This document shows, one piece after another, positions 1 through 64,000 of a stretch of DNA of 64,000 bases. The notes under the pieces are model-generated. The model saw only the letters and a program-made list of their open reading frames with translations, had not been told where the DNA came from and did no database searches. The position numbers were made by a program, and so were the translations under genes. Position 1 is the first letter of the stretch. Each line of letters starts with the position of its first letter. Origin of the DNA: Vreelandella piezotolerans (lineage in GTDB: Bacteria; Pseudomonadota; Gammaproteobacteria; Pseudomonadales; Halomonadaceae); contig NZ_CP048602.1 of the NCBI RefSeq assembly GCF_012427705.1, positions 1,612,001-1,676,000 on the forward strand, in the 5' to 3' direction.

Positions 1-1587
1 GATCTTCTAGAGTTGCCTGAGGAGGAGATCGAGGCGTTTCAAGTGCGTTCCCGCCAGCGCCAGCGACCGTTTCAGCCTGCGCTGTTGATGAGCGACCTTA
101 GCGAAGAGCAGATCGCTCGGCTGGCCGTCAATCGCCACCGGTTGCCCGGCGTCGAAGTCGAGGCTCAACTGCTTCGCTACTATCCCGATGCGGACGTCAT
201 GGCCCACGCTCTGGGGTACGTCGGGCGTATCAACGCAGAAGAGCTACAGGAGCTCGACCCAGGACGCTATGCGGGTACCCATTTCATTGGCAAAACCGGC
301 GTCGAGCGTTTTTACGAAACTGAACTCCACGGCGAGGCCGGACTACGTAAGGTCGAAACCAACGCACGGGGCCGCGTTCTACGCGAATTGGGCCGTACCG
401 ACCCCGTGCCCGGTGCCAACCTCACCTTGACGCTCGACCGCTCCTTGCAAATGCTGGCCTACGAGCTGCTTGATGGGCGACGCGGTTCCATCGTGGCTAT
501 CGTTCCCAGCACTGGCGAAATTTTGGCGATGGTGTCGACCCCTGGGTTCGATAGTAACCAGTTCGTGACCGGCATTGATGTCGGTTCTTATCGAGCGCTG
601 CAGGAAGATATCGACCTGCCGCTGTTCAACCGTGCCATTCGCGGTCACTACCCGCCGGGGTCGACCATCAAGCCCTTCTTGGCGCTGGCAGGGTTGGTCG
701 AGGGCGTGATCACCCCGGATAGCACCATCAACGATCCCGGTTTCTATCAATTACCCAACGATTCTCGCCGCTATCGTAATTGGCTGCGCTGGGGGCACGG
801 GCGTGTCGATATGGAGCGCTCCATTGCCGTATCGAATAACACCTACTACTACTCTCTTGCCCACGACCTCGGTATCGACAAGCTCCACGAACAGATGACC
901 AACTTCGGCTTTGGCCAACGCGTGGCTCACGACGTTCAGGGAGAAAGCACGGGGCTGATGCCCTCGCGTGACTGGAAGCGGGCGCGGTTCAATCAGCCGT
1001 GGTATCCCGGCGAAACGCTCTCGGTAGGTATTGGTCAAGGGTATTGGCAGGTCACACCGCTGCAACTTGCCAGCGCTACCGCTGCCTTGGCCAATCGTGG
1101 CCATTGGGTGAAGCCGCGCTTGGCCCTGCGTATTGGCGAGCAGCCGGTGCCCGAAGAGCTCCCCGATACGCTGCCCGATATCGAACTGGCCAACGATAAC
1201 TGGTGGGATCGGGTATATAGCGGTATGGAAAAAGTGCTCAGTGGCAGCGAGGGTACGGCGCGTCGAACGGGGGTGGGGCTCGAGTATCGCATGGGGGGCA
1301 AGTCAGGCACGGCCCAGGTGTTCTCGCTTGGTCAAGATCAGCGCTATAACGCCGAAGAGCTCGAAGAGCGCCTGCGTGATCACGCGCTTTTCATGGCGTT
1401 TGCGCCCATCGACGACCCACAAATTGCGGTATCGGTCATCGTCGAAAACGCGGGGGGCGGCAGCACTCATGCCGCGCATTTGGCGCGGGCGATGACGGAT
1501 GCTTGGCTGCTCGAAGATGAGGCCCCCGAGGTCGAGGAAGTCAAAGAGGTGTTAGAGGAAGATACCGCCAACGTGGAGGGCAACTAG
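1..1587 (+). CDS. mrdA: Penicillin-binding protein 2 (elongasome transpeptidase), 5'-truncated by window edge
   Basis: Class B penicillin-binding protein that cross-links peptidoglycan during lateral wall elongation; a periplasmic transpeptidase anchored in the inner membrane. The frame is open from base 1, so the gene begins outside the window; about 528 residues are visible against roughly 630 in the E. coli protein, so the cytoplasmic tail and membrane anchor are missing here. The transpeptidase motifs are in order: SxxK as PGSTIKPF (about residue 220), SxN as AVSNNTYYY, and KSGTAQV as the KTG equivalent. An acidic Glu-rich tail closes the protein. It is followed 2 bases later by mrdB, the usual PBP2-RodA operon. 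The TTG at base 13 is not taken as a start because homology continues upstream of it. Confidence 0.95.
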   Translation, partial: DLLELPEEEIEAFQVRSRQRQRPFQPALLMSDLSEEQIARLAVNRHRLPGVEVEAQLLRYYPDADVMAHALGYVGRINAEELQELDPGRYAGTHFIGKTGVERFYETELHGEAGLRKVETNARGRVLRELGRTDPVPGANLTLTLDRSLQMLAYELLDGRRGSIVAIVPSTGEILAMVSTPGFDSNQFVTGIDVGSYRALQEDIDLPLFNRAIRGHYPPGSTIKPFLALAGLVEGVITPDSTINDPGFYQLPNDSRRYRNWLRWGHGRVDMERSIAVSNNTYYYSLAHDLGIDKLHEQMTNFGFGQRVAHDVQGESTGLMPSRDWKRARFNQPWYPGETLSVGIGQGYWQVTPLQLASATAALANRGHWVKPRLALRIGEQPVPEELPDTLPDIELANDNWWDRVYSGMEKVLSGSEGTARRTGVGLEYRMGGKSGTAQVFSLGQDQRYNAEELEERLRDHALFMAFAPIDDPQIAVSVIVENAGGGSTHAAHLARAMTDAWLLEDEAPEVEEVKEVLEEDTANVEGN

Positions 1588-1589
1588 CG

Positions 1590-2750
1590 ATGCCTTGGCA
1601 ACTGATTACCCGTTCGTTGCGGCGTTATCCAACGCGTCCGCCGGACAGCGGTATCGCCCGGCGCAAAAGTGTGTGGGAACGTATCCACCTCGACCCCTGG
1701 CTGCTCGGCATGCTACTGGTGCTGATGAGCGCCGGGCTATTGGTGCTTTACAGCGCTTCGGGGCAGCGGCTCGATACCGTCATCGCCCAGGCCATTCGGT
1801 TTGGCGTGGCGCTGGCGGGTATGGTGATCATCGCCCAGTTCTCCCCCTCGACGTTTTTACGCTGGGCACCGCTGGCCTACGGGGTGGGCCTTGCCATGCT
1901 GATTGCGGTAGAAATTGCTGGCGATATCGGCATGGGGGCCAAGCGCTGGCTTGAGATTCCTGGCGTCATCCGTTTTCAGCCCTCGGAGATGATGAAGTTG
2001 GCGGTGCCGCTGATGGTGGCGGCATATTTGAACCGCTGCCAGTTGCCGCCTCGTCTTCGCGATATCGTGGTCTGCGCGGTGATCATTGGTGTACCGGTCG
2101 TATTAACGGCCATTCAGCCAGATCTTGGTACCTCGCTGTTGGTGGCCAGCGCGGCGGTGATCGTCGTGCTGCTGGCAGGGCTTTCCTGGAAGTTGATCGG
2201 TTTGGTCGCAGCGCTGGGCGCGGCGGGCCTACCGGTGCTATGGATGAACATGCACAACTATCAGCGACAGCGGGTGCTGACGTTTCTAGACCCCGATAGC
2301 GACCCGCTGGGTTCCGGGTGGAACATCATACAATCCACTACGGCCATCGGCAGCGGTGGGCTATGGGGCAAAGGGTGGTTAGAAGGTACCCAGTCCCAAC
2401 TCGAGTTCTTGCCCGAGCGGCATACCGATTTCATTATCGCCGTGTTGGGTGAGGAGTTTGGCCTGGTGGGTATGATGGTGCTGCTGACGCTGTATGTGAT
2501 GATCGTGGGCCGCGGGCTGTGGCTGGCGGCATCGTCCCAAGATACCTTTGGTCGCCTGTTCGCAGGCAGTATCATTCTGACGTTTTTTATCTATGTATTC
2601 GTCAATGTGGGCATGGTGAGTGGCATCTTGCCGGTGGTGGGCGTGCCGCTGCCACTGGTCAGTTATGGCGGCACCTCTAGCGTGACCTTGTTAGCGGGGT
2701 TCGGTATCCTCATGTCCATACACGCCCATCGGCGGTTACTGCCACGCTGA
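1590..2750 (+). CDS. mrdB: Rod shape-determining protein RodA (SEDS glycosyltransferase)
   Basis: SEDS-family peptidoglycan polymerase that works with PBP2 in the rod complex. The 386 residues form a typical ten-segment hydrophobic protein after a basic cytoplasmic N-terminus. Family features seen include the GAKRWLEIPG region, FQPSEMMKLA, the loop QPDLGTSLL, the long periplasmic segment with QSTTAIGSGGLWGKGW, and the C-terminal GVPLPLVSYGGTSSV signature. The ATG has a GGAGGG Shine-Dalgarno inside the end of mrdA, so the two are translationally close-coupled. Length matches the family (E. coli RodA 370). Identification is secure from motif order and neighbours. Confidence 0.96.
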   Translation: MPWQLITRSLRRYPTRPPDSGIARRKSVWERIHLDPWLLGMLLVLMSAGLLVLYSASGQRLDTVIAQAIRFGVALAGMVIIAQFSPSTFLRWAPLAYGVGLAMLIAVEIAGDIGMGAKRWLEIPGVIRFQPSEMMKLAVPLMVAAYLNRCQLPPRLRDIVVCAVIIGVPVVLTAIQPDLGTSLLVASAAVIVVLLAGLSWKLIGLVAALGAAGLPVLWMNMHNYQRQRVLTFLDPDSDPLGSGWNIIQSTTAIGSGGLWGKGWLEGTQSQLEFLPERHTDFIIAVLGEEFGLVGMMVLLTLYVMIVGRGLWLAASSQDTFGRLFAGSIILTFFIYVFVNVGMVSGILPVVGVPLPLVSYGGTSSVTLLAGFGILMSIHAHRRLLPR

Positions 2751-2770
2751 CGGTCAAGGCCGTGGCAGTA
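2737..2770 (+). other. Inverted repeat between mrdB and mltB
   Basis: TACTGCCACG (2737-2746) pairs perfectly with CGTGGCAGTA (2761-2770) around a 14-base loop, overlapping the end of mrdB. No T-run follows, so it is more likely an mRNA-processing or attenuation hairpin than an intrinsic terminator. Function is inferred only. Confidence 0.4.
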
Positions 2771-2794
2771 TGAATTCACAGGAGTGGTGAGCAA

Positions 2795-3820
2795 ATGAAC
2801 AGGGCGCGAAGTCAAGCGGGTGGCTATGCCATTGCCATGCTAGTAGCGTGTTCGGCCCCGGCGGTCGTCGCTGAGGAAACGGTCAGTTTCGATCCGCAGC
2901 ATAATCCGCAAACCCAGCAATTGGCTGACGAGCTGGCCGAGCAGGGCGTGCCAAATGCGTGGCTGGAGCAAGCGCTGGCTCAGGCAAGCTATCGACAGGA
3001 AGTGTTGGATGCCATGGCAGGCGCGGCCGAGCGTCGGCTGCGCTGGTTCGAGTATCGCGATATTTTTCTAACCGAGCAGCGTATCGACGAAGGGGCCGCG
3101 TTCATCAAGGCCCATGCCGATGCGCTGGCGCGTGCCGAATCGGAATACGGCGTGCCGCCGGAAGTGATTACCGCCATCATGGGTGTAGAGACCTACTACG
3201 GTCGCCACAAAGGGCGTCATAAAGTGTTGGACTCTCTCGCCACGCTGGCATTTCACCACCCGGTACGCGGCGATTTCTTTCGCGGCGAGCTAGCGGCCTT
3301 TTTGACCATCGCCCATCAGCAAGAGGTGGCACCCGAGTCGCTCTACGGCTCCTATGCAGGAGCCATGGGCTACCCTCAATTCATACCTACCAGCTATCAA
3401 GCTTACGCCGTCGATTTTGACGGTGACGCGAAGCGCGATCTGTGGAATAACCCAGTCGATGCGATTGGTAGCGTTGCCAATTACTTCGCCGAGCATGGTT
3501 GGCAACGAGGCGGCGCGATTTACCATGAAGCCGAAGGTCCTGAAGAGCTCCCTGAAGCGCTGAGCTTCAATCAGACGGTGCGCCCAAGCACGACGGCTGC
3601 CGAAGCCGCTGAGCAGGGTGTGGTGACGGAAACTTCCTTAACGCCCGATACGCCAGTGGTGCCACTGCTGCTTGAGGTCGCCGACGGCCAAGAGCGCTAT
3701 CGGCTGGGGGAGTTCAACTTCTACGTGATTACGCGCTATAACCACAGCCACCTCTACGCCATGGCGGTCGCCGAGTTGGCAGAAGCTATCCAGCAGCAAA
3801 CCGAGGCCGAGAATGATTAA
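2795..3820 (+). CDS. mltB: Lytic murein transglycosylase B
   Basis: Periplasmic glycosidase that cleaves the MurNAc-GlcNAc bond to make 1,6-anhydromuropeptides. The 341 residues start with a signal-like segment ending near VVAEE. The sequence lacks an obvious lipobox, so it may be soluble (SltB/MltB-like). The MltB catalytic region is clear: GVPPEVITAIMGVETYYG carries the catalytic Glu, followed by LATLAFHHP, then YAGAMGYPQFIPTSY and VDFDGDAKRDLWNNP. AGGAGTGG precedes the ATG. It sits between rodA and rlpA in the standard Pseudomonas-type order and overlaps rlpA by 8 bases. Confidence 0.94.
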   Translation: MNRARSQAGGYAIAMLVACSAPAVVAEETVSFDPQHNPQTQQLADELAEQGVPNAWLEQALAQASYRQEVLDAMAGAAERRLRWFEYRDIFLTEQRIDEGAAFIKAHADALARAESEYGVPPEVITAIMGVETYYGRHKGRHKVLDSLATLAFHHPVRGDFFRGELAAFLTIAHQQEVAPESLYGSYAGAMGYPQFIPTSYQAYAVDFDGDAKRDLWNNPVDAIGSVANYFAEHGWQRGGAIYHEAEGPEELPEALSFNQTVRPSTTAAEAAEQGVVTETSLTPDTPVVPLLLEVADGQERYRLGEFNFYVITRYNHSHLYAMAVAELAEAIQQQTEAEND

Positions 3821-4778
3821 ACTGCGGATCGATGTGCGCCTGTTAAGCGGCTCGCTGTTACTCGCGGCCTTGATCAGCGGCTGCGCCAGCTCATCTTCAC
3901 CGCAAAGAGTGGCGGGAGACGTAGGCGGTGCCAGCCCAGCATCCAATTCGCCGGCGGCCGCCAGTGGTGAGCGCTACGCCATGTCAGGGGATGCCTACCC
4001 GGTGGCGCCGCCGGATGTCAGCACCGTACCCGATGCCGAGCCGCGAATCGAAGCGCCTTCCCGGGCGGGCAACCGTTCCACCTATGAAGTGTGGGGCGAA
4101 ACCTATCACGTGCTCCCCGACTCGCGCGGCTATGCGCGCCAGGGTACGGCGTCTTGGTATGGTGAAAAATTCCACGGCTACGCCACGTCCAACGGTGAGA
4201 TTTACGACATGTACAAAATGTCGGCAGCTCACCGCTCGCTCCCGCTGCCCACCTTTGCCAGGGTCACCAGTTTGAACAACGGACGCTCGGTGATCGTTCG
4301 CGTCAATGACCGCGGCCCGTTCCATAGCGATCGTGAAATCGACCTCTCTTATGCGGCGGCAGCACGCTTGGGGATTCTCGATAACGGAACCGGGCCCGTG
4401 CGCGTCGAGGCGATCGACCCTGCTCAGTGGTTAGCCGAGCGTGGTCGAGGGGGCAGCGTTTCGTCCCCCCAAGCCACATCGGCGGCCCCCGCCGTTGCGG
4501 CTTCCACGCCTGTTTCTGAGACTCGGCCTGTTAGGGCGGCGTCAGCCGAGCCGAGCAGTGGTCATGCCGTCTATTTGCAGGTGGCTGCGCTGGGGAGTGC
4601 CGAAGGAGCGCAGCAGCTACAACAGCGGCTGTCGGATGAGTTACCCCACGGCGTTCGAGTGCAAAGTGAGGCCGACGTTCACCGCGTTCAGGTCGGCCCC
4701 GTCAGTCCCAGTCAAGAGACACAGGCTCGTGAAGAACTTCGTCGCGCAGGCTTTCCTCAAGTATTTGTCGTGAGATAA
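3813..4778 (+). CDS. rlpA: RlpA septal-ring lytic transglycosylase / rare lipoprotein A
   Basis: Outer-membrane lipoprotein that in Pseudomonas cleaves denuded glycan at the septum. Seen in the 321 residues: a lipoprotein signal ending LISGC (lipobox Cys about residue 24), a low-complexity linker, a double-psi beta-barrel domain starting at GTASWYGEKFHG and including VIVRVNDRGPF and DLSYAAAARLG, a Ser/Ala/Pro-rich spacer, and a C-terminal SPOR domain (VYLQVAALGSAEGAQQL to the end) that binds denuded peptidoglycan. The ATG lies within the 3' end of mltB, so translation is probably coupled. Domain order and neighbours make the call secure. Confidence 0.95.
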   Translation: MIKLRIDVRLLSGSLLLAALISGCASSSSPQRVAGDVGGASPASNSPAAASGERYAMSGDAYPVAPPDVSTVPDAEPRIEAPSRAGNRSTYEVWGETYHVLPDSRGYARQGTASWYGEKFHGYATSNGEIYDMYKMSAAHRSLPLPTFARVTSLNNGRSVIVRVNDRGPFHSDREIDLSYAAAARLGILDNGTGPVRVEAIDPAQWLAERGRGGSVSSPQATSAAPAVAASTPVSETRPVRAASAEPSSGHAVYLQVAALGSAEGAQQLQQRLSDELPHGVRVQSEADVHRVQVGPVSPSQETQAREELRRAGFPQVFVVR

Positions 4779-4847
4779 TCGCTCTCAACATGTGCCCAAG
4801 TGGCGTATCATGCGCCGCCATTTTTCTTTGTCAGTGAGAAGTATGTG

Positions 4848-6047
4848 ATGAATGTAATGATGTCAATCCGCCGTACCGCCAAGCTCTGCCTCTTCGCAGC
4901 GATGACGGCCGTCGTCGCCCCGGCGATGGCTCAGGTGATCCCTCAACCCCAAACGATCATCCCTGCACCACCGCAGCTTGCCGCGAGTTCGTGGATTTTG
5001 ATGGACGCCAACAGTGGTCGCATTCTTGCAGAGCACAACGCCGATGAGCGTTTGCCGCCAGCAAGTTTGACCAAACTGATGACCGCGTACCTGGTCGAAC
5101 GCGAGCTGGATCGTGGCACCATCAACCTGACCGATATGGTCAATATCAGCGAAAACGCTTGGCGCACCGGCGGCTCTAAGATGTTCATCGAAGTGGGCGA
5201 TCGTGTTTCGGTGGATAATCTGCTTCATGGCATCATCATCGTCTCTGGTAACGATGCCAGCGTGGCCATGGCAGAACATCTGGCGGGCGGTGAAGCGCCG
5301 TTTGCCGACCTAATGAATCAGCACGCCACGCGTTTGGGCATGAACGATACCCACTTCATGAATGCCACTGGCTTGCCCCATGAGAATCACTACTCGACCG
5401 CCCATGATATGGCGCGTCTGTCTCGTCACATTATCAACGACTATCCCGAGCACTACGCCATCTATTCACAGCGTAACTTCTCGTTTGCGGGCATCGATCA
5501 GCCGAACCGTAACCGCCTATTGTGGCGCGACCCGACCGTAGACGGTCTGAAAACCGGCTGGACCACCGAAGCAGGTTACTGCCTGGTCTCTTCGGCGCAA
5601 CGTGATGGCATGCGTCTGATCTCCGTGGTGATGGGCACGAGTTCCGATGAGGCGCGTGCCCAGGAATCGCAAAAGCTTCTGAGCTATGGCTTCCGTTTCT
5701 ATGAAACCATGAAGCTCTATGAGCGCGGCGCCGTGCTGGCAACGCCGCGCGTGTGGGGCGGGGACATCAACGAGCTACGTGTGGGGGTGGATGAAGAAGT
5801 TTTCATGACGTTGCCCCGCAATCGCAATGAAGAGCTCCGCGCCCGTCTAAATTTGGATGCTGACATTCAAGCGCCCGTGGCAGTAGGTGACGACGTTGGT
5901 ACGCTGGAAGTCTATCTAGGCGAAGAGATGGTGGGGGAGCGCCAGCTCGTCGCGCTGGAAAACATCGAAGAGGGTGGGCTGTTCAAGCGCCTGTTCGATC
6001 AAGTGCAGCGTTTCTTCAGCAACTTGATCAGTAATTTCACCAGCTAA
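4848..6047 (+). CDS. dacA: D-alanyl-D-alanine carboxypeptidase (PBP5/6 family)
   Basis: Low-molecular-weight penicillin-binding protein that trims the terminal D-Ala from stem peptides. The ATG at 4848 gives a signal peptide cleaved near AMA-QVIPQ and a 399-residue precursor, close to E. coli DacA. Catalytic motifs: S73LTK76 in PPASLTKLMTAYL, SGN in IIIVSGNDASVAMA, and KTG in VDGLKTGWTTEAGYC. The C-terminal beta-domain is followed by an amphipathic tail (LFDQVQRFFSNLISNF), the usual membrane tether. The upstream in-frame extension to 4800 is not used because it would place a non-signal stretch ahead of the leader. A strong terminator lies just after the stop. Confidence 0.94.
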   Translation: MNVMMSIRRTAKLCLFAAMTAVVAPAMAQVIPQPQTIIPAPPQLAASSWILMDANSGRILAEHNADERLPPASLTKLMTAYLVERELDRGTINLTDMVNISENAWRTGGSKMFIEVGDRVSVDNLLHGIIIVSGNDASVAMAEHLAGGEAPFADLMNQHATRLGMNDTHFMNATGLPHENHYSTAHDMARLSRHIINDYPEHYAIYSQRNFSFAGIDQPNRNRLLWRDPTVDGLKTGWTTEAGYCLVSSAQRDGMRLISVVMGTSSDEARAQESQKLLSYGFRFYETMKLYERGAVLATPRVWGGDINELRVGVDEEVFMTLPRNRNEELRARLNLDADIQAPVAVGDDVGTLEVYLGEEMVGERQLVALENIEEGGLFKRLFDQVQRFFSNLISNFTS

Positions 6048-6060
6048 ACGGCCAGTGTTG

Positions 6061-6110
6061 GGCCCAGCCTCTCACATACGCCTTGTATTGTGAGAGGCTG
6101 GGCCTTATTT
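6061..6110 (+). terminator. Intrinsic terminator after dacA
   Basis: A 16-bp perfect stem (6061-6076 with 6089-6104) around a 12-base loop is followed by TTATTT. It separates the cell-wall operon from ybeD-lipB. Confidence 0.85.
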
Positions 6111-6152
6111 ATTGGGATTAGCCCAACGATTCACTTAATGTAAAGGCGAGTT

Positions 6153-6464
6153 ATGAAAAAAGGTGCCAAGCAAGGGCTGCGTGATTTACGCCAGCCCGTG
6201 GCGAAAGAGCCACCCAAAATTACCTTCCCGTGCGATTACCCGTTAAAGGTCGTGGGCGATGCGGCTGACGATTTTCCAGCCACCGTGTGCCAAGTCATCG
6301 TGCGTCACGCGCCTGACTTCGATGAGACCACGTTGGAAGTCGTGGATAGTCGCAATGGTCGTTTCCAGTCCGTTCGAGTCACCATCGTGGCTACAGGGGA
6401 GCAGCAGTTGAGCCAACTGTTCGACGAGCTGAAGGCCACTGGCCGCGTGCACATGGTGGTATGA
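6153..6464 (+). CDS. ybeD: DUF493 / YbeD family protein
   Basis: Small (103 aa) conserved cytoplasmic protein of the DUF493 family, an ACT-like ferredoxin fold of unknown exact role that is almost always found directly upstream of lipB. The family pattern is visible: [17 protein letters not shown] near the start, then VRHAPDFDE, the strand [15 protein letters not shown] and the C-terminal HMVV. It has an N-terminal basic extension ([13 protein letters not shown]). Its stop overlaps the lipB start (ATGA), implying translational coupling. Confidence 0.9.
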
Positions 6465-7135
6465 CCATGACCGACGACGCCCCGATTGCTCTGCATCGCC
6501 TCGGCCATCGCCCCTATCTACCAGTATGGGAAGCCATGCGTGAGCTTACCGACACGCGCGATGAAAACACGGCGGATCAATTTTGGCTGGTCGAGCATGA
6601 GCCTGTATTTACCCAAGGGCAGGCGGGCAAGCCAGAACACCTGTTGATGCCGGGCGATATTCCCGTGGTCAATACCGACCGGGGCGGACAGGTTACCTAT
6701 CACGGGCCGGGGCAGGTGGTCCTCTATCCGCTGCTGGACGTGCGTCGGGGCAAGATCGGCGTGCGCGACTTGGTCACGGCGCTCGAAAATGCAGTGATCG
6801 ACGTGCTAGACGCGTATGGAGTGCGCGGCTGGGCCAAGCCCGATGCGCCGGGGGTTTACGTAGAAACGGCCATGGGGGAGGCCAAAATCGCCTCGCTCGG
6901 CCTGCGTATTCGTCGTGGGGCCAGCTACCATGGCGTCGCGCTGAACGTCGACGGCGACCTGTCGCCATTTGCGCGTATCAATCCTTGTGGCTACGCGGGT
7001 ATGCAGGTCACTCGTCTTGCCGATTTGGTCGATCTCTCTCATGGACAAGACGGGGCTAATGTTAAAGACGTTGGCGAACGGCTTGCGCAGGCGTTGGCCG
7101 CGCGACTGAAGCGTAGCCTGGTAGTGCCTGCGTAA
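6461..7135 (+). CDS. lipB: Octanoyl-[ACP]:protein N-octanoyltransferase
   Basis: Transfers octanoyl groups from acyl carrier protein to lipoyl domains, the first step of lipoate assembly. The 224 residues contain the LipB signature [20 protein letters not shown], the catalytic Lys in [14 protein letters not shown], and the catalytic Cys in [33 protein letters not shown] is the usual C-terminal block. The start overlaps ybeD; an alternative ATG lies two codons in. The partner lipA is immediately downstream on the opposite strand, so the two lipoylation genes are convergent rather than co-transcribed. Confidence 0.96.
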
Positions 7136-7139
7136 CGAA

Positions 7140-7171
7140 GACTGCCTGCAGAGCGCTGTATGCAGGCAGTC
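7140..7171. terminator. Bidirectional hairpin between convergent lipB and lipA
   Basis: GACTGCCTGCA (7140-7150) pairs perfectly with TGCAGGCAGTC (7161-7171) in the 45-base gap between the two convergent stops. There is no clear T-run on either strand, but the position suggests a shared transcription stop. Confidence 0.6.
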
Positions 7172-7180
7172 CGCGGCGAG

Positions 7181-8233
7181 TTAGCCGACGTTGAAGGCGG
7201 GGATGCGGTTGCTGTCCGGCTCTTGACCTGGAATGGCCGCAGGAGCGGCAAGACCCAAGTTGTTCTTTTCGAACACGCGGTCTGCCCGGTAGCTGGAGCG
7301 CACCAGCGGGCCAGAAGGCACTTCCATGAAGCCTTTCTCAAGTCCCAGTACGCGATAGCGCTCGAACTCGTCGGGGCTGACCCAGCGCTCCACCGCTAGG
7401 TGGTTTTTCGTCGGGCGCAGGTACTGCCCCAGCGTCACGATATCGACACCAATCTCACGCAAATCGTCGAAGGTTTGCAGGATCTCTTCGTCCGTTTCTC
7501 CCAGCCCCAACATCAAGCTGGTTTTGGTGATGATGTCGGGGCGATACTGCTTGGCGTGGGCCAATACGTCGAGCGTTTTGCGGTAGCCAGCGCGAGGGTC
7601 GCGCACTTTGCTGGTCAGCCGCTCGACGGTTTCGACGTTTTGGGCAAACACCTCCAATCCCGAGTCCACTACGCGCTCGATGGCAGATTTGTCGCCATCG
7701 AAATCGGGTGTGAGAGCTTCCACGACGACATCGGGCGTGCGCGCTTTGATGGCACGGATGCAGTTGGCGTAGTGAGTGGCACCACCGTCGTCGAGGTCGT
7801 CGCGGTCGACGGAGGTCAGCACGATATAGCGCAGCCCCATCAGCTCGACGGACTTCGCGGTGTTCTCGGGCTCTTCGTGGTCCAGCCAGCCTTTCGGGTT
7901 GCCCGTGTCCACCGCGCAGAATCGGCAGGCACGCGTGCATACGGAACCCATTAGCATGATGGTCGCGGTGCCGTTGCTCCAGCACTCGCCCATGTTAGGG
8001 CAGTGGGACTCGGCGCAAACGGTGCTCAGGCGGTGAGTGGCCACGTTTTTCTTCACGGCTTCGAATCGCTCGCCGCCGGGAATTTGCGCGCGCAGCCACT
8101 TAGGCTTGCGCTCGAGTGACGGGGCATCCACCTGCGCTTTGCGCTGCTTCATGCCGTCTTTGATCACCGTCATGCCGTGTTCGTTACGGAATTTTTCGCC
8201 GCTGGGCACGCGCTGGGAAGGGGTGTTGCTCAT
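7181..8233 (-). CDS. lipA: Lipoyl synthase (radical SAM)
   Basis: Inserts two sulfurs into the octanoyl chain on E2 and GcvH domains using two 4Fe-4S clusters. Both cluster motifs are present: the auxiliary [12 protein letters not shown] (CX4CX5C) and the radical-[11 protein letters not shown] (CX3CX2C). The C-terminal RSSYRAD carries the conserved Ser cluster ligand. The start at 8233 ([12 protein letters not shown]) gives 350 residues, slightly longer than E. coli LipA (321) because of a basic N-terminal extension; AGAGAGG about 9 bases upstream supports it. The ORF is open to 8299 but that extension has no family resemblance. Confidence 0.96.
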
Positions 8234-8413
8234 AGGAGAGAGCCTCTCTACTGTGCGGCTGGCAAAGGGAACGATCGCACGAGGTACGCTGCAAACCACG
8301 TTTGTCTAACGGAGTCGCTCGGCGACTGCCTGCCATGCCCTGAGTAACGCTAACTGATACGTAGGTTGTAGATAATGTAACATATCTGAACATCAACAAG
8401 ACACCGTGTACCG

Positions 8414-9412
8414 CTACTCATCGTTTGCCAATGAGAGAGGGGGTAGGCAGGAAACGCCATGACTGGGTAGCGGGCTAGCCGGGGCCTGAAAGTGGCGCTG
8501 GAACTCGCCTAGATGCTCACGGACGAAGCGTAAGAAAAGCTCGGCCACTGGCGTCGGGAAGTGGTCGCGGCGATACACCGTGCACCAAGCGCGGCGAATG
8601 GGGAAGTTGGGCAGTGCCAGGGTGGCTAGCAACCCCTGTTCGAGCTCGCGCTGTACGGCTAAACGGGGCAACACGGCGACGCCCAGGTGAGCCATGACTC
8701 CCTGTTTGATAGCTTCGTTGGTGCCCAGCTCGATACGGTGGGCCAGCCCCACTTCCTGATCCACGGCGAGCTGCTCGAAGGCACTGCGCACCCCTGATCC
8801 TGGTTCGCGCATCAGCACGAAATGCCGCGCGAAATCGACCAGCGTCGGGCGAGGCATGCTGAGCAGTGGATGCTCTGGCCATACCACCGCTACCAATTCG
8901 TTTTCGAGGATCGGCATGACCACTAAGCCATCGTCCTCGGGCACCATGGCCATGATAACGATGTCATCCTGCTGCTCGGCCAGCCGTTCGAGTGCCTGAC
9001 TGCGATTGCAGACCTTTAGCCGTAGCTGCACGTCTGGATAGCGTGAGCGAAATTTAGCCAGCACATAGGGCACGACATACTGCGCGGAGGAGACGGCAGC
9101 GACGTTCAACTTGCCGCTGATTTTGCCGTTAATGTCTGAAAGGCTCATTTGTAGACGAGAGAGCTGCCCAAAAATTTCCCGGGTCGAGAGCGCCAACGTA
9201 TCGGCAGCAGGGAGAGCGTGAAGTGTTTTTCCCGCGTACTTGAACAGCGGCTGCCCAACGGCTTGCTCTAGCTGACGCATCTGCGCACTCACGGCAGGTT
9301 GGGTCAAGCCTAGCTGCTCGGCCGCTCGGGAGTAAGAGCGTTGACGATGTACCGCTTGAAACACCTGCAACTGACGGAACGTTAAGCGGTTGAGCAGCGT
9401 GGGGGATGACAT
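8414..9412 (-). CDS. LysR-family transcriptional regulator, CbbR-like
   Basis: LysR-type activator/repressor of 332 residues. The N-terminal winged helix-turn-helix is clear (LTFRQLQVFQAVHRQRSYSR, then AEQLGLTQPAVSAQMRQLE), followed by a periplasmic-binding-like effector domain with LMREPGSGVRSAFEQL and GTNEAIKQGVMAHLGVAVLP, blocks typical of the CbbR/RbcR subgroup. No RuBisCO genes are near, so CbbR-like describes sequence type, not function. It is transcribed away from the DUF3141 gene across a 278-base gap, which makes that gene a candidate target. The effector is unknown. Confidence 0.85.
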   Translation of the reverse strand: MSSPTLLNRLTFRQLQVFQAVHRQRSYSRAAEQLGLTQPAVSAQMRQLEQAVGQPLFKYAGKTLHALPAADTLALSTREIFGQLSRLQMSLSDINGKISGKLNVAAVSSAQYVVPYVLAKFRSRYPDVQLRLKVCNRSQALERLAEQQDDIVIMAMVPEDDGLVVMPILENELVAVVWPEHPLLSMPRPTLVDFARHFVLMREPGSGVRSAFEQLAVDQEVGLAHRIELGTNEAIKQGVMAHLGVAVLPRLAVQRELEQGLLATLALPNFPIRRAWCTVYRRDHFPTPVAELFLRFVREHLGEFQRHFQAPASPLPSHGVSCLPPLSLANDE

Positions 9413-9690
9413 AATTACCTCGGGGTAAGCTTCCTCTAGGTGAGATGCGCAGGCGCTTTGCGTGCCACTGCTAGCGATAAGCGCGGCGTCATCGGTGAAA
9501 TGCTACCACTGATTGAGCGCTACCGCTTTGAAAGCTGGGGTTACGACTCTGGTGCGGGTGGCTTAAAGAGGGGCAAGTACAAAAGCGGGCGGTAATCATC
9601 GACGTTAGGCAGGGAGTGGCCTAAACTATATTGCATTGCAGCATCATTGCTTCGGGACGGGTGCCCAGCATCAACCCAACGGGAGACTCT

Positions 9691-12075
9691 ATGAACTTTC
9701 TCGCAAACCCACTACTGGCGTCGACATCGAGCAGTGACACGCTCGCAAGCATGATGGACCCCTTTGGGTTCGGACGTGCGGCCATGAACTACTGGCGAGA
9801 TAGCGTCGAGCGTAACATTCTTTACTGGGATGTCATGCGTGAACGCGGTAACCAATACCTAGCGCACATGGAGCAGACCAAGCCCAATGTGTTGGGGTTC
9901 GAGACAGAAGTTTTGATGGATGGGCGTACGCTGCCCAACCCGACGAACTATGAGCTGCTGCGCGTTCTTCCGCCTAGTAATGTCCAGGTCGACCCACAAA
10001 AACGTCCCTTCGTGGTGGTCGATCCCCGCGCGGGCCATGGTCCTGGGATCGGCGGTTTCAAGCCGGACAGCGAGCTTGGTGTTGCCTTGAAAGCGGGACA
10101 TCCTTGCTACTTCATTGGCTTCTTGCCTTTCCCTGAGCCGGGCCAAACCGTCGAGGACGTGGTCGAGGCGGAAGTGGCGTTTTTACGCCACGTCATCGAG
10201 CTGCACCCAGAAACCACCGAAAAACCCATGGTGGTCGGCAACTGTCAGGCAGGCTGGCAGATCATGATGGCGGCCGCTTTGGAGCCCGATGTCTTCGGCC
10301 CGATCCTGATTGCCGGAGCACCGCTCTCTTATTGGGCAGGCGAGCACGGTAAAGCGCCCATGCGCTACACCGGCGGCATGACGGGCGGTAGCTGGATCAC
10401 GGCGCTGACCAGCGATATCGGCAATGGTCTGTTCGACGGCGCTTGGCTGGTACAGAACTTCGAGCGCCTCAATCCGGCCAACACCTACTGGAAGAAGCAG
10501 TACCACCTTTACGCCAACGTGGATACCGAAACCAAGCGCTACTTGGAGTTCGAACGTTGGTGGGGAGGCCACGTGGTATTGGGCGGCGACGAAATTCAGT
10601 ACATCGTCGACAACCTATTCGTGGGCAATCGTCTCTCAACCGCGCAACTGGTCACTCGCGACGGTCGCCGCATCGATCTGCGCAACGTGCGTTCGCCGGT
10701 CGTGGTGTTCTGCTCGCGTGGCGATGACATTACGCCGCCGCCCCAAGCGTTGGGCTGGATTCGTGATCTTTACGAAGGCGAGGAAGACATCATCGCCAAC
10801 GAGCAAACGATCATCTACTGCCTGCACGATACCACCGGCCATTTGGGTATTTTCGTTTCTGGTAGCGTCTCGCGTAAAGAGCACTCCGAGTTCACGGCGA
10901 ACATGGATTATATCGACGTCATGCCGCCGGGGCTCTACGAGACGACCATCTCCCATGCCAGTGAGCGTACGGATGCCGAACTGATCGAGCGGGACTACCT
11001 GCTGGAGTTCACGCCACGTAATTTCGCAGAACTCGACCAAGACGTGATGCACAAGCCCGAGGATGATCGGCGCTTTGCGACGGTCGCGCGTATCTCCGAA
11101 ATCAATTTGGGACTTTACCGCCTTTACCTGCAGCCCTGGCTACAGGCTGTCATGACACCTGAAGCTGCCCGCTGGATTCGGCGCATGCATCCCATCCGCT
11201 TAGGATACAAGCTCCTCTCAGATCGCAATCCGCTGACGGTGCCGCTACCCGTCATGGCAGAGTACGTTCGTCGTCATCGTCAGCCGGTCGAACAGGACAA
11301 TATGTTCAAAGCATTGGAAAGCATGGCGTCCGATCAGATCGTGGCGAGCTTGGATGCTTGGCGAGATCTGCGCGATAGCAGCACTGAGCGGATGTTCATG
11401 GATATTTACGGTCAGCCGCTTCTGCAAGCAGCCGTCGGCTTGTACGGCGATGCCCACGTCCATCGTCGCCGTCCGGGCGCCGAGCCTGAGCACCGCCGTT
11501 TTATCGAGCATCGTCAAAACGAGCTGCGCCACAAAATTGCCCAGGGGGGGCCTCATGAGGCCGTGATGCGCTCCGTTATTTACGTGCTTGGCGGTGCACC
11601 GGCCACCGACGAGCGCAACTTCAAGCGGTTGCGTGCATCACGCGCAGAACTCGAGCCGAGCACTTCGCTTAGTGAGTTCAAGCGTTTGGTTCGCGAGCAA
11701 TTCTTCATTCTGAAGCTCGATAGGGAGCAAGCGTTAGCATCGCTGCCCACGCTGCTGAAGGGTCAAAGCAACGAGCGCATCGATGGCTATATCACTCACC
11801 TCGAACACGTGTTTGCGGCGAGCGGTGAGCTCTCGGAGCACGCGGCCGAACGCTTCGAGCAGGTTAAGGCTCTGTTTGACAAGGCGCGCCCCAAAGCCGT
11901 GAGCGCACCTGCAGCCAAGGCGTCCGGCGAGGCTGAGAACGCCTCCGTCGAAAGTGCCAAGACAAAGGAGGTGGCCCCTGCTAACGCCGCGCCGGATACG
12001 GCCAGCGATACAGCTGCTAAAAAGCCTTCACGTCGAGCGCCAAACCAGCGAAAAGGAACCCAGCGCAAGCAATAA
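9691..12075 (+). CDS. DUF3141 protein, PHA-synthase-like alpha/beta hydrolase
   Basis: Large (794 aa) member of the DUF3141 family, often annotated poly(3-hydroxyalkanoate) synthetase-like. The alpha/beta-hydrolase core has a PhaC-style box in which Cys replaces the lipase Ser: VVGNCQAGW with Cys185. Further on are VVVFCSRGDDITPPPQA (likely catalytic Asp strand) and HDTTGHLGIFVSG (likely catalytic His). An N-terminal segment WRDSVERNILYWDVMRERGN resembles the PhaC lead-in. A long C-terminal half has no PhaC counterpart, and the tail is Ala/Lys-rich and basic. The start at 9691 has GGGAGA upstream. No phasin, phaA or phaB is nearby, so actual polymerase activity is unproven. Confidence 0.8.
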   Translation: MNFLANPLLASTSSSDTLASMMDPFGFGRAAMNYWRDSVERNILYWDVMRERGNQYLAHMEQTKPNVLGFETEVLMDGRTLPNPTNYELLRVLPPSNVQVDPQKRPFVVVDPRAGHGPGIGGFKPDSELGVALKAGHPCYFIGFLPFPEPGQTVEDVVEAEVAFLRHVIELHPETTEKPMVVGNCQAGWQIMMAAALEPDVFGPILIAGAPLSYWAGEHGKAPMRYTGGMTGGSWITALTSDIGNGLFDGAWLVQNFERLNPANTYWKKQYHLYANVDTETKRYLEFERWWGGHVVLGGDEIQYIVDNLFVGNRLSTAQLVTRDGRRIDLRNVRSPVVVFCSRGDDITPPPQALGWIRDLYEGEEDIIANEQTIIYCLHDTTGHLGIFVSGSVSRKEHSEFTANMDYIDVMPPGLYETTISHASERTDAELIERDYLLEFTPRNFAELDQDVMHKPEDDRRFATVARISEINLGLYRLYLQPWLQAVMTPEAARWIRRMHPIRLGYKLLSDRNPLTVPLPVMAEYVRRHRQPVEQDNMFKALESMASDQIVASLDAWRDLRDSSTERMFMDIYGQPLLQAAVGLYGDAHVHRRRPGAEPEHRRFIEHRQNELRHKIAQGGPHEAVMRSVIYVLGGAPATDERNFKRLRASRAELEPSTSLSEFKRLVREQFFILKLDREQALASLPTLLKGQSNERIDGYITHLEHVFAASGELSEHAAERFEQVKALFDKARPKAVSAPAAKASGEAENASVESAKTKEVAPANAAPDTASDTAAKKPSRRAPNQRKGTQRKQ

Positions 12076-12396
12076 TACGCTTGCCTGACGTCGCTGCGCC
12101 CCCACTCACTCGTGGGGGCGTTTTTTATGCAAGGCGACTGTTTGGGTTGCCGAGCGGCAAGCGGCAGTCTAGTGTCTAGCTACCCCTTGATAAAACGGCA
12201 TCCCCTATCTTTCGAGTGTGACGCACTGACGATGCGAAGCGTCAACCCTGCATTTCCCGGTTAGGTTGCTACTGGCGCTTCATCAAGGGCTGGGGTAGGG
12301 TAGGCGCATTTTTTCATGGTCGTCATGCCAAGGTGGTGGCGGCAACGTATTCAGAGCATGGGCGACAGCGCCTGGGCAATAGGAAAGTGGAGCACT
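12076..12396. other. Intergenic region before topA
   Basis: The 321-base gap holds the strong terminator of the DUF3141 gene at its left end and the topA leader at its right end. An in-frame extension of topA to 12316 exists but is Trp/Arg-rich and lacks family similarity, so it is treated as untranslated. No RNA gene or repeat was recognised. Confidence 0.6.
12097..12126 (+). terminator. Intrinsic terminator of the DUF3141 gene
   Basis: CGCCCCCAC (12097-12105) pairs with GTGGGGGCG (12112-12120) around a 6-base loop and is followed by six T residues. Confidence 0.93.
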
Positions 12397-15024
12397 ATGG
12401 GCAAGTCACTGGTCATCGTCGAATCGCCCGCGAAAGCGAAGACGATCAATAAGTATCTCGGCAACGATTTCATCGTCAAGTCGAGCGTGGGCCACATCCG
12501 TGACCTGCCGACCAGCGGCTCAGGCAAGGCAGCCTCCGACCCGAAGGAGCGCGCTCGCCAAGCCGCGGCAACGCGTAAGATGTCGGCGGAAGAGAAGGCT
12601 GAGTATAAAAAGCGCAAGGCCCACGATCAGTTGATTCGGCGTATGGGTATCGACCCCGATAACGGCTGGGAAGCTCACTATGAGGTGCTGCCCGGTAAAG
12701 AGAAGGTCGTCGCCGAACTCAAAAAGCTTGCCGAGAAAGCCGATGCCGTCTATCTCGCGACGGATTTGGACCGCGAAGGGGAAGCCATTGCGTGGCACCT
12801 TCGCGAGACCATTGGGGGCGACGACAGCCGCTATAAGCGCGTGGTGTTCAACGAAATTACCAAGAACGCCATTCAAGATGCCTTTAAAGCGCCTGGCGCG
12901 CTTAACTTGCCCCGTGTCGAAGCCCAGCAGGCACGTCGTTTTCTCGATCGTGTCGTGGGCTTCATGCTGTCGCCTTTGCTGTGGGCAAAAATTGCTCGAG
13001 GGCTCTCTGCTGGGCGCGTGCAGTCGGTGGCGGTGCGCCTGATCGTCGAGCGTGAGCGGGAGATCCGTGCGTTCATTCCCGAAGAGTTTTGGGATGTGCA
13101 TGCGGACCTCGTCTCCCCAGAAGGCGAGCTGGTGCGGTTTGCTCTGGCGAGGCAAGATGGGAAGGCGTTTCGCCCTACGTCCGAACAAGAGACGATGGAG
13201 CGCATCGCTCAGTTGCGTAAAGCCAAGCTGTCGATCACCTCTCGCGAGGATAAGCCGACCAGTTCCAAGCCCACTGCGCCGTTCATTACCTCGACACTTC
13301 AGCAGGCTGCCAGTGGTCGATTAGGGTTTTCGGTCAAGAAAACCATGACCATGGCTCAGCGCCTCTATGAAGCGGGCTACATCACCTATATGCGTACTGA
13401 CTCTACCAACCTCTCTAAAGATGCAGTTGAGAGCGTTCGTTCGTTTATTGGTGATGAGTATGGGGCGCGCTATTTGCCCGAGTCGCCCAACCGTTACAGC
13501 AGCAAAGAGAGCGCTCAGGAGGCCCACGAGGCCATCCGGCCCTCGAGTGTCGAGCGTAAAGCAACGGATCTCTCTGGCATGGAGCGCGACGCCGAACGTC
13601 TCTACGAGCTCATTTGGCGACAATTCGTGGCGTGCCAGATGACGCCTGCCGAATACCTCTCCAGTACGCTGAGTGTGGAAGTGGATGGCTATGAGCTGAG
13701 AGCCAAAGGCCGCGTGCTGAAATTCGATGGTTACACACGAGTGATGAAACCCACCGGCAAAAATGAAGACCAAAGCTTGCCGGACCTACCGACCGGCACG
13801 AACATGCGTCTCGAGACGCTCGATCCACAGCAGCATTTCACCAAGCCGCCTGCTCGCTATACCGAAGCCAGCTTGGTCAAAGAGCTAGAGAAGCAGGGCA
13901 TAGGGCGCCCTTCGACCTACGCGTCGATCATCTCGACCATTCAGGACCGCGGCTATGTAAAGCTGGAGAGCCGCCGTTTCTATGCCGAAAAACTAGGGGA
14001 CATCGTCACCGAGCGGCTAAAAGAATCCTTCCCGGATCTGATGGACTACTCCTTCACGGCGCGCATGGAAGATAGCCTCGATGAGGTGGCCGAAGGCGAG
14101 CGTAACTGGCAGGCGCTGCTCGACGCGTTCTACGATGAATTCCGCATGGAGTTGATGAAGGCCGAAAGCGAGGAGGGCATGCGCCCCAACCAGCCGGTGC
14201 CTACCGACATCGACTGCCCGAGCTGTGGTCGAAAAATGCAGATTCGCACGGCCTCGACCGGCGTCTTCCTGGGGTGCAGTGGCTACAATTTACCGCCCAA
14301 AGAGCGCTGCAAGACGACCATCGACCTGATTCCTGGCGAGGAAGCGGTGGCAGAAGATGCCGGTGAAGAGGCGGAAACCGATGCGTTGCGCGCCAAGCGC
14401 CGCTGCCCGAAATGCGGCACGGCCATGGATAACTACCTGATCGATGAAACCCGCAAGCTGCACATTTGCGGTAACAGCCCTGACTGCGAAGGCTACGAAG
14501 TCGAAAGCGGTAAGTTCAAGATCAAAGGCTATGACGGCCCGCTCATCGAGTGCGATAAGTGCGGCTCGGACATGCAGCTCAAATCCGGGCGGTTTGGCAA
14601 GTACTTTGGCTGCACCAACAGTGAGTGTAAAAACACCCGTAAGCTGCTACGCAGCGGCGAAGTAGCACCGCCCAAAATGGACCCCATCCCCATGCCGGAG
14701 CTGGCCTGCCAAAAGGTAGATGACCACTATGTACTGCGCGATGGGGCAAGCGGACTGTTTTTGGCGGCGAGTAAATTCCCTAAAAACCGGGAAACACGCC
14801 CGCCGCTGGTCAAGGAACTCAAAGCGCATGCCGATGAGCTGCCGGAGAAGTACCACTTCATCTTGAAAGCGCCGAGTGAAGACCCGGATGGTCGTCCTGC
14901 GCAAATTCGCTACTCACGTAAAAACAAAGAGCAGTACGTGATGACTGACGAAGAGGGTAAAGCGACCGGGTGGAAAGCAACCTTCGAAGGCGGCAAATGG
15001 CACGTGGAGGATAAACGCAAGTGA
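12397..15024 (+). CDS. topA: DNA topoisomerase I (type IA)
   Basis: Relaxes negative supercoils. The start at 12397 gives the canonical N-terminus [21 protein letters not shown] and 875 residues (E. coli 865). The Toprim acidic residues lie in [18 protein letters not shown]; the active-site Tyr is in [28 protein letters not shown] and [11 protein letters not shown] are also present. The C-terminus has three zinc-finger-like modules: [12 protein letters not shown] with a downstream Cys, [11 protein letters not shown] with CGNSPDC, and [13 protein letters not shown] with CTNSEC, then a zinc-less ribbon-like end. AGGAAAG precedes the ATG. The stop overlaps the next gene. Confidence 0.97.
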
Positions 15025-15482
15025 GCCCGCGTTCCCGTACTAACCAGTTATTGTATCAGGCCGAACTGCTGGTAGGCCTACCGGTAGGCGATGACGAGCA
15101 CAGCCCTGCCCGTCGGATGGCCATCGAGGAGAGCGCGCTGGCGCTGTTCGAGCTAGCACTGGGCTCGCTGCTCAAAGAGGTGACCGAGCACGCACGTTTG
15201 ACGAACCATGACTGGCGCGCGCTACTCGCCAATGACGGGCCCGATGTGGCCGAGCTTCAGCGTCTGCGTGACGCCATGCATCAACCCGACCACTGGCTTC
15301 ATTGGCTCGTGGGGCAGCTAGACAAGCTGCACAGTGACGAAGGGGCCGCACGGCGCACCGTGCAGAACCCTGCCATGATCGCCGTTGGCAGCCAGCGCTC
15401 GCTGGCAGAGCAGCTGTTGGACAACCTAGCGGCTGCCAAACGAGAGATCGCTTCGCTGAGAGAGACCAGCGAGGAGTGGTAG
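15021..15482 (+). CDS. Small conserved protein translationally coupled to topA (DUF6586-like)
   Basis: 153-residue, mostly helical, acidic protein. It starts with GTG overlapping the topA stop (GTGA) and uses the GGAGG inside the end of topA as ribosome site, so it is almost certainly co-translated with topA. It resembles the short proteins found beside topA in Pseudomonas (DUF6586-type): an [16 protein letters not shown] start, a helical middle with [18 protein letters not shown], and a C-terminal coiled-coil-like helix ([14 protein letters not shown]). No catalytic motif, signal peptide or membrane segment is seen. Function unknown. Confidence 0.7.
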
Positions 15483-15601
15483 ATCGCACTTTGCTGACAT
15501 AGGGTCGAGGGAGGCGCGATGAGGAAATCGGCGCTGTGCGTTAGCCTTGAAATGGGCTGATTCGCCCTCAGGTCCTTAACACAACTACAGAGGAGACACG
15601 G

Positions 15602-16066
15602 ATGCGCTACAACCAAGTCAAGGATCTCATCGAGTGGGCGACAGGCTATCATGCTCGTATGGCGCGTCAGTATAGCGATGCTGCCAGTCAAGCCGAGCAC
15701 GAACGTTTGGCCATGGCGCTACGCTATTTAGCGGACAGCGAGTTGAAAATGAAAACGGGGCTAGAAGCGCTGTTTCATGATGGCTCAGACCACCGCGAAG
15801 TACTGGAGACCTGGTTCGATGATTCCAGCGATTTCCCGCAGCCCCCTGAGCTGGAAGCGCTTGCCGAGCAGAGTGTGGCGGGCTCCATCGATGAGCTGAC
15901 CGAGACGGCAGTAGAGGCTCATCGTAAGCTTCAGAGCCTCTATGAGCATCGGGCGTCAAGAGCCAAAATCGAGCCAGAGGAAACGTTTTTCAATGCTCTT
16001 GCTCAAGGCCACAACGCAGAGGCTCGCAAGCTCGTCGTCAGCATGCAAGAGTTCGACGATCTCTAA
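15602..16066 (+). CDS. Hypothetical four-helix-type protein
   Basis: 154 residues, strongly helical and acidic, preceded by a good AGAGGAG ribosome site. The first half (MRYNQVKDLIEWATGYHARM, then QAEHERLAMALRYLADSELK) has the spacing of a ferritin-like or hemerythrin-like helical bundle. The expected metal-ligand pairs cannot be aligned convincingly, so no enzyme role is claimed. No signal peptide or membrane segment. It lies between the topA pair and an L,D-transpeptidase with its own leader. It could be a stress-associated small protein; this is a guess from architecture only. Confidence 0.6.
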   Translation: MRYNQVKDLIEWATGYHARMARQYSDAASQAEHERLAMALRYLADSELKMKTGLEALFHDGSDHREVLETWFDDSSDFPQPPELEALAEQSVAGSIDELTETAVEAHRKLQSLYEHRASRAKIEPEETFFNALAQGHNAEARKLVVSMQEFDDL

Positions 16067-16251
16067 GTGCGGGCTGCTCGATGTAGCGCCATCGACCGCA
16101 CCGTTTTGCTGGCGCATCGTGTAGAGCGAGCGATGCTTATCAACGCATATTGCTTGCTAATACGCTGACAATGGCGGCATCTTTAAGGTATAACAGCCAT
16201 CATTAACGTATTGTCGGTCAGCACCGCTGGCCCGTTTTTTTGAGAGCCATA

Positions 16252-16884
16252 ATGATGCCTGTGAACCGCCGCCGATTTTTAGCGATGGCCCTGAGCTGGC
16301 CCGCCGTAGCCACCGCTGCGACGACCAGCACCGTCGACGACTATGCGCCGCCCGACCTAGTGGCGACGTTGCTTACTCGTGCGCCAGTGCCGCGCCATAG
16401 CAATGAGCTATGGGTGCTGATCGACGATAAAGAAGCTACGCTGAGTATTTTCCGTGGCAATGCGTTGATCGAACGCTTCGCGCCTATCTCTCTAGGCCGT
16501 GGTGGGGCCAAGACCCAGCGTGTTCGAGGTGATAACGTCACGCCGCTGGGCGAGTTTCGGATCAATCGATTTAATTACGAAAGTCAGTGGCATATCTTCA
16601 TCGGTATCGATTATCCTACGCCACCTCACGCCCGAATGGCGCTCGACGCAGGTATCTACTCCCAAGCGGATTACGAGGCCTACTTCGATCACTACCGGCG
16701 TTTTGGCTCTCCCCCGCAAAATACGGCGCTGGGAGGCGCTATTGGCATTCACGGGATCGGCGGCGGTGATCCAGACATTCACGGTAACTTCCACTGGACC
16801 CAAGGGTGTGTGGCGGTGACCAACGAAGAGATCGAGCGAGTCGCCCAGCTAGTAGATGTTGGCACTCGCGTGGTGATCCGCTAG
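16252..16884 (+). CDS. L,D-transpeptidase (YkuD) with twin-arginine signal
   Basis: YkuD-fold enzyme expected to form or edit L,D links in peptidoglycan. The ATG at 16252 (or 16255) gives NRRRFLAMALSWPAVATA, a twin-arginine-like signal, which is unusual for this family. The catalytic region is IGIHGIGGGDPDIHGNFHWT then QGCVAVTNEEIERV, with the nucleophile Cys in QGCVAV; the usual SHGC/SRGC is replaced by TQGC, as in YafK-like members. The N-terminal half has LWVLIDDKEATLSIFRGN, the typical first strand. 210 residues, no LysM. The TTG at 16240 is an upstream alternative. Confidence 0.8.
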   Translation: MMPVNRRRFLAMALSWPAVATAATTSTVDDYAPPDLVATLLTRAPVPRHSNELWVLIDDKEATLSIFRGNALIERFAPISLGRGGAKTQRVRGDNVTPLGEFRINRFNYESQWHIFIGIDYPTPPHARMALDAGIYSQADYEAYFDHYRRFGSPPQNTALGGAIGIHGIGGGDPDIHGNFHWTQGCVAVTNEEIERVAQLVDVGTRVVIR

Positions 16885-17108
16885 GCTTGTGTTGTTGAAG
16901 GAAGTTCTAGGTTTTGAACACGTGGCTATAGACAACCGCTGTGGTCTATTATAAAACAGCGTTTGACTTGCGTGCCCTGGTACGTAACCCTGGTACAAGT
17001 CGCTGTAACGAACCTGCACCGCAGGTAGACAAATTTAAGCTAACGTTTTAGCCTTATTTTTTGTCATACCCTTAACGTAGTACCCAAGGAAGACTCAAGG
17101 AGAACACT

Positions 17109-17372
17109 ATGACTCTGAAGACTGCTCTGAAGATGACTGCCGCTGCCGCTTCTCTGGCAATCCTGGCTGGCTGTGCTTCTACCAGCGCTCTGGAAGAAGT
17201 TCGCATGACTGCTGAATCTGCACAAGCTGACGCTGCAGAAGCTCGCAGCATGGCTTCACAAGCTCTGAACACTGCAAACCAAGCTCAGCGCGACGCGCAA
17301 GCTGCTCTGCAGATGTCTGAGCAGAACCGTGAAGAAATGAACCGCATGTTCCAGCGTTCCATGCAGAAGTAA
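17109..17372 (+). CDS. Lpp/OprI-type outer-membrane lipoprotein
   Basis: 87-residue alanine-zipper lipoprotein that links outer membrane and peptidoglycan. Seen: a short leader with lipobox LAGC (Cys about residue 22), then a heptad-patterned coiled coil rich in Ala (ESAQADAAEARSMASQALN), and a C-terminal Lys (RSMQK), the residue that L,D-transpeptidases attach to meso-DAP in Braun-type lipoproteins. AAGGAGA precedes the ATG. Codons are strongly biased, as expected for an abundant protein. An L,D-transpeptidase gene lies immediately downstream in convergent orientation, and a strong terminator separates them. Confidence 0.92.
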   Translation: MTLKTALKMTAAAASLAILAGCASTSALEEVRMTAESAQADAAEARSMASQALNTANQAQRDAQAALQMSEQNREEMNRMFQRSMQK

Positions 17373-17427
17373 TTCTGCTTGGGCCACCGGACATGATGCA
17401 TGTTCGGTGGCTGCTGTAGATGTGAAA

Positions 17428-17451
17428 AACCCCGCCTTGGCGGGGTTTTTT
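17428..17451 (+). terminator. Strong intrinsic terminator after the lpp-like gene
   Basis: AACCCCGCC (17428-17436) pairs with GGCGGGGTT (17439-17447), followed by a T-run. A second upstream stem, GCCACCGGACAT with ATGTTCGGTGGC (about 17381-17411), makes a tandem stop. Confidence 0.92.
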
Positions 17452-17471
17452 GTTGTCTGGCGTTTGCCTTA

Positions 17472-18605
17472 TCAGGCATCGCCTTCCACACGGACGGTAG
17501 TGGAGAGCTCGACACCCTCCAAAATCCCTTCCAGTTGTTGTGTGGGCTGCGGTTCGGGTTCCGGCTCAGGAGCAGGTGCCTGTGGGCCGTAAAGCGCCAC
17601 GAAACGGCCATTTGGCGCTTCTACCGCACGCTTGACCTGTTCGTAGTCTATCTCCGCTTGATCTTCAGCAAGTTCGCTGACGCGCTCGATGGCATTGAGC
17701 AGCGGCTCGAAGTCACCGACGTTCTCTTCCAGCTGCGGATAAGACTGCACGAACAGCGTACCGTCAGCTGCCCAACCCGCTTTGAACGGTGCGTCCATCA
17801 GGTTGACTTGAGTGCCGCTAGGCAGACGCTCGTAGAGCGATTCGATATCTTCCGGATACATGCGAATACAGCCACGGCTGACACGCATACCCACGCCATC
17901 AGGACGATTGGTCCCGTGGATCAAGTAGCTCGGCATAGCCAGCAAGATGGCATGACGGCCAAGCGGGTTGTCAGGCCCTGGTGGAACGATAGCGGGTGCG
18001 GGCTCGCCCCTTGCAGCCGCTTCACGACGCATCGAGGCGGGCGGTGCCCAAGCAGGGTCTTTGACTTTGACCGTGGTCCGCGTGATGCCTACCGGAGTTG
18101 CGAACTCCTCGCGGCCAACGCTGACAGGGTAGGTTTCCACAATGCCGGGATTGTCGGCAGGGTAGTAGTAAAGGCGCAGCTCGGAGAGATTGACCACCAC
18201 GCCCTCACGTGGCGCAGGCGGCAGAATGTAGCGCGCCGGAATCACTACCTCGGTACCTTCACCCGGTACCCATAGACTAACGTCTGGATTCGCCATGCGA
18301 ATCTCTTCGTAACCGATATTATGGCGACGTGCGATGTCGATCAGCGTCTCTTCCGGATTATCGACGGTGACGGTGTAGTACTCACCGATGATGTCGCCAT
18401 GTTCGGGTAAGCGGAAATGGCCACGCGGCAATTCACGGGCGTCGGCAACCTGCTCGGCACTGGCAGCGGCATCGCCGGTGATGGCCACCGCCGTCTCGGC
18501 TTGTTCGGCCGACGGTTGAGCATGAGCGGGGCCCGCCAGGCTGGCTGCTAGCAATACGGCTAGGCTAGTGGGGCCCCAACGGGTGATAGTCTTACGAATG
18601 GTCAT
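17472..18605 (-). CDS. LysM-containing L,D-transpeptidase (ErfK/YbiS/YcfS type)
   Basis: Periplasmic enzyme of the class that anchors Braun lipoprotein to peptidoglycan. The 377 residues begin with a Sec signal (SLAVLLAASLAGPAHA), then a LysM-like segment (ETLIDIARRHNIGYEEIRMA with NPDVSLWVPGEGTEVVIP), then the YkuD domain (EGVVVNLSELRLYYYP) with catalytic MPSYLIHGTN and MRVSRGCIRMYPEDIESL, the SRGC nucleophile. A Pro/Glu-rich tail (APAPEPEPEPQP) follows. Its position tail-to-tail with the lpp-like gene supports a role in linking that lipoprotein, although the two are not co-transcribed. Confidence 0.9.
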   Translation of the reverse strand: MTIRKTITRWGPTSLAVLLAASLAGPAHAQPSAEQAETAVAITGDAAASAEQVADARELPRGHFRLPEHGDIIGEYYTVTVDNPEETLIDIARRHNIGYEEIRMANPDVSLWVPGEGTEVVIPARYILPPAPREGVVVNLSELRLYYYPADNPGIVETYPVSVGREEFATPVGITRTTVKVKDPAWAPPASMRREAAARGEPAPAIVPPGPDNPLGRHAILLAMPSYLIHGTNRPDGVGMRVSRGCIRMYPEDIESLYERLPSGTQVNLMDAPFKAGWAADGTLFVQSYPQLEENVGDFEPLLNAIERVSELAEDQAEIDYEQVKRAVEAPNGRFVALYGPQAPAPEPEPEPQPTQQLEGILEGVELSTTVRVEGDA

Positions 18606-18703
18606 GGTCGATCCTAGTCAATGTATGCACGGCTGGTACGCATGGTAACAGGCAGCGTTGCGTAACCGATGTGTGCTGCTTAAACATAAGTTTGCCCCAA
18701 GGT

Positions 18704-21700
18704 TCACGCTGCCGCTACTTTTTGATTGAGGGTCGTGAGCAGGGTTTCGATCTTTTCGAAACGCTGTTCGGCCGATTCCATTGGAAATTCAAATCGTAAG
18801 GTGTCAGAGCCGTCCAGGCGGTAGTGCTGGGGGGATGTCTGGATCAGGGTGACAAGCGTTAGCGGGTCGATCTCGGTGCTGCTATTGAAGATCACTCGCC
18901 CGCGCTGTTCGCCCGCTTCAATGCGGGCCACGCCGAGCTGCTCGGCTCGGTGGCGTAGCTTGGTTTGGCGTATCAGGTTTTTCAACGGCTGGGGGAGTAG
19001 GCCGAAACGGTCGATTAGCTCCACCTGGAGCTCTTTCAGCTCGGCATCCGACTGAGTGTTGGCAATGCGTTTGTACATGACCAGACGCTGCTGTACATCG
19101 TGCACGTAGTCATCTGGGATCAAGGCGGGCAGATTAAGGCTAATTTCGACACCGGTATTGAAGGGGGCATCGATATTGGGGGTTTTGCCTGCGCGAATCG
19201 CTTTTACTGCCCGGTCCAGCATCTCCATGTAGAGGGTATAGCCGATGGTTTCCATCTGTCCGCTCTGCTCGTCGCCCAGTAGCTCGCCTGCGCCGCGAAT
19301 TTCCATATCGTGGCTGGCCAGTGTGAAGCCTGCGCCGAGATCGTCGGACGCGCTGATGGCTTCGAGGCGTTTGACCGCATCGCGGGTCATGGCTTTGGGG
19401 GGCGGCGTCAGTAGATACGCATAAGCCTGATGATGGCTGCGTCCCACGCGGCCACGCAGCTGGTGAAGTTGCGCCAAGCCAAACTTGTCGGCCCGCTCGA
19501 TCAGAATGGTATTGGCACTGGGGACGTCGATCCCCGTTTCGATTATGGTCGAGCAAACCAGCACGTTGAAACGGCGATGATAGAAGTCTGACATGACACG
19601 CTCGAGACTGCGTTCAGGGAGCTGACCATGGGCCACGGCCACGCGCGCCTCGGGTACCAGTTCGCGAATCTGTTCAGCCGCGTTCTCGATGGTTTTGACT
19701 TCATTGTGTAAAAAGTACACCTGGCCACCGCGCAGAATCTCCCGCAGCAGCGCCTCTTTGATGACGCTGTTGTCTCGCTGCTGCACAAAGGTTTTGACCG
19801 ACAGACGCCGAGCGGGAGGCGTAGCGATAATGGACAGATCGCGGATACCGCTCATGGCCATGTTGAGCGTGCGAGGAATCGGCGTAGCCGTTAGCGTGAG
19901 AATATCGATTTCAGCTCGCAGGGTTTTGAGCTTCTCTTTCTGGGCGACGCCAAAGCGGTGCTCCTCGTCGATGATCAACAGCCCCATTTTGGGTAGTTCG
20001 ACGCTTTTTGAGAGCAATTTGTGGGTGCCGATGACGATATCGGTCTGGCCACTTTTGATGCTCTCCAGCGTTTGGGTCATCTCTTTGCCGCCGGTAAAAC
20101 GCGAGATCAAGCTGATATTGACGGCGGTATCGGCAAAGCGGTCTCGGAAGTTTTCGAAATGCTGGCGCGCTAGCAGGGTGGTGGGCACCAGTACCACGAC
20201 TTGTCGGCCGGACTGCACGGCGAGGAATGCCGCCCGCATGGCGACCTCGGTTTTACCGAAGCCCACATCGCCGCACACCACCCGGTCCATCGGCTGGGGC
20301 GACACCATATCGCCGATGACGGCCTCGATGGCCGCCTGCTGGTCGGGTGTCTCTTCGAAGGGGAAGCTGGCCGCGAAGCGCACGTACTCCTCCCCAGGCG
20401 TTTCGTAGATCACGCCTTGCTGGGCTTCGCGGCGCGCATAGATGTCGAGCAGCTCGGCAGCGGTATCGCGGATTTTCTCGGCGGCTTTGCGACGGGCTTT
20501 TTCCCACTGATCGGAGCCTAGTTTGTGCAGTGGGGCGAGCTCGTCATCGGCGCCGCTGTAGCGGGAGATGAGGTGTAAGCTGTCCACCGGCACATACAGC
20601 TTGGCGCCGTCGGCGTAGGAGAGGGCAAGAAACTCATTGGCCTGACCGCCTGCCTCTAGGGTTTCCAACCCCATGTAGCGACCCACGCCGTGGGCCTGGT
20701 GAACCACCGGCGCGCCCTCGCGCAATTCTGAGAGGTGTCTTACCGCCAATTCATTGTCGTCGGTGGCCTTTTCCCGCCGACGGCTTTGGCGCACCACGTC
20801 GCCAAACAGCTCGGTTTCGCTGATCACCGCCACATCCGGCTCGGTGAGCCAGAGGCCGCAGCCGACCAAACTTTCGGTAATCGCCATGCGTTGGGTGTCG
20901 GCCAGGAACGCTTGGAAACTGTCGCTATGAGGCAACGACAGTGTCAGCGGAGCGAGGACGTCTTCCAGGGCTTCCCGTCGTCCGCGGGATTCCGCGACGA
21001 ACAGCACACGAGTGTCGGAGTGCTGTTCCAAAAAATTGGCCAGCTCGCTCAACGGCTGCTTGGCGCGGGCGTTGATCGAGAGGGTAGGTAGGGCTTGTGC
21101 CAGTGGGCTCAGCGCGTGGCGCTGGCTGTCGTCCTCGGTGAGCTCCAGGCGCGGCCGCGCTTTGATGGCGGAAAACACCTCGTTGACCGGGAAAAAAGCG
21201 CGATGGGGCGGCAAGAGCGGGCGCGTCGGGTCGACGCCAAGATTGACATAACGCGATTCGATGGCCTGCCAGTGCTGCTCGGCAGCTTCAAATACGCCTG
21301 GCAGAAGGGCGACGCGGGTGTCGTCGGTGACGTGCTCGAACAGGGAGGCGGTTTCATCGAAGAACAGCGGTAAGTACTGCTCTAGCCCGGGAGAGGGGAT
21401 CGCTTTCAGCGCGTCGTTGTAGAGTGGGCACTGGCGCGGGTCGACGTCGAAGAGCGTTTCGAACTGTTCGCGGAAGCAGGCAATCGCGCTACGACTCAGC
21501 GAGTACTCATGTGCGGGCAGCAGCTCGATGGTGTCGACTTTGTCCGTAGAACGCTGACTGCCAGGATCGAAGTGGCGCAGTGTATCGATCTCGTCATCGA
21601 AGAGATCGATGCGGATCGGTTCGTCCATGCCCATGGCAAACAGGTCGATGATGGCGCCGCGCATGGCGTACTCACCTGGCTCGTACACCGTTTCGACCGC

Positions 21701-22153
21701 ACGATAGCCTGCCCGGGAGAGCGATTCACGAAACGTCTCGCGGTTTAACGTAGCGCCAGCCTTGAGCGTCATTACGCGGCCAGCGATATAGGAGACCGGC
21801 GGCAGGCGCTGCATGAGCGTATTGATCGGCACGAGCACGATGCCGCGCACACCATCTTGCAATTGGCGCAGCGTTCTCAGCCGAGCAGAGATGATGTCCT
21901 GGTGCGGCGAAAAGCTGTCATAGGGCAGCGTTTCCCAATCGGGAAAGGGGAGTACGGGCACGCTGCTGTAAAACGCCAGATCCTGCTCCAGACGCTGCGC
22001 GCTGGCTGTGTTGGGGGTGATCACCAGCAGTGGCGCATGGGCGGCTGTCTGAGCGAGCGCCAAGGCAGTCGCACTGCCCGGCGGCGCTTTCAGGTAAAGC
22101 GTGTCGCGTATCCCTTGCGGCTGAGGCGGTTCGAGCAGAGAGAAAGAAGACAT
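18704..22153 (-). CDS. mfd: Transcription-repair coupling factor Mfd
   Basis: SF2 ATPase that removes stalled RNA polymerase and recruits UvrA. The start at 22153 (MSSFSLLEPPQPQ) gives 1149 residues, the same as E. coli Mfd (1148). Domains in order: UvrB-like N-terminal modules (SVPVLPFPDWETLPYDSFSP, YEPGEYAMRGAIIDLFAMG), the RNA-polymerase-interacting domain (DGAPVVHQAHGVGRYMGLE-like region at about residues 495-520), translocase with Walker A GDVGFGKTEVAMRA, DEEH in LLIIDEEHRFGV and the QLRGRVGRS motif, and a C-terminal TRCF domain. The frame is open 111 bases further upstream but that extension is not family-like. Confidence 0.97.
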   Translation of the reverse strand: MSSFSLLEPPQPQGIRDTLYLKAPPGSATALALAQTAAHAPLLVITPNTASAQRLEQDLAFYSSVPVLPFPDWETLPYDSFSPHQDIISARLRTLRQLQDGVRGIVLVPINTLMQRLPPVSYIAGRVMTLKAGATLNRETFRESLSRAGYRAVETVYEPGEYAMRGAIIDLFAMGMDEPIRIDLFDDEIDTLRHFDPGSQRSTDKVDTIELLPAHEYSLSRSAIACFREQFETLFDVDPRQCPLYNDALKAIPSPGLEQYLPLFFDETASLFEHVTDDTRVALLPGVFEAAEQHWQAIESRYVNLGVDPTRPLLPPHRAFFPVNEVFSAIKARPRLELTEDDSQRHALSPLAQALPTLSINARAKQPLSELANFLEQHSDTRVLFVAESRGRREALEDVLAPLTLSLPHSDSFQAFLADTQRMAITESLVGCGLWLTEPDVAVISETELFGDVVRQSRRREKATDDNELAVRHLSELREGAPVVHQAHGVGRYMGLETLEAGGQANEFLALSYADGAKLYVPVDSLHLISRYSGADDELAPLHKLGSDQWEKARRKAAEKIRDTAAELLDIYARREAQQGVIYETPGEEYVRFAASFPFEETPDQQAAIEAVIGDMVSPQPMDRVVCGDVGFGKTEVAMRAAFLAVQSGRQVVVLVPTTLLARQHFENFRDRFADTAVNISLISRFTGGKEMTQTLESIKSGQTDIVIGTHKLLSKSVELPKMGLLIIDEEHRFGVAQKEKLKTLRAEIDILTLTATPIPRTLNMAMSGIRDLSIIATPPARRLSVKTFVQQRDNSVIKEALLREILRGGQVYFLHNEVKTIENAAEQIRELVPEARVAVAHGQLPERSLERVMSDFYHRRFNVLVCSTIIETGIDVPSANTILIERADKFGLAQLHQLRGRVGRSHHQAYAYLLTPPPKAMTRDAVKRLEAISASDDLGAGFTLASHDMEIRGAGELLGDEQSGQMETIGYTLYMEMLDRAVKAIRAGKTPNIDAPFNTGVEISLNLPALIPDDYVHDVQQRLVMYKRIANTQSDAELKELQVELIDRFGLLPQPLKNLIRQTKLRHRAEQLGVARIEAGEQRGRVIFNSSTEIDPLTLVTLIQTSPQHYRLDGSDTLRFEFPMESAEQRFEKIETLLTTLNQKVAAA

Positions 22154-22327
22154 AATTAAGGTATCGTTTTGCGCAGAAACGGAACCAAGATCATACACGA
22201 TCCGCCCTTTCGCGCAGAGGCTTTGGCGCCATGGGGCGTTAAGATCGCTTGGTCGCTGCATCATTGGCGTTTGTAGTCAATACCCTTTTTCTGTAATACC
22301 CCTACATGTTGTGCGACTATCCATTCA

Positions 22328-22356
22328 TTGCGGCACCTTAATAAGCTCCGGATAAT
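22328..22356 (+). promoter_or_regulatory. Candidate sigma-70 promoter of gap
   Basis: TTGCGG (22328-22333), 17-base spacer, GATAAT (22351-22356), about 40 bases ahead of the chosen GTG start. Read by eye only. Confidence 0.4.
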
Positions 22357-22395
22357 ACTCGGGACATCCCCGTTCATAACTCAATGAGGCCGCAC

Positions 22396-23850
22396 GTGAG
22401 TCAGCAAGCGCTCGAAAACGTTTTTCAGGAATGGCAAAACAACGAAGCCCTGGCGGAGCAAATGATCCCACTAGTGGGGCAGCTCTATCGCCAGAACAAC
22501 GTTGTGGCCACGATGTTCGGACGCTCTCTGATCAAGCGGTCGGTCATTCGCATTCTCAAAGATCACCGTTTCGTGCGTAAGATCGAAGGGACCGAGCTGT
22601 CCGTGGCGGATACCTTTCCCATCGTCAAGGCGATGAGCGAGATGAATCTGGGGCCTGCCCACGTGGATGTAGGCAAGCTGGCGGTCAGCTTCAAGCGGCA
22701 AGGTGGCGGTGACCTGAATGCCTTCTTGAACAAGGAGCTGAACGAGATCATCGACGGCTACCAGCCGGGTGCCAGCACGGGTGAGCCAAAAGATGTAGTG
22801 CTTTACGGTTTTGGGCGCATTGGACGCTTGCTGGCCCGGGTCATGGTCGAAAAAGCCGGTGGTGGTAACCTATTGCGTCTACGTGCCATTGTGGTGCGTG
22901 GTCGCGGGGACGTTGCTAAAGATCTAGAGAAGCGCGCTAGCCTGCTACGCCGTGATTCTGTGCACGGCCCGTTCGATGGCACCATCACTGTCGATGCCGA
23001 TGCGCGTACCCTGACCATTAATGGCAACGTGGTTCAAGTGATCTATGCGGATTCTCCGAGTGACATCGACTACACCGCCTATGACATCCACAACGCGGTC
23101 ATCGTCGACAATACCGGTATCTGGCGCGACGAAGCGGGCCTGGGGCAACATTTGGAGTGTAAAGGAGCAGCAAAAGCGCTGCTGACCGCTCCAGGTAAAG
23201 GCGATATCAAAAACATCGTGTTCGGTATCAACCACGAGTCGATCGGCGATAGCGACCGTATCGTCTCGGCGGCATCGTGCACCACCAACGCCATCGTGCC
23301 GGTTCTCAAGGTGCTCAACGATGAGTTTGGCGTGGTGACGGGGCACGTGGAAACCGTCCATGCTTACACCAACGATCAGAACCTCATCGATAACTACCAC
23401 AAGGGCGATCGTCGCGGCCGCAGCGCAGCGCTGAACATGGTGCTGACCGAAACCGGTGCTGCCAAAGCCGTTGCCAAGGCGCTGCCGGAGCTGGAAGGCA
23501 AGCTGACCGGTAACGCCATCCGCGTGCCCACGCCGAACGTCTCCATGGCGATTCTAAATTTGACCCTGGAGAAAGGCACCGACGCCGAAGCGCTCAACGA
23601 CTATCTGCGTCGTATGTCCATCGATTCCGCTTATCAAAAACAGATCGATTTCGTCGACTCGGCCGAGGTGGTCTCGTCGGATTTCGTCGGCAACCGCCAT
23701 GCGGGTATCGTCGATGCCAAAGCGACCATTGCCAACGGCAACCACGCGGTCGTGTATGTTTGGTACGACAATGAGTTTGGCTATAGCTGCCAGGTCATTC
23801 GCATTCTGCAGCACATGTCCAACGTGCAATTTTTGAAGCTGCCACACTAA
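22396..23850 (+). CDS. gap: Glyceraldehyde-3-phosphate dehydrogenase, long form
   Basis: Oxidoreductase of glycolysis/gluconeogenesis. It has an extra N-terminal helical domain of about 130 residues (MSQQALENVFQEWQNNEALA) before the NAD-binding motif YGFGRIGRLLAR, a form seen in Pseudomonas and relatives; total 484 residues versus about 335 for the short form. The catalytic Cys is in SAASCTTNAIVPVLKVL, and VPTPNVSMAILNLTLEK and WYDNEFGYSCQ are the usual C-terminal blocks. The GTG at 22396 is chosen because TGAGG sits 6 bases upstream; the ATG at 22384 overlaps that ribosome site and has none of its own. Divergent from mfd. Confidence 0.9.
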   Translation: MSQQALENVFQEWQNNEALAEQMIPLVGQLYRQNNVVATMFGRSLIKRSVIRILKDHRFVRKIEGTELSVADTFPIVKAMSEMNLGPAHVDVGKLAVSFKRQGGGDLNAFLNKELNEIIDGYQPGASTGEPKDVVLYGFGRIGRLLARVMVEKAGGGNLLRLRAIVVRGRGDVAKDLEKRASLLRRDSVHGPFDGTITVDADARTLTINGNVVQVIYADSPSDIDYTAYDIHNAVIVDNTGIWRDEAGLGQHLECKGAAKALLTAPGKGDIKNIVFGINHESIGDSDRIVSAASCTTNAIVPVLKVLNDEFGVVTGHVETVHAYTNDQNLIDNYHKGDRRGRSAALNMVLTETGAAKAVAKALPELEGKLTGNAIRVPTPNVSMAILNLTLEKGTDAEALNDYLRRMSIDSAYQKQIDFVDSAEVVSSDFVGNRHAGIVDAKATIANGNHAVVYVWYDNEFGYSCQVIRILQHMSNVQFLKLPH

Positions 23851-23912
23851 GCCGATGCGGCTATAGACGCGGTAAACGCTAAATTAGCGTATCAGCGACA
23901 TGGGTTTTATCA

Positions 23913-23938
23913 ACGCCACCCTCGGGTGGCGTTTTTTT
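23913..23938 (+). terminator. Intrinsic terminator after gap
   Basis: ACGCCACCC (23913-23921) pairs with GGGTGGCGT (23924-23932), followed by a run of T. Confidence 0.92.
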
Positions 23939-23996
23939 GTTCCAGAAACAAATGGCCTAGAACGGCACATAGCACTTTTGGAGGCCATCAGGGATG

Positions 23997-24025
23997 TGGT
24001 CATTGGCCGCGCTTATCTTTATAAT
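23997..24025 (+). promoter_or_regulatory. Candidate sigma-70 promoter of the nqr operon
   Basis: TGGTCA (23997-24002), 17-base spacer, perfect TATAAT (24020-24025). This is the best promoter-like match upstream of nqrA. Confidence 0.45.
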
Positions 24026-24167
24026 GCGATAGATTTTTCGGGGTGGTTCAAGCGTGCTTGAGCCTGACTGGTAACGATCTGAACAGCAAAACAAGAATTC
24101 ACTGAACAGAAAATAAGCATTCGAACCCCTTACCTTCGTATATCCGATCCATCAACTGGGCGAGACT

Positions 24168-25517
24168 ATGATCGAAGTCAAAAAAGGCCTGGATCTCCCC
24201 ATCACGGGAGCGCCCGAGCAGCGTATTGACAATGCGCAGCCTGTGCGTCACGTGGCAATCCTGGGCACTGACTATGTTGGCATGAAGCCAACCATGGAAG
24301 TTCAGGAAGGGGATAAGGTCAAATTAGGCCAGCTTCTCTTCACCGACAAGAAAATCGACGGCGTTCGTTTTACGGCGCCTGCCGGTGGTGAAGTGGTCGC
24401 TATTAACCGTGGCGAAAAACGACGTCTACTGTCTGTGGTCATTAAAGTCGATGAAAATGAAGAAGCGATGACATTTGCTTCTCATGATCGTGGCGCTTTA
24501 GCACAGCTCGATCGTCAAACCGTTGTCGACCAGCTCGTCGAGTCTGGCATGTGGACCGCTCTACGTACGCGTCCTTTCTCACGCACGCCAGCTATCGACA
24601 GTGTGCCTGCCGATATCTTCGTCACCGCCGTGGATACCCATCCGCTGAGCGCTGACCCCGCCTTTATCATCAACGAAAATGCTCAAGCATTCGAAGACGG
24701 CCTCAAGGTGCTAACCCGCCTGACCGAGGGCAACGTTTTTCTGTGCACCGGAGCAAACGCTTCCGTACCCGGCGGCGATATTAGCGGCGTCAAGACAGAA
24801 AGTTTCGCTGGGCCGCACCCGGCAGGCTTGGTAGGCACGCATATTCATTACCTTTCGCCCGTCGCGCTGCACAAAAAAGTGTGGCACATCGGTTATCAGG
24901 ACGTGATTGCGTTCGGTAAGCTGTTTACCGAAGGTAAGCTGGACATGAGCCGCATCGTTGCGGTGGGTGGCCCGCGTGCTGAAAAGCCTCGTCTGCTGCG
25001 CACCCGTATCGGGGCGAGCACCGAGGAACTCTTGGCAGGTGAAATCATCCAACCAGAAGACACCCGTGTGATTTCTGGCTCGGTCTTCTCTGGCGCTGCC
25101 GCAGAAGGCAAGGTGACTTATTTGGGGCGTTTCCACAACCAAGTCAGCTTGCTGGAAGAGGGCAACAAGCGCACGTTCATGGGTTGGCTCTCTCCCGGTG
25201 CCAATCGCCACTCGGTGATGGGCATCTATCTTTCAAAAATCAAAGGCCTGAGCAATTACGCGCCGACCACCTCGACGAATGGTTCCGAGCGTGCCATGGT
25301 GCCGGTGGGTAACTACGAACGCGTCATGCCGTTGGATGTCATGCCAACGCAACTGCTGCGTTCGCTGATTGTGGGCGACATTGAGGTTGCCATGCAGCTT
25401 GGGTGTCTTGAGCTGGACGAAGAGGATCTGGCGCTATGTACCTACGTTTGCCCCGGCAAATACGAGTACGGCCCAATCCTGCGTGACAATCTCACCATGA
25501 TCGAGAAAGAGGCCTGA
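24168..25517 (+). CDS. nqrA: Na+-translocating NADH:quinone reductase subunit A
   Basis: Peripheral cytoplasmic subunit of the sodium-pumping NADH dehydrogenase, implicated in ubiquinone binding. The 449 residues start [18 protein letters not shown] and show the biotinyl/lipoyl-like N-terminal hammerhead ([20 protein letters not shown]), [13 protein letters not shown], and the C-terminal [19 protein letters not shown] with its paired Cys. First gene of the six-gene operon; the stop overlaps the nqrB start. A sodium pump fits a salt-loving lifestyle. Confidence 0.97.
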
Positions 25518-26743
25518 TGATGGGTATTCGACAAACACTCGATAATCTCGAGCCGCACTTCCACAAAGGTGGTAAGTACGAAAAGTTCTATCCGCTCTAT
25601 GAAGCGGTAGATACGATTTTCTACTCGCCCCCCAGCGTTGCAAAAACCACCGCTCACGTGCGTGATGGCGTCGACCTGAAACGCATCATGATCACGGTAT
25701 GGATGTGCACCTTCCCGGCCATGTTCTTCGGTATGTGGAACGCAGGCTGGCAGGCGAACACTGCCATCGAAGCGGGTTATGCCTCCATGAACGGCTGGCG
25801 CGAAGCCATCATGATGACCCTCGCGGGCGGTCATGATCCCAGCAGCCTGTGGGCTAACTTCGTTCTTGGCGCGACTTACTTCCTGCCCATTTACCTCGTG
25901 ACGTTCGTCGTGGGTGGTTTCTGGGAAGTGCTGTTTGCCATCAAGCGTGGCCATGAAGTCAACGAAGGTTTCTTCGTGACCTCCGTGCTGTTTGCGCTGA
26001 TTCTGCCGGCCACCATCCCGCTTTGGCAGGTCGCTTTGGGGATTACCTTTGGCGTCGTGATCGGCAAAGAGATCTTTGGCGGCACGGGTAAGAACTTCCT
26101 GAACCCCGCGTTGACGGGTCGCGCGTTCCTGTACTTTGCTTATCCGGCGCAAATTTCCGGTGATGCAGTGTGGGTCGCCGCCGATGGCTACACAGGTGCG
26201 ACAGCGCTCTCCATGGCGTTTCAAGACGGTATGTCTGCGCTGACCAACACCTATAGCTGGTGGGATGCGTTCCTGGGCTTCGTGCCAGGTTCTGTGGGTG
26301 AAGTCTCGACCCTGGCTATCCTGATCGGTGCCGCCGTACTGCTTTGGACCAAGATCGCCAACTGGCGCATCATGCTGGGCGTCTTCCTGGGCATGGTGAT
26401 CACCAGCACACTGTTCAACCTGATCGGCTCCGAGACCAATGCCATGTTCGCGATGCCGTGGTACTGGCACCTCGTCATTGGTGGTTTTGCCTTTGGTATG
26501 GTGTTCATGGCGACCGACCCAGTGTCTGCCGCGATGACCAACCAAGGTCGCTTGGTGTTCGGTGCCCTGATCGGTGTGATGACGGTCTTGATCCGCGTAG
26601 TCAACCCGGCTTTCCCGGAAGGCATCATGCTGGCCATTCTGTTCGCCAACCTGTTTGCGCCGCTGATCGATCACTACTTCGTCCAGGCCAATGTTAAGCG
26701 CCGTCTCAAGCGTACTGGCGTACCGGCCGAGGAGACTGCCTAA
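25517..26743 (+). CDS. nqrB: Na+-translocating NADH:quinone reductase subunit B
   Basis: Integral membrane subunit with covalent FMN and riboflavin, central to the Na+ path. 408 residues with about ten hydrophobic helices; the cytoplasmic N-terminus is [20 protein letters not shown]. The covalent flavin site is [13 protein letters not shown], where the Thr of TGAT takes [24 protein letters not shown] and [20 protein letters not shown] are conserved blocks. It shares one base with the nqrA end and one with the nqrC start, so translation is coupled along the operon. Confidence 0.97.
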
Positions 26744-27564
26744 TGGCACAAGGTAACAACTCCATCAAGAAAGTTCTGATTGTCGCTTTCTCGCTGTGCA
26801 TCGTGTGCTCGGTCATCGTCTCGACGGCGGCCGTGGCACTGCGCCCAGCGCAGCAGCTCAATCAGGAGCTGGACCGTAAAACCAACATCCTCAACGTGGC
26901 GCGTCTTTACGAGCCAGGAATGGATGTGGAAGAGACGTTCAGCAATCAGATCACTGCCCGCGTCGTCGAGCTGGAAACCGGTGACTACACCGAACAGTTC
27001 GACCCCAGTACCTTCGATGGTTTCGAAGCTGCACGCGATCCGGCCACTGGCCGTACGCTGTCTGGCGATCGTGACATCGCGGGACTCTCGCGCGTAGAAA
27101 ATTTCGCGACTGTGTACCTAGTAGGCGATCCTGAGAATCCTGACCAGATCGTTCTGCCTATTCGTGGACAGGGCCTGTGGGGCCGTATGATGGGATTCCT
27201 GTCGGTAGAAGGTGACGGCAACACCATCGTTAGTATCACTTACTACGACCACAGTGAAACGCCGGGCCTGGGTGCCGAAGTCAACAATCCGCGTTGGCAA
27301 GCCCAGTGGGAAGGTAAAGAGATCTACAGCGAAGAGGGCGACCTCTCTCCTGAAATCCACCTGACCAAAGGCGGTGCGAGTAACGAGCACGAAGTCGATG
27401 CGCTCTCCGGTGCTACGCTGACCAGTAACGGCGTGACCAACATGCTGCAGTTTTGGCTGAGTGAAGAGGGCTTTGCTCCTTACTTGGCTAAATTCCGCAG
27501 CGGAACCGAGCCATCAGACGCCGAAGACACCGAGACTGACTTCGACGACGTTGAGGGGGCCTGA
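26743..27564 (+). CDS. nqrC: Na+-translocating NADH:quinone reductase subunit C
   Basis: Single-span subunit with a periplasmic FMN-binding domain. 273 residues: a transmembrane helix near residues 10-30 ([20 protein letters not shown]), then the soluble domain with [35 protein letters not shown] and the flavinylation motif [13 protein letters not shown] (Thr of SGAT). The tail is acidic ([15 protein letters not shown]). ApbE is needed to attach the FMN, but no apbE gene is in this window. Confidence 0.97.
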
Positions 27565-27566
27565 TC

Positions 27567-28235
<669 letters not shown>

Positions 28236-28236
28236 C

Positions 28237-28854
28237 ATGGAACACTATCTGAGCCTTTTCGTCGCTTCGGTATTCGTCGAGAACATGGCACTAGCCTTCT
28301 TCCTGGGCATGTGTACGTTCCTCGCGGTATCCAAGAAGGTGTCTTCTGCCATCGGTCTCGGTATTGCGGTTATCGTCGTACTGACGATCACGGTGCCGGT
28401 CAATAACCTGGTATTCACGTACCTGCTGCAAGAAGGCGCGCTGACCTGGACCGGCATTAGCGGTGCTGAAAACATCGACCTGTCATTCCTGGGTCTGCTC
28501 TCGTACATCGGTGTTATCGCGGCCCTGGTACAGATCATGGAAATGTTCCTTGATAAGTACGTACCGTCGCTTTACAACGCCCTGGGTGTCTTCCTGCCGC
28601 TGATTACCGTTAACTGCGCCATCCTCGGTGGCGTACTGTTCATGGTGGAGCGTAGCTACAACTTTGGCGAGGCCGTGGTGTATGGCTTCGGCGCGGGTAC
28701 CGGTTGGGCGCTAGCGATCGCTGCGCTGGCAGGCATTCGTGAAAAGCTGAAGTACAGCGACGTGCCGGGCGGTTTGCAGGGTCTTGGCATTACGTTTATC
28801 ACCGTTGGCTTGATGTCGCTGGGCTTCATGTCCTTCTCTGGCATTCAGCTTTAA
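28237..28854 (+). CDS. nqrE: Na+-translocating NADH:quinone reductase subunit E
   Basis: Six-helix membrane partner of NqrD, homologous to RnfA. 205 residues with conserved [34 protein letters not shown] (Cys ligand of the inter-subunit iron centre) and [27 protein letters not shown] at the end of nqrD serves as ribosome site. A stable hairpin follows before nqrF. Confidence 0.97.
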
Positions 28855-28862
28855 TCGGAGCC

Positions 28863-28902
28863 GGTTTTCTCGGCAGCCCAGGCTGCCGAGGTACAGAAAA
28901 CC
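28863..28902 (+). other. Intra-operon hairpin between nqrE and nqrF
   Basis: CTCGGCAGCC (28869-28878) pairs perfectly with GGCTGCCGAG (28881-28890). An outer arm GGTTTTCT (28863-28870) can pair with AGAAAACC (28895-28902), sharing two bases with the inner stem. There is no T-run, so it is probably a processing or translation-tuning element, not a terminator. Confidence 0.6.
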
Positions 28903-28922
28903 TTCAGCAATAGGAAACCGAC

Positions 28923-30155
28923 ATGGTTGATACATCTGTCATCTTGCTCGGTGTTGTCATGTTCACGGTCATCGTTATTAGCTTAACGGCGATCATTCTG
29001 GCAGCGCGCAGCAAGCTAGTGAGTAGCGGGGACGTGACGATCGAAGTCAACGGCGACCCCGAGCACACCCTGAAGACCCAAGCCGGCGGCAAGCTACTGA
29101 ACACCCTGGCGGCCAACGGTATCTTCCTTTCCTCTGCGTGTGGCGGCGGCGGTTCCTGCGCCCAGTGTAAGTGCCGCGTGGAAGAGGGCGGCGGTTCTAT
29201 CCTGCCGACGGAAGAGTCGCACTTCACCATGCGCGAGAAGAAAGAGGGCTGGCGCCTCTCTTGTCAGGTTCCTGTGAAGCAGGACATGAAAGTAGAAGTG
29301 CCGGAAGAAGTCTTCGGCGTGAAGAAGTGGGAAACCGAAGTAACGGCCAACCCGAACGTCGCGACCTTCATCAAAGAGCTCAACTTGAAGCTGCCCGAAG
29401 GCGAAGAAGTCGCTTTCCGTGCAGGTGGTTACGTTCAGCTCGTGGCTCCGCCTTACGACATCAAGTTCTCGGACTTCGATATCGAAGAAGAGTACCGTGG
29501 CGACTGGGAAAAGTTTGGTCTATTCGACATTTCCCACAAGAACAACGAGGAAATCATCCGCGCCTACTCCATGGCGAACTACCCGGAAGAGAAAGGTCTC
29601 CTCAAGTTCAACATTCGTATCGCGACGCCGCCTCCTGGCACCAGCCATCCCCCGGGTCTCATGTCGACCTACGTCTTCAGCCTGAAGCCGGGTGACAAGG
29701 TGACCGTCATGGGGCCGTTTGGTGAGTTCTTCGCTAAAGACACCGATGCCGAGATGATCTTCGTCGGTGGTGGTGCGGGCATGGCGCCGATGCGTAGCCA
29801 TATCTTCGACCAGCTCAAGCGTCTGAAGTCCGATCGTAAGATTTCGTTCTGGTACGGTGCGCGCTCCTGGCGTGAAACCTTCTACAACGAAGAGTACGAT
29901 CAGTTGGCAGAAGAGTTCCCCAACTTCGAGTGGCATCTAGCGCTCTCCGATCCGCAGCCGGAAGACAACTGGGAAGGCCCGACGGGCTTCATTCACAACG
30001 TGCTTTACGAAAACTATCTGAAGGACCATCCGGCTCCTGAAGATTGTGAGTACTACATGTGTGGGCCGCCCATGATGAACGCCTCCGTTATCAAGCTGCT
30101 GCTTGATATGGGGGTCGAGCCGGAAAACATCCTGTTGGATGATTTCGGCGGCTAA
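28923..30155 (+). CDS. nqrF: Na+-translocating NADH:quinone reductase subunit F
   Basis: NADH-oxidising subunit that feeds electrons into the pump. 410 residues: N-terminal transmembrane helix ([17 protein letters not shown]), a plant-type 2Fe-2S ferredoxin domain with ligands in [15 protein letters not shown] and WRLSCQVPV, an FAD domain with [11 protein letters not shown], and an NADH domain ([29 protein letters not shown]). The C-terminus DDFGG is typical. AGGAAA precedes the ATG. Last of nqrABCDEF; the operon maturation gene nqrM follows after a hairpin. Confidence 0.97.
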
Positions 30156-30180
30156 TGTCGCATCCGCAGACGTTAGACAC

Positions 30181-30204
30181 GGGGCTAGCCTTAGGGCTAG
30201 CCCC
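30181..30204 (+). terminator. Hairpin after nqrF
   Basis: GGGGCTAGCC (30181-30190) pairs perfectly with GGCTAGCCCC (30195-30204) around TTAG, followed by GTTCGTTT. It probably attenuates transcription into nqrM. Confidence 0.75.
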
Positions 30205-30258
30205 GTTCGTTTATGGAGTGATCGACATGCACATCGTGGGGAATTTGCCCGGAATGCC

Positions 30259-30287
30259 TGATCATTTTGCATTGGCTGGGGTACAAT
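30259..30287 (+). promoter_or_regulatory. Weak candidate promoter upstream of nqrM
   Basis: TGATCA (30259-30264), 17-base spacer, TACAAT (30282-30287). The -10 is good and the -35 poor. It would let nqrM be transcribed separately from nqrA-F. Confidence 0.3.
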
Positions 30288-30366
30288 AGAGGATAATTTT
30301 TAAGGCACTTATCGGCGCGATGGCTGTCGGCAGGTAAGGCACTCAACGCAATGTCGGGAGGACCAC

Positions 30367-30621
30367 ATGGCAATTTGGCTACTGGTATTCGGTTTTATGG
30401 CGCTGATCATGGGGGCCATGGCCGTCGGTGTTTTGATGGGCCGTAAACCCATTGCAGGCTCCTGCGGCGGCTTGAACCAAATCGGCATGAAAGAGGGTTG
30501 CGATATTTGCGGTGGCAAAGACGAGGTTTGCGAAGAAGAGAACCGCAAACGTGGCAGCGTGCGCCGGCGCAGCGACGAAAGCCGCGGAGCAGATCTAGGC
30601 TATGATGCGACACGCCGTTGA
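30367..30621 (+). CDS. nqrM: NqrM, Na+-NQR maturation factor
   Basis: 84-residue membrane protein needed for Na+-NQR assembly, thought to deliver iron for the NqrD/NqrE centre. It has one N-terminal helix (IWLLVFGFMALIMGAMAVGV) followed by the Cys-rich segment GSCGGLNQIGMKEGCDICGG and a further Cys in DEVCEEEN, the DUF539 pattern. GGGAGG precedes the ATG. Many genomes have apbE between nqrF and nqrM; here the 211-base gap has none. Confidence 0.92.
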   Translation: MAIWLLVFGFMALIMGAMAVGVLMGRKPIAGSCGGLNQIGMKEGCDICGGKDEVCEEENRKRGSVRRRSDESRGADLGYDATRR

Positions 30622-30738
30622 GCCGCATCACGGCTAGCGATTCATGATATACACGCACACACGTTCAACGCTCGCTTAATCGCGGGCGTTTACGTATGTG
30701 TTGGCGAAAATGTAAAGGAATGAGGAGATCCAAACCGT

Positions 30739-32130
30739 ATGGCGGTTCACAATTACGATGTCGTGGTTATCGGGACCGGTCCCGCCGGGGAAAGCGCTGC
30801 CATCAATGCTGCCAAACACGGTATGCGGGTGGCGATCATCGAGAAACAGACCCAGGTCGGTGGTAATTGCACCCACTGGGGTACCATTCCTTCCAAAGCG
30901 CTGCGCCACCAGGTCAAGCAGATCATGGCGTTCAATACCAACCGGATGTTCCGCGATATCGGTGAACCGCGCTGGTTCTCTTTTCCCAAAGTCATGGAGC
31001 GCTCGCGCGGCACGATCGACAAACAGGTCGAAATGCGTACGACATTCTACGCGCGCAATCGAATCGACCTCTTTCACGGCGTCGCGCGTTTCAAAGACGA
31101 ACATACTGTCGTCGTTCGCGACCGCCAAGAGGGGATGGAAGAGTTAGTGGCCAAGAAAATCGTCATCGCCACCGGCTCACGCCCTTATCGCCCGGCGGAT
31201 ATCAATTTCCGTCATCCGCGCATCTACTGTTCCGATACCATCCTAAGCCTTTCCCATACCCCGCGTACGCTGGTGATTTTTGGCGCGGGTGTCATTGGCT
31301 GTGAGTACGCCTCCATTTTTTCGGGGTTGGGCGTCAAAGTCGATCTGATCAACAACCGCGATAGTCTGCTGTCGTTCTTGGACGACGAGATCAGCGATGC
31401 GCTCTCGTACCACCTACGCAAACATGGCGTACTAATTCGTCATAAGGAAGAGTACGAGAGCGTCGAGGGTGACGAGGCGGGCGTGGTGGTCCGCTTGAAA
31501 TCCGGCAAGAAAATCCGCGCCGATGCGTTTCTTTGGGCCAACGGCCGCACGGGTAACACCGACAGTTTGGGGCTCGAGAACATTGGCCTAGAGGCCAACG
31601 GTCGTGGCCAGCTCAGCGTCGATGAACACTATCGAACGTCGATTCCGCATATTTATGCGGCAGGGGACGTGATCGGTTGGCCAAGCCTGGCCAGCGCCGC
31701 CTACGATCAGGGCTTGAACTCCTGTAACGAGCTCTTGGAGAAAGAGTACCGCTTCGTTAGCGATGTACCGACCGGTATCTATACGATTCCCGAGATCAGC
31801 TCCTTTGGCCCCAACGAGCGTGAGTTGACCGAAGCCAAAGTGCCCTACGAAGTGGGCAAGGCCTTCTTCAAGGACACCGCCCGTGCTCAGATCACCGGCG
31901 ATACCGTGGGTATGCTCAAGATCCTGTTCCACCAGGACACGCTAGAAATTTTGGGTATCCATTGCTTTGGTGACCAAGCCTCCGAGATTTTGCATATCGG
32001 CCAGGCGATCATGCAGCAAGAGGGCGAGGCGAATACGCTCAAGTACTTCGTTAACACTACCTTCAACTACCCGACCATGGCCGAAGCTTACCGGGTCGCC
32101 GCGCAAAACGGTTTGAATCGCGTTTTTTAA
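30739..32130 (+). CDS. sthA: Soluble pyridine nucleotide transhydrogenase
   Basis: FAD enzyme that moves hydride between NADPH and NAD+. The 463 residues have the Rossmann start [20 protein letters not shown] and the SthA-type [17 protein letters not shown], where only one Cys of the usual disulfide-reductase pair remains, as expected for this family. A second nucleotide motif, [21 protein letters not shown], and the C-terminal dimerisation domain ([16 protein letters not shown]) follow. Length matches E. coli SthA (466). It ends in a bidirectional terminator shared with the convergent PA2778-like gene. Confidence 0.96.
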
Positions 32131-32141
32131 GCGCCCATAAA

Positions 32142-32161
32142 AAGGGGGCTGATGCCCCCTT
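32142..32161. terminator. Bidirectional terminator after sthA
   Basis: AAGGGGGC (32142-32149) pairs with GCCCCCTT (32154-32161) around TGAT, between the convergent sthA and PA2778-type genes. Confidence 0.8.
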
Positions 32162-32195
32162 CCTGTTGTCACACCACTTTCCCGCGGTTAGGCCT

Positions 32196-33131
32196 TTACA
32201 GCGACTCCAGCAGCTGCCGTGCACGGGGCTGCCATTCGCCTTCGAGCGCAGCGGCACGCTCAAGCGATGCTCGTGCGTCGTCGATGCGCTCTTGTTGGTA
32301 TTGCAAAATAGCGAGGTTCAGCCACGCTGCGCCCATCGTGGGGTCTAACTCCGTGGCAGACTTGAACGCGCTCAGTGACGCGCTCGCCTGCTGGTCGGCA
32401 TACAGCGCATTCCCTAGCGCAAACTGCCCCATCGGGTTTTGTGGGAAGCGCTCGACAAACGCCTGCCAGCTACTCAGTGCCTTCTCGGTGCCATGCTGCT
32501 CTTCATAGGCGCTAATCGCTTCCAGAGCATTACGTGCGGTTACGCCCTCGGGTAGGCTGCCTGGCTCGCTGACCACAAAGCCCCAGCGCTCAGAACGAGC
32601 CCAGGTCGCATCGAATCGGCTAAACGATAGGGTATGCCGCTCGATCTCACCGCTACGCAAAACCAGCGTTTCGTTCGGCAAATCAAAACCAATCGCCACC
32701 GCATAGTGCCACATGGGAAAGGCGGGCAGGGCGAGGTTCTGCATCACGACGACCGGGTCGCCAGCTTCCAGATGCGTCAGCAGGGCGTCCATGGTGCCGC
32801 GAATGGGAATCGCCAGCCGTTCGTAGCGGCGTACCGTGGCCAACATCTCTGGCTGCACGCTGCCATCTCGGCCCGGTAAAAAGACCTGAGGAATCAGCTC
32901 GTCCAAGCCGACGTCCACGCCTTCGTGATTGAGTACCATCGCCAGGGTTGCCGGACCGCACTGATACTCGGTTTGGGCGTAAAACGGCACGTCGGTAAGC
33001 TCGGTTTGCGGAGTAAGGCTTGCTTTGGTGCTTTCCAGCAGCACGGGGCTGCGGGCACAGCCGGTTAGCAGCAGGATCAGCAGGCTCAACACCAAAACGC
33101 CCGCAGAGCGGGCGTTAACGGAACGGTCCAT
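32196..33131 (-). CDS. PA2778-type C39-like cysteine peptidase lipoprotein with TPRs
   Basis: Lipoprotein peptidase of the family named after Pseudomonas PA2778. The start at 33131 gives a leader with lipobox LLTGC; the frame is open to 33167 but that would overlap the upstream gene. The papain-like C39 domain has the Cys in AQTEYQCGPATLAMVLN and the His in PMWHYAVAIGFD, then SERWGFVV. The C-terminal third has TPR-like repeats (NPMGQFALGNALYADQQASA, MGAAWLNLAILQYQQERID). 311 residues. It is paired with the PA2779-type gene 13 bases upstream, the conserved arrangement. Substrate unknown. Confidence 0.83.
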   Translation of the reverse strand: MDRSVNARSAGVLVLSLLILLLTGCARSPVLLESTKASLTPQTELTDVPFYAQTEYQCGPATLAMVLNHEGVDVGLDELIPQVFLPGRDGSVQPEMLATVRRYERLAIPIRGTMDALLTHLEAGDPVVVMQNLALPAFPMWHYAVAIGFDLPNETLVLRSGEIERHTLSFSRFDATWARSERWGFVVSEPGSLPEGVTARNALEAISAYEEQHGTEKALSSWQAFVERFPQNPMGQFALGNALYADQQASASLSAFKSATELDPTMGAAWLNLAILQYQQERIDDARASLERAAALEGEWQPRARQLLESL

Positions 33132-33144
33132 GGTCACCAATACG

Positions 33145-33543
33145 TTAGCGAGTGAACGGATAAACATCGGTCAACCCTAGGATGTCCGTTACCAGCAGAA
33201 TGACGAATACCGCGAACAGCGCGCCGATCACACCGGCACCGGCAGGCAGTTGTTCGAGCTGCTGTGCCATTTGCTGAGCTTCGGCATCGCTAAGGGCTGC
33301 AACACGCGCCTCGACATCGGCGGGATTGACGCCCTGTTTGAGCAGTTGATCTTGCACATCGGCACGGGCGAGGATTTCGTTGATACGCTCGCGGTCAGCG
33401 CCAGCACGGTCGCCTGCTAAAACAGACTGCGTCGATACCAGATCCATACCTTGTGGAGCGGTAGGGGCCGCCACGACGGGCAGGCTGGTCAGCACTAACG
33501 CAGCAATCAAAAGGGTCGAGAGGTAAGCACGCACTGTTTTCAT
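33145..33543 (-). CDS. PA2779-type small membrane protein
   Basis: 132-residue partner of the PA2778-type peptidase. The ATG at 33543 is chosen because AAGGA lies 8 bases upstream; earlier in-frame starts lack spacing. It has a signal peptide (VRAYLSTLLIAALVLTSLPVVAA), a helical periplasmic segment with LLKQGVNPADVEARVAALSD, AEAQQMAQQLEQLPAGAG, and a C-terminal transmembrane helix (VIGALFAVFVILLVTDILGL). This signal-helix-anchor layout resembles a bacteriocin-like or secreted-substrate precursor next to a C39 peptidase. That is inference only. Confidence 0.82.
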   Translation of the reverse strand: MKTVRAYLSTLLIAALVLTSLPVVAAPTAPQGMDLVSTQSVLAGDRAGADRERINEILARADVQDQLLKQGVNPADVEARVAALSDAEAQQMAQQLEQLPAGAGVIGALFAVFVILLVTDILGLTDVYPFTR

Positions 33544-33641
33544 CGTCTTCATCCTTAGACTGGTCGGGGAGCAGGCCATCAAGGGCCCGTTAAATAGTAT
33601 AGAAACAAACAGATGCGGTTTTAAGATAAAAATGCAAAGTA

Positions 33642-34705
33642 CTAATTATTTGCACTAATGCGATAGGTCCAGGGTGTTTCCGCTAAAATGCCCTTGGCTC
33701 CGGCCATGGTCATGGCCAGATCGTGCAGCCCCGGCCACAGCGGTACGACAGAGGCGCCTTTGACCGCCAAGTCCAAGCGCTGCGCCATGAGCAGCAGTTT
33801 GTGCAAGCGCTTCATGGAGAGTCGGCCAATGGCTTTTTGATAGGCCGGGCGGCGTTTATCGAAAATCATCGGCTTTTGGGTTTTGCAGGCGTGTTCGAAA
33901 CTCTGGCCCTGGTCGAGATGCTGATGCAGGGACAGCAGGGTGCGCAGCTCGCGGGTCAGCGCCCATAGGACGATGGGCGCTTCCACGCCTTCGCTCTTCA
34001 GGCCGTGGACGATCCGCGAGGCGCGGCTGGGTTCGCCTTTCAAGCAGGCGTCTGCCAGATTGAAGACATCGAAGCGGGTACTGTCTTCGACGCCTTGAGC
34101 AATGTGTTCGACGTTGAGCCGAGTGTTGGCCGGGTAGATCAGCGCCAGCTTCTGTAGTTCCTGATCCGCCGCCAACAGATTGCCCTCGGTGCGCTCACCC
34201 AGTAAGCGCGCCGCTTCCAGGTCGATTTGCAGGCCGTGATGCGAGGCCCTATCGCGCAGCCAGTAGCCAAGGCGCGAGGCATCGACCGGCCAAACGGGCA
34301 CGAACAAGCCGTGTTTGTCCAGCGCCTTGAACCAGGCGCTTTTCTGCTGCTTGGCATCGACTTTGCCCATGCTGACCAGCAGCAAATCATCGCTGCCATC
34401 CATCATGTCTGCGTACTGCGCCAGCGCTTTGGTGCCTTCCTGCCCCAGCTTTTGATTGCCCAAACGCAGCTCCAGCAGCTTGTTAGAGGCAAACAGCGAG
34501 AGGTTACTGGCGGTTTCCAGTAGCCGTCCCCAGGCAAAGTTGGGCTCCACGTCCAGCACTTCGCGCTCTTCGATACCCGCTTGGCGGGCGGCGGCGCGGA
34601 CGGCATCGCAGGCGTCACGATGCTGAAGCGGCTCGTCACCCGCCACGATCACCGCTTTCGGCAGCTTCTTGGCAAGAGCGGCAGGCAATTGATCGGCAAA
34701 TACCT

Positions 34706-34709
<4 letters not shown>
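33642..34709 (-). CDS. holA: DNA polymerase III delta subunit
   Basis: Clamp-loader wrench subunit that opens the beta ring. 355 residues, typical HolA length. Conserved features include the beta-binding N-terminus (LPAALAKKLPKAVIVAGDEP), ASNLSLFASNKLLELRL and LLADQELQKL-like stretches, and SRIVHGLKSEGVEAPIVLWAL in domain III. The start overlaps lptE by 4 bases (ATGA), making leuS-lptE-holA one translationally coupled unit, the conserved gammaproteobacterial order. Confidence 0.94.
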
Positions 34710-37875
<3,166 letters not shown>

Positions 37876-37945
37876 CTATGCGGGTGTATCCTTGAACGGC
37901 TAGCCGATGATAGGCATCACCTGTGGCAACAAAAGGAGAGGACCC

Positions 37946-38464
37946 ATGGAAAAACAGAACGATCACCGCCTTCGCGAAGGCTACGAGCGCCTGTTGGAGC
38001 GCATGCAAGATGGCGCCAACGAGCTCACTTGGGACAACCTGCAAAAGGATTTGGACGACGCCGTTGCCTTCGAAGCCGAGCTGGAAGAGTACACCAAAGA
38101 CGAGCTGGCCCTGCTACGCGCCTGGGTAGAGCGCGACCTGAAAGACATGCGCTACTACATGGCCGATACCGGCAAGCAGGTGGCAAGCTGGCTAGGGATC
38201 GATATCGACCAGCTCTCCCGCCGCGTGGCGGAATCGCTACTCTCGATTGCCGACCGCAGCATCGTCGAGCGCGAACGCTTCGAGGATGACCTGGAAGCCG
38301 CCCGCGCCGACTACTGCGAAGGCGAAATGGCCGCCCCTGGCTTGATGGCCTGCACCCACTGCGATGCCCAGGTAATGCTCAACGAGGTCGCCCGGCTGGA
38401 ACCCTGCCACCAGTGCGGCCACCGCTACTTCTACCGCTTCCCCAATAAAATCATCGAAACCTGA
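37946..38464 (+). CDS. Zinc-ribbon protein of the DUF1451 (YbeL) family
   Basis: 172-residue cytoplasmic protein divergent from leuS, the same association as ybeL near leuS in E. coli. A long helical N-terminal part (EGYERLLERMQDGANE to RVAESLLSIADRS) is followed by a C-terminal zinc ribbon with CTHCDAQVMLNEVARLEPC then HQCGHRYFYR. AGGAGAGG precedes the ATG; the frame is open upstream to 37907 without a ribosome site. Function unknown. Confidence 0.9.
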   Translation: MEKQNDHRLREGYERLLERMQDGANELTWDNLQKDLDDAVAFEAELEEYTKDELALLRAWVERDLKDMRYYMADTGKQVASWLGIDIDQLSRRVAESLLSIADRSIVERERFEDDLEAARADYCEGEMAAPGLMACTHCDAQVMLNEVARLEPCHQCGHRYFYRFPNKIIET

Positions 38465-38467
38465 TTG

Positions 38468-39781
38468 TTAACCCAGCCAAGCGCCCAAGCCTGCGATCGC
38501 CCCCAGCGAGAGCAGGCTCATCATCGCTGCGTAGGGCAGGTTGTCTTTCATCATGCGATACCCGCTCACTCCATAGCGGCCCTGTAAGGAAAGATTGATA
38601 CCGGAAAGCGGCCCTACGCTGGTGCCCACCGCCCAGGCGCTCAGCGCCACAAAGGCAAACAGCGTTTGCTCGCCGCCGCTCAAATCCAAAATAGACGCCA
38701 GCACCGAAACGCCAATAATTGGGTGCAGCCCCGCCAGCGCGCTCAGTGTAATGGCGGCAAAGCTGGCCATGGCCTGCCAGGTGCCAAAGCGGGCAAACAG
38801 CGTCCACTCATCGCCCGCAGCGGCGGCCACCAGCGTCGACAGCCCCAAAGTAAGTAACCCCGCCGCTAGAAACAGCGAAATCTCCCCACGCATGGCGGGC
38901 AGGCGGGTCACGGTATGCTGGCGAATACGCCGCAGGGTAAAGCGCGGCCCTTCCCGCAGGTTGCTTAACAGCGCCACCCCCGGCAGTAAAAAGGTAATGA
39001 TGCTGACGATGGTCAGCGACGGCGTGATCCAGAAGTGAAACAGCATCACCAGCGCCGCCATGCCCGCTGGCATCAGCAGGCTGCGCGGCGATAGCGAAAA
39101 ACCATCCACCTCGGCCAAATCGAACCGCCGCCGCAGCTCTAATGTGGTCAATAGCCCCGAGAGCATGGCCATCGGAAAACCCACCACGGCAATCTGGGCG
39201 TACTGCACCGATGGCACCAGGGCAATCACCACCGCCATGGAGGCAAAGAAGGGCGACCAAAGGGCTGCGCTAGAAAGCCCCCGGTTCAGCGCCAGTAGCT
39301 GCGGCGTGGTCAACGGCGCACGGCGGGCCAAGCGGTCGCCCACCATGAACACCGTCGATAGATTCAAAATCGTGCCAAGAAAATGAACCCCCAGCCAGGT
39401 GCGTAGCACGCCGTCCGCCCCCGTTACCCGCTTACCCGGCGCACGCTTGTTGCCCTGGGTGCCGATCAGCGAGATAAAACTCACGCCCACCAGCATGGAA
39501 GCCACGAACACGTTCCCCTGCAGCATGGCAGGCCAGTTCACCGCCGCGCCATACACGGTTTGCGCCACCACCAGCATCACCACACCCAGGGCAATCAACA
39601 CTCCAGCCTGAATGCGTGAACGCTTGGGAATATCCCGCCACAGCAGCGCCACCGCCGCCCACAACAAATAGCTCACCGCCTGCGCGGTCGGCACCGCCCC
39701 GGTAAAGCCCACTATCTGCGCCAAAAGCCCCAGCAGCACCAATACCCCCGCCAAGCGCTGCCGCCTCGTCGTCTCTCGCAT
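38468..39781 (-). CDS. Polytopic inner-membrane protein, unassigned
   Basis: 437 residues with about eleven to twelve hydrophobic helices and short basic loops (TLELRRRFDL, TQGNKRAPGKRVTG), giving a transporter-like hydropathy. Internal symmetry is plausible (two halves split near residue 220), and the Gly-rich segment ALSAWAVGTSVGPLSGINLS looks like a permease re-entrant loop of the ion-transporter type, but no family signature is certain. It ends tail-to-tail with the zinc-ribbon gene. It is the last high-GC core-type gene before the accessory island. Confidence 0.6.
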   Translation of the reverse strand: MRETTRRQRLAGVLVLLGLLAQIVGFTGAVPTAQAVSYLLWAAVALLWRDIPKRSRIQAGVLIALGVVMLVVAQTVYGAAVNWPAMLQGNVFVASMLVGVSFISLIGTQGNKRAPGKRVTGADGVLRTWLGVHFLGTILNLSTVFMVGDRLARRAPLTTPQLLALNRGLSSAALWSPFFASMAVVIALVPSVQYAQIAVVGFPMAMLSGLLTTLELRRRFDLAEVDGFSLSPRSLLMPAGMAALVMLFHFWITPSLTIVSIITFLLPGVALLSNLREGPRFTLRRIRQHTVTRLPAMRGEISLFLAAGLLTLGLSTLVAAAAGDEWTLFARFGTWQAMASFAAITLSALAGLHPIIGVSVLASILDLSGGEQTLFAFVALSAWAVGTSVGPLSGINLSLQGRYGVSGYRMMKDNLPYAAMMSLLSLGAIAGLGAWLG

Positions 39782-39858
39782 CTCGATCCCTTACTGGTTG
39801 AGTTAGCAGGCTAAGCTGGTTTGCGAGAGAAGGCTAGTCGCAAGAGGTTAAGGGGTAA

Positions 39859-39970
39859 GGGAGATGGCATGTGTGGGAGGTGACAGATGTAGCAGGTGGC
39901 AGAGGCGAAAGATGGATGGTGCGGGAGATGATAGTTGTGAGAGATGGAAAGAGTGGAAGATGACATGAGT
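39859..39970. repeat. Seven tandem degenerate 16-bp repeats
   Basis: Consecutive 16-base units starting GGGAGATGGCATGTGT, GGGAGGTGACAGATGT, AGCAGGTGGCAGAGGC, GAAAGATGGATGGTGC, GGGAGATGATAGTTGT, GAGAGATGGAAAGAGT, GGAAGATGACATGAGT. All share a purine-rich GGRAGRTG-like core with fixed period. The period is not a multiple of three, so the array is non-coding. Not a CRISPR: no spacers and units too short. Confidence 0.85.
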
Positions 39971-40259
39971 GGGAAGGCGCTTCAGCGCGCGATGACCCAG
40001 CCACCCAGACATCGAAAAAGCCACCGATCCCGTAGCGCGGCGTAACGAACGAAGTGAGGCACCCGCGAAGCACCGCAACGCGGTGCCGAATGTGCCACCC
40101 AAGGCACGCAAAAATTTTCGCAAGGTAGGTGACCTAAGCAAATTTTATGAATAGAGTATGATTAAACAGGCAAAACGAGCGTGCAGGATAATAGGGGATA
40201 TGTAGCCTGATTCAAGGGGTTGTTATTTAAAATCAATGGGTTAGGTGTTTTTTGGGACT

Positions 40260-40329
40260 GTATAACATCAATGACTGTGATCGCTCAGTTATTGATGTTA
40301 TGTAGCGGGCTATATAACCACTGTTAGCC
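40260..40329 (+). other. Palindrome and candidate attI-like/upstream recombination site
   Basis: ATAACATCAATGACTG (40262-40277) pairs with CAGTTATTGATGTTAT (40286-40301) with one mismatch and an 8-base loop. Its ends GTATAAC and GTTATG resemble attC R boxes. A further TAAC-CACT-GTTA element leads to GTTAGCC at 40323-40329, which is the exact complement of the R'' box (GGCTAAC) at the end of the first cassette. It is either the remains of attI or an atypical attC; it lacks ordinary attC geometry. Confidence 0.5.
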
Positions 40330-40346
40330 ATCCTCAGGGAGAATAC

Positions 40347-41417
40347 ATGCCATCTTTGGATTTTGAGACGGAAAAGACAAATTTCCGAGATTACTACAAC
40401 GAAAATAGTGGGCTACTAGATGGAGCAAAGGGGTCATTCATCACTCTAGTGAATTCCTTAATCAGAAGCTCCAGCGATATTGCTTTGTCAAAAATTGAAG
40501 GCCGAGTAAAAGATAGGGACGAATGCGTAAAGAAATTCAGCAGAAAATATCGAACAGATCTTGAATCAGAAGGCGACGAATATCAGATTATAGATCACAT
40601 CACCGACCTAATAGGCTTGCGGGTAGTTTGCCTCTATGAGGATGATATAGTCAAAATTAAAGATCTTTTGTGCGAGCATTTTGATGTTATTGATATAACT
40701 GACAAGATTTCACAGATTGAAAATACCGAAAACTCTTTCGGCTACAAGGGTCTCCATTTGGACCTGAAATTAAATGAACAAAGAAGGGGGCTTCCTGAAT
40801 ATTCGAAGTTCACAGATTTCCAGTTTGAAGTTCAAATACGGACGATAATACAGGACTCATGGAGCGTTATTGATCACAAGATTAAGTACAAAAAATCTAT
40901 ACCGAATTACCTTAAAAGACGAATTAACTCTCTAGCCGCGCTATTTGAGGTAGCAGATAGGGAGTTCAGAGAAATCCGAAATGCTACAGAAGAAAGTATA
41001 AGGGCAGAAGACGTACCTCAAGAACAAATCACTCAGGAAACCGATCAAGTTGAATCGGGTGAAGAAGCACCTAGGTTTACAATTTCCCCTTTAAACGCGT
41101 TCAGCTTTTTGAAGATAGCGCAGCACTTTTTTAACGGTTTTGAGTTCGAGTCCCATAAGGTGGACGGATTTACCGAAGAAATTGTGTCTCTGAAACCGGA
41201 TATAACTCGCGGAAAATTCAATTTCTATATGCGAGAGAATATCTCGCTAGTAAAGCGATATAAGGAGTTTTTCGAACATGAGTACCCAAATGATAAGTTG
41301 AATCCTTATACAATTATTAGGCACTGCCTATATAACGGTAATAAGGAAGCGTTTTCTAAATTGCTAACCAACCAATCAACCGAAACGTTTGAAGCATGGC
41401 TGGCAGAAAATGGCTAA
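40347..41417 (+). CDS. RelA/SpoT-domain alarmone synthetase-like protein (cassette 1)
   Basis: 356 residues, AT-rich, 18 bases after the GTTAGCC boundary, with AGGGAG 5 bases before the ATG. The nucleotide pyrophosphokinase domain (about residues 45-185) is clear: SKIEGRVKDRDECVKKF (GTP/ATP loop), ITDLIGLRVVCLYEDD, FGYKGLHLDL with stacking Tyr133, and FEVQIRTIIQDSWSVIDHK with Glu161 and Gln163. No HD hydrolase, TGS or ACT domain, so it is a small-alarmone-synthetase type. A C-terminal region of about 120 residues (from PRFTISPLNAFSFLKI) is unrecognised. Candidate growth-arrest toxin or stress synthetase. The stop TAA lies within the attC R'' box. Confidence 0.82.
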   Translation: MPSLDFETEKTNFRDYYNENSGLLDGAKGSFITLVNSLIRSSSDIALSKIEGRVKDRDECVKKFSRKYRTDLESEGDEYQIIDHITDLIGLRVVCLYEDDIVKIKDLLCEHFDVIDITDKISQIENTENSFGYKGLHLDLKLNEQRRGLPEYSKFTDFQFEVQIRTIIQDSWSVIDHKIKYKKSIPNYLKRRINSLAALFEVADREFREIRNATEESIRAEDVPQEQITQETDQVESGEEAPRFTISPLNAFSFLKIAQHFFNGFEFESHKVDGFTEEIVSLKPDITRGKFNFYMRENISLVKRYKEFFEHEYPNDKLNPYTIIRHCLYNGNKEAFSKLLTNQSTETFEAWLAENG

Positions 41418-41483
41418 CAAAGCGCTGCTGTCGGAAAAACTTTACGCTACGCTTCAAGTTTTCCGCAGAGCGCGGCGTTAGAT
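41412..41483 (+). other. attC site 1
   Basis: R'' GGCTAAC (41412-41418) and R' GTTAGAT (41477-41483) bound 72 bases. Inner arms GGAAAAACTT and AAGTTTTCC flank the TACGCTACGCTTC loop, with L-type arms GCGCTGCTG and CAGAGCGCGGC. R'' includes the stop codon of the RelA/SpoT gene. Confidence 0.9.
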
Positions 41484-41508
41484 TTCCGTTGCCACAAAGG
41501 AGGTTGTT

Positions 41509-42183
41509 TTGACCAAAGAGATAAAAGTGTTATCAAAAGATGAAGTGGCAACTAGTGTTGATCAATTTACAGCGGGATTGACGCAGTACCTCGGTGAGCT
41601 TGGGTTGCCTAATGAGCATGTCCTAGTTCCTGTTCAAGAGCGCCAACGGGTGATCGCTAACGTGCCTGATGTGATCGAGTTGATCGATGCTAATCGGAAA
41701 TCGACATCGATCTATCTGTCAAAATTTATTGCTGCCTGCGGGGCAGGATTGTTTGATGCCGCCCTTAACTTCATCTGGGACGAGACTGTTGTAAACCTTC
41801 GAAATAAAGTGGCACGTTTTGATTTAGAGTATTTTTATGACAGTGTCGTGACAGATACCAAGCGCAGAGCAAAACTGAAAGATGAAGATGATCTTCAAAA
41901 AATAGAAGAGTGGGAGTTGATACGGGGCTGCCATCTGACAGGAATACTTTCTGATATTGGTTACAAGCACTTGGACTATATAAGGGATATGCGGAATTGG
42001 GCTAGCGCAGCGCACCCAAACCAAAATGACCTCACTGGCTTTCAGTTGATATCTTGGCTGGAGACTTGTATTCGAGAGGTTATTGCAAAGGAGCCTGAAG
42101 GGCCTGTAATTGAGGTCAAGCGTTTTCTTAACAGTATTAGGGAAGGTCTGAATAACTGCCGATATTCATCAACGCTTACTTGA
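41509..42183 (+). pseudogene. 5' part of IS-interrupted HEPN-like gene (cassette 2)
   Basis: The genuine gene part is 41509-42140; the last 43 bases of the open frame are IS sequence. The TTG start has a perfect AAAGGAGGT 5 bases upstream. Residues 1-210 are helical; RNWASAAH (Arg162 to His169) near the end of a helix resembles the R-x4-6-H motif of HEPN ribonucleases, followed by PNQNDLTGFQL. Joined to 43301-44084 it would encode 471 residues in one frame. Function of the intact protein is unrecognised; HEPN assignment is tentative. Confidence 0.8.
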
Positions 42184-43296
42184 GCCGACAAAAAATCGAA
42201 AATTCAGACACTCTTCTCCCTTTCTTTGTGTATTTTTGCTCCTTTCCCGCTCATTGAGCGGGAAAGGAGCGCAATCGCCCTATTCCCATAGGTATTTCTC
42301 ACTGATCAGCAGGTTGCTGAACGCCGCCAGCAAGTGCAGGCGCTGAGTGTTTTTGGCCAGTCCACGATAGCGAGCCTTGCCATAACCAAAAACTTGTTTG
42401 ATGTACCGAAAGGGGTGCTCCACCTTGGCACGGATACTGGCTTTGATGTTTTCGACTTTCTGTCGCCTGGCATCTAGCTTCTTGCGTGTGCCAGGCCGTT
42501 TGGCAATATACCAAGAGATATCGTTGCGGTGCTTGTGCTCGTCGCGTTTTTGAATACCCAGGTAACCGGCATCACCGAAGACGCGTTGCTCTTCACCGTG
42601 AAGGAGCTTATCGGCAGGCACAATGTCATGGACATTGGCAGCCGTGGTCTCGATGCTGTGAATCAACCCAAGCTTATCGTCGACACCTATATGCATTTTC
42701 ATGCCAAAGTGCCAAGAGCTACCTTTTTTAGTCTGGTGCATTTCCGGATCGCGCTCGCCTTTTTTGTTTTTGGTGGAACTAGGCGCAGAGATGATAGTGG
42801 CATCGACAATGCTCCCTTCGCGCAGCATCAGGCCATTTTTCTCTAGGTGGTTGTTCACTTCCTGGAACAGCACCTTGCCAAGGCCGTGATGTTCCAGAAA
42901 ATGGCGAAACTTGAGAATCGTGGTTTCGTCCGGCAATCGGTCTAGTTTCAAACCGGCGAATTGGCGCATGGACTCGATCTCGTAGAGGGCGTCTTCCATG
43001 GCCGGATCGCTCAGGTTGTAAAACAACTGCATGCAATGGACGCGGAGCATGGCAGACAACGGATACGGAGGCCGCCCGCTCTCGCCCTTGGGGTAATAAC
43101 GGGCTATCTTCTTCTCCAGCTGCGTCCAGGGGATCAGCTTGTCCATCCGCTCCAGAAAGAGTTCGCGGCGAGTCTTTCTCTTCTTGTTCTGGTACTCGGC
43201 TTCGGAGAAGGTGATTTGATCCATGGCAGCACTGAAACCTATGCAGTTGACGATAGCCGTATTATCACTGATGGCAGTGACTTTTTCAGAGCTTCC
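42141..43296 (-). mobile_element. IS5-family insertion sequence
   Basis: 1156 bases bounded by imperfect inverted repeats: left GGAAGGTCTGAATAACTGCC (42141-42160) and right, read inward, GGAAGCTCTGAAAAAGTCAC. Flanking 4-bp duplications TTAG at 42137-42140 and 43297-43300 fit the YTAR target of IS5. It holds one transposase gene on the minus strand, and a perfect 15-bp inverted repeat (42238-42252 with 42256-42270) lies just past its stop. Confidence 0.93.
42280..43224 (-). CDS. IS5-family DDE transposase
   Basis: 314 residues with the IS5 N-terminal block (ERMDKLIPWTQLEKKIARYY, then RPPYPLSAMLRVHCMQLFYN) and DDE catalytic core: first Asp in GSIVDATIISAPSSTKNKK, second Asp in VFGDAGYLGIQKRDEH, and Glu in ASIRAKVEHPFRYIKQVFGY. 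Full length with no frameshift, so the element is likely active or recently active. It is transcribed against the cassette genes. Confidence 0.94.
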   Translation of the reverse strand: MDQITFSEAEYQNKKRKTRRELFLERMDKLIPWTQLEKKIARYYPKGESGRPPYPLSAMLRVHCMQLFYNLSDPAMEDALYEIESMRQFAGLKLDRLPDETTILKFRHFLEHHGLGKVLFQEVNNHLEKNGLMLREGSIVDATIISAPSSTKNKKGERDPEMHQTKKGSSWHFGMKMHIGVDDKLGLIHSIETTAANVHDIVPADKLLHGEEQRVFGDAGYLGIQKRDEHKHRNDISWYIAKRPGTRKKLDARRQKVENIKASIRAKVEHPFRYIKQVFGYGKARYRGLAKNTQRLHLLAAFSNLLISEKYLWE

Positions 43297-43300
43297 TTAG

Positions 43301-44084
43301 AAATACCACACTCACTGAGCAGGACTCCCAGTATATTCGGGCAGGAATCGAGTATTTACCTCCCGAGTTGGCAACTTCCGTACTCAGAACCTTATTTGGT
43401 ATGTACACAACCAAAGATGCGGCAGTTCAGATTAAAAGCAACATCAAGTTGGTGGCTGGCTCAGCGTGGACTGTTGCGCCAGATGAAGTTAAATACGAGT
43501 GTGGCTTTAAATACGCAACATTTGCATCAAACGGGGAGGTAGATAGAAAAGAGGCTGCCAACGAGTTCCTTTCCGTTGTTGGAGGCCTACCGTTTCTTCC
43601 AAATGATACGCTTGCGCTAGAAATGGCTGACAAAATTGACAGCCTATTTGCCGCCCATGCTGGATTTAATAATTTTCACAACGAGCCTGCTCACGCTCGA
43701 GCTCTTGATGCCTACGTTTCTTCTGCAGGCACGGTACCTGATGCCGTTCGAAAATCTTATGTTAAGACACTTGTGATGGCTCGAATTGGAAACGGTCATG
43801 GGGTGTCAGATATGGCTGTACCGTATTACGAACGCTTGATAACGAAATTTGGTGAGGCCGAGTTGCGAGAGGTGGCACTTCTTTTAACCGATCGAGAATT
43901 TTCATCCCGTGTTGGACTACGATCCTGTCTTTCAAATTTCAGGGCATTACTAGGGCGATTGGCGCCTCGAACTACTAATCAAGTCACTCAGCAGGCCTTT
44001 GCTCAGATACAAGGGGCTACCGATGCGCAAATCCCGAATTTAGGCAAAGACAGTGCATATAAACGGCTTCTGGGAGTACGATAA
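43301..44084 (+). pseudogene. 3' part of IS-interrupted HEPN-like gene (cassette 2)
   Basis: Continues the frame of 41509-42140 exactly after the right TTAG: 632 + 784 bases = 472 codons including stop. An open frame can restart from TTG at 43368, but the true N-terminus is across the IS. The region is mostly helical (KLVAGSAWTVAPDEVKYECG, ALALEMADKIDSLF-like, LTDREFSSRVGLRSCL). No known domain recognised. The stop is followed directly by attC 2, whose R'' box complements the GTTAGAT at the cassette's left end, showing both halves belong to one cassette. Confidence 0.8.
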
Positions 44085-44161
44085 ATCTAACCAGGCCATG
44101 CACCGGATGCCAAAACCTGCGCTTCGCTACGGCTTTGTCACCGGTGATGGCAGCGTTACAT
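44085..44161 (+). other. attC site 2
   Basis: R'' ATCTAAC (44085-44091) and R' GTTACAT (44155-44161), 77 bases. Inner arms CACCGGATGCCAAAACC and GGCTTTGTCACCGGTG pair imperfectly with extrahelical bases around TGCGCTTCGCTAC. It shares the CGGATGYC...CACCGGTG core with attC 3 and 5. Confidence 0.9.
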
Positions 44162-44179
44162 CCCTACGAAGAGGTCTTC

Positions 44180-44548
44180 ATGAAACATACTTTTTCACAG
44201 CGAGTGGCACCCTACGTCGAGGTTGAGCTGACGAATGCCAAGCGGGCAAGGTCAGCGGGTGATACCCAGCAGGAATTTTCCCATCTCGAACGGGCGCATG
44301 TGCTTGGGCAGGAATCAACGTATTGGCACGTTAAGGTCCATTTGATGATGCTGGCATGGGCAATTCGTAATCGTTCATTTCGAGAAACGCTAGGTCAGGC
44401 TTTTCGGATTGTTGGTGCTGCGACGAAAACTGTATTTGGGTTGGTGCCACAAGGCAATACGGGTGGTGCCAATGTGAGCCCGTTCAAGAAGATGCCAATT
44501 GCACCGGAGTTGGCTACTTTGATTCAAAAGGCCAAGTCCGGTGTATAA
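44180..44548 (+). CDS. DUF3703 family protein (cassette 3)
   Basis: 122 residues matching the DUF3703 pattern: EFSHLERAHVLGQESTYWHV, then HLMMLAWAIRNRSFRETLGQ, AFRIVGAATKTVFGLVPQGN, TGGANVSPFKKMPIAPELA. The ATG at 44180 has GAAGAGG upstream; a 15-codon extension to 44135 would run into the attC and is rejected. DUF3703 has no established activity; it looks like a small helical cytoplasmic or membrane-associated protein. The stop codon lies inside the next R'' box (GTATAAC). Confidence 0.85.
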   Translation: MKHTFSQRVAPYVEVELTNAKRARSAGDTQQEFSHLERAHVLGQESTYWHVKVHLMMLAWAIRNRSFRETLGQAFRIVGAATKTVFGLVPQGNTGGANVSPFKKMPIAPELATLIQKAKSGV

Positions 44549-44620
44549 CCATACGCGTCACACGGATGTCCTTTACGCCGCTCCGCTCTGTAAAGACCAC
44601 CGGTGCGCTATGCGTTATGT
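44543..44620 (+). other. attC site 3
   Basis: R'' GTATAAC (44543-44549) and R' GTTATGT (44614-44620), 78 bases. Arms ACACGGATGTCCTTTAC and GTAAAGACCACCGGTG around GCCGCTCCGCTCT. Confidence 0.9.
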
Positions 44621-44634
44621 TTTCTGGAGAGATC

Positions 44635-45105
44635 GTGCGTAAAGAAGATATTAATGACCCTTTAAAGGAGTATGCGTTTGATTTCTTTTATTGGTTCTCA
44701 CGATTTGAGTTTGCGCTTAAAGAAAACCGTTTCTTAAAACGCAATGGCGCTGGAGAAAATGCAGAACCGGGGTGGGATGCGTTCGTAGAAAGGTACGCAG
44801 AGACGTTCGAACACACAGCGGAAACCAATAGGCTAATTGAACTTAACCCCAAAAGACAAAAGGTTGGGGAGCATTCAGACCTTCAATGGCGCGAAGTAGG
44901 CTTAGCAGATTGTAACTCTGAACTCTGTAGAGTTGTTCGCTTACTTAAAACGATCAGAAACAACCTCTTTCACGGAGGTAAACACGGTGCAGAGGGCTGG
45001 GATAATCCAGAACGAACACAAGACTTATTGGTTACAGGTAAATCAATCCTAGATCAATTGGCAAGGTTGGCTGACATTGAAGCAGACTATACCCAATACT
45101 ATTAA
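44635..45105 (+). CDS. HEPN-like small protein (cassette 4)
   Basis: 156 residues from the GTG at 44635 (GGAG 5 bases upstream); an ATG at 44617 inside the R' box is an alternative. Helical, aromatic-rich N-terminus (EYAFDFFYWFSRFEFALKEN), and LLKTIRNNLFHGGKHG, with Arg108-x4-His113 matching the HEPN catalytic R-x4-6-H signature, commonly RN-x-x-x-H. HEPN proteins are often RNase toxins in defence or toxin-antitoxin pairs; no separate antitoxin is seen in the cassette, so it may be solitary or non-toxic. Confidence 0.72.
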   Translation: MRKEDINDPLKEYAFDFFYWFSRFEFALKENRFLKRNGAGENAEPGWDAFVERYAETFEHTAETNRLIELNPKRQKVGEHSDLQWREVGLADCNSELCRVVRLLKTIRNNLFHGGKHGAEGWDNPERTQDLLVTGKSILDQLARLADIEADYTQYY

Positions 45106-45107
45106 AA

Positions 45108-45180
45108 ACATAACAAGCAAAGGCAGCATCGCCCTGCGGGCTGGACGCGCTACCGCGCGCCGCTGCTTTGGGCGTTAGCT
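45108..45180 (+). other. attC site 4
   Basis: R'' ACATAAC (45108-45114) and R' GTTAGCT (45174-45180), 73 bases. Arms AAAGGCAGCATCG and CGCTGCTTTGG with a GC-rich variable loop. The R'' box is the exact complement of the GTTATGT that starts the same cassette. Confidence 0.88.
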
Positions 45181-45184
45181 GTGA

Positions 45185-45213
45185 TTGTCCCATCCGAGAA
45201 GTGATACTATAGT
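45185..45213 (+). promoter_or_regulatory. Cassette-borne promoter of the toxin-antitoxin pair
   Basis: TTGTCC (45185-45190), 17-base spacer, TATAGT (45208-45213). The palindrome ACTATAGT (45206-45213) overlaps the -10, a usual position for Phd-type autorepressor binding. Cassettes often lack promoters; TA cassettes are the exception. Confidence 0.5.
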
Positions 45214-45243
45214 GCCACTAACAGTCTGATTCAGGGTGAGCCC

Positions 45244-45501
45244 ATGAAAGTCGAGCTTGTTACGAACCTCAAGCGCCAAGCCACAAAAATTCTGGCCGAT
45301 CTGCACCTGTCTAAAGAACCGGTACTGATCACGGAGCATGGCCAGCCATCCGCATACCTTGTCGATGTGCAGGATTACGAGTTTATGCAGCGCCGGCTTG
45401 AGCTGCTTGAGGGGCTCTCACGGGGAGAGCGTGCTGTACTTGAGGGAAGAACGTACAGCCAAAGTGAGGCTAGGGAGAAAATGAGTAAATGGCTGAAGTA
45501 A
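45244..45501 (+). CDS. Phd/YefM-family antitoxin (cassette 5)
   Basis: 85 residues with the Phd/YefM fold: ELVTNLKRQATKILADLHLS, VLITEHGQPSAYLVDVQDYE, then a C-terminal toxin-binding tail (GRTYSQSEAREKMSKWLK). It binds and represses its promoter and neutralises the ParE-type partner. The stop overlaps the toxin start by 13 bases. CAGGGTGAG precedes the ATG. Confidence 0.93.
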   Translation: MKVELVTNLKRQATKILADLHLSKEPVLITEHGQPSAYLVDVQDYEFMQRRLELLEGLSRGERAVLEGRTYSQSEAREKMSKWLK

Positions 45502-45791
45502 TCTGGACGGAGCCTGCCCTTCAAGAACTGGATGCCATCGCTGAGTACATCGCTCTGGATAATCCTGCTGCCGCAAGTCATCTGGTTAAAGAAGTTTTCG
45601 ATAAGACCGAGCGCTTGGCAGATTTTCCCCAATCCGGACGGATTCCTCCAGAGCTCCCTAATTCGGTATACAGGGAGGTAGTGGTTCCACCATGTCGCAT
45701 TTTTTATCGTGAGGATGGGCAGCGGGTTCTCGTTCTCTATGTCATGCGAGAGGAGCGGCAGCTTCGGGCGTACATGCTTGGGAACAGCTAA
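45489..45791 (+). CDS. ParE/RelE-superfamily toxin (cassette 5)
   Basis: 100 residues of the ParE/RelE fold: EVIWTEPALQELDAIAEYIA, PAAASHLVKEVFDKTERLADFP, SGRIPPELPNSVYREVVVPP and CRIFYREDGQRVLVLYVMRE. Whether it acts on gyrase (ParE) or ribosome-bound mRNA (RelE) cannot be told; the N-terminal helix pair favours ParE. Its TAA stop is part of the attC 5 R'' box (AGCTAAC). Confidence 0.92.
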   Translation: MAEVIWTEPALQELDAIAEYIALDNPAAASHLVKEVFDKTERLADFPQSGRIPPELPNSVYREVVVPPCRIFYREDGQRVLVLYVMREERQLRAYMLGNS

Positions 45792-45864
45792 CCAGGCGCG
45801 TCACTCGGATGCCTTTGTCTCCGCTTTGCTACGTCAAAGTCACCGGTGCGCTTCGGCGTTGAAC
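45786..45864 (+). other. attC site 5 (array end)
   Basis: R'' AGCTAAC (45786-45792) and R' GTTGAAC (45858-45864), 79 bases. Arms CGGATGCCTTTGTC and GTCAAAGTCACCGG around TCCGCTTTGCTAC. The R' box is also codons of the adjoining 5'-nucleotidase gene. Confidence 0.88.
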
Positions 45865-46467
45865 ATTGCGCTATTTTTGTCTGGCCACAAGCCGGACGTG
45901 GAGACCGCCATTGGCAGCGGCCCCCCGGCGGGGCAGGTGCTGGATTCCATGTTTGACGACGATGAAGACGACCAGACACTACGCATCGCTTTTGACTTCG
46001 ATGGCGTGCTGGCGGGCGACGAATCCGAGTCGGTCATGCAGGCATCAGGACTCACGGCCTTCCATGATCATGAAGTCAAGAACGTGATGCAGCCGCATCA
46101 CCCTGGGCCACTGAAAGAGTTCCTGGTACGCATTTCAAGAATCCAGTCGGCGGAAGAAGCGTACAAACAGCAGCACCCGGAGTATGAAAACCGTATACGC
46201 GTATCGATTGTCACGGCCCGCAATGCGCCTTCCCATGAACGCGCCTTGAAAACGCTGAAAAGCTGGGGTGTCATGGCCAACGATGCGTTTTTCCTCGGCG
46301 GAATCGAGAAGGGCAGAGTGCTGGGTGTGTTGAAGCCGCACATCTTCTTCGATGATCAGTCTGGCCATTTGCAGTCTGCCAGTGCGGTGGTGCCTTCTGT
46401 TCATATTCCGTTTGGTGTCACCAACCAGCCCAAGGCGAAGGCAGATGAGCTTTCTGCCGGGAGCTGA
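45856..46467 (+). pseudogene. 5'-nucleotidase (PF06189 type), N-terminally truncated at attC 5
   Basis: Readable from ALNIALFLSGHKPD (45856) to the stop. The HAD-like core is intact: IAFDFDGVLAGDE, VSIVTARNAPSHERALKTLK, AFFLGGIEKGRVL and LKPHIFFDDQSGH, all characteristic of bacterial cytosolic 5'-nucleotidases of about 300 residues. Roughly the first 100 residues are missing; the homology begins exactly at G^TTGAAC, the attC crossover point. No proper start or ribosome site is evident except a possible ATG at 45949. Probably non-functional. Confidence 0.8.
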
Positions 46468-46991
46468 CCCCATTCATCTTACAAGATGGGAACCGACATG
46501 ACCCTGATGACGCTCCTGTTATTCATACCTGCATGCTTTGCCCTGAACATGGCCCCCGGCCCCAACAATCTGCTCTCCATGGCGAATGCCAAGCGATACG
46601 GCAAACATGTTGCTGGGTGCATTTCGCTCAGCTCGGTGGCGCGGCCTCGCGGGTGCCTCGCTAATCGCTCGTTACCACGCGCTACAGGGGGCTGCCCTGG
46701 GTGGCGCGTCGCACCGTCGTGAGGCCATGTGCCCGGGATCGCTTTCTCGCCGTGAGTGCCATACCTTTTTATCGAGGCTCTGCTGCTTTGCGCGACTTGA
46801 ACGTCACCCTCTGGGGCGTCGGTGTGCACGCGCTGTACAAGGCTCATCAGTATTACCCGAGAGCCATATTCCGACGAAACACCTGCTTTGCCTAGGCAAC
46901 GTTTCCTCATGAAACGGCTAGGCGTTGTGGTTAACCTTTTCCATCCAATAGGTCCATCCAATAGGCGCTCGAACAGTCAAGGAGCGGCATC
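46468..46991 (+). pseudogene. Decayed region with LysE/RhtB exporter remnant
   Basis: From ATG 46498 about 40 residues match the LysE/RhtB N-terminus (TLLLFIPACFALNMAPGPNN, then LLSMANAKRYGKHVAG), then similarity stops near 46620. A second frame at about 46700-46895 has a protein-like stretch (DRFLAVSAIPFYRGSAALRD, then LNVTLWGVGVHALYKAHQYY) that I cannot assign; it may be a different gene fragment joined by deletion or frameshift. A short repeat of TCCATCCAATAGG occurs near 46943-46968. Confidence 0.6.
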
Positions 46992-47513
46992 ATGAACGGA
47001 ATAACGCTGCGTACAGCGCATTATAATGAGTTGGGGGCGTTGGTAGACATCGACGATGATGCGGGCCAGCTGTTCGTTCGTGCTGGGCTCGACATCGATA
47101 TCGAGCAGGGGCATCCTTTTGTCGTATCGGAACAGCAGCGATGGGCTTTTGCCATTGAACGCGGGCTCGCCCTGGTGGCCGCTGACACTGTCAATAGGCC
47201 TGTCGGCTTTATGATCCTCGGTGTCGTTGATGGAGTGCCTTATCTGGATCAGCTTTCCGTGCGCACGGACCACATGCAGCAAGGAATAGGTAGCATGCTG
47301 ATTCATCATGCTATTACTTGGAGCGATCATAGCCCCCTCTGGCTTACCACCTATGCGCATTTACCATGGAATAAGCCCTTCTACGAGAAGCATGGTTTTG
47401 TGAGGCTTCCGGAAGAAGAGTGTGGCCCAACGCTTTACGCTATCTTGCGAGAACAGCGGGCAACGCTTCCCGACCCGATGCAGCGGATTGCCATGGTGCG
47501 CCGTTGCCCGTAG
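46992..47513 (+). CDS. GNAT-family N-acetyltransferase
   Basis: 173 residues with the GNAT acetyl-CoA fold: motif A as LDQLSVRTDHMQQGIGSMLI (Q-x-x-G-x-G/A), and motif B as NKPFYEKHGFVRLPEEE. AAGGAGCGG precedes the ATG. Substrate unknown (small molecule or peptide). It follows the decayed region and has no obvious cassette site, so it belongs to the flank, not the array. Confidence 0.88.
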   Translation: MNGITLRTAHYNELGALVDIDDDAGQLFVRAGLDIDIEQGHPFVVSEQQRWAFAIERGLALVAADTVNRPVGFMILGVVDGVPYLDQLSVRTDHMQQGIGSMLIHHAITWSDHSPLWLTTYAHLPWNKPFYEKHGFVRLPEEECGPTLYAILREQRATLPDPMQRIAMVRRCP

Positions 47514-47564
47514 CGTCAGGCAAGTTGGTCATTTCAAACGAACGTCATCTTCCCTCAGGAGCCT

Positions 47565-47975
47565 ATGGAACATCGATATATCGTCATTTTCGATGGTGTG
47601 TGCAACTTCTGCAGCGGTGCTGTGAAGTTCATCATCAAGCGAGATCCACAGGGCGTTTTTGCCTTCACCCCGATGCAGAGTGAGTTGGCCCAGGAGCTGA
47701 CGGAGCGCTTCAACGTCCCCGATGTGGGCGCGGATACTTTGGTGCTCATTAAGCAGGGTGAATGTTTCGTTCTTTCCGATGCGGCCCTTGAGATCGCCAG
47801 AGATCTGAAAGGGCCGTGGCGGTTCTGTTATGTATTCAAGGTTGTGCCAAGGCCGATCAGGGATGCGGCTTACAAACTATTCGCGCGGCATCGCTATCGG
47901 CTCTTTGGTAAGAAAAATGCCTGTATGGTGCCGTCAGCAGAAGTGAAGTCGCGTTTTTTGGGTATCGATAGCTAA
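47565..47975 (+). CDS. DCC-family thiol-disulfide oxidoreductase-like protein (DUF393)
   Basis: 136 residues with the family signature DGVCNFC near the N-terminus (IVIFDGVCNFCSGAVKFIIK), FTPMQSELAQEL, and RPIRDAAYKLFARHRYRLFG at the C-terminus. Thioredoxin-like fold predicted from the family; redox activity is inferred from CxxC. TCAGGAG precedes the ATG. It sits alone, 50 bases after the GNAT gene on the same strand, so may be co-transcribed. Confidence 0.92.
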   Translation: MEHRYIVIFDGVCNFCSGAVKFIIKRDPQGVFAFTPMQSELAQELTERFNVPDVGADTLVLIKQGECFVLSDAALEIARDLKGPWRFCYVFKVVPRPIRDAAYKLFARHRYRLFGKKNACMVPSAEVKSRFLGIDS

Positions 47976-48006
47976 TCTCCACGTCATCCACGGCTACCGC
48001 CCTCGT

Positions 48007-48906
48007 CTAGTCGTTAGCATGTTGGCGGCTGTGCTCCAGCTCTTCGATCATTTTACGCGCGGCATTGGAAAGGGTGCGGTTGGTGTGCACCAAATAGCCG
48101 AGCGGGCGGTGAATGGGCGCGGTGTCTACCGGTAGCGCCACCAGCTCGCTGTCGATCATTTTTTCCGGCAGCAGGCTCCAGCCAAGTCCGACGCTGCACA
48201 TCATCTTGAGCGTTTCCAAATAGTTGGTGGACATGCTCACCGGCAGGGTCAAGCCTGCTTCTTCGAAGCGCCGTTCGATCAGCGTTCGGGTAAAGGTTTT
48301 AGCCCCCGGCAAAACGCAGTTCACCTCACATAGCTCGGCCAGGCTCAGTGGTTTACCGTTCACGCGACTGCGCTGGGCAAGCGGATGGTCGCTGGCGCAC
48401 ACGACGCACAGGCGGTCGCGCCATAGCTCCACGACGTGAAGCTGTTCGACAGGATGGGGGGCGAGGGTGACGATGGCCATTTCCAGCGTGCCGTCCAGCA
48501 CGCCCTGATAGGCCAGTTCGGAGTCCACGAAGTGTAAATCGAGCGCCACTTCCGGGTGATGCTGCGTGTACTGCTTCAACAACGGCGGCAGGCGGTGCAG
48601 GCCAATGTGGTGGCTGGTGGCGAGCGTCAGTTTGCCGCCCACTTGGCCAGAGAGATTCGCCAGCGCACGGCGGCTGTCTTCCACGGTAAACAGAATGCGC
48701 TGGGCCTTGGGCAGCAGCACGTTGCCCGCTTCGGTGAGCGCGATGCGCCGTCCAATGCGGTCGAAAAGCCGAGTGCCGAGCAGGTCTTCCAGCGTGGCGA
48801 TGCGCTTGCTGACCGCAGGCTGAGTGAGGTGGAGCTGTTCGGCGGCGCGGGAGAAGCTCTGGGTCTCCGCCACGGCGAGAAAGGCTTGCAGGCTTTGGGT
48901 ATCCAC
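48007..48906 (-). CDS. LysR-family regulator divergent from leuCDB
   Basis: 299 residues: helix-turn-helix (MDTQSLQAFLAVAETQSFSR, LHLTQPAVSKRIATLEDLLG) and effector domain with RLPPLLKQYTQHHPEVALDL and GLGWSLLPEKMI. The divergent position beside leuC is conserved in Pseudomonas-type genomes, so regulation of leucine genes is likely, by inference. Its start is 19 bases from a palindrome that fits a LysR box. Confidence 0.9.
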   Translation of the reverse strand: MDTQSLQAFLAVAETQSFSRAAEQLHLTQPAVSKRIATLEDLLGTRLFDRIGRRIALTEAGNVLLPKAQRILFTVEDSRRALANLSGQVGGKLTLATSHHIGLHRLPPLLKQYTQHHPEVALDLHFVDSELAYQGVLDGTLEMAIVTLAPHPVEQLHVVELWRDRLCVVCASDHPLAQRSRVNGKPLSLAELCEVNCVLPGAKTFTRTLIERRFEEAGLTLPVSMSTNYLETLKMMCSVGLGWSLLPEKMIDSELVALPVDTAPIHRPLGYLVHTNRTLSNAARKMIEELEHSRQHAND

Positions 48907-48924
48907 GGCGGCTCCCTGATTGCT

Positions 48925-48939
48925 ATTCCTATTTGGAAT
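48925..48939. promoter_or_regulatory. Candidate LysR operator in the lysR-leuC gap
   Basis: ATTCCTATTTGGAAT is a dyad with 5-bp arms and a T-N11-A core (T at 48926 to A at 48938), the LysR recognition form, in the 155-base divergent gap. It is nearer the regulator gene, consistent with autoregulation. Confidence 0.5.
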
Positions 48940-49061
48940 CTAAAGTATGAATAACATGAATTGATTTTATGCGCGAGTCGCGTAACACTCTTGGCATGCC
49001 ATAGAAGCAGCACGCAGAGGCTGCCAACACGAACTAGCAGGGCACCGCCCAGGAGAGCCAC

Positions 49062-50513
49062 ATGTCAGGCCAAACGCTTTACGACAAACTCTGGAACCAG
49101 CATTTGGTGAAGCAGCGCGACGACGGTACGGCGCTGATCTACATCGACCGCCAACTGCTCCACGAAGTGACTTCGCCGCAAGCGTTTGAAGGCCTGCGTT
49201 TGGCCAACCGTAAGCCCTGGCGCTTGGATGCCAACCTGGCCACGCCGGACCATAACGTGCCCACCACGGTGAAAGAGCGCGCCGAAGGTAACAGCGGTAT
49301 CAAAGATCCGGTCTCGCTCATTCAGGTGCAAACCCTGGACGATAACTGCGTCGAGTACGGCATCGAAGAGTTCAAGATCAACGACCCGCGCCAGGGCATT
49401 GTGCACGTGGTTGGCCCTGAGCAGGGTGCCACACTGCCGGGTATGACCGTGGTATGCGGTGACTCCCACACCGCTACCCACGGCGCCTTTGGCGCGCTGG
49501 CCCACGGTATCGGCACCTCGGAAGTCGAGCACGTCTTGGCGACTCAGTGCCTGCTGGCGCAAAAAATGAAGAACATGCAGGTGCGCGTCGAAGGCGAGCT
49601 TGGCCTGGGCGTGACCGCAAAAGACGTGGTGCTGGCGATCATCGGCAAGATTGGCACCGCAGGCGGCACAGGCTACGCCATCGAGTTCGCTGGCAGCGCC
49701 ATCGAGTCTCTCTCCATGGAAGGCCGCATGACCGTGTGCAACATGGCCATCGAAGCGGGTGCCCGGGTGGGGCTGATTGCGGTCGACGACACCACCATCG
49801 ATTACCTCGCCGAGCGCCCCTTTGCGCCCACCGCCGAGCAGTGGGAAGCCGCCGTGGCCGACTGGCGTCTGCTGGTCTCCGATACCGATGCCCACTTCGA
49901 TAAAGTGGTCACCCTGAAGGCCGAAGAGATCGAGCCCCAGGTGAGCTGGGGCACCAGCCCCGAAATGGTCACCGGTATTTCCGGTCAGGTGCCCGACCCC
50001 CAGGCCGCCGATGACGAAACCGTCCAGCGCAGCCACTCCCGCGCGCTGGAGTACATGGGCCTGCAGGCCAACCAGAAAATTACCGATATCAAGCTGGACA
50101 AGGTGTTCATCGGCTCCTGCACCAACTCGCGTATCGAAGACCTGCGTGAAGCCGCCAAGGTGGCCAAGGGCAACAAGGTGGCCGATACCATCAAGCTGGC
50201 CATGGTGGTGCCGGGTTCTGGCCTGGTGAAGCGCCAGGCGGAAGCCGAAGGCCTCGACAAGATCTTCATCGAAGCGGGCTTCGAGTGGCGCGAGCCGGGT
50301 TGCTCCATGTGCTTGGCCATGAACGCCGATAAGCTGGGCGCGGGCGAGCACTGTGCGTCCACCTCCAACCGTAACTTCGAGGGACGCCAGGGCTACGGCG
50401 GTCGTACTCACTTGGTGAGCCCGGCCATGGCAGCGGCTGCCGCCATTGCCGGTCACTTCGTCGACGTACGCACCTTGCCCGCCAACGACGCCACCCACGC
50501 GCAGGAGGCCTAA
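49062..50513 (+). CDS. leuC: 3-isopropylmalate dehydratase large subunit
   Basis: Isomerises 2- to 3-isopropylmalate with a 4Fe-4S cluster. The 483 residues contain the aconitase motifs [20 protein letters not shown], the cluster Cys in [13 protein letters not shown] and the paired [15 protein letters not shown], and the typical [27 protein letters not shown] precedes the ATG. Head of leuCDB. Confidence 0.97.
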
Positions 50514-50516
50514 GCC

Positions 50517-51164
50517 ATGAAAAAGTTCGAACGTTTTGAAGGCGTGGTCGCGCCGTTGGATCGCGCTAATGTCGATACCGACCTGATCATTCCCAAGCAG
50601 TTTTTGAAGTCCATCAAGCGCACAGGCTTTGGCGTCAACCTGTTTGACGAGCTGCGCTACCTGGATGAAGGCCAGCCGGGGCAGGATTGCTCGAAGCGCC
50701 CGCTGAATCCTGATTTCGTATTGAACCAGCCGCGTTACCAGGGCGCTGAGGTACTGCTGGCGCGTCGTAACTTCGGTTGCGGTAGTTCCCGCGAACACGC
50801 CCCTTGGGCGCTGGAAGATTTCGGCTTCAAGGTGGTGATTGCCCCCAGCTTTGCCGACATTTTCTACAATAACGCCTTCAAGAACGGCATTTTGCTGGTC
50901 ACTCTGGCGGAAGAAGAAGTGGATCGCCTGTTTGCTGAAGTAGAAGCCAACGAGGGTTACCAGTTAGATATCGACCTTGAGCACCAGCGGGTGATCACGC
51001 CCAGCGGCGAAATTCTGGAGTTTGAGGTGGACGCGTTCCGCAAGCACTGTTTGCTCAACGGCTTGGACGATATCGGCATCACCTTGCAAGACGAAGACGC
51101 CATTCGCAGCTTTGAAGCGCAGCACCGTCAGCAGCGCCCGTGGCTGTTCCGCCAGCCTGCTTAG
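50517..51164 (+). CDS. leuD: 3-isopropylmalate dehydratase small subunit
   Basis: 215-residue swivel domain that completes the LeuCD enzyme. Family blocks: [40 protein letters not shown] (here [20 protein letters not shown]) and [18 protein letters not shown]. Starts 3 bases after leuC. Confidence 0.97.
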
Positions 51165-51223
51165 CGTCCACCCACTGAGTAGTGGGCTATAAGTATCTAA
51201 ATTATAAGTGCTAAGGATAGAGC

Positions 51224-52309
51224 ATGACTCATAAAGTGTTGCTGCTGCCCGGTGACGGCATCGGCCCGGAAATCGCGGCTCAGGCGGCGCGGTTGTTGAA
51301 AGCCTGCCAAGAGTCGGGCTTGGATATCGAGGTAGAAGAGGGCTTGGTGGGCGGTTCCGCTTACGATGTCCACGGTGAGCCGCTGCCCGCTGAAACACTG
51401 GAAAAAGCCAAAGCCGCCAGCGCCATTCTGCTGGGTGCGGTGGGTGGCCCCAAGTGGGATAAACTCGAAGACCTTTCCAAACGCCCTGAAAAAGGCTTGC
51501 TGGGGCTGCGTAAGAATCTCGGTCTGTTCGGCAACCTTCGCCCGGCCATGCTCTACCCGCAGCTAGCCAGCGCTTCCAGCCTGAAGCCGGAGCTGGTGGC
51601 GGGCTTGGATATCATGATCGTGCGGGAACTGACCGGCGGCATATACTTCGGGCAGCCGCGCGGTATCGAAGAGCGCAACGGTGAGCGCGTGGGCTTCAAC
51701 ACCTACGTCTACTCCGAAAGCGAAATCGAGCGCATTGGCCGCGTCGCGTTCGAGATGGCCCAGAAGCGCGGCAAGAAGCTCTGCTCGGTGGACAAGGCCA
51801 ACGTGCTGGAAGTGACGATTCTGTGGCGTGAGGTCATGGAGCGGCTGGCGCCGGAGTATCCGGACGTCGAGCTGTCCCACATGTACGTGGACAACGCTGC
51901 CATGCAGCTGGTGCGCGCGCCGAAGCAGTTCGATGTGGTGGTGACCGGCAACATGTTTGGCGACATTCTCTCCGATGCCGCCGCCATGCTGACCGGCTCC
52001 ATCGGCATGCTGCCTTCTGCATCGCTCAACGAGAGCGGGCAGGGCATGTACGAGCCTTGCCACGGCAGTGCGCCGGATATCGCGGGCCAGAACGTCGCCA
52101 ATCCGCTGGCGATGATGCTCTCGGTGGCGATGATGCTGCGTTACTCGCTCAATGAAACGGCAATGGCCGAGCGGATCGAAGCCGCCGTGGGTAGTGTGTT
52201 GGACGACGGCTTGCGCACCGCCGATATCGCCTCCGAGGGCATGAAGCGCGTTTCCACAGCCGAGATGGGTGACGCCGTACTCGCGGCGTTCGAGCGTTAT
52301 CAAGCATAA
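51224..52309 (+). CDS. leuB: 3-isopropylmalate dehydrogenase
   Basis: Oxidative decarboxylase forming 2-ketoisocaproate, NAD-dependent. 361 residues with [20 protein letters not shown], the substrate block [33 protein letters not shown] and the NAD-binding [26 protein letters not shown] precedes the ATG. A 59-base gap after leuD contains a small CCCACT/AGTGGG hairpin, so leuB may be separately tuned. Confidence 0.97.
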
Positions 52310-52360
52310 AGCGAGCTTGCTAACTAACTGATTCGTCTCGTTGCTTTGTAAATAGACCGC

Positions 52361-52386
52361 GTCGGCCGCCCTTAGGGGTGGCCGAC
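52361..52386. other. Hairpin between leuB and asd
   Basis: GTCGGCCGCCC (52361-52371) pairs with GGGTGGCCGAC (52376-52386) with one wobble-type mismatch around TTAG. No T-run follows. A perfect TATAAT at 52406-52411 just downstream suggests an asd promoter starts there. Confidence 0.55.
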
Positions 52387-52442
52387 GTCGTGTCTGATAT
52401 GTGTGTATAATATAGGTCTCATTCTTTGTTGGAGGACTTCAC

Positions 52443-53555
52443 ATGTTGAAAGTCGGTTTCGTGGGATGGCGTGGCATGGTTGGCTCGGTGCTGATGCAGC
52501 GCATGCAGGAAGAGGGTGATTTCAACGGCATCGAACCGATCTTTTTCACCACTTCTCAAGTCGGCCAGCCGGGTCCCGATATCGGCGTGGACGTGCCTCC
52601 GCTGAAAGATGCGTTTGCGCTGGACGACTTGAAAGCTCTAGACGTCATCGTGACCTGTCAAGGCGGTGACTACACCAAGAAAGTCTACGGCGACCTGCGT
52701 AACGACGGCTGGAAAGGCTACTGGATCGATGCCGCCAGCACCCTGCGGATGGACGATGACGCCACTATCGTTCTCGACCCGGTGAACCGCAACGTCATCA
52801 ACGACCAGCTCGCCAAAGGTGCGAAAACCTTCGTTGGTGGTAACTGCACCGTGAGCCTGATGCTCATGGGGTTGGGCGGTCTGTTCGAAGCCGATATGGT
52901 CGAGTGGATGACCTCCATGACCTATCAGGCGGCGTCAGGCTCCGGTGCCAAGCACATGCGCGAGCTGCTCAACCAGATGGGCCAACTGCGTGACAGCGTT
53001 TCCAGCGAGCTGGCCGACCCGGCGAGCGCGATTCTGGACATCGACCGCAAAGTGACCGCTGCCATGCGCGGTGGCGACTTCCCCACCGATAACTTCGCTG
53101 CGCCGCTGGCGGGCAGCCTGCTGCCGTGGATCGATACCAAGTTGGATAGCGGCCAAAGCCGCGAAGAGTGGAAGGGTAGCGTCGAGACCAACAAGATCCT
53201 GGGTCTCGACAACAACCCGATCCCCATCGATGGTCTTTGCGTGCGTATCGGTGCCATGCGCTCGCACAGCCAGGCGTTCACCATCAAGCTGAAGCAGGAC
53301 GTGCCGCTGGATGAGATCGAAGAGCGCATCGCCAAGCATAACGAGTGGGTCAAGCTCATCCCCAACGAGAAAGACGCCACCATTGCGGGCCTGACGCCTG
53401 CGGCGGCGACGGGTACGCTGCAAGTGCCGGTTGGTCGTTTACGCAAGCTGAAAATGGGCGGTGAATACCTCTCTGCCTTCAGTGTGGGTGACCAGCTGCT
53501 GTGGGGCGCTGCTGAACCGCTCAAGCGCATGCTGAAAATTTTGCGCGAGCAGTAA
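52443..53555 (+). CDS. asd: Aspartate-semialdehyde dehydrogenase
   Basis: NADPH-dependent enzyme at the branch to lysine/DAP, methionine and threonine. 370 residues; N-terminal [18 protein letters not shown], the active-site Cys in [37 protein letters not shown] and [25 protein letters not shown] precedes the ATG. It is the proteobacterial Asd type (370 residues as in E. coli). Confidence 0.97.
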
Positions 53556-53609
53556 GTGTCCGCGCAACGGCGCTGCACTTGCATCGCTACAAAGCGCTAG
53601 ACCACAAGA

Positions 53610-53639
53610 GGGAAGCTGTTCGCAGCTTCCCTTTTTTTT
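53610..53639 (+). terminator. Intrinsic terminator after asd
   Basis: GGGAAGCTG (53610-53618), loop TTCG, CAGCTTCCC (53623-53631), then eight T residues. Confidence 0.95.
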
Positions 53640-53810
53640 GTCGTATGCCGCGTTCTCACTCCTGGGCTCATAAAAACGGCTCATGCAAAAAGGTGCGTTG
53701 AACCTAGCGTCATGGTAAATACGTTATGATAAGAACGAACTAACATAGCTCGTGGCGGACAGGCATGACGCTTGCCAGGAGCCAGGGAATGGAAGGCAGT
53801 AGGGGCCGAG

Positions 53811-55847
53811 ATGAACAAAAAGCTGGCATGGTTGTTGTGGCTGCCGCTGAGCGTCGTGAGTCCGTTGGCTTTGGCCGTAGGGCTGGGGCAAGCCACCGTA
53901 AACTCAACGCTGCAGGCGCCGTTAGATGCCAGCGTGCCGCTCGTGAACGCCAGCGATGTGGTATTGGACGACGTACGCGTCGAGATAGCCGATGCCTCCG
54001 CTTTCCGCGCGCTAGGTTTGGAGTGGTCGCCGCTCGCGGCCAGCGTGCGCACCGAGCTTCAGCGCCTGCCCTCAGGCGCTCAGCTGGTACTGCGTTCCGA
54101 TCAAGCGGTGAATGAGCCGTGGTTGGATCTGCTGGTCACCCTCATTACGCCCGAAGGGCGGCGCACGGAAGCCCTGACGCTTCTCTTCGATCCGCCTAAC
54201 TATACTGCCAGCACCGCGTCCGCAGCGGGAGCATCGTCGGCGGTCTCATCGGCACCTTCGTCTGCGCCGCCATCCGTAGCCGCTTCTCGACCCAGCAGCG
54301 CCGCCCGTGACATCGCCTATGTGGCCAGCGGTGACACGCTTTGGGGCGTGGCGGCCCGTATCAAGCCTGCAGACGTTAGCGTCCAACAGATGATGGTGGC
54401 GCTGGTGGATGCGAATCCGACGGCATTCCCCACCGGCAACGTCGACGACATGCGTGCAGGCCAGACACTCAACGTGCCGAGTCGAGAGCAATTGATGGCT
54501 CGCTCGCCTGCCCAGGCCGCGCAAGCGATTCAATCGATGCGTCAGTCGTCTTCCGAGCCCTCTACCGTGCCGCCCTCAAACAATGCCCCGGCCTCCCAGC
54601 CGTCGGCTGAGACGGCAAGTGAGGTGGCGGCCTCCTCCGCTCCCAACACTGGCTCGCCCGACAGCGCACCTGTGGCGACCGTGCAAGAGGGCGAGCTGGC
54701 GGGCTTGACCCTTAACGATCTAGCCGAACAACTGCTAGAAAGCCAGGCCATGTTGCAAACTCTGCTCGATGAGCGTGAAGCCATGCGTGCTGAGATGGCC
54801 GCGCTGCGCCAGGAGGTTGCCTCGTTGACGGAGGCGCTGAGTGCCTCTCAACAAGAGACTCGTCGAGCGCTGGCGGCGGCCGAAGCACGTGGAGCGGAGC
54901 CTAGCTCGCCCGATATTCAAGCGGTCTCGTCTCCCGTTGCTGCGGATACGCCCGCGGGCGCTTCTGCCAGCCCCAGCATCATCGAGCGGATGGAGCAATA
55001 TCAGTGGCCACTCGCCAGCGTGGCCTTGGCCCTGCTGCTGGGCGCGCTGATTTGGTCACGTAAGCGCCGTGAGCGGCAGTGGGAGGATGCGCCCGCTCCC
55101 ATGGGTATCAACGCCGATGTCACGCCCTCCAAGCGTACCGAGCCAGGGATGGCTTCTTCGGCCAACGCGGCCCCGATGGCGTCGTCAGTGCCGCCCGAGG
55201 CTTCCCTCTATACGCCGCCGCGCACCGACTCCGCCGTGCCGTCGAGCCACGCTGGATCAGCAGCGTCGGAGGAAACGGGCGGGCCTGACGAGCGCGTCGC
55301 AACCGATGACGATGGCCCCGGCCATCACACTGGCGAACGGGCGCCTGACCATTTGGAGCATGGGGATTTTGAGCCTCAGCCTCGTGAGCCGAGCGATCAT
55401 GAGCCGTTATACCGCGAACCGTCCTACCCTGAGACAAGTGATGACGAGACTATCACTGTCGATGAGCGCGACGAATTACGATATGCGGCTGATCAGTATG
55501 ATGACGCCCCTCTCACGGCAGTGTCCGAGGAGGATGAGGCCGCGCTGGAAGCCGCTTTCCTAGACACCCCAGAGCCTGTCGATCAGATGTCGTCTGGTGC
55601 GCCCATGCAAGCGTCCATGCAAGAGAGCGGTGAGCCACCGTTACAGGACGAGGATCGTGCGCACTACATCGATTACCATCCGCCATCACTGACCCGTGAG
55701 GCATCAGGCGGCGAGGAAGGGGCAGACGACCAAGCAGGCGCGAGGTCGTCGCAAGAGAGCCGCGTGGCGCAGCCACCCCGTGTGCCGGAAGAGGAGTGGG
55801 ACATCGAAGAGGTGGCATTCGAGCCGCGACGTCGGGATAATGGCTAA
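53811..55847 (+). CDS. fimV: FimV/HubP-type polar protein lacking the usual C-terminal domain
   Basis: Inner-membrane peptidoglycan-binding protein that organises cell poles. The ATG at 53811 gives a signal peptide (KLAWLLWLPLSVVSPLALA), then the FimV N-terminal beta-domain (GLGQATVNSTLQAPLDASVP), a LysM domain at about residues 165-225 (VASGDTLWGVAARIKP), a coiled coil (LLDEREAMRAEMAALRQEVA), one transmembrane helix (WPLASVALALLLGALIW) and a long acidic cytoplasmic region. The usual C-terminal TPR/FimV domain is not seen; it ends WDIEEVAFEPRRRDNG. 678 residues; location between asd and truA is the conserved fimV place. Confidence 0.9.
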   Translation: MNKKLAWLLWLPLSVVSPLALAVGLGQATVNSTLQAPLDASVPLVNASDVVLDDVRVEIADASAFRALGLEWSPLAASVRTELQRLPSGAQLVLRSDQAVNEPWLDLLVTLITPEGRRTEALTLLFDPPNYTASTASAAGASSAVSSAPSSAPPSVAASRPSSAARDIAYVASGDTLWGVAARIKPADVSVQQMMVALVDANPTAFPTGNVDDMRAGQTLNVPSREQLMARSPAQAAQAIQSMRQSSSEPSTVPPSNNAPASQPSAETASEVAASSAPNTGSPDSAPVATVQEGELAGLTLNDLAEQLLESQAMLQTLLDEREAMRAEMAALRQEVASLTEALSASQQETRRALAAAEARGAEPSSPDIQAVSSPVAADTPAGASASPSIIERMEQYQWPLASVALALLLGALIWSRKRRERQWEDAPAPMGINADVTPSKRTEPGMASSANAAPMASSVPPEASLYTPPRTDSAVPSSHAGSAASEETGGPDERVATDDDGPGHHTGERAPDHLEHGDFEPQPREPSDHEPLYREPSYPETSDDETITVDERDELRYAADQYDDAPLTAVSEEDEAALEAAFLDTPEPVDQMSSGAPMQASMQESGEPPLQDEDRAHYIDYHPPSLTREASGGEEGADDQAGARSSQESRVAQPPRVPEEEWDIEEVAFEPRRRDNG

Positions 55848-55877
55848 CCTTCAATACTCTCCAAATGACGTGGCTCG

Positions 55878-56816
55878 ATGACGCTGTTCTACCACTTTGA
55901 TGAGACACAACCGCTAGCGGGCCGCTTGGCGATGGGCGTCGAGTACGATGGCTCTCGCTTTTGCGGCTTTCAGCGGCTCAAGCACGCGGCCTCCGTTCAG
56001 CAGGCCATCGAGGATGCGCTGGCCAAAGTGGCCGGTGCACCGGTGCATATTTACGCCAGTGGGCGTACCGACTCCGGCGTTCATGCCACCCGCCAGGTCA
56101 TCCACTTCGATCCCCCGGTCCAGCGCACTGAGAAAGCGTGGATTTTTGGCGCCAACACCAATTTACCCAGGGATGTGGCGGTACGCTGGGTGAAGCCGGT
56201 ATCCGATGACTTCCACTCCCGTCTGGGCGCGCTGGCGCGTCGCTATCGCTATATTTTCTTGAACCAAATCAGTCGACCCGTGCTAGAGCGCGCCAACGTG
56301 ACCTGGTGTCGAGACCCGTTGGATGCCGATGCTATGCACCGTGCGGCCCAAGCGTTGGTGGGTGAGCACGACTTCAGCAGCTTTCGCGCCGCCGGGTGTC
56401 AATCGAAAACCCCTTGGCGGCAGATGCACTTCGTGGAAGTGAAGCGCTACGGCCCGCTGGTGGTGATCGACATTCAAGGCAATGCCTTTTTGCATCATAT
56501 GATTCGCAACATTGCCGGTGCCCTGGCAAGCGTGGGCCGCGGCGCCCAAGACGAAGGCCATATTGCGCGCCTACTGGCGCTGAAAAACCGCCGCCAGGGC
56601 GATGTCACGGCGCCTGCTTGCGGCCTGCATTTCGTCGACTCCATCTATGACGAGCGTTTCGAGCTGCCCAAAGAGCCGATCGGGCCGAACCTGTTGGCCT
56701 TCACCGGCGAGTGGACCGGCGAGCGGGTGCTGCCCGACAGCCCTCGTGTTGCCGCACGTCGGCGGCTCACGTTCTCCAAACAGGCCCATCCGCAGCATCA
56801 GGAGACATCTTCATGA
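55878..56816 (+). CDS. truA: tRNA pseudouridine(38-40) synthase
   Basis: Modifies positions 38-40 of the tRNA anticodon arm. 312 residues; MGVEYDGSRFCGFQRLKHAA begins the fold, the catalytic Asp is in IYASGRTDSGVHATRQV, and HHMIRNIAGALASVGRG is the C-terminal block. An N-terminal lead of 18 residues and a basic C-terminal tail make it longer than E. coli TruA (270). It overlaps trpF (ATGA). The start has only a weak ribosome site. Confidence 0.95.
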   Translation: MTLFYHFDETQPLAGRLAMGVEYDGSRFCGFQRLKHAASVQQAIEDALAKVAGAPVHIYASGRTDSGVHATRQVIHFDPPVQRTEKAWIFGANTNLPRDVAVRWVKPVSDDFHSRLGALARRYRYIFLNQISRPVLERANVTWCRDPLDADAMHRAAQALVGEHDFSSFRAAGCQSKTPWRQMHFVEVKRYGPLVVIDIQGNAFLHHMIRNIAGALASVGRGAQDEGHIARLLALKNRRQGDVTAPACGLHFVDSIYDERFELPKEPIGPNLLAFTGEWTGERVLPDSPRVAARRRLTFSKQAHPQHQETSS

Positions 56817-57448
56817 CGCTTAGCGTAACGCGCACGCGCATCAAGTTCTGTGGGTTGACGCGCCCGGCGGATATCGACCGGGCGGTAGCGCTTGGCGTCG
56901 ATGCGCTGGGCTTCGTCATGTGGCCGCAAAGCCGCCGGAGCGTCACGCCAGAAACGCTGGCGACGCTGGCGGCGCAGGTGCCTGCCTTCGTAACGCGGGT
57001 CGGACTCTTCGTCGATCAGTCTGCAGAGTTCATCGAGCAGTGCCTGCCGCACTTGGATTTGATCCAGTTTCATGGCGACGAGTCACCGGCGTTCTGCGAG
57101 CAGTTCGGTCGGCCTTGGATCAAAGCGTTACGCATGCGCGATGGGCTTGATTTACACGACGCCGCGACGATCTATGGCGGTGCCCAAGCGCTGCTGTTGG
57201 ATGCCTATCGACCCGGTGTACCAGGTGGAACTGGTGAGACCTTCGATTGGTCTAGAATCCCCGCAACCCTGGCAAAACCTGTTATTCTCGCGGGTGGACT
57301 GACCGCCGATAATATTGCCAGGGCGGTCAACGACGTGGCGCCGTATGCGGTCGATGTGTCGGGCGGTATCGAAGCATCTCCCGGCGTGAAAGAGGCCGAC
57401 TCGATGGCCGCTTTCGTTCGCCATGTGGCGCAGGCTGACATCCGCTAA
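56813..57448 (+). CDS. trpF: Phosphoribosylanthranilate isomerase
   Basis: TIM-barrel enzyme of tryptophan synthesis, stand-alone (not fused to TrpC). 211 residues from the ATG overlapping the truA stop; AGGAGA is 8 bases upstream. RIKFCGLTRPADIDRAVALG has the catalytic Cys; LIQFHGDESPAFC, LLLDAYRPGVPGGTGETFDW (catalytic Asp), PVILAGGLTADNIARAV and VDVSGGIEASPGVKE follow. Confidence 0.96.
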   Translation: MTLSVTRTRIKFCGLTRPADIDRAVALGVDALGFVMWPQSRRSVTPETLATLAAQVPAFVTRVGLFVDQSAEFIEQCLPHLDLIQFHGDESPAFCEQFGRPWIKALRMRDGLDLHDAATIYGGAQALLLDAYRPGVPGGTGETFDWSRIPATLAKPVILAGGLTADNIARAVNDVAPYAVDVSGGIEASPGVKEADSMAAFVRHVAQADIR

Positions 57449-57547
57449 ACGTGCTTGCGCGCACGCACTTTTCGATGCGCTTCCCACCGGTCGTGGGCGA
57501 GCCAGACACCATTCATTCATTTGCCTTTTCTGGCGATCTCGTGAGGT

Positions 57548-58786
57548 ATGCCTGTGACTGTCTCAGCAACAGAAACCAAGTTCAGCGACCTGACCCGAAT
57601 GCCGGATGCCCGCGGTCATTTTGGCCCCTACGGCGGCCGGTTCGTGTCAGAAACCCTTAGCTTTGCTCTGGAAGAACTGGAGCAGATCTACCTCAGTCTG
57701 CGCGACGACCCGGATTTCCAAACCGAATTCGATCGTGACTTGGCTTACTACGTGGGCCGTCCGTCGCCGCTGTATCATGCCAAGCGCTGGTCTGACTCGC
57801 TGGGCGGGGCACAGATTTGGTTGAAACGTGAAGACCTCAATCACACTGGTGCTCACAAGGTGAACAACACCATCGGTCAGGCGCTGCTGGCGAAAAAAAC
57901 CGGCAAGCCTCGGGTAATTGCTGAAACCGGCGCTGGCCAGCACGGCGTGGCGACAGCCACCGTCGCCGCCCGACTCGGGTTGGAGTGTGACGTGTACATG
58001 GGGGCGGAAGACGTGCAGCGTCAAAAGCTCAATGTTTACCGCATGCGCTTGCTGGGTGCCCGTGTCATTCCGGTAGAGTCGGGCACGCGGACGCTGAAAG
58101 ACGCCATGAACGAAGCCCTGCGCGACTGGGTCACCAACGTCGATAACACCTTCTACATCATCGGCACCGTGGCGGGCCCGCACCCATACCCGCAGCTCGT
58201 GCGCGACTTCAATGCCGTGGTAGGTCGCGAAGCTCGCCGTCAGTCGCTAGAACAGATTGGCCGTTTGCCGGATGCGCTGATCGCCTGTGTTGGGGGTGGT
58301 TCCAATGCGCTGGGGCTGTTCTACCCGTTCGTCGAGGATGACGCCGTAGCGATGTATGGCGTGGAGGCCGGAGGCGATGGGGTCGAGACGGGGCGTCACG
58401 CTGCACCGCTATCCTCGAATGCGCCACGCGGCGTACTGCACGGTAACCGAACCTATCTGATGTCCGACGAGGGCGGGCAGGTGTCGGACACTCACTCCAT
58501 TTCGGCGGGCCTGGATTATCCCGGCGTTGGCCCCGAGCACTCGCTGTGGAAAGACGTCGGCCGGGTCAACTACGTGGCTGCGAACGACAAAGAAGTGCTG
58601 GAAGCGTTCCGCGAGCTGACCCACATGGAGGGCATCATGCCCGCGCTGGAATCGGCCCATGCGTTGGCCCATGCCAAGGTGCTGGCGCCCACCATGCGCC
58701 CAGACCAGCATATCGTGGTGAATCTCTCGGGTCGCGGTGATAAAGACATCATGACCGTGGCGAAAATCGACGGCATCGAGTTTTAA
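57548..58786 (+). CDS. trpB: Tryptophan synthase beta chain
   Basis: PLP enzyme joining indole and serine. 412 residues; the PLP-binding Lys is in [40 protein letters not shown] is the substrate loop, and the phosphate-binding [10 protein letters not shown] follows. N-terminal extension of about 15 residues compared with E. coli TrpB (397). A 99-base gap separates it from trpF. Confidence 0.97.
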
Positions 58787-58794
58787 GGGCGAGC

Positions 58795-59598
58795 ATGAAT
58801 CGTATTGACCAGCGTTTTGCAGAGTTGAAACAGCAGGGCCGTAAAGCCCTCATTCCCTACATCACCGCAGGCGACCCTGCACCGCAATACACCGTGGGCT
58901 TCATGCATGCCCTGGTGGAAGCAGGGGCCGATGTGATCGAGCTGGGCGTGCCGTTTTCTGACCCCATGGCCGATGGCCCGGTGATTCAGAAAGCCTGCGA
59001 GCGGGCGCTAAAACAGGGCACTCGCTTGGTGGACCTGCTGGAGATGGTGGCCGAGTTTCGTCAAACCGATACCACCACCCCCATCGTCTTGATGGGGTAT
59101 CTGAACCCCATCGAGCGCATCGGCTATGACGTGTTTGCCGACAAAGCGGCAAGCGTCGGTGTGGATGGCGTCCTGGTAGTGGATATGCCGCCAGAAGAGG
59201 CCGATGAGTTCGGCCCGCTGTTGAAAGCACGTGACTTGGCGGCGATTTTCTTGGTTGCGCCTACCACTTCCCATGCCCGTGCCGCTACAATATGCGCCCA
59301 CGGTGAGGGCTACCTTTATTATGTTTCGCTGAAAGGCGTCACCGGTGCGGCTACGTTGAACGCTGAAGACGTGGCCGAGCACCTTGCACCATTGCGCGAT
59401 ATGACCGATCTACCGCTTTGCGTCGGGTTTGGTATTCGCGATGGTGTGACGGCTGCCGAAGTGGCAAAAGTCGCCGACGGTGTCATCGTAGGCAGTGCAT
59501 TGGTGAACCGTATTGCCGATAGCGTCGATGCGCCTGAAACGATTGCCGGGCAATTGAAAAGCGTGCTAGCAGACATGCGCACCGCCATGGACGCCTAA
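58795..59598 (+). CDS. trpA: Tryptophan synthase alpha chain
   Basis: Cleaves indole-glycerol phosphate to indole, channelled to TrpB. 267 residues; catalytic Glu in [20 protein letters not shown], catalytic Asp in [17 protein letters not shown], and [17 protein letters not shown] plus [20 protein letters not shown] for phosphate binding. Starts 8 bases after trpB. Confidence 0.97.
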
Positions 59599-59689
59599 GC
59601 GCGTTCCTCATCGTCTACACTGAATCGATTGACGACACTCATCAGGCTTGGCGTGGCCAAGCCTTGACGTACACGGAAGCCTTTTTGAT

Positions 59690-60700
59690 ATGAGCTGGTT
59701 AGACAAGATCGTGCCCTCCATGGGGCGTATCCAGCGTAAAGACCGTCGTGCCAGCGTGCCCGACGGCCTCTGGCGTAAATGTCCCAAGTGTGAAGCGGTT
59801 CTCTACCTACCTGAGCTAGAGAAGCATCACAGCGTCTGCCCCAAGTGTGAGCACCACCTACGCTTGACGGCGCGCAAACGCTTGGACTGGTTCCTGGATA
59901 AACAGGGGCGCGAAGAGATCGCGGCAGAGATCGAGCCGAACGACCGCCTGAAATTCCGCGATTCCAAGAAGTACAAAGACCGTCTGACCGCTGCGCAAAA
60001 AGAGACCGGCGAGAAAGATGCGCTGGTCGCGATGCGTGGCGAGCTGGAAGGTTTGCCGATCGTTGCCGTGGCATTCGAGTTCACTTTCATGGGCGGCTCC
60101 ATGGGTGCCGTGGTGGGCGAGAAATTCGTTCGCGCGGCGACCATCGCCCTCGAAGAGGGCATTCCACTGGTCTGCTTTGCCGCATCGGGCGGTGCACGGA
60201 TGCAAGAAGCGCTGTTCTCGCTGATGCAGATGGCAAAAACGTCAGCAGCCCTCGAGAAGCTCAAGCAGGCGGGCGTTCCCTATATTTCGGTATTGACCGA
60301 TCCTGTATTTGGCGGCGTATCGGCCTCTTTGGCGATGCTGGGCGACTTGAACATCGCCGAGCCGAATGCGCTGATCGGTTTTGCGGGCCCCCGAGTGATC
60401 GAACAGACCGTACGAGAGACGTTGCCGGAAGGCTTCCAGCGCAGCGAATTCTTGCTGGAGCACGGTACGGTCGACATGATCGTTCACCGCCACGACATGC
60501 GCGCACGGGTAGGCGGCGTACTGCGTAAGCTCACGCATCAAAGCGCTCGCCCGGTAAACGATGAATCGTCAGACGCCGAGGTGGTAGAGCCGGTCGTGAA
60601 TGAAGAGCAGTTGGCCGATGCTGCTGAAGCACCTGCCAAAAGCACGGGTAATGCAGAGGCGCGTCCTGCATCGAGCGATGACGCGTCACGCAATGCCTAA
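59690..60700 (+). CDS. accD: Acetyl-CoA carboxylase carboxyltransferase beta subunit
   Basis: Transfers carboxyl from biotin to acetyl-CoA with AccA. The ATG at 59690 gives [20 protein letters not shown]. Zinc finger [20 protein letters not shown] then CPKC-type ligands, and crotonase-like blocks [57 protein letters not shown]. The 336 residues end with an acidic, low-complexity tail after the family end (about residue 290). The folC start lies inside its end. Confidence 0.96.
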
Positions 60701-61985
60701 TACGTTAGCGGAGTGGCTTGATTACCTGGAATCCCTGCATCCCGTTGGGATCGATATGGGGCTTGATCGGGTGTCGCTGGTCGCCGAACGTATGGGGCTG
60801 TTGGATCGCCCCATCGCCAAGCGAACCATCACCGTGGCAGGCACCAACGGCAAGGGATCGACGCTTGCCATGATCGATGCGTTGGCACGTGGCCACGGCT
60901 TGCGTACGGGGACTTATACCTCTCCCCATCTATTACGTTACAACGAGCGCGTGACCGTCGACGGTCGTGAAGCCAGCGATAAACGCTTGGTCGAAGGTTT
61001 TCAGCAGGTTGAAGTCGCGCGTCTTCAAGCGCCTGCCGTCAGCCTGACCTATTTCGAAGCAGGCACGCTTTGTGCGCTGTGGTGTTTAGCCCAGGCCGAT
61101 TTGGACTTGGCCTTGCTGGAAGTTGGCTTGGGTGGACGTTTGGATGCGGTGAACATCATCGATGCAGACGTGGCAATCGTTACGACCATTGCGCTGGATC
61201 ACGCCAACTTTCTCGGCACGGATATCGAGCAAATTGGCCGCGAAAAGGCCGGGATCTTTCGGCCGCTCAAACCCGCAGTGCTGGGTAGTCAGTCTCTGCC
61301 CGCGAGCGTGCTCGACTCGGCGATTGCCATCGCTGCTCAAAGCTACGTATTAGGGGCGGCGTTTAGCCATAGCGCAGGTGACGTTGCTGGGGCGCCCTGG
61401 TGTTGGCACGGTTTGGCCACCGATGGTGGGACGCTTTCGTTGGACGGTCTGCCGGATCCTGGGCTTCCGATCGACAATGCAGCCACGGCACTGCAGGCGT
61501 TGACACTGGCGGGGGTCACGCTGCACGTCGATACCGTACGCAAAGCGCTCCGGACGGTCACGCTGTCTGGACGGATGCAGTGGGTAGGGCAGTGGTGTTT
61601 GGATGTGGGCCATAACCCTCACGCCGCTCAGTACGTTGCTCGCCGCTTACCGTCACCCCCTAAGCGCGGCCGCCAGTGGGCCCTGATTGGCATGCTGAAC
61701 GATAAGGATGCCGACGGGGTCATCCAAGCGCTGTTACCCCGAGTGACCGATTGGGTGTGTGTGACTCTTGCCGGGGAGCGTGGCCGTACGGCGGCGGAGT
61801 TAGCCGAACGTATTACGTCGCTGGGCGGACACGTGTATGATTGCGCCGACTCCCCCGCGGCGGGAGCTGCCAAGCTTGCCAAGCAGCTCGCCCCAGAAGA
61901 CCGCGTGCTAGCCACTGGCTCTTTCTTCACGGTGGCTGAGTTATTGGCCATGCCGCTGCCGCAAGCCATGCTGTCAGCGCGTTAA
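60693..61985 (+). CDS. folC: Bifunctional dihydrofolate/folylpolyglutamate synthase
   Basis: Adds glycine-linked glutamates to folates. 430 residues; P-loop as [20 protein letters not shown], then [40 protein letters not shown] and [16 protein letters not shown]. The ATG at 60693 overlaps accD by 8 bases; 60678 is an alternative ATG. Codons match the flanks. Confidence 0.95.
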
Positions 61986-62002
61986 GCTCGATGGAGAGGG
62001 AT

Positions 62003-62698
62003 ATGAAATACGGTAAAACGGAACGCATTAGTGGCATCGTGATACTGCTGGCGCTACTGGCGATTGTCGTCCCTTGGTTGATGAGTGACCCTGCCCCTCG
62101 GGAAGAGCGCCCTCAGCCGACCTTCGTCATCGAGCAGCCCGTGGACGTCGCTCGCCAAGAGGTACCCGCACCACAAATGCCCGAATCCATCGCGACGCCC
62201 GCTCCCTCCGAACCCGTTGAAACGGATGAAGCGCTCGAAGAGCCCATCGACGAGATGCCTCGTGCACCGCAAACCGATCAAGTCGTTCGCGCCGAAACCT
62301 CGTCGACGAATCCGGGGACGTCCGAACCGGCGTCCTCTTCATCAGCGCCAGAACCAGCCTCTCCACCGCAAGAGGATCCCATCGCCGCTTTGGTGGCTGC
62401 CAACGAGAGCCGAAATAGCAGCAACGGTAACACCCGTAGCGCTTCTTCGGGTCCGGCTGCCCAGCAGCAGGGTGAGTGGGCCGTTCAGGTGGGTAGTTTT
62501 GGTAATACCGCGAACGCGCAACGTATTAGTGATCAGCTCAGTGGGGAAGGCTTTCGTGTCTTTCAGCGCGCGCGTGACAATAACCTGACCACGGTTCTCG
62601 TGGGTCCTTACGCCACCTCCGAAGATGGTGAAGAAGCCATGGCGCTCATCAAGCAGCGAATCAATGTTCAAGGTCTGCTCGTGCGAGTAAGAGATTGA
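62003..62698 (+). CDS. dedD: DedD-type SPOR-domain membrane protein
   Basis: Septal peptidoglycan-binding protein. The ATG at 62003 with GGAGAGGG upstream gives 231 residues: short basic N-terminus, one transmembrane helix (GIVILLALLAIVVPWLM), a Pro/Ser/Glu-rich linker and a C-terminal SPOR domain (EWAVQVGSFGNTANAQRISD to the end, with VLVGPYATSEDGEEAM). Position between folC and cvpA is conserved for dedD. An ATG at 61991 is also in frame. Confidence 0.93.
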   Translation: MKYGKTERISGIVILLALLAIVVPWLMSDPAPREERPQPTFVIEQPVDVARQEVPAPQMPESIATPAPSEPVETDEALEEPIDEMPRAPQTDQVVRAETSSTNPGTSEPASSSSAPEPASPPQEDPIAALVAANESRNSSNGNTRSASSGPAAQQQGEWAVQVGSFGNTANAQRISDQLSGEGFRVFQRARDNNLTTVLVGPYATSEDGEEAMALIKQRINVQGLLVRVRD

Positions 62699-62700
62699 CC

Positions 62701-63291
62701 ATGGCTTTGACTTGGATCGATGCTCTGTTTCTAGCGGTTCTTGCGCTATCCATGCTGGCGGGGTTCGTGCGTGGCTTCGTACGTGAATCGTTGGGTTTGG
62801 CGGCCTGGGTAGTGGCGCTGATGGTGGCGCGCGTGCTGGCTGAGCCGGTGGCCGAGCTAATGAGCGGCTTTATCGATAGTTTCGATGCCCGTTTAGTGTT
62901 GGCGTTCGTGCTGGTGATTTTTGCCGTCATCCTATTATGTGGCATCGTCATCCGCGTGGTGCACGCGGCCGTCGAGTGGGTAGGCATGGGCCTACTGAAT
63001 CGTTTTGCAGGGGCCGCGTTCGGTGTTGCCCGAGGGGCAGTGATTCTGCTGGTGGCCACCGTGTTGATCACGTTGACGCCCCTGGCAGAGTTACAAGCGT
63101 GGCAGCAGGCTTCGTTGAGGCCCACGTTCGTCGAGCTGCGCGATTGGGCGGTCAGTCAGCTCGACCAGTGGGAGCGCGAACTGCCCACGCCTCCCGAGTC
63201 GCTGCGCGATATTTCGCTACCCGAGCTGCGTCGCCCGCAGCCAACGCTCCCGTCAACTGGGTCGGCGGACGAAGGCTCGGGCGCGCTATAA
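62701..63291 (+). CDS. cvpA: CvpA family membrane protein
   Basis: 196-residue protein with four hydrophobic helices; WIDALFLAVLALSMLAGFVR and GFVRESLGLAAWVVALMVAR are the family start, and GLLNRFAGAAFGVARGAVIL the third block. It is needed for colicin V export in E. coli and for envelope fitness elsewhere; the true role is unclear. Located between dedD and purF as usual. A basic/proline tail ends it. Confidence 0.95.
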   Translation: MALTWIDALFLAVLALSMLAGFVRGFVRESLGLAAWVVALMVARVLAEPVAELMSGFIDSFDARLVLAFVLVIFAVILLCGIVIRVVHAAVEWVGMGLLNRFAGAAFGVARGAVILLVATVLITLTPLAELQAWQQASLRPTFVELRDWAVSQLDQWERELPTPPESLRDISLPELRRPQPTLPSTGSADEGSGAL

Positions 63292-63401
63292 AGGGTGTTT
63301 GAATTCTCTTCACTGGCGCTATGGGCGGTGCCAGTGTTTATCCGTTAGATGAACGTCGGGCTTGCGTCCGTAAGCCATGGTATCAAAGCGAGGTAACAGG
63401 A

Positions 63402-64000
63402 ATGTGCGGTATAGTGGGCCTTCTGGCCAAGCAGGCGGTAAATCAGGGAATCTACGATGCCCTGACCGTACTTCAGCATCGGGGCCAGGACGCTGCCGGC
63501 ATGATGACTTGGAGCGAGGGACGCTTCTTACTGCGCAAGAGTAACGGCTTAGTTCGTGACGTTTTCCATACCCGCCACATGGCACGCCTGAAGGGTAATC
63601 TGGGCATTGGGCACGTCCGTTATCCCACGGCTGGCTCTTCTAGCGAGGCCGAATCGCAGCCTTTCTACGTTAACTCCCCCTACGGTATCGCGCTTGCGCA
63701 CAACGGTAACCTGACCAACTCCGAGCAGTTGAAGCAGGAGCTGTTTTCGACCGATCTTCGCCACATCAACACCAGCTCTGACTCCGAGGTGCTGCTGAAC
63801 GTGTTTGCCCATGAGCTGGGCAAACAGGGCCTGCATCTAGAAGCAGAAGACATTTTCGATGCCGTCCGTAGAGTGCACCGGCGCTGCAAAGGCGGCTACG
63901 CGGCGGTCGCGATCATCAATGGCTTTGGCATGGTGGCGTTTCGCGACCCCCACGGCATCCGTCCGGTCGTCTTCGGTACCCGCCAAAATGCCGATGGCCA
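63402..64000 (+). CDS. purF: Amidophosphoribosyltransferase, 3'-truncated by window edge
   Basis: First committed step of purine synthesis. Starts ATG TGC, so Cys2 is the N-terminal nucleophile after Met removal ([20 protein letters not shown]). Class II glutaminase blocks [37 protein letters not shown] (here SSSEAESQP) and [18 protein letters not shown] are present, and [14 protein letters not shown]. About 200 residues visible; the phosphoribosyltransferase half is outside the window. AGGTAACAGG precedes the start. Confidence 0.94.

Follow-up and report, generated by a model that had tools for sequence, protein, structure and literature searches.

The window, i.e., the whole 64 kb stretch of DNA analysed here, contains an array of gene cassettes that begins next to a permease gene, behind a conserved module homologous to attI, and ends joined to a 5'-nucleotidase gene (Table 1). 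Five same-orientation attC-like sites separating five plus-strand cassettes had been proposed in the first-pass annotation. A search of both strands of the 64 kb at E ≤ 5 with R1, a covariance model built from 19 attC sites in congeneric genomes other than this one (of its 25 pairs, 20 show two-sided changes), accepted all five sites, all on the plus strand, and nothing further. The training sites are 19 among the 53 R1 attC matches in relatives; the R1 E-values are rough, as calibration was short, and the attC counts given below are lower bounds, as R1 misses long attC sites. Rfam yielded nothing above chance-level matches.

Table 1. Features of the cassette array and its edges (positions in the window).
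Feature	Position	Strand	Evidence or remark
attI module without intI	40133-40329	+	R2 match G000:C1:1652133-1652326; ~197 bases
Inverted repeat within attI, 15-base arms, conserved	40262-40301	+	covarying arms
-10-like box, TATAAC (other copies mostly TATAAT)	40313-40318	+	conserved across 46-copy alignment
Cassette 1 gene, RelA/SpoT-domain protein, 356 aa	40347-41417	+	PF04607 E 5.6e-17; PADLOC PDC-S33 E 4.5e-9
attC of cassette 1	41412-41483	+	R1 82.8 bits
Cassette 2 left reading frame (interrupted region), 224 aa	41509-42183	+	no family match
IS5-family transposase gene within cassette 2	42280-43224	-	NF033581 E 4.2e-102
Cassette 2 right reading frame, 238 aa	43368-44084	+	no family match
attC of cassette 2	44085-44161	+	R1 49.0 bits
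Cassette 3 gene, DUF3703 protein	44180-44548	+	PF12487 E 3e-39
attC of cassette 3	44543-44620	+	R1 39.5 bits
Cassette 4 gene, start codon tentative	44626-45105	+	no family match
attC of cassette 4	45108-45180	+	R1 31.0 bits
Cassette 5 Phd/YefM-type antitoxin gene	45244-45501	+	PF02604 E 2.3e-14
Cassette 5 ParE-type toxin gene	45489-45791	+	PF05016 E 1.9e-20
attC of cassette 5	45786-45864	+	R1 37.7 bits; R' box GTTGAAC (45858-45864) inside nucleotidase gene
5'-nucleotidase gene minus first part	45858-46467	+	PF06189 from profile position 117

The initial description of the cargo as rich in candidate growth-inhibition genes holds in part: the cargo comprises the RelA/SpoT-domain protein of cassette 1, the Phd/ParE-type pair of cassette 5, the DUF3703 protein, the cassette 4 protein, which matches no family, and the gene of cassette 2, split by an IS5 element and likewise without a family match. 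Among ten cassette proteins from five loci with the same permease, PADLOC finds GajA, bSEFIR, PDC-S21, Mrr-type/PDC-S02, and, weakly, PDC-S31, and has no match for the other five; the cargo roles named here are predicted ones. A Gabija GajA gene (L016:15462-17171, minus strand) is among the cassettes that G017 has at this locus.

At the left edge, the crossover lies at G40323^T40324, with the first cassette starting TTAGCC, and alignments with three same-genus relatives end at 40326-40327. The final ~180 bases before this stop resemble the stretch adjacent to intI at 14 of 20 intI loci of the genus (blastn, E ≤ 1e-4); the best match reaches 71% over 183 bases (E 2.7e-22), and the intI loci L064-L068 gave no blastn match to the module. 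Both R2, the model used to search for the module, and the leader profile contain intI-adjacent copies as training rows, and the blastn result is the independent evidence for homology. Judged by this homology, the left edge of the array is an attI, related to the attI that stands beside intI elsewhere in the genus, i.e., one of the components of a complete integron.

The module carries several conserved elements. In 29 sequences, 87.6% of the cells of the inverted repeat are paired, compared with 81.5% after shuffling and 35-42% when the arms are slid, and 36 cells show changes on both sides (13.6 in shuffles). The -10-like box stands just 5' of the G^TTA crossover in the alignment of 46 copies; there is no consensus -35 element, and a simple promoter scan makes no call there; the box is a possible Pc promoter. 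Of the 18 modules with intI homology, 10 have a LexA-like box (CTG-N10-CAG); among the 52 that lack such homology it was seen once, at locus C of the genome under study. The module is more conserved than the 4-fold degenerate sites of the permease gene in five of six comparisons (e.g., 0.83 vs 0.63 for G070), the exception being G062. Short repeats at 40005-40090 and 46632-46685 of the window recur several times in the flanks of relatives and are probably REP-like.

Three of the earlier claims concerned the boundaries and the integrase. The first was that in four of the five cassettes the 7-base left box is the exact reverse complement of the cassette's own R'' box, beyond what chance would give. 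The boxes are as described (GTTAGCC/GGCTAAC, GTTAGAT/ATCTAAC, GTTATGT/ACATAAC, GTTAGCT/AGCTAAC); in cassette 3, the exception, GTTACAT and GTATAAC agree at two of the four variable bases. Across the window and the relatives' loci, 61 of 92 consecutive boundaries match exactly, vs about six on average in shuffles; this test used 108 of 117 R1 matches (nine weak, partial, or lone ones were excluded) and was restricted to boundaries 150-2500 bases apart, a range that excludes the window's cassette 2. Exact matches were found at 31 of 54 attC-attC junctions and at 30 of 38 attI-attC junctions, where the shuffle mean is 2.6 and the maximum in 2000 shuffles is nine. By tally, the attI junctions match exactly in 21 of 26 cases in the lineage of modules without intI described below and in seven of eight cases at the window's locus. 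Hence cassettes start exactly at the G^TT of the module and, because of this exact box matching, we conclude that they entered at attI sites.

The other two claims, that the window has no integrase and that one should be sought chromosome-wide, led to the same answer. The genome is a single contig of 3.95 Mb, and the integron-integrase model finds nothing over its cut-off in all of it, the window included; weak matches below the cut-off were interpreted as tyrosine recombinases, XerC/D among them, and the intact IntI of a relative has no match in the genome at E ≤ 1e-12. With five attC sites by R1, where at least two are required, and no neighbouring integron-integrase, the array is a CALIN; it lacks the intI of a complete integron. 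IntI was found over the cut-off in 19 of 82 genomes of the genus, three of them with in-frame stops. Among 20 genomes with modules of the lineage without intI, an intact IntI is present in G049 alone. N-terminal remnants persist in eight and nothing in seven, and the remaining four show only short, near-C-terminal IntI matches that look XerC/D-like.

The module itself is widespread. R2 matches were identified in 77 of 82 genomes of the genus (our own included), with up to 13 per genome, and in 155 of 201 genomes of the family, representing 15 of 24 genera; among 185 genomes sampled from the class, our own genome alone matched (0/184 others). No match was found in plasmid or phage records. For 20 modules, hand-picked among the matches listed and before inspection (G041 and G060 were each used twice), attC sites lie downstream in 18 at E ≤ 0.05 (in L144 just at 0.012), and all 43 attC matches near these modules are on the same strand as the module. 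The two modules with no downstream attC are L154 and L142, where the contig ends ~120 bases on.

Our own genome has five R2 matches. The four other attI modules, at G000:C1 1003088-1003276 (L102), 735461-735620 (L104), 3441304-3441498 (L107), and 1545387-1545580 (L070), each have attC downstream. The last of these (locus B), where R1 gave just a weak match far downstream, was considered as a cassette-free site and this was rejected: a long site resembling attC stands there, and its R'' box matches the box of the module. Conversely, attC sites with no clear attI module are seen at G000:C1 2091312-2094631 (L105) and 286184-286267 (L106), with a weak partial module match (E 0.017) upstream of the L105 group. 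At three loci, L073 (G064), L074 (G078), and L075 (G002), two to four attI modules lie on the same strand inside a 15 kb stretch and are separated by attC sites; their grouping by upstream similarity suggests segmental duplication.

In a tree of 70 modules, 26 are separated from 44 with a bootstrap of 99. The smaller group comprises all 18 modules with intI homology and eight without it, including loci C and D of our genome. The 44 others, hereafter the orphan lineage, all lack intI homology nearby, over distances of up to 1,300 bases. The motif GTGACCNAAG is present in 39 of the 52 modules without intI homology and in none of the 18 with it. Eight modules at the window's locus form a clade (bootstrap 98), the same-locus exceptions being that of G018, which falls outside, and that of G016, which is truncated and absent from the tree. 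A second locus, next to cobalamin genes (locus B), is represented by a clade of 15 modules (bootstrap 99); cobO confirms six of these loci, and the other members were grouped by upstream similarity. The alignments behind the trees have about 200 columns, and a first tree had already been inspected when the groups to be tested were defined.

The module stands beside the same permease in ten species (nine by locus comparison plus G017, record L181). Named records with the flanking permease belong to Vreelandella and Halomonas, in line with the early assignment of the chromosome to the Halomonas type. A comparison of 3 kb of DNA and at most five large reading frames from each locus revealed no cassette gene shared between these species; the first cassettes are unrelated. 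The matches beyond the crossover are a 72-base attC shared by G000 and G017 and a weak 30% match between G016 and G062; others, between genes of G021 and G062 and of G016 and G018, were taken for chromosomal flank. Even G048 and G000, with 99% identical permease proteins, have different cassettes. Thus, rather than showing the same gene order with no boundary-precise differences, the relatives diverge exactly at the boundary. The permease was also examined at 27 named loci: five have a strong module match, six an intI-type attI, one a fragment, and 15 no match, five of these 15 having <1.5 kb of sequence on the relevant side. With a strong match at five of 27, this docking site is confined to part of the species. 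Beside the same permease, a truncated 5' end of an orphan module was seen beyond the 3' end of an intact or broken intI at seven of 14 intI loci scanned (L051, L184, L186, L191, L193, L194, and L198, of which L051 and L191 are apparently one record).

At the right edge, the end of the array is joined to the 5'-nucleotidase gene at GTTGAAC (window 45856-45864). The first 116 profile positions of the nucleotidase are absent, and from 45856 onward the sequence is homologous to its counterparts in G070, G017, and G023; DNA of G070 for the missing part has no match in our genome, in a search run with no positive control. Because the break falls at the recombination point, the arrangement suggests that the edge arose by recombination of attC with a chromosomal GTT site. 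Five shared bases at the junction (GCGTT) are compatible with an illegitimate deletion.

The array is a CALIN headed by its own orphan attI, which we consider to be, probably, a fixed docking site without an integrase whose cassettes were loaded in trans. An integrase gene is missing from the array, and the attI probably contributes a Pc promoter; the module belongs to an attI lineage without intI that occupies several chromosomal loci in Vreelandella and Halomonas. An integrase from elsewhere, be it a separate intI locus or a transient element, would have inserted cassettes, as circles, through attI × attC recombination at G^TTA; we infer that it probably acts in trans because the orphan-lineage modules have no intI homology nearby. 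Of the separate intI locus, the nearest relative would have kept a broken copy and our own genome nothing; each lineage would have supplied the shared docking site with genes of its own, and cassette 1 would presumably be transcribed from the attI module. With no integrase left in the genome, the array would now be stranded. The first-pass view of a stranded cluster therefore stands as far as the CALIN and the missing integrase are concerned, and falls short in that the array is not merely stranded, being headed by a conserved attI module that recurs at several loci per genome. The module, the IS5-family transposase gene in cassette 2, and the right boundary within the 5'-nucleotidase gene had all gone unnoticed in the first-pass annotation.

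The main rival, which we regard as unlikely, is that a complete ancestral integron at this locus loaded the cassettes with its own integrase, after which intI was deleted in place. Intact or broken intI genes do occur beside the same permease in other species, and decay of intI is common: remnants adjoin nine of the 20 hand-picked modules, and at locus C the attI of our genome keeps a LexA-like box with no trace of intI, where G048 retains a 149-aa part of it. A direct origin of the window's attI from a permease-linked intI integron is, however, unsupported by the tree, since the attIs of these integrons group with the intI-type and not with the window's module: when eleven of them were added, the split stayed at a bootstrap of 99. 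Moreover, no trace of intI was found beside the modules at the window's locus in the species tested, and the cassettes of G000 and G048 differ in spite of their nearly identical permeases.

We give still less credit to an exchange of whole arrays between strains by homologous recombination in the flanks and the module, with no integrase acting. The conserved flanks and module could serve as recombination arms, and intact intI is absent from most genomes tested; on the other hand, the attI box matches the R'' box of the first cassette exactly, which shows that cassettes were inserted at attI, and no orphan-lineage module was found with an intI for insertion in cis. Such an exchange is possible after cassette insertion. 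Hardly credible is a chance landing of the cassettes at unspecific chromosomal GTT sites with no attI on the left, for while such attG insertion is known (cited in PMC12444791) and the fusion of the fifth attC with the nucleotidase at GTTGAAC resembles such a site, the left sequence resembles intI-adjacent attI for some 180 bases, and many other loci have it together with cassettes.

The orphan attI loaded in trans may be compared with several known systems. CALINs are defined as clusters of attC sites lacking an integron-integrase (PMC9024848, PMC9668308), and were counted in about equal numbers to complete integrons (2961 vs 2760; PMC9024848). The window's array is like them in having several same-orientation attC sites with cassettes and no intI, and differs by the conserved attI module at its head. 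CALINs of Xanthomonas likewise lie away from intI at conserved loci, recurring across species at positions attributed to ancestral integron activity; the portion of that paper available to us mentions no attI head, unlike the array described here (PMC12444791). In Delta-attI-type cassettes of mobile integrons, attI-derived sequence is likewise found away from the intI side, where pieces of attI form the downstream site of a cassette in class 1 and 2 arrays (PMC12901181); in contrast, each array here is headed by a nearly full attI. Sedentary chromosomal integrons with intI from the same genus (L050-L068) have a homologous attI and the same kind of attC, whereas the window has no intI, and the LexA-like box is absent from the sampled orphan lineage. 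Thus, the CALIN as such is of a known kind, and an attI head from an integrase-less lineage followed by species-varying genes was not found described: in the literature searched, which left most subscription journals outside its coverage, no CALIN with an orphan attI at its head is reported.

A visible docking site at the head of the array, recurring across the family, makes the origin of CALINs, their loading in trans, and the use of a promoter testable. attI sites outside class 1 are poorly described and go undetected by IntegronFinder (PMC9024848, PMC9668308), and the module offers a route to finding them. The different genes behind the same site in related species suggest that an enzyme whose gene lies elsewhere can load stranded arrays. 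As a more tentative generalization, it is quite possible that Halomonas-type bacteria have a split integron, in which several inherited attI stations per chromosome, free of integrase and from an attI lineage of their own kept by selection, would receive cassettes in trans from an integrase gained and lost over time, and that many CALINs elsewhere may be such stations, with attI heads invisible to current software.
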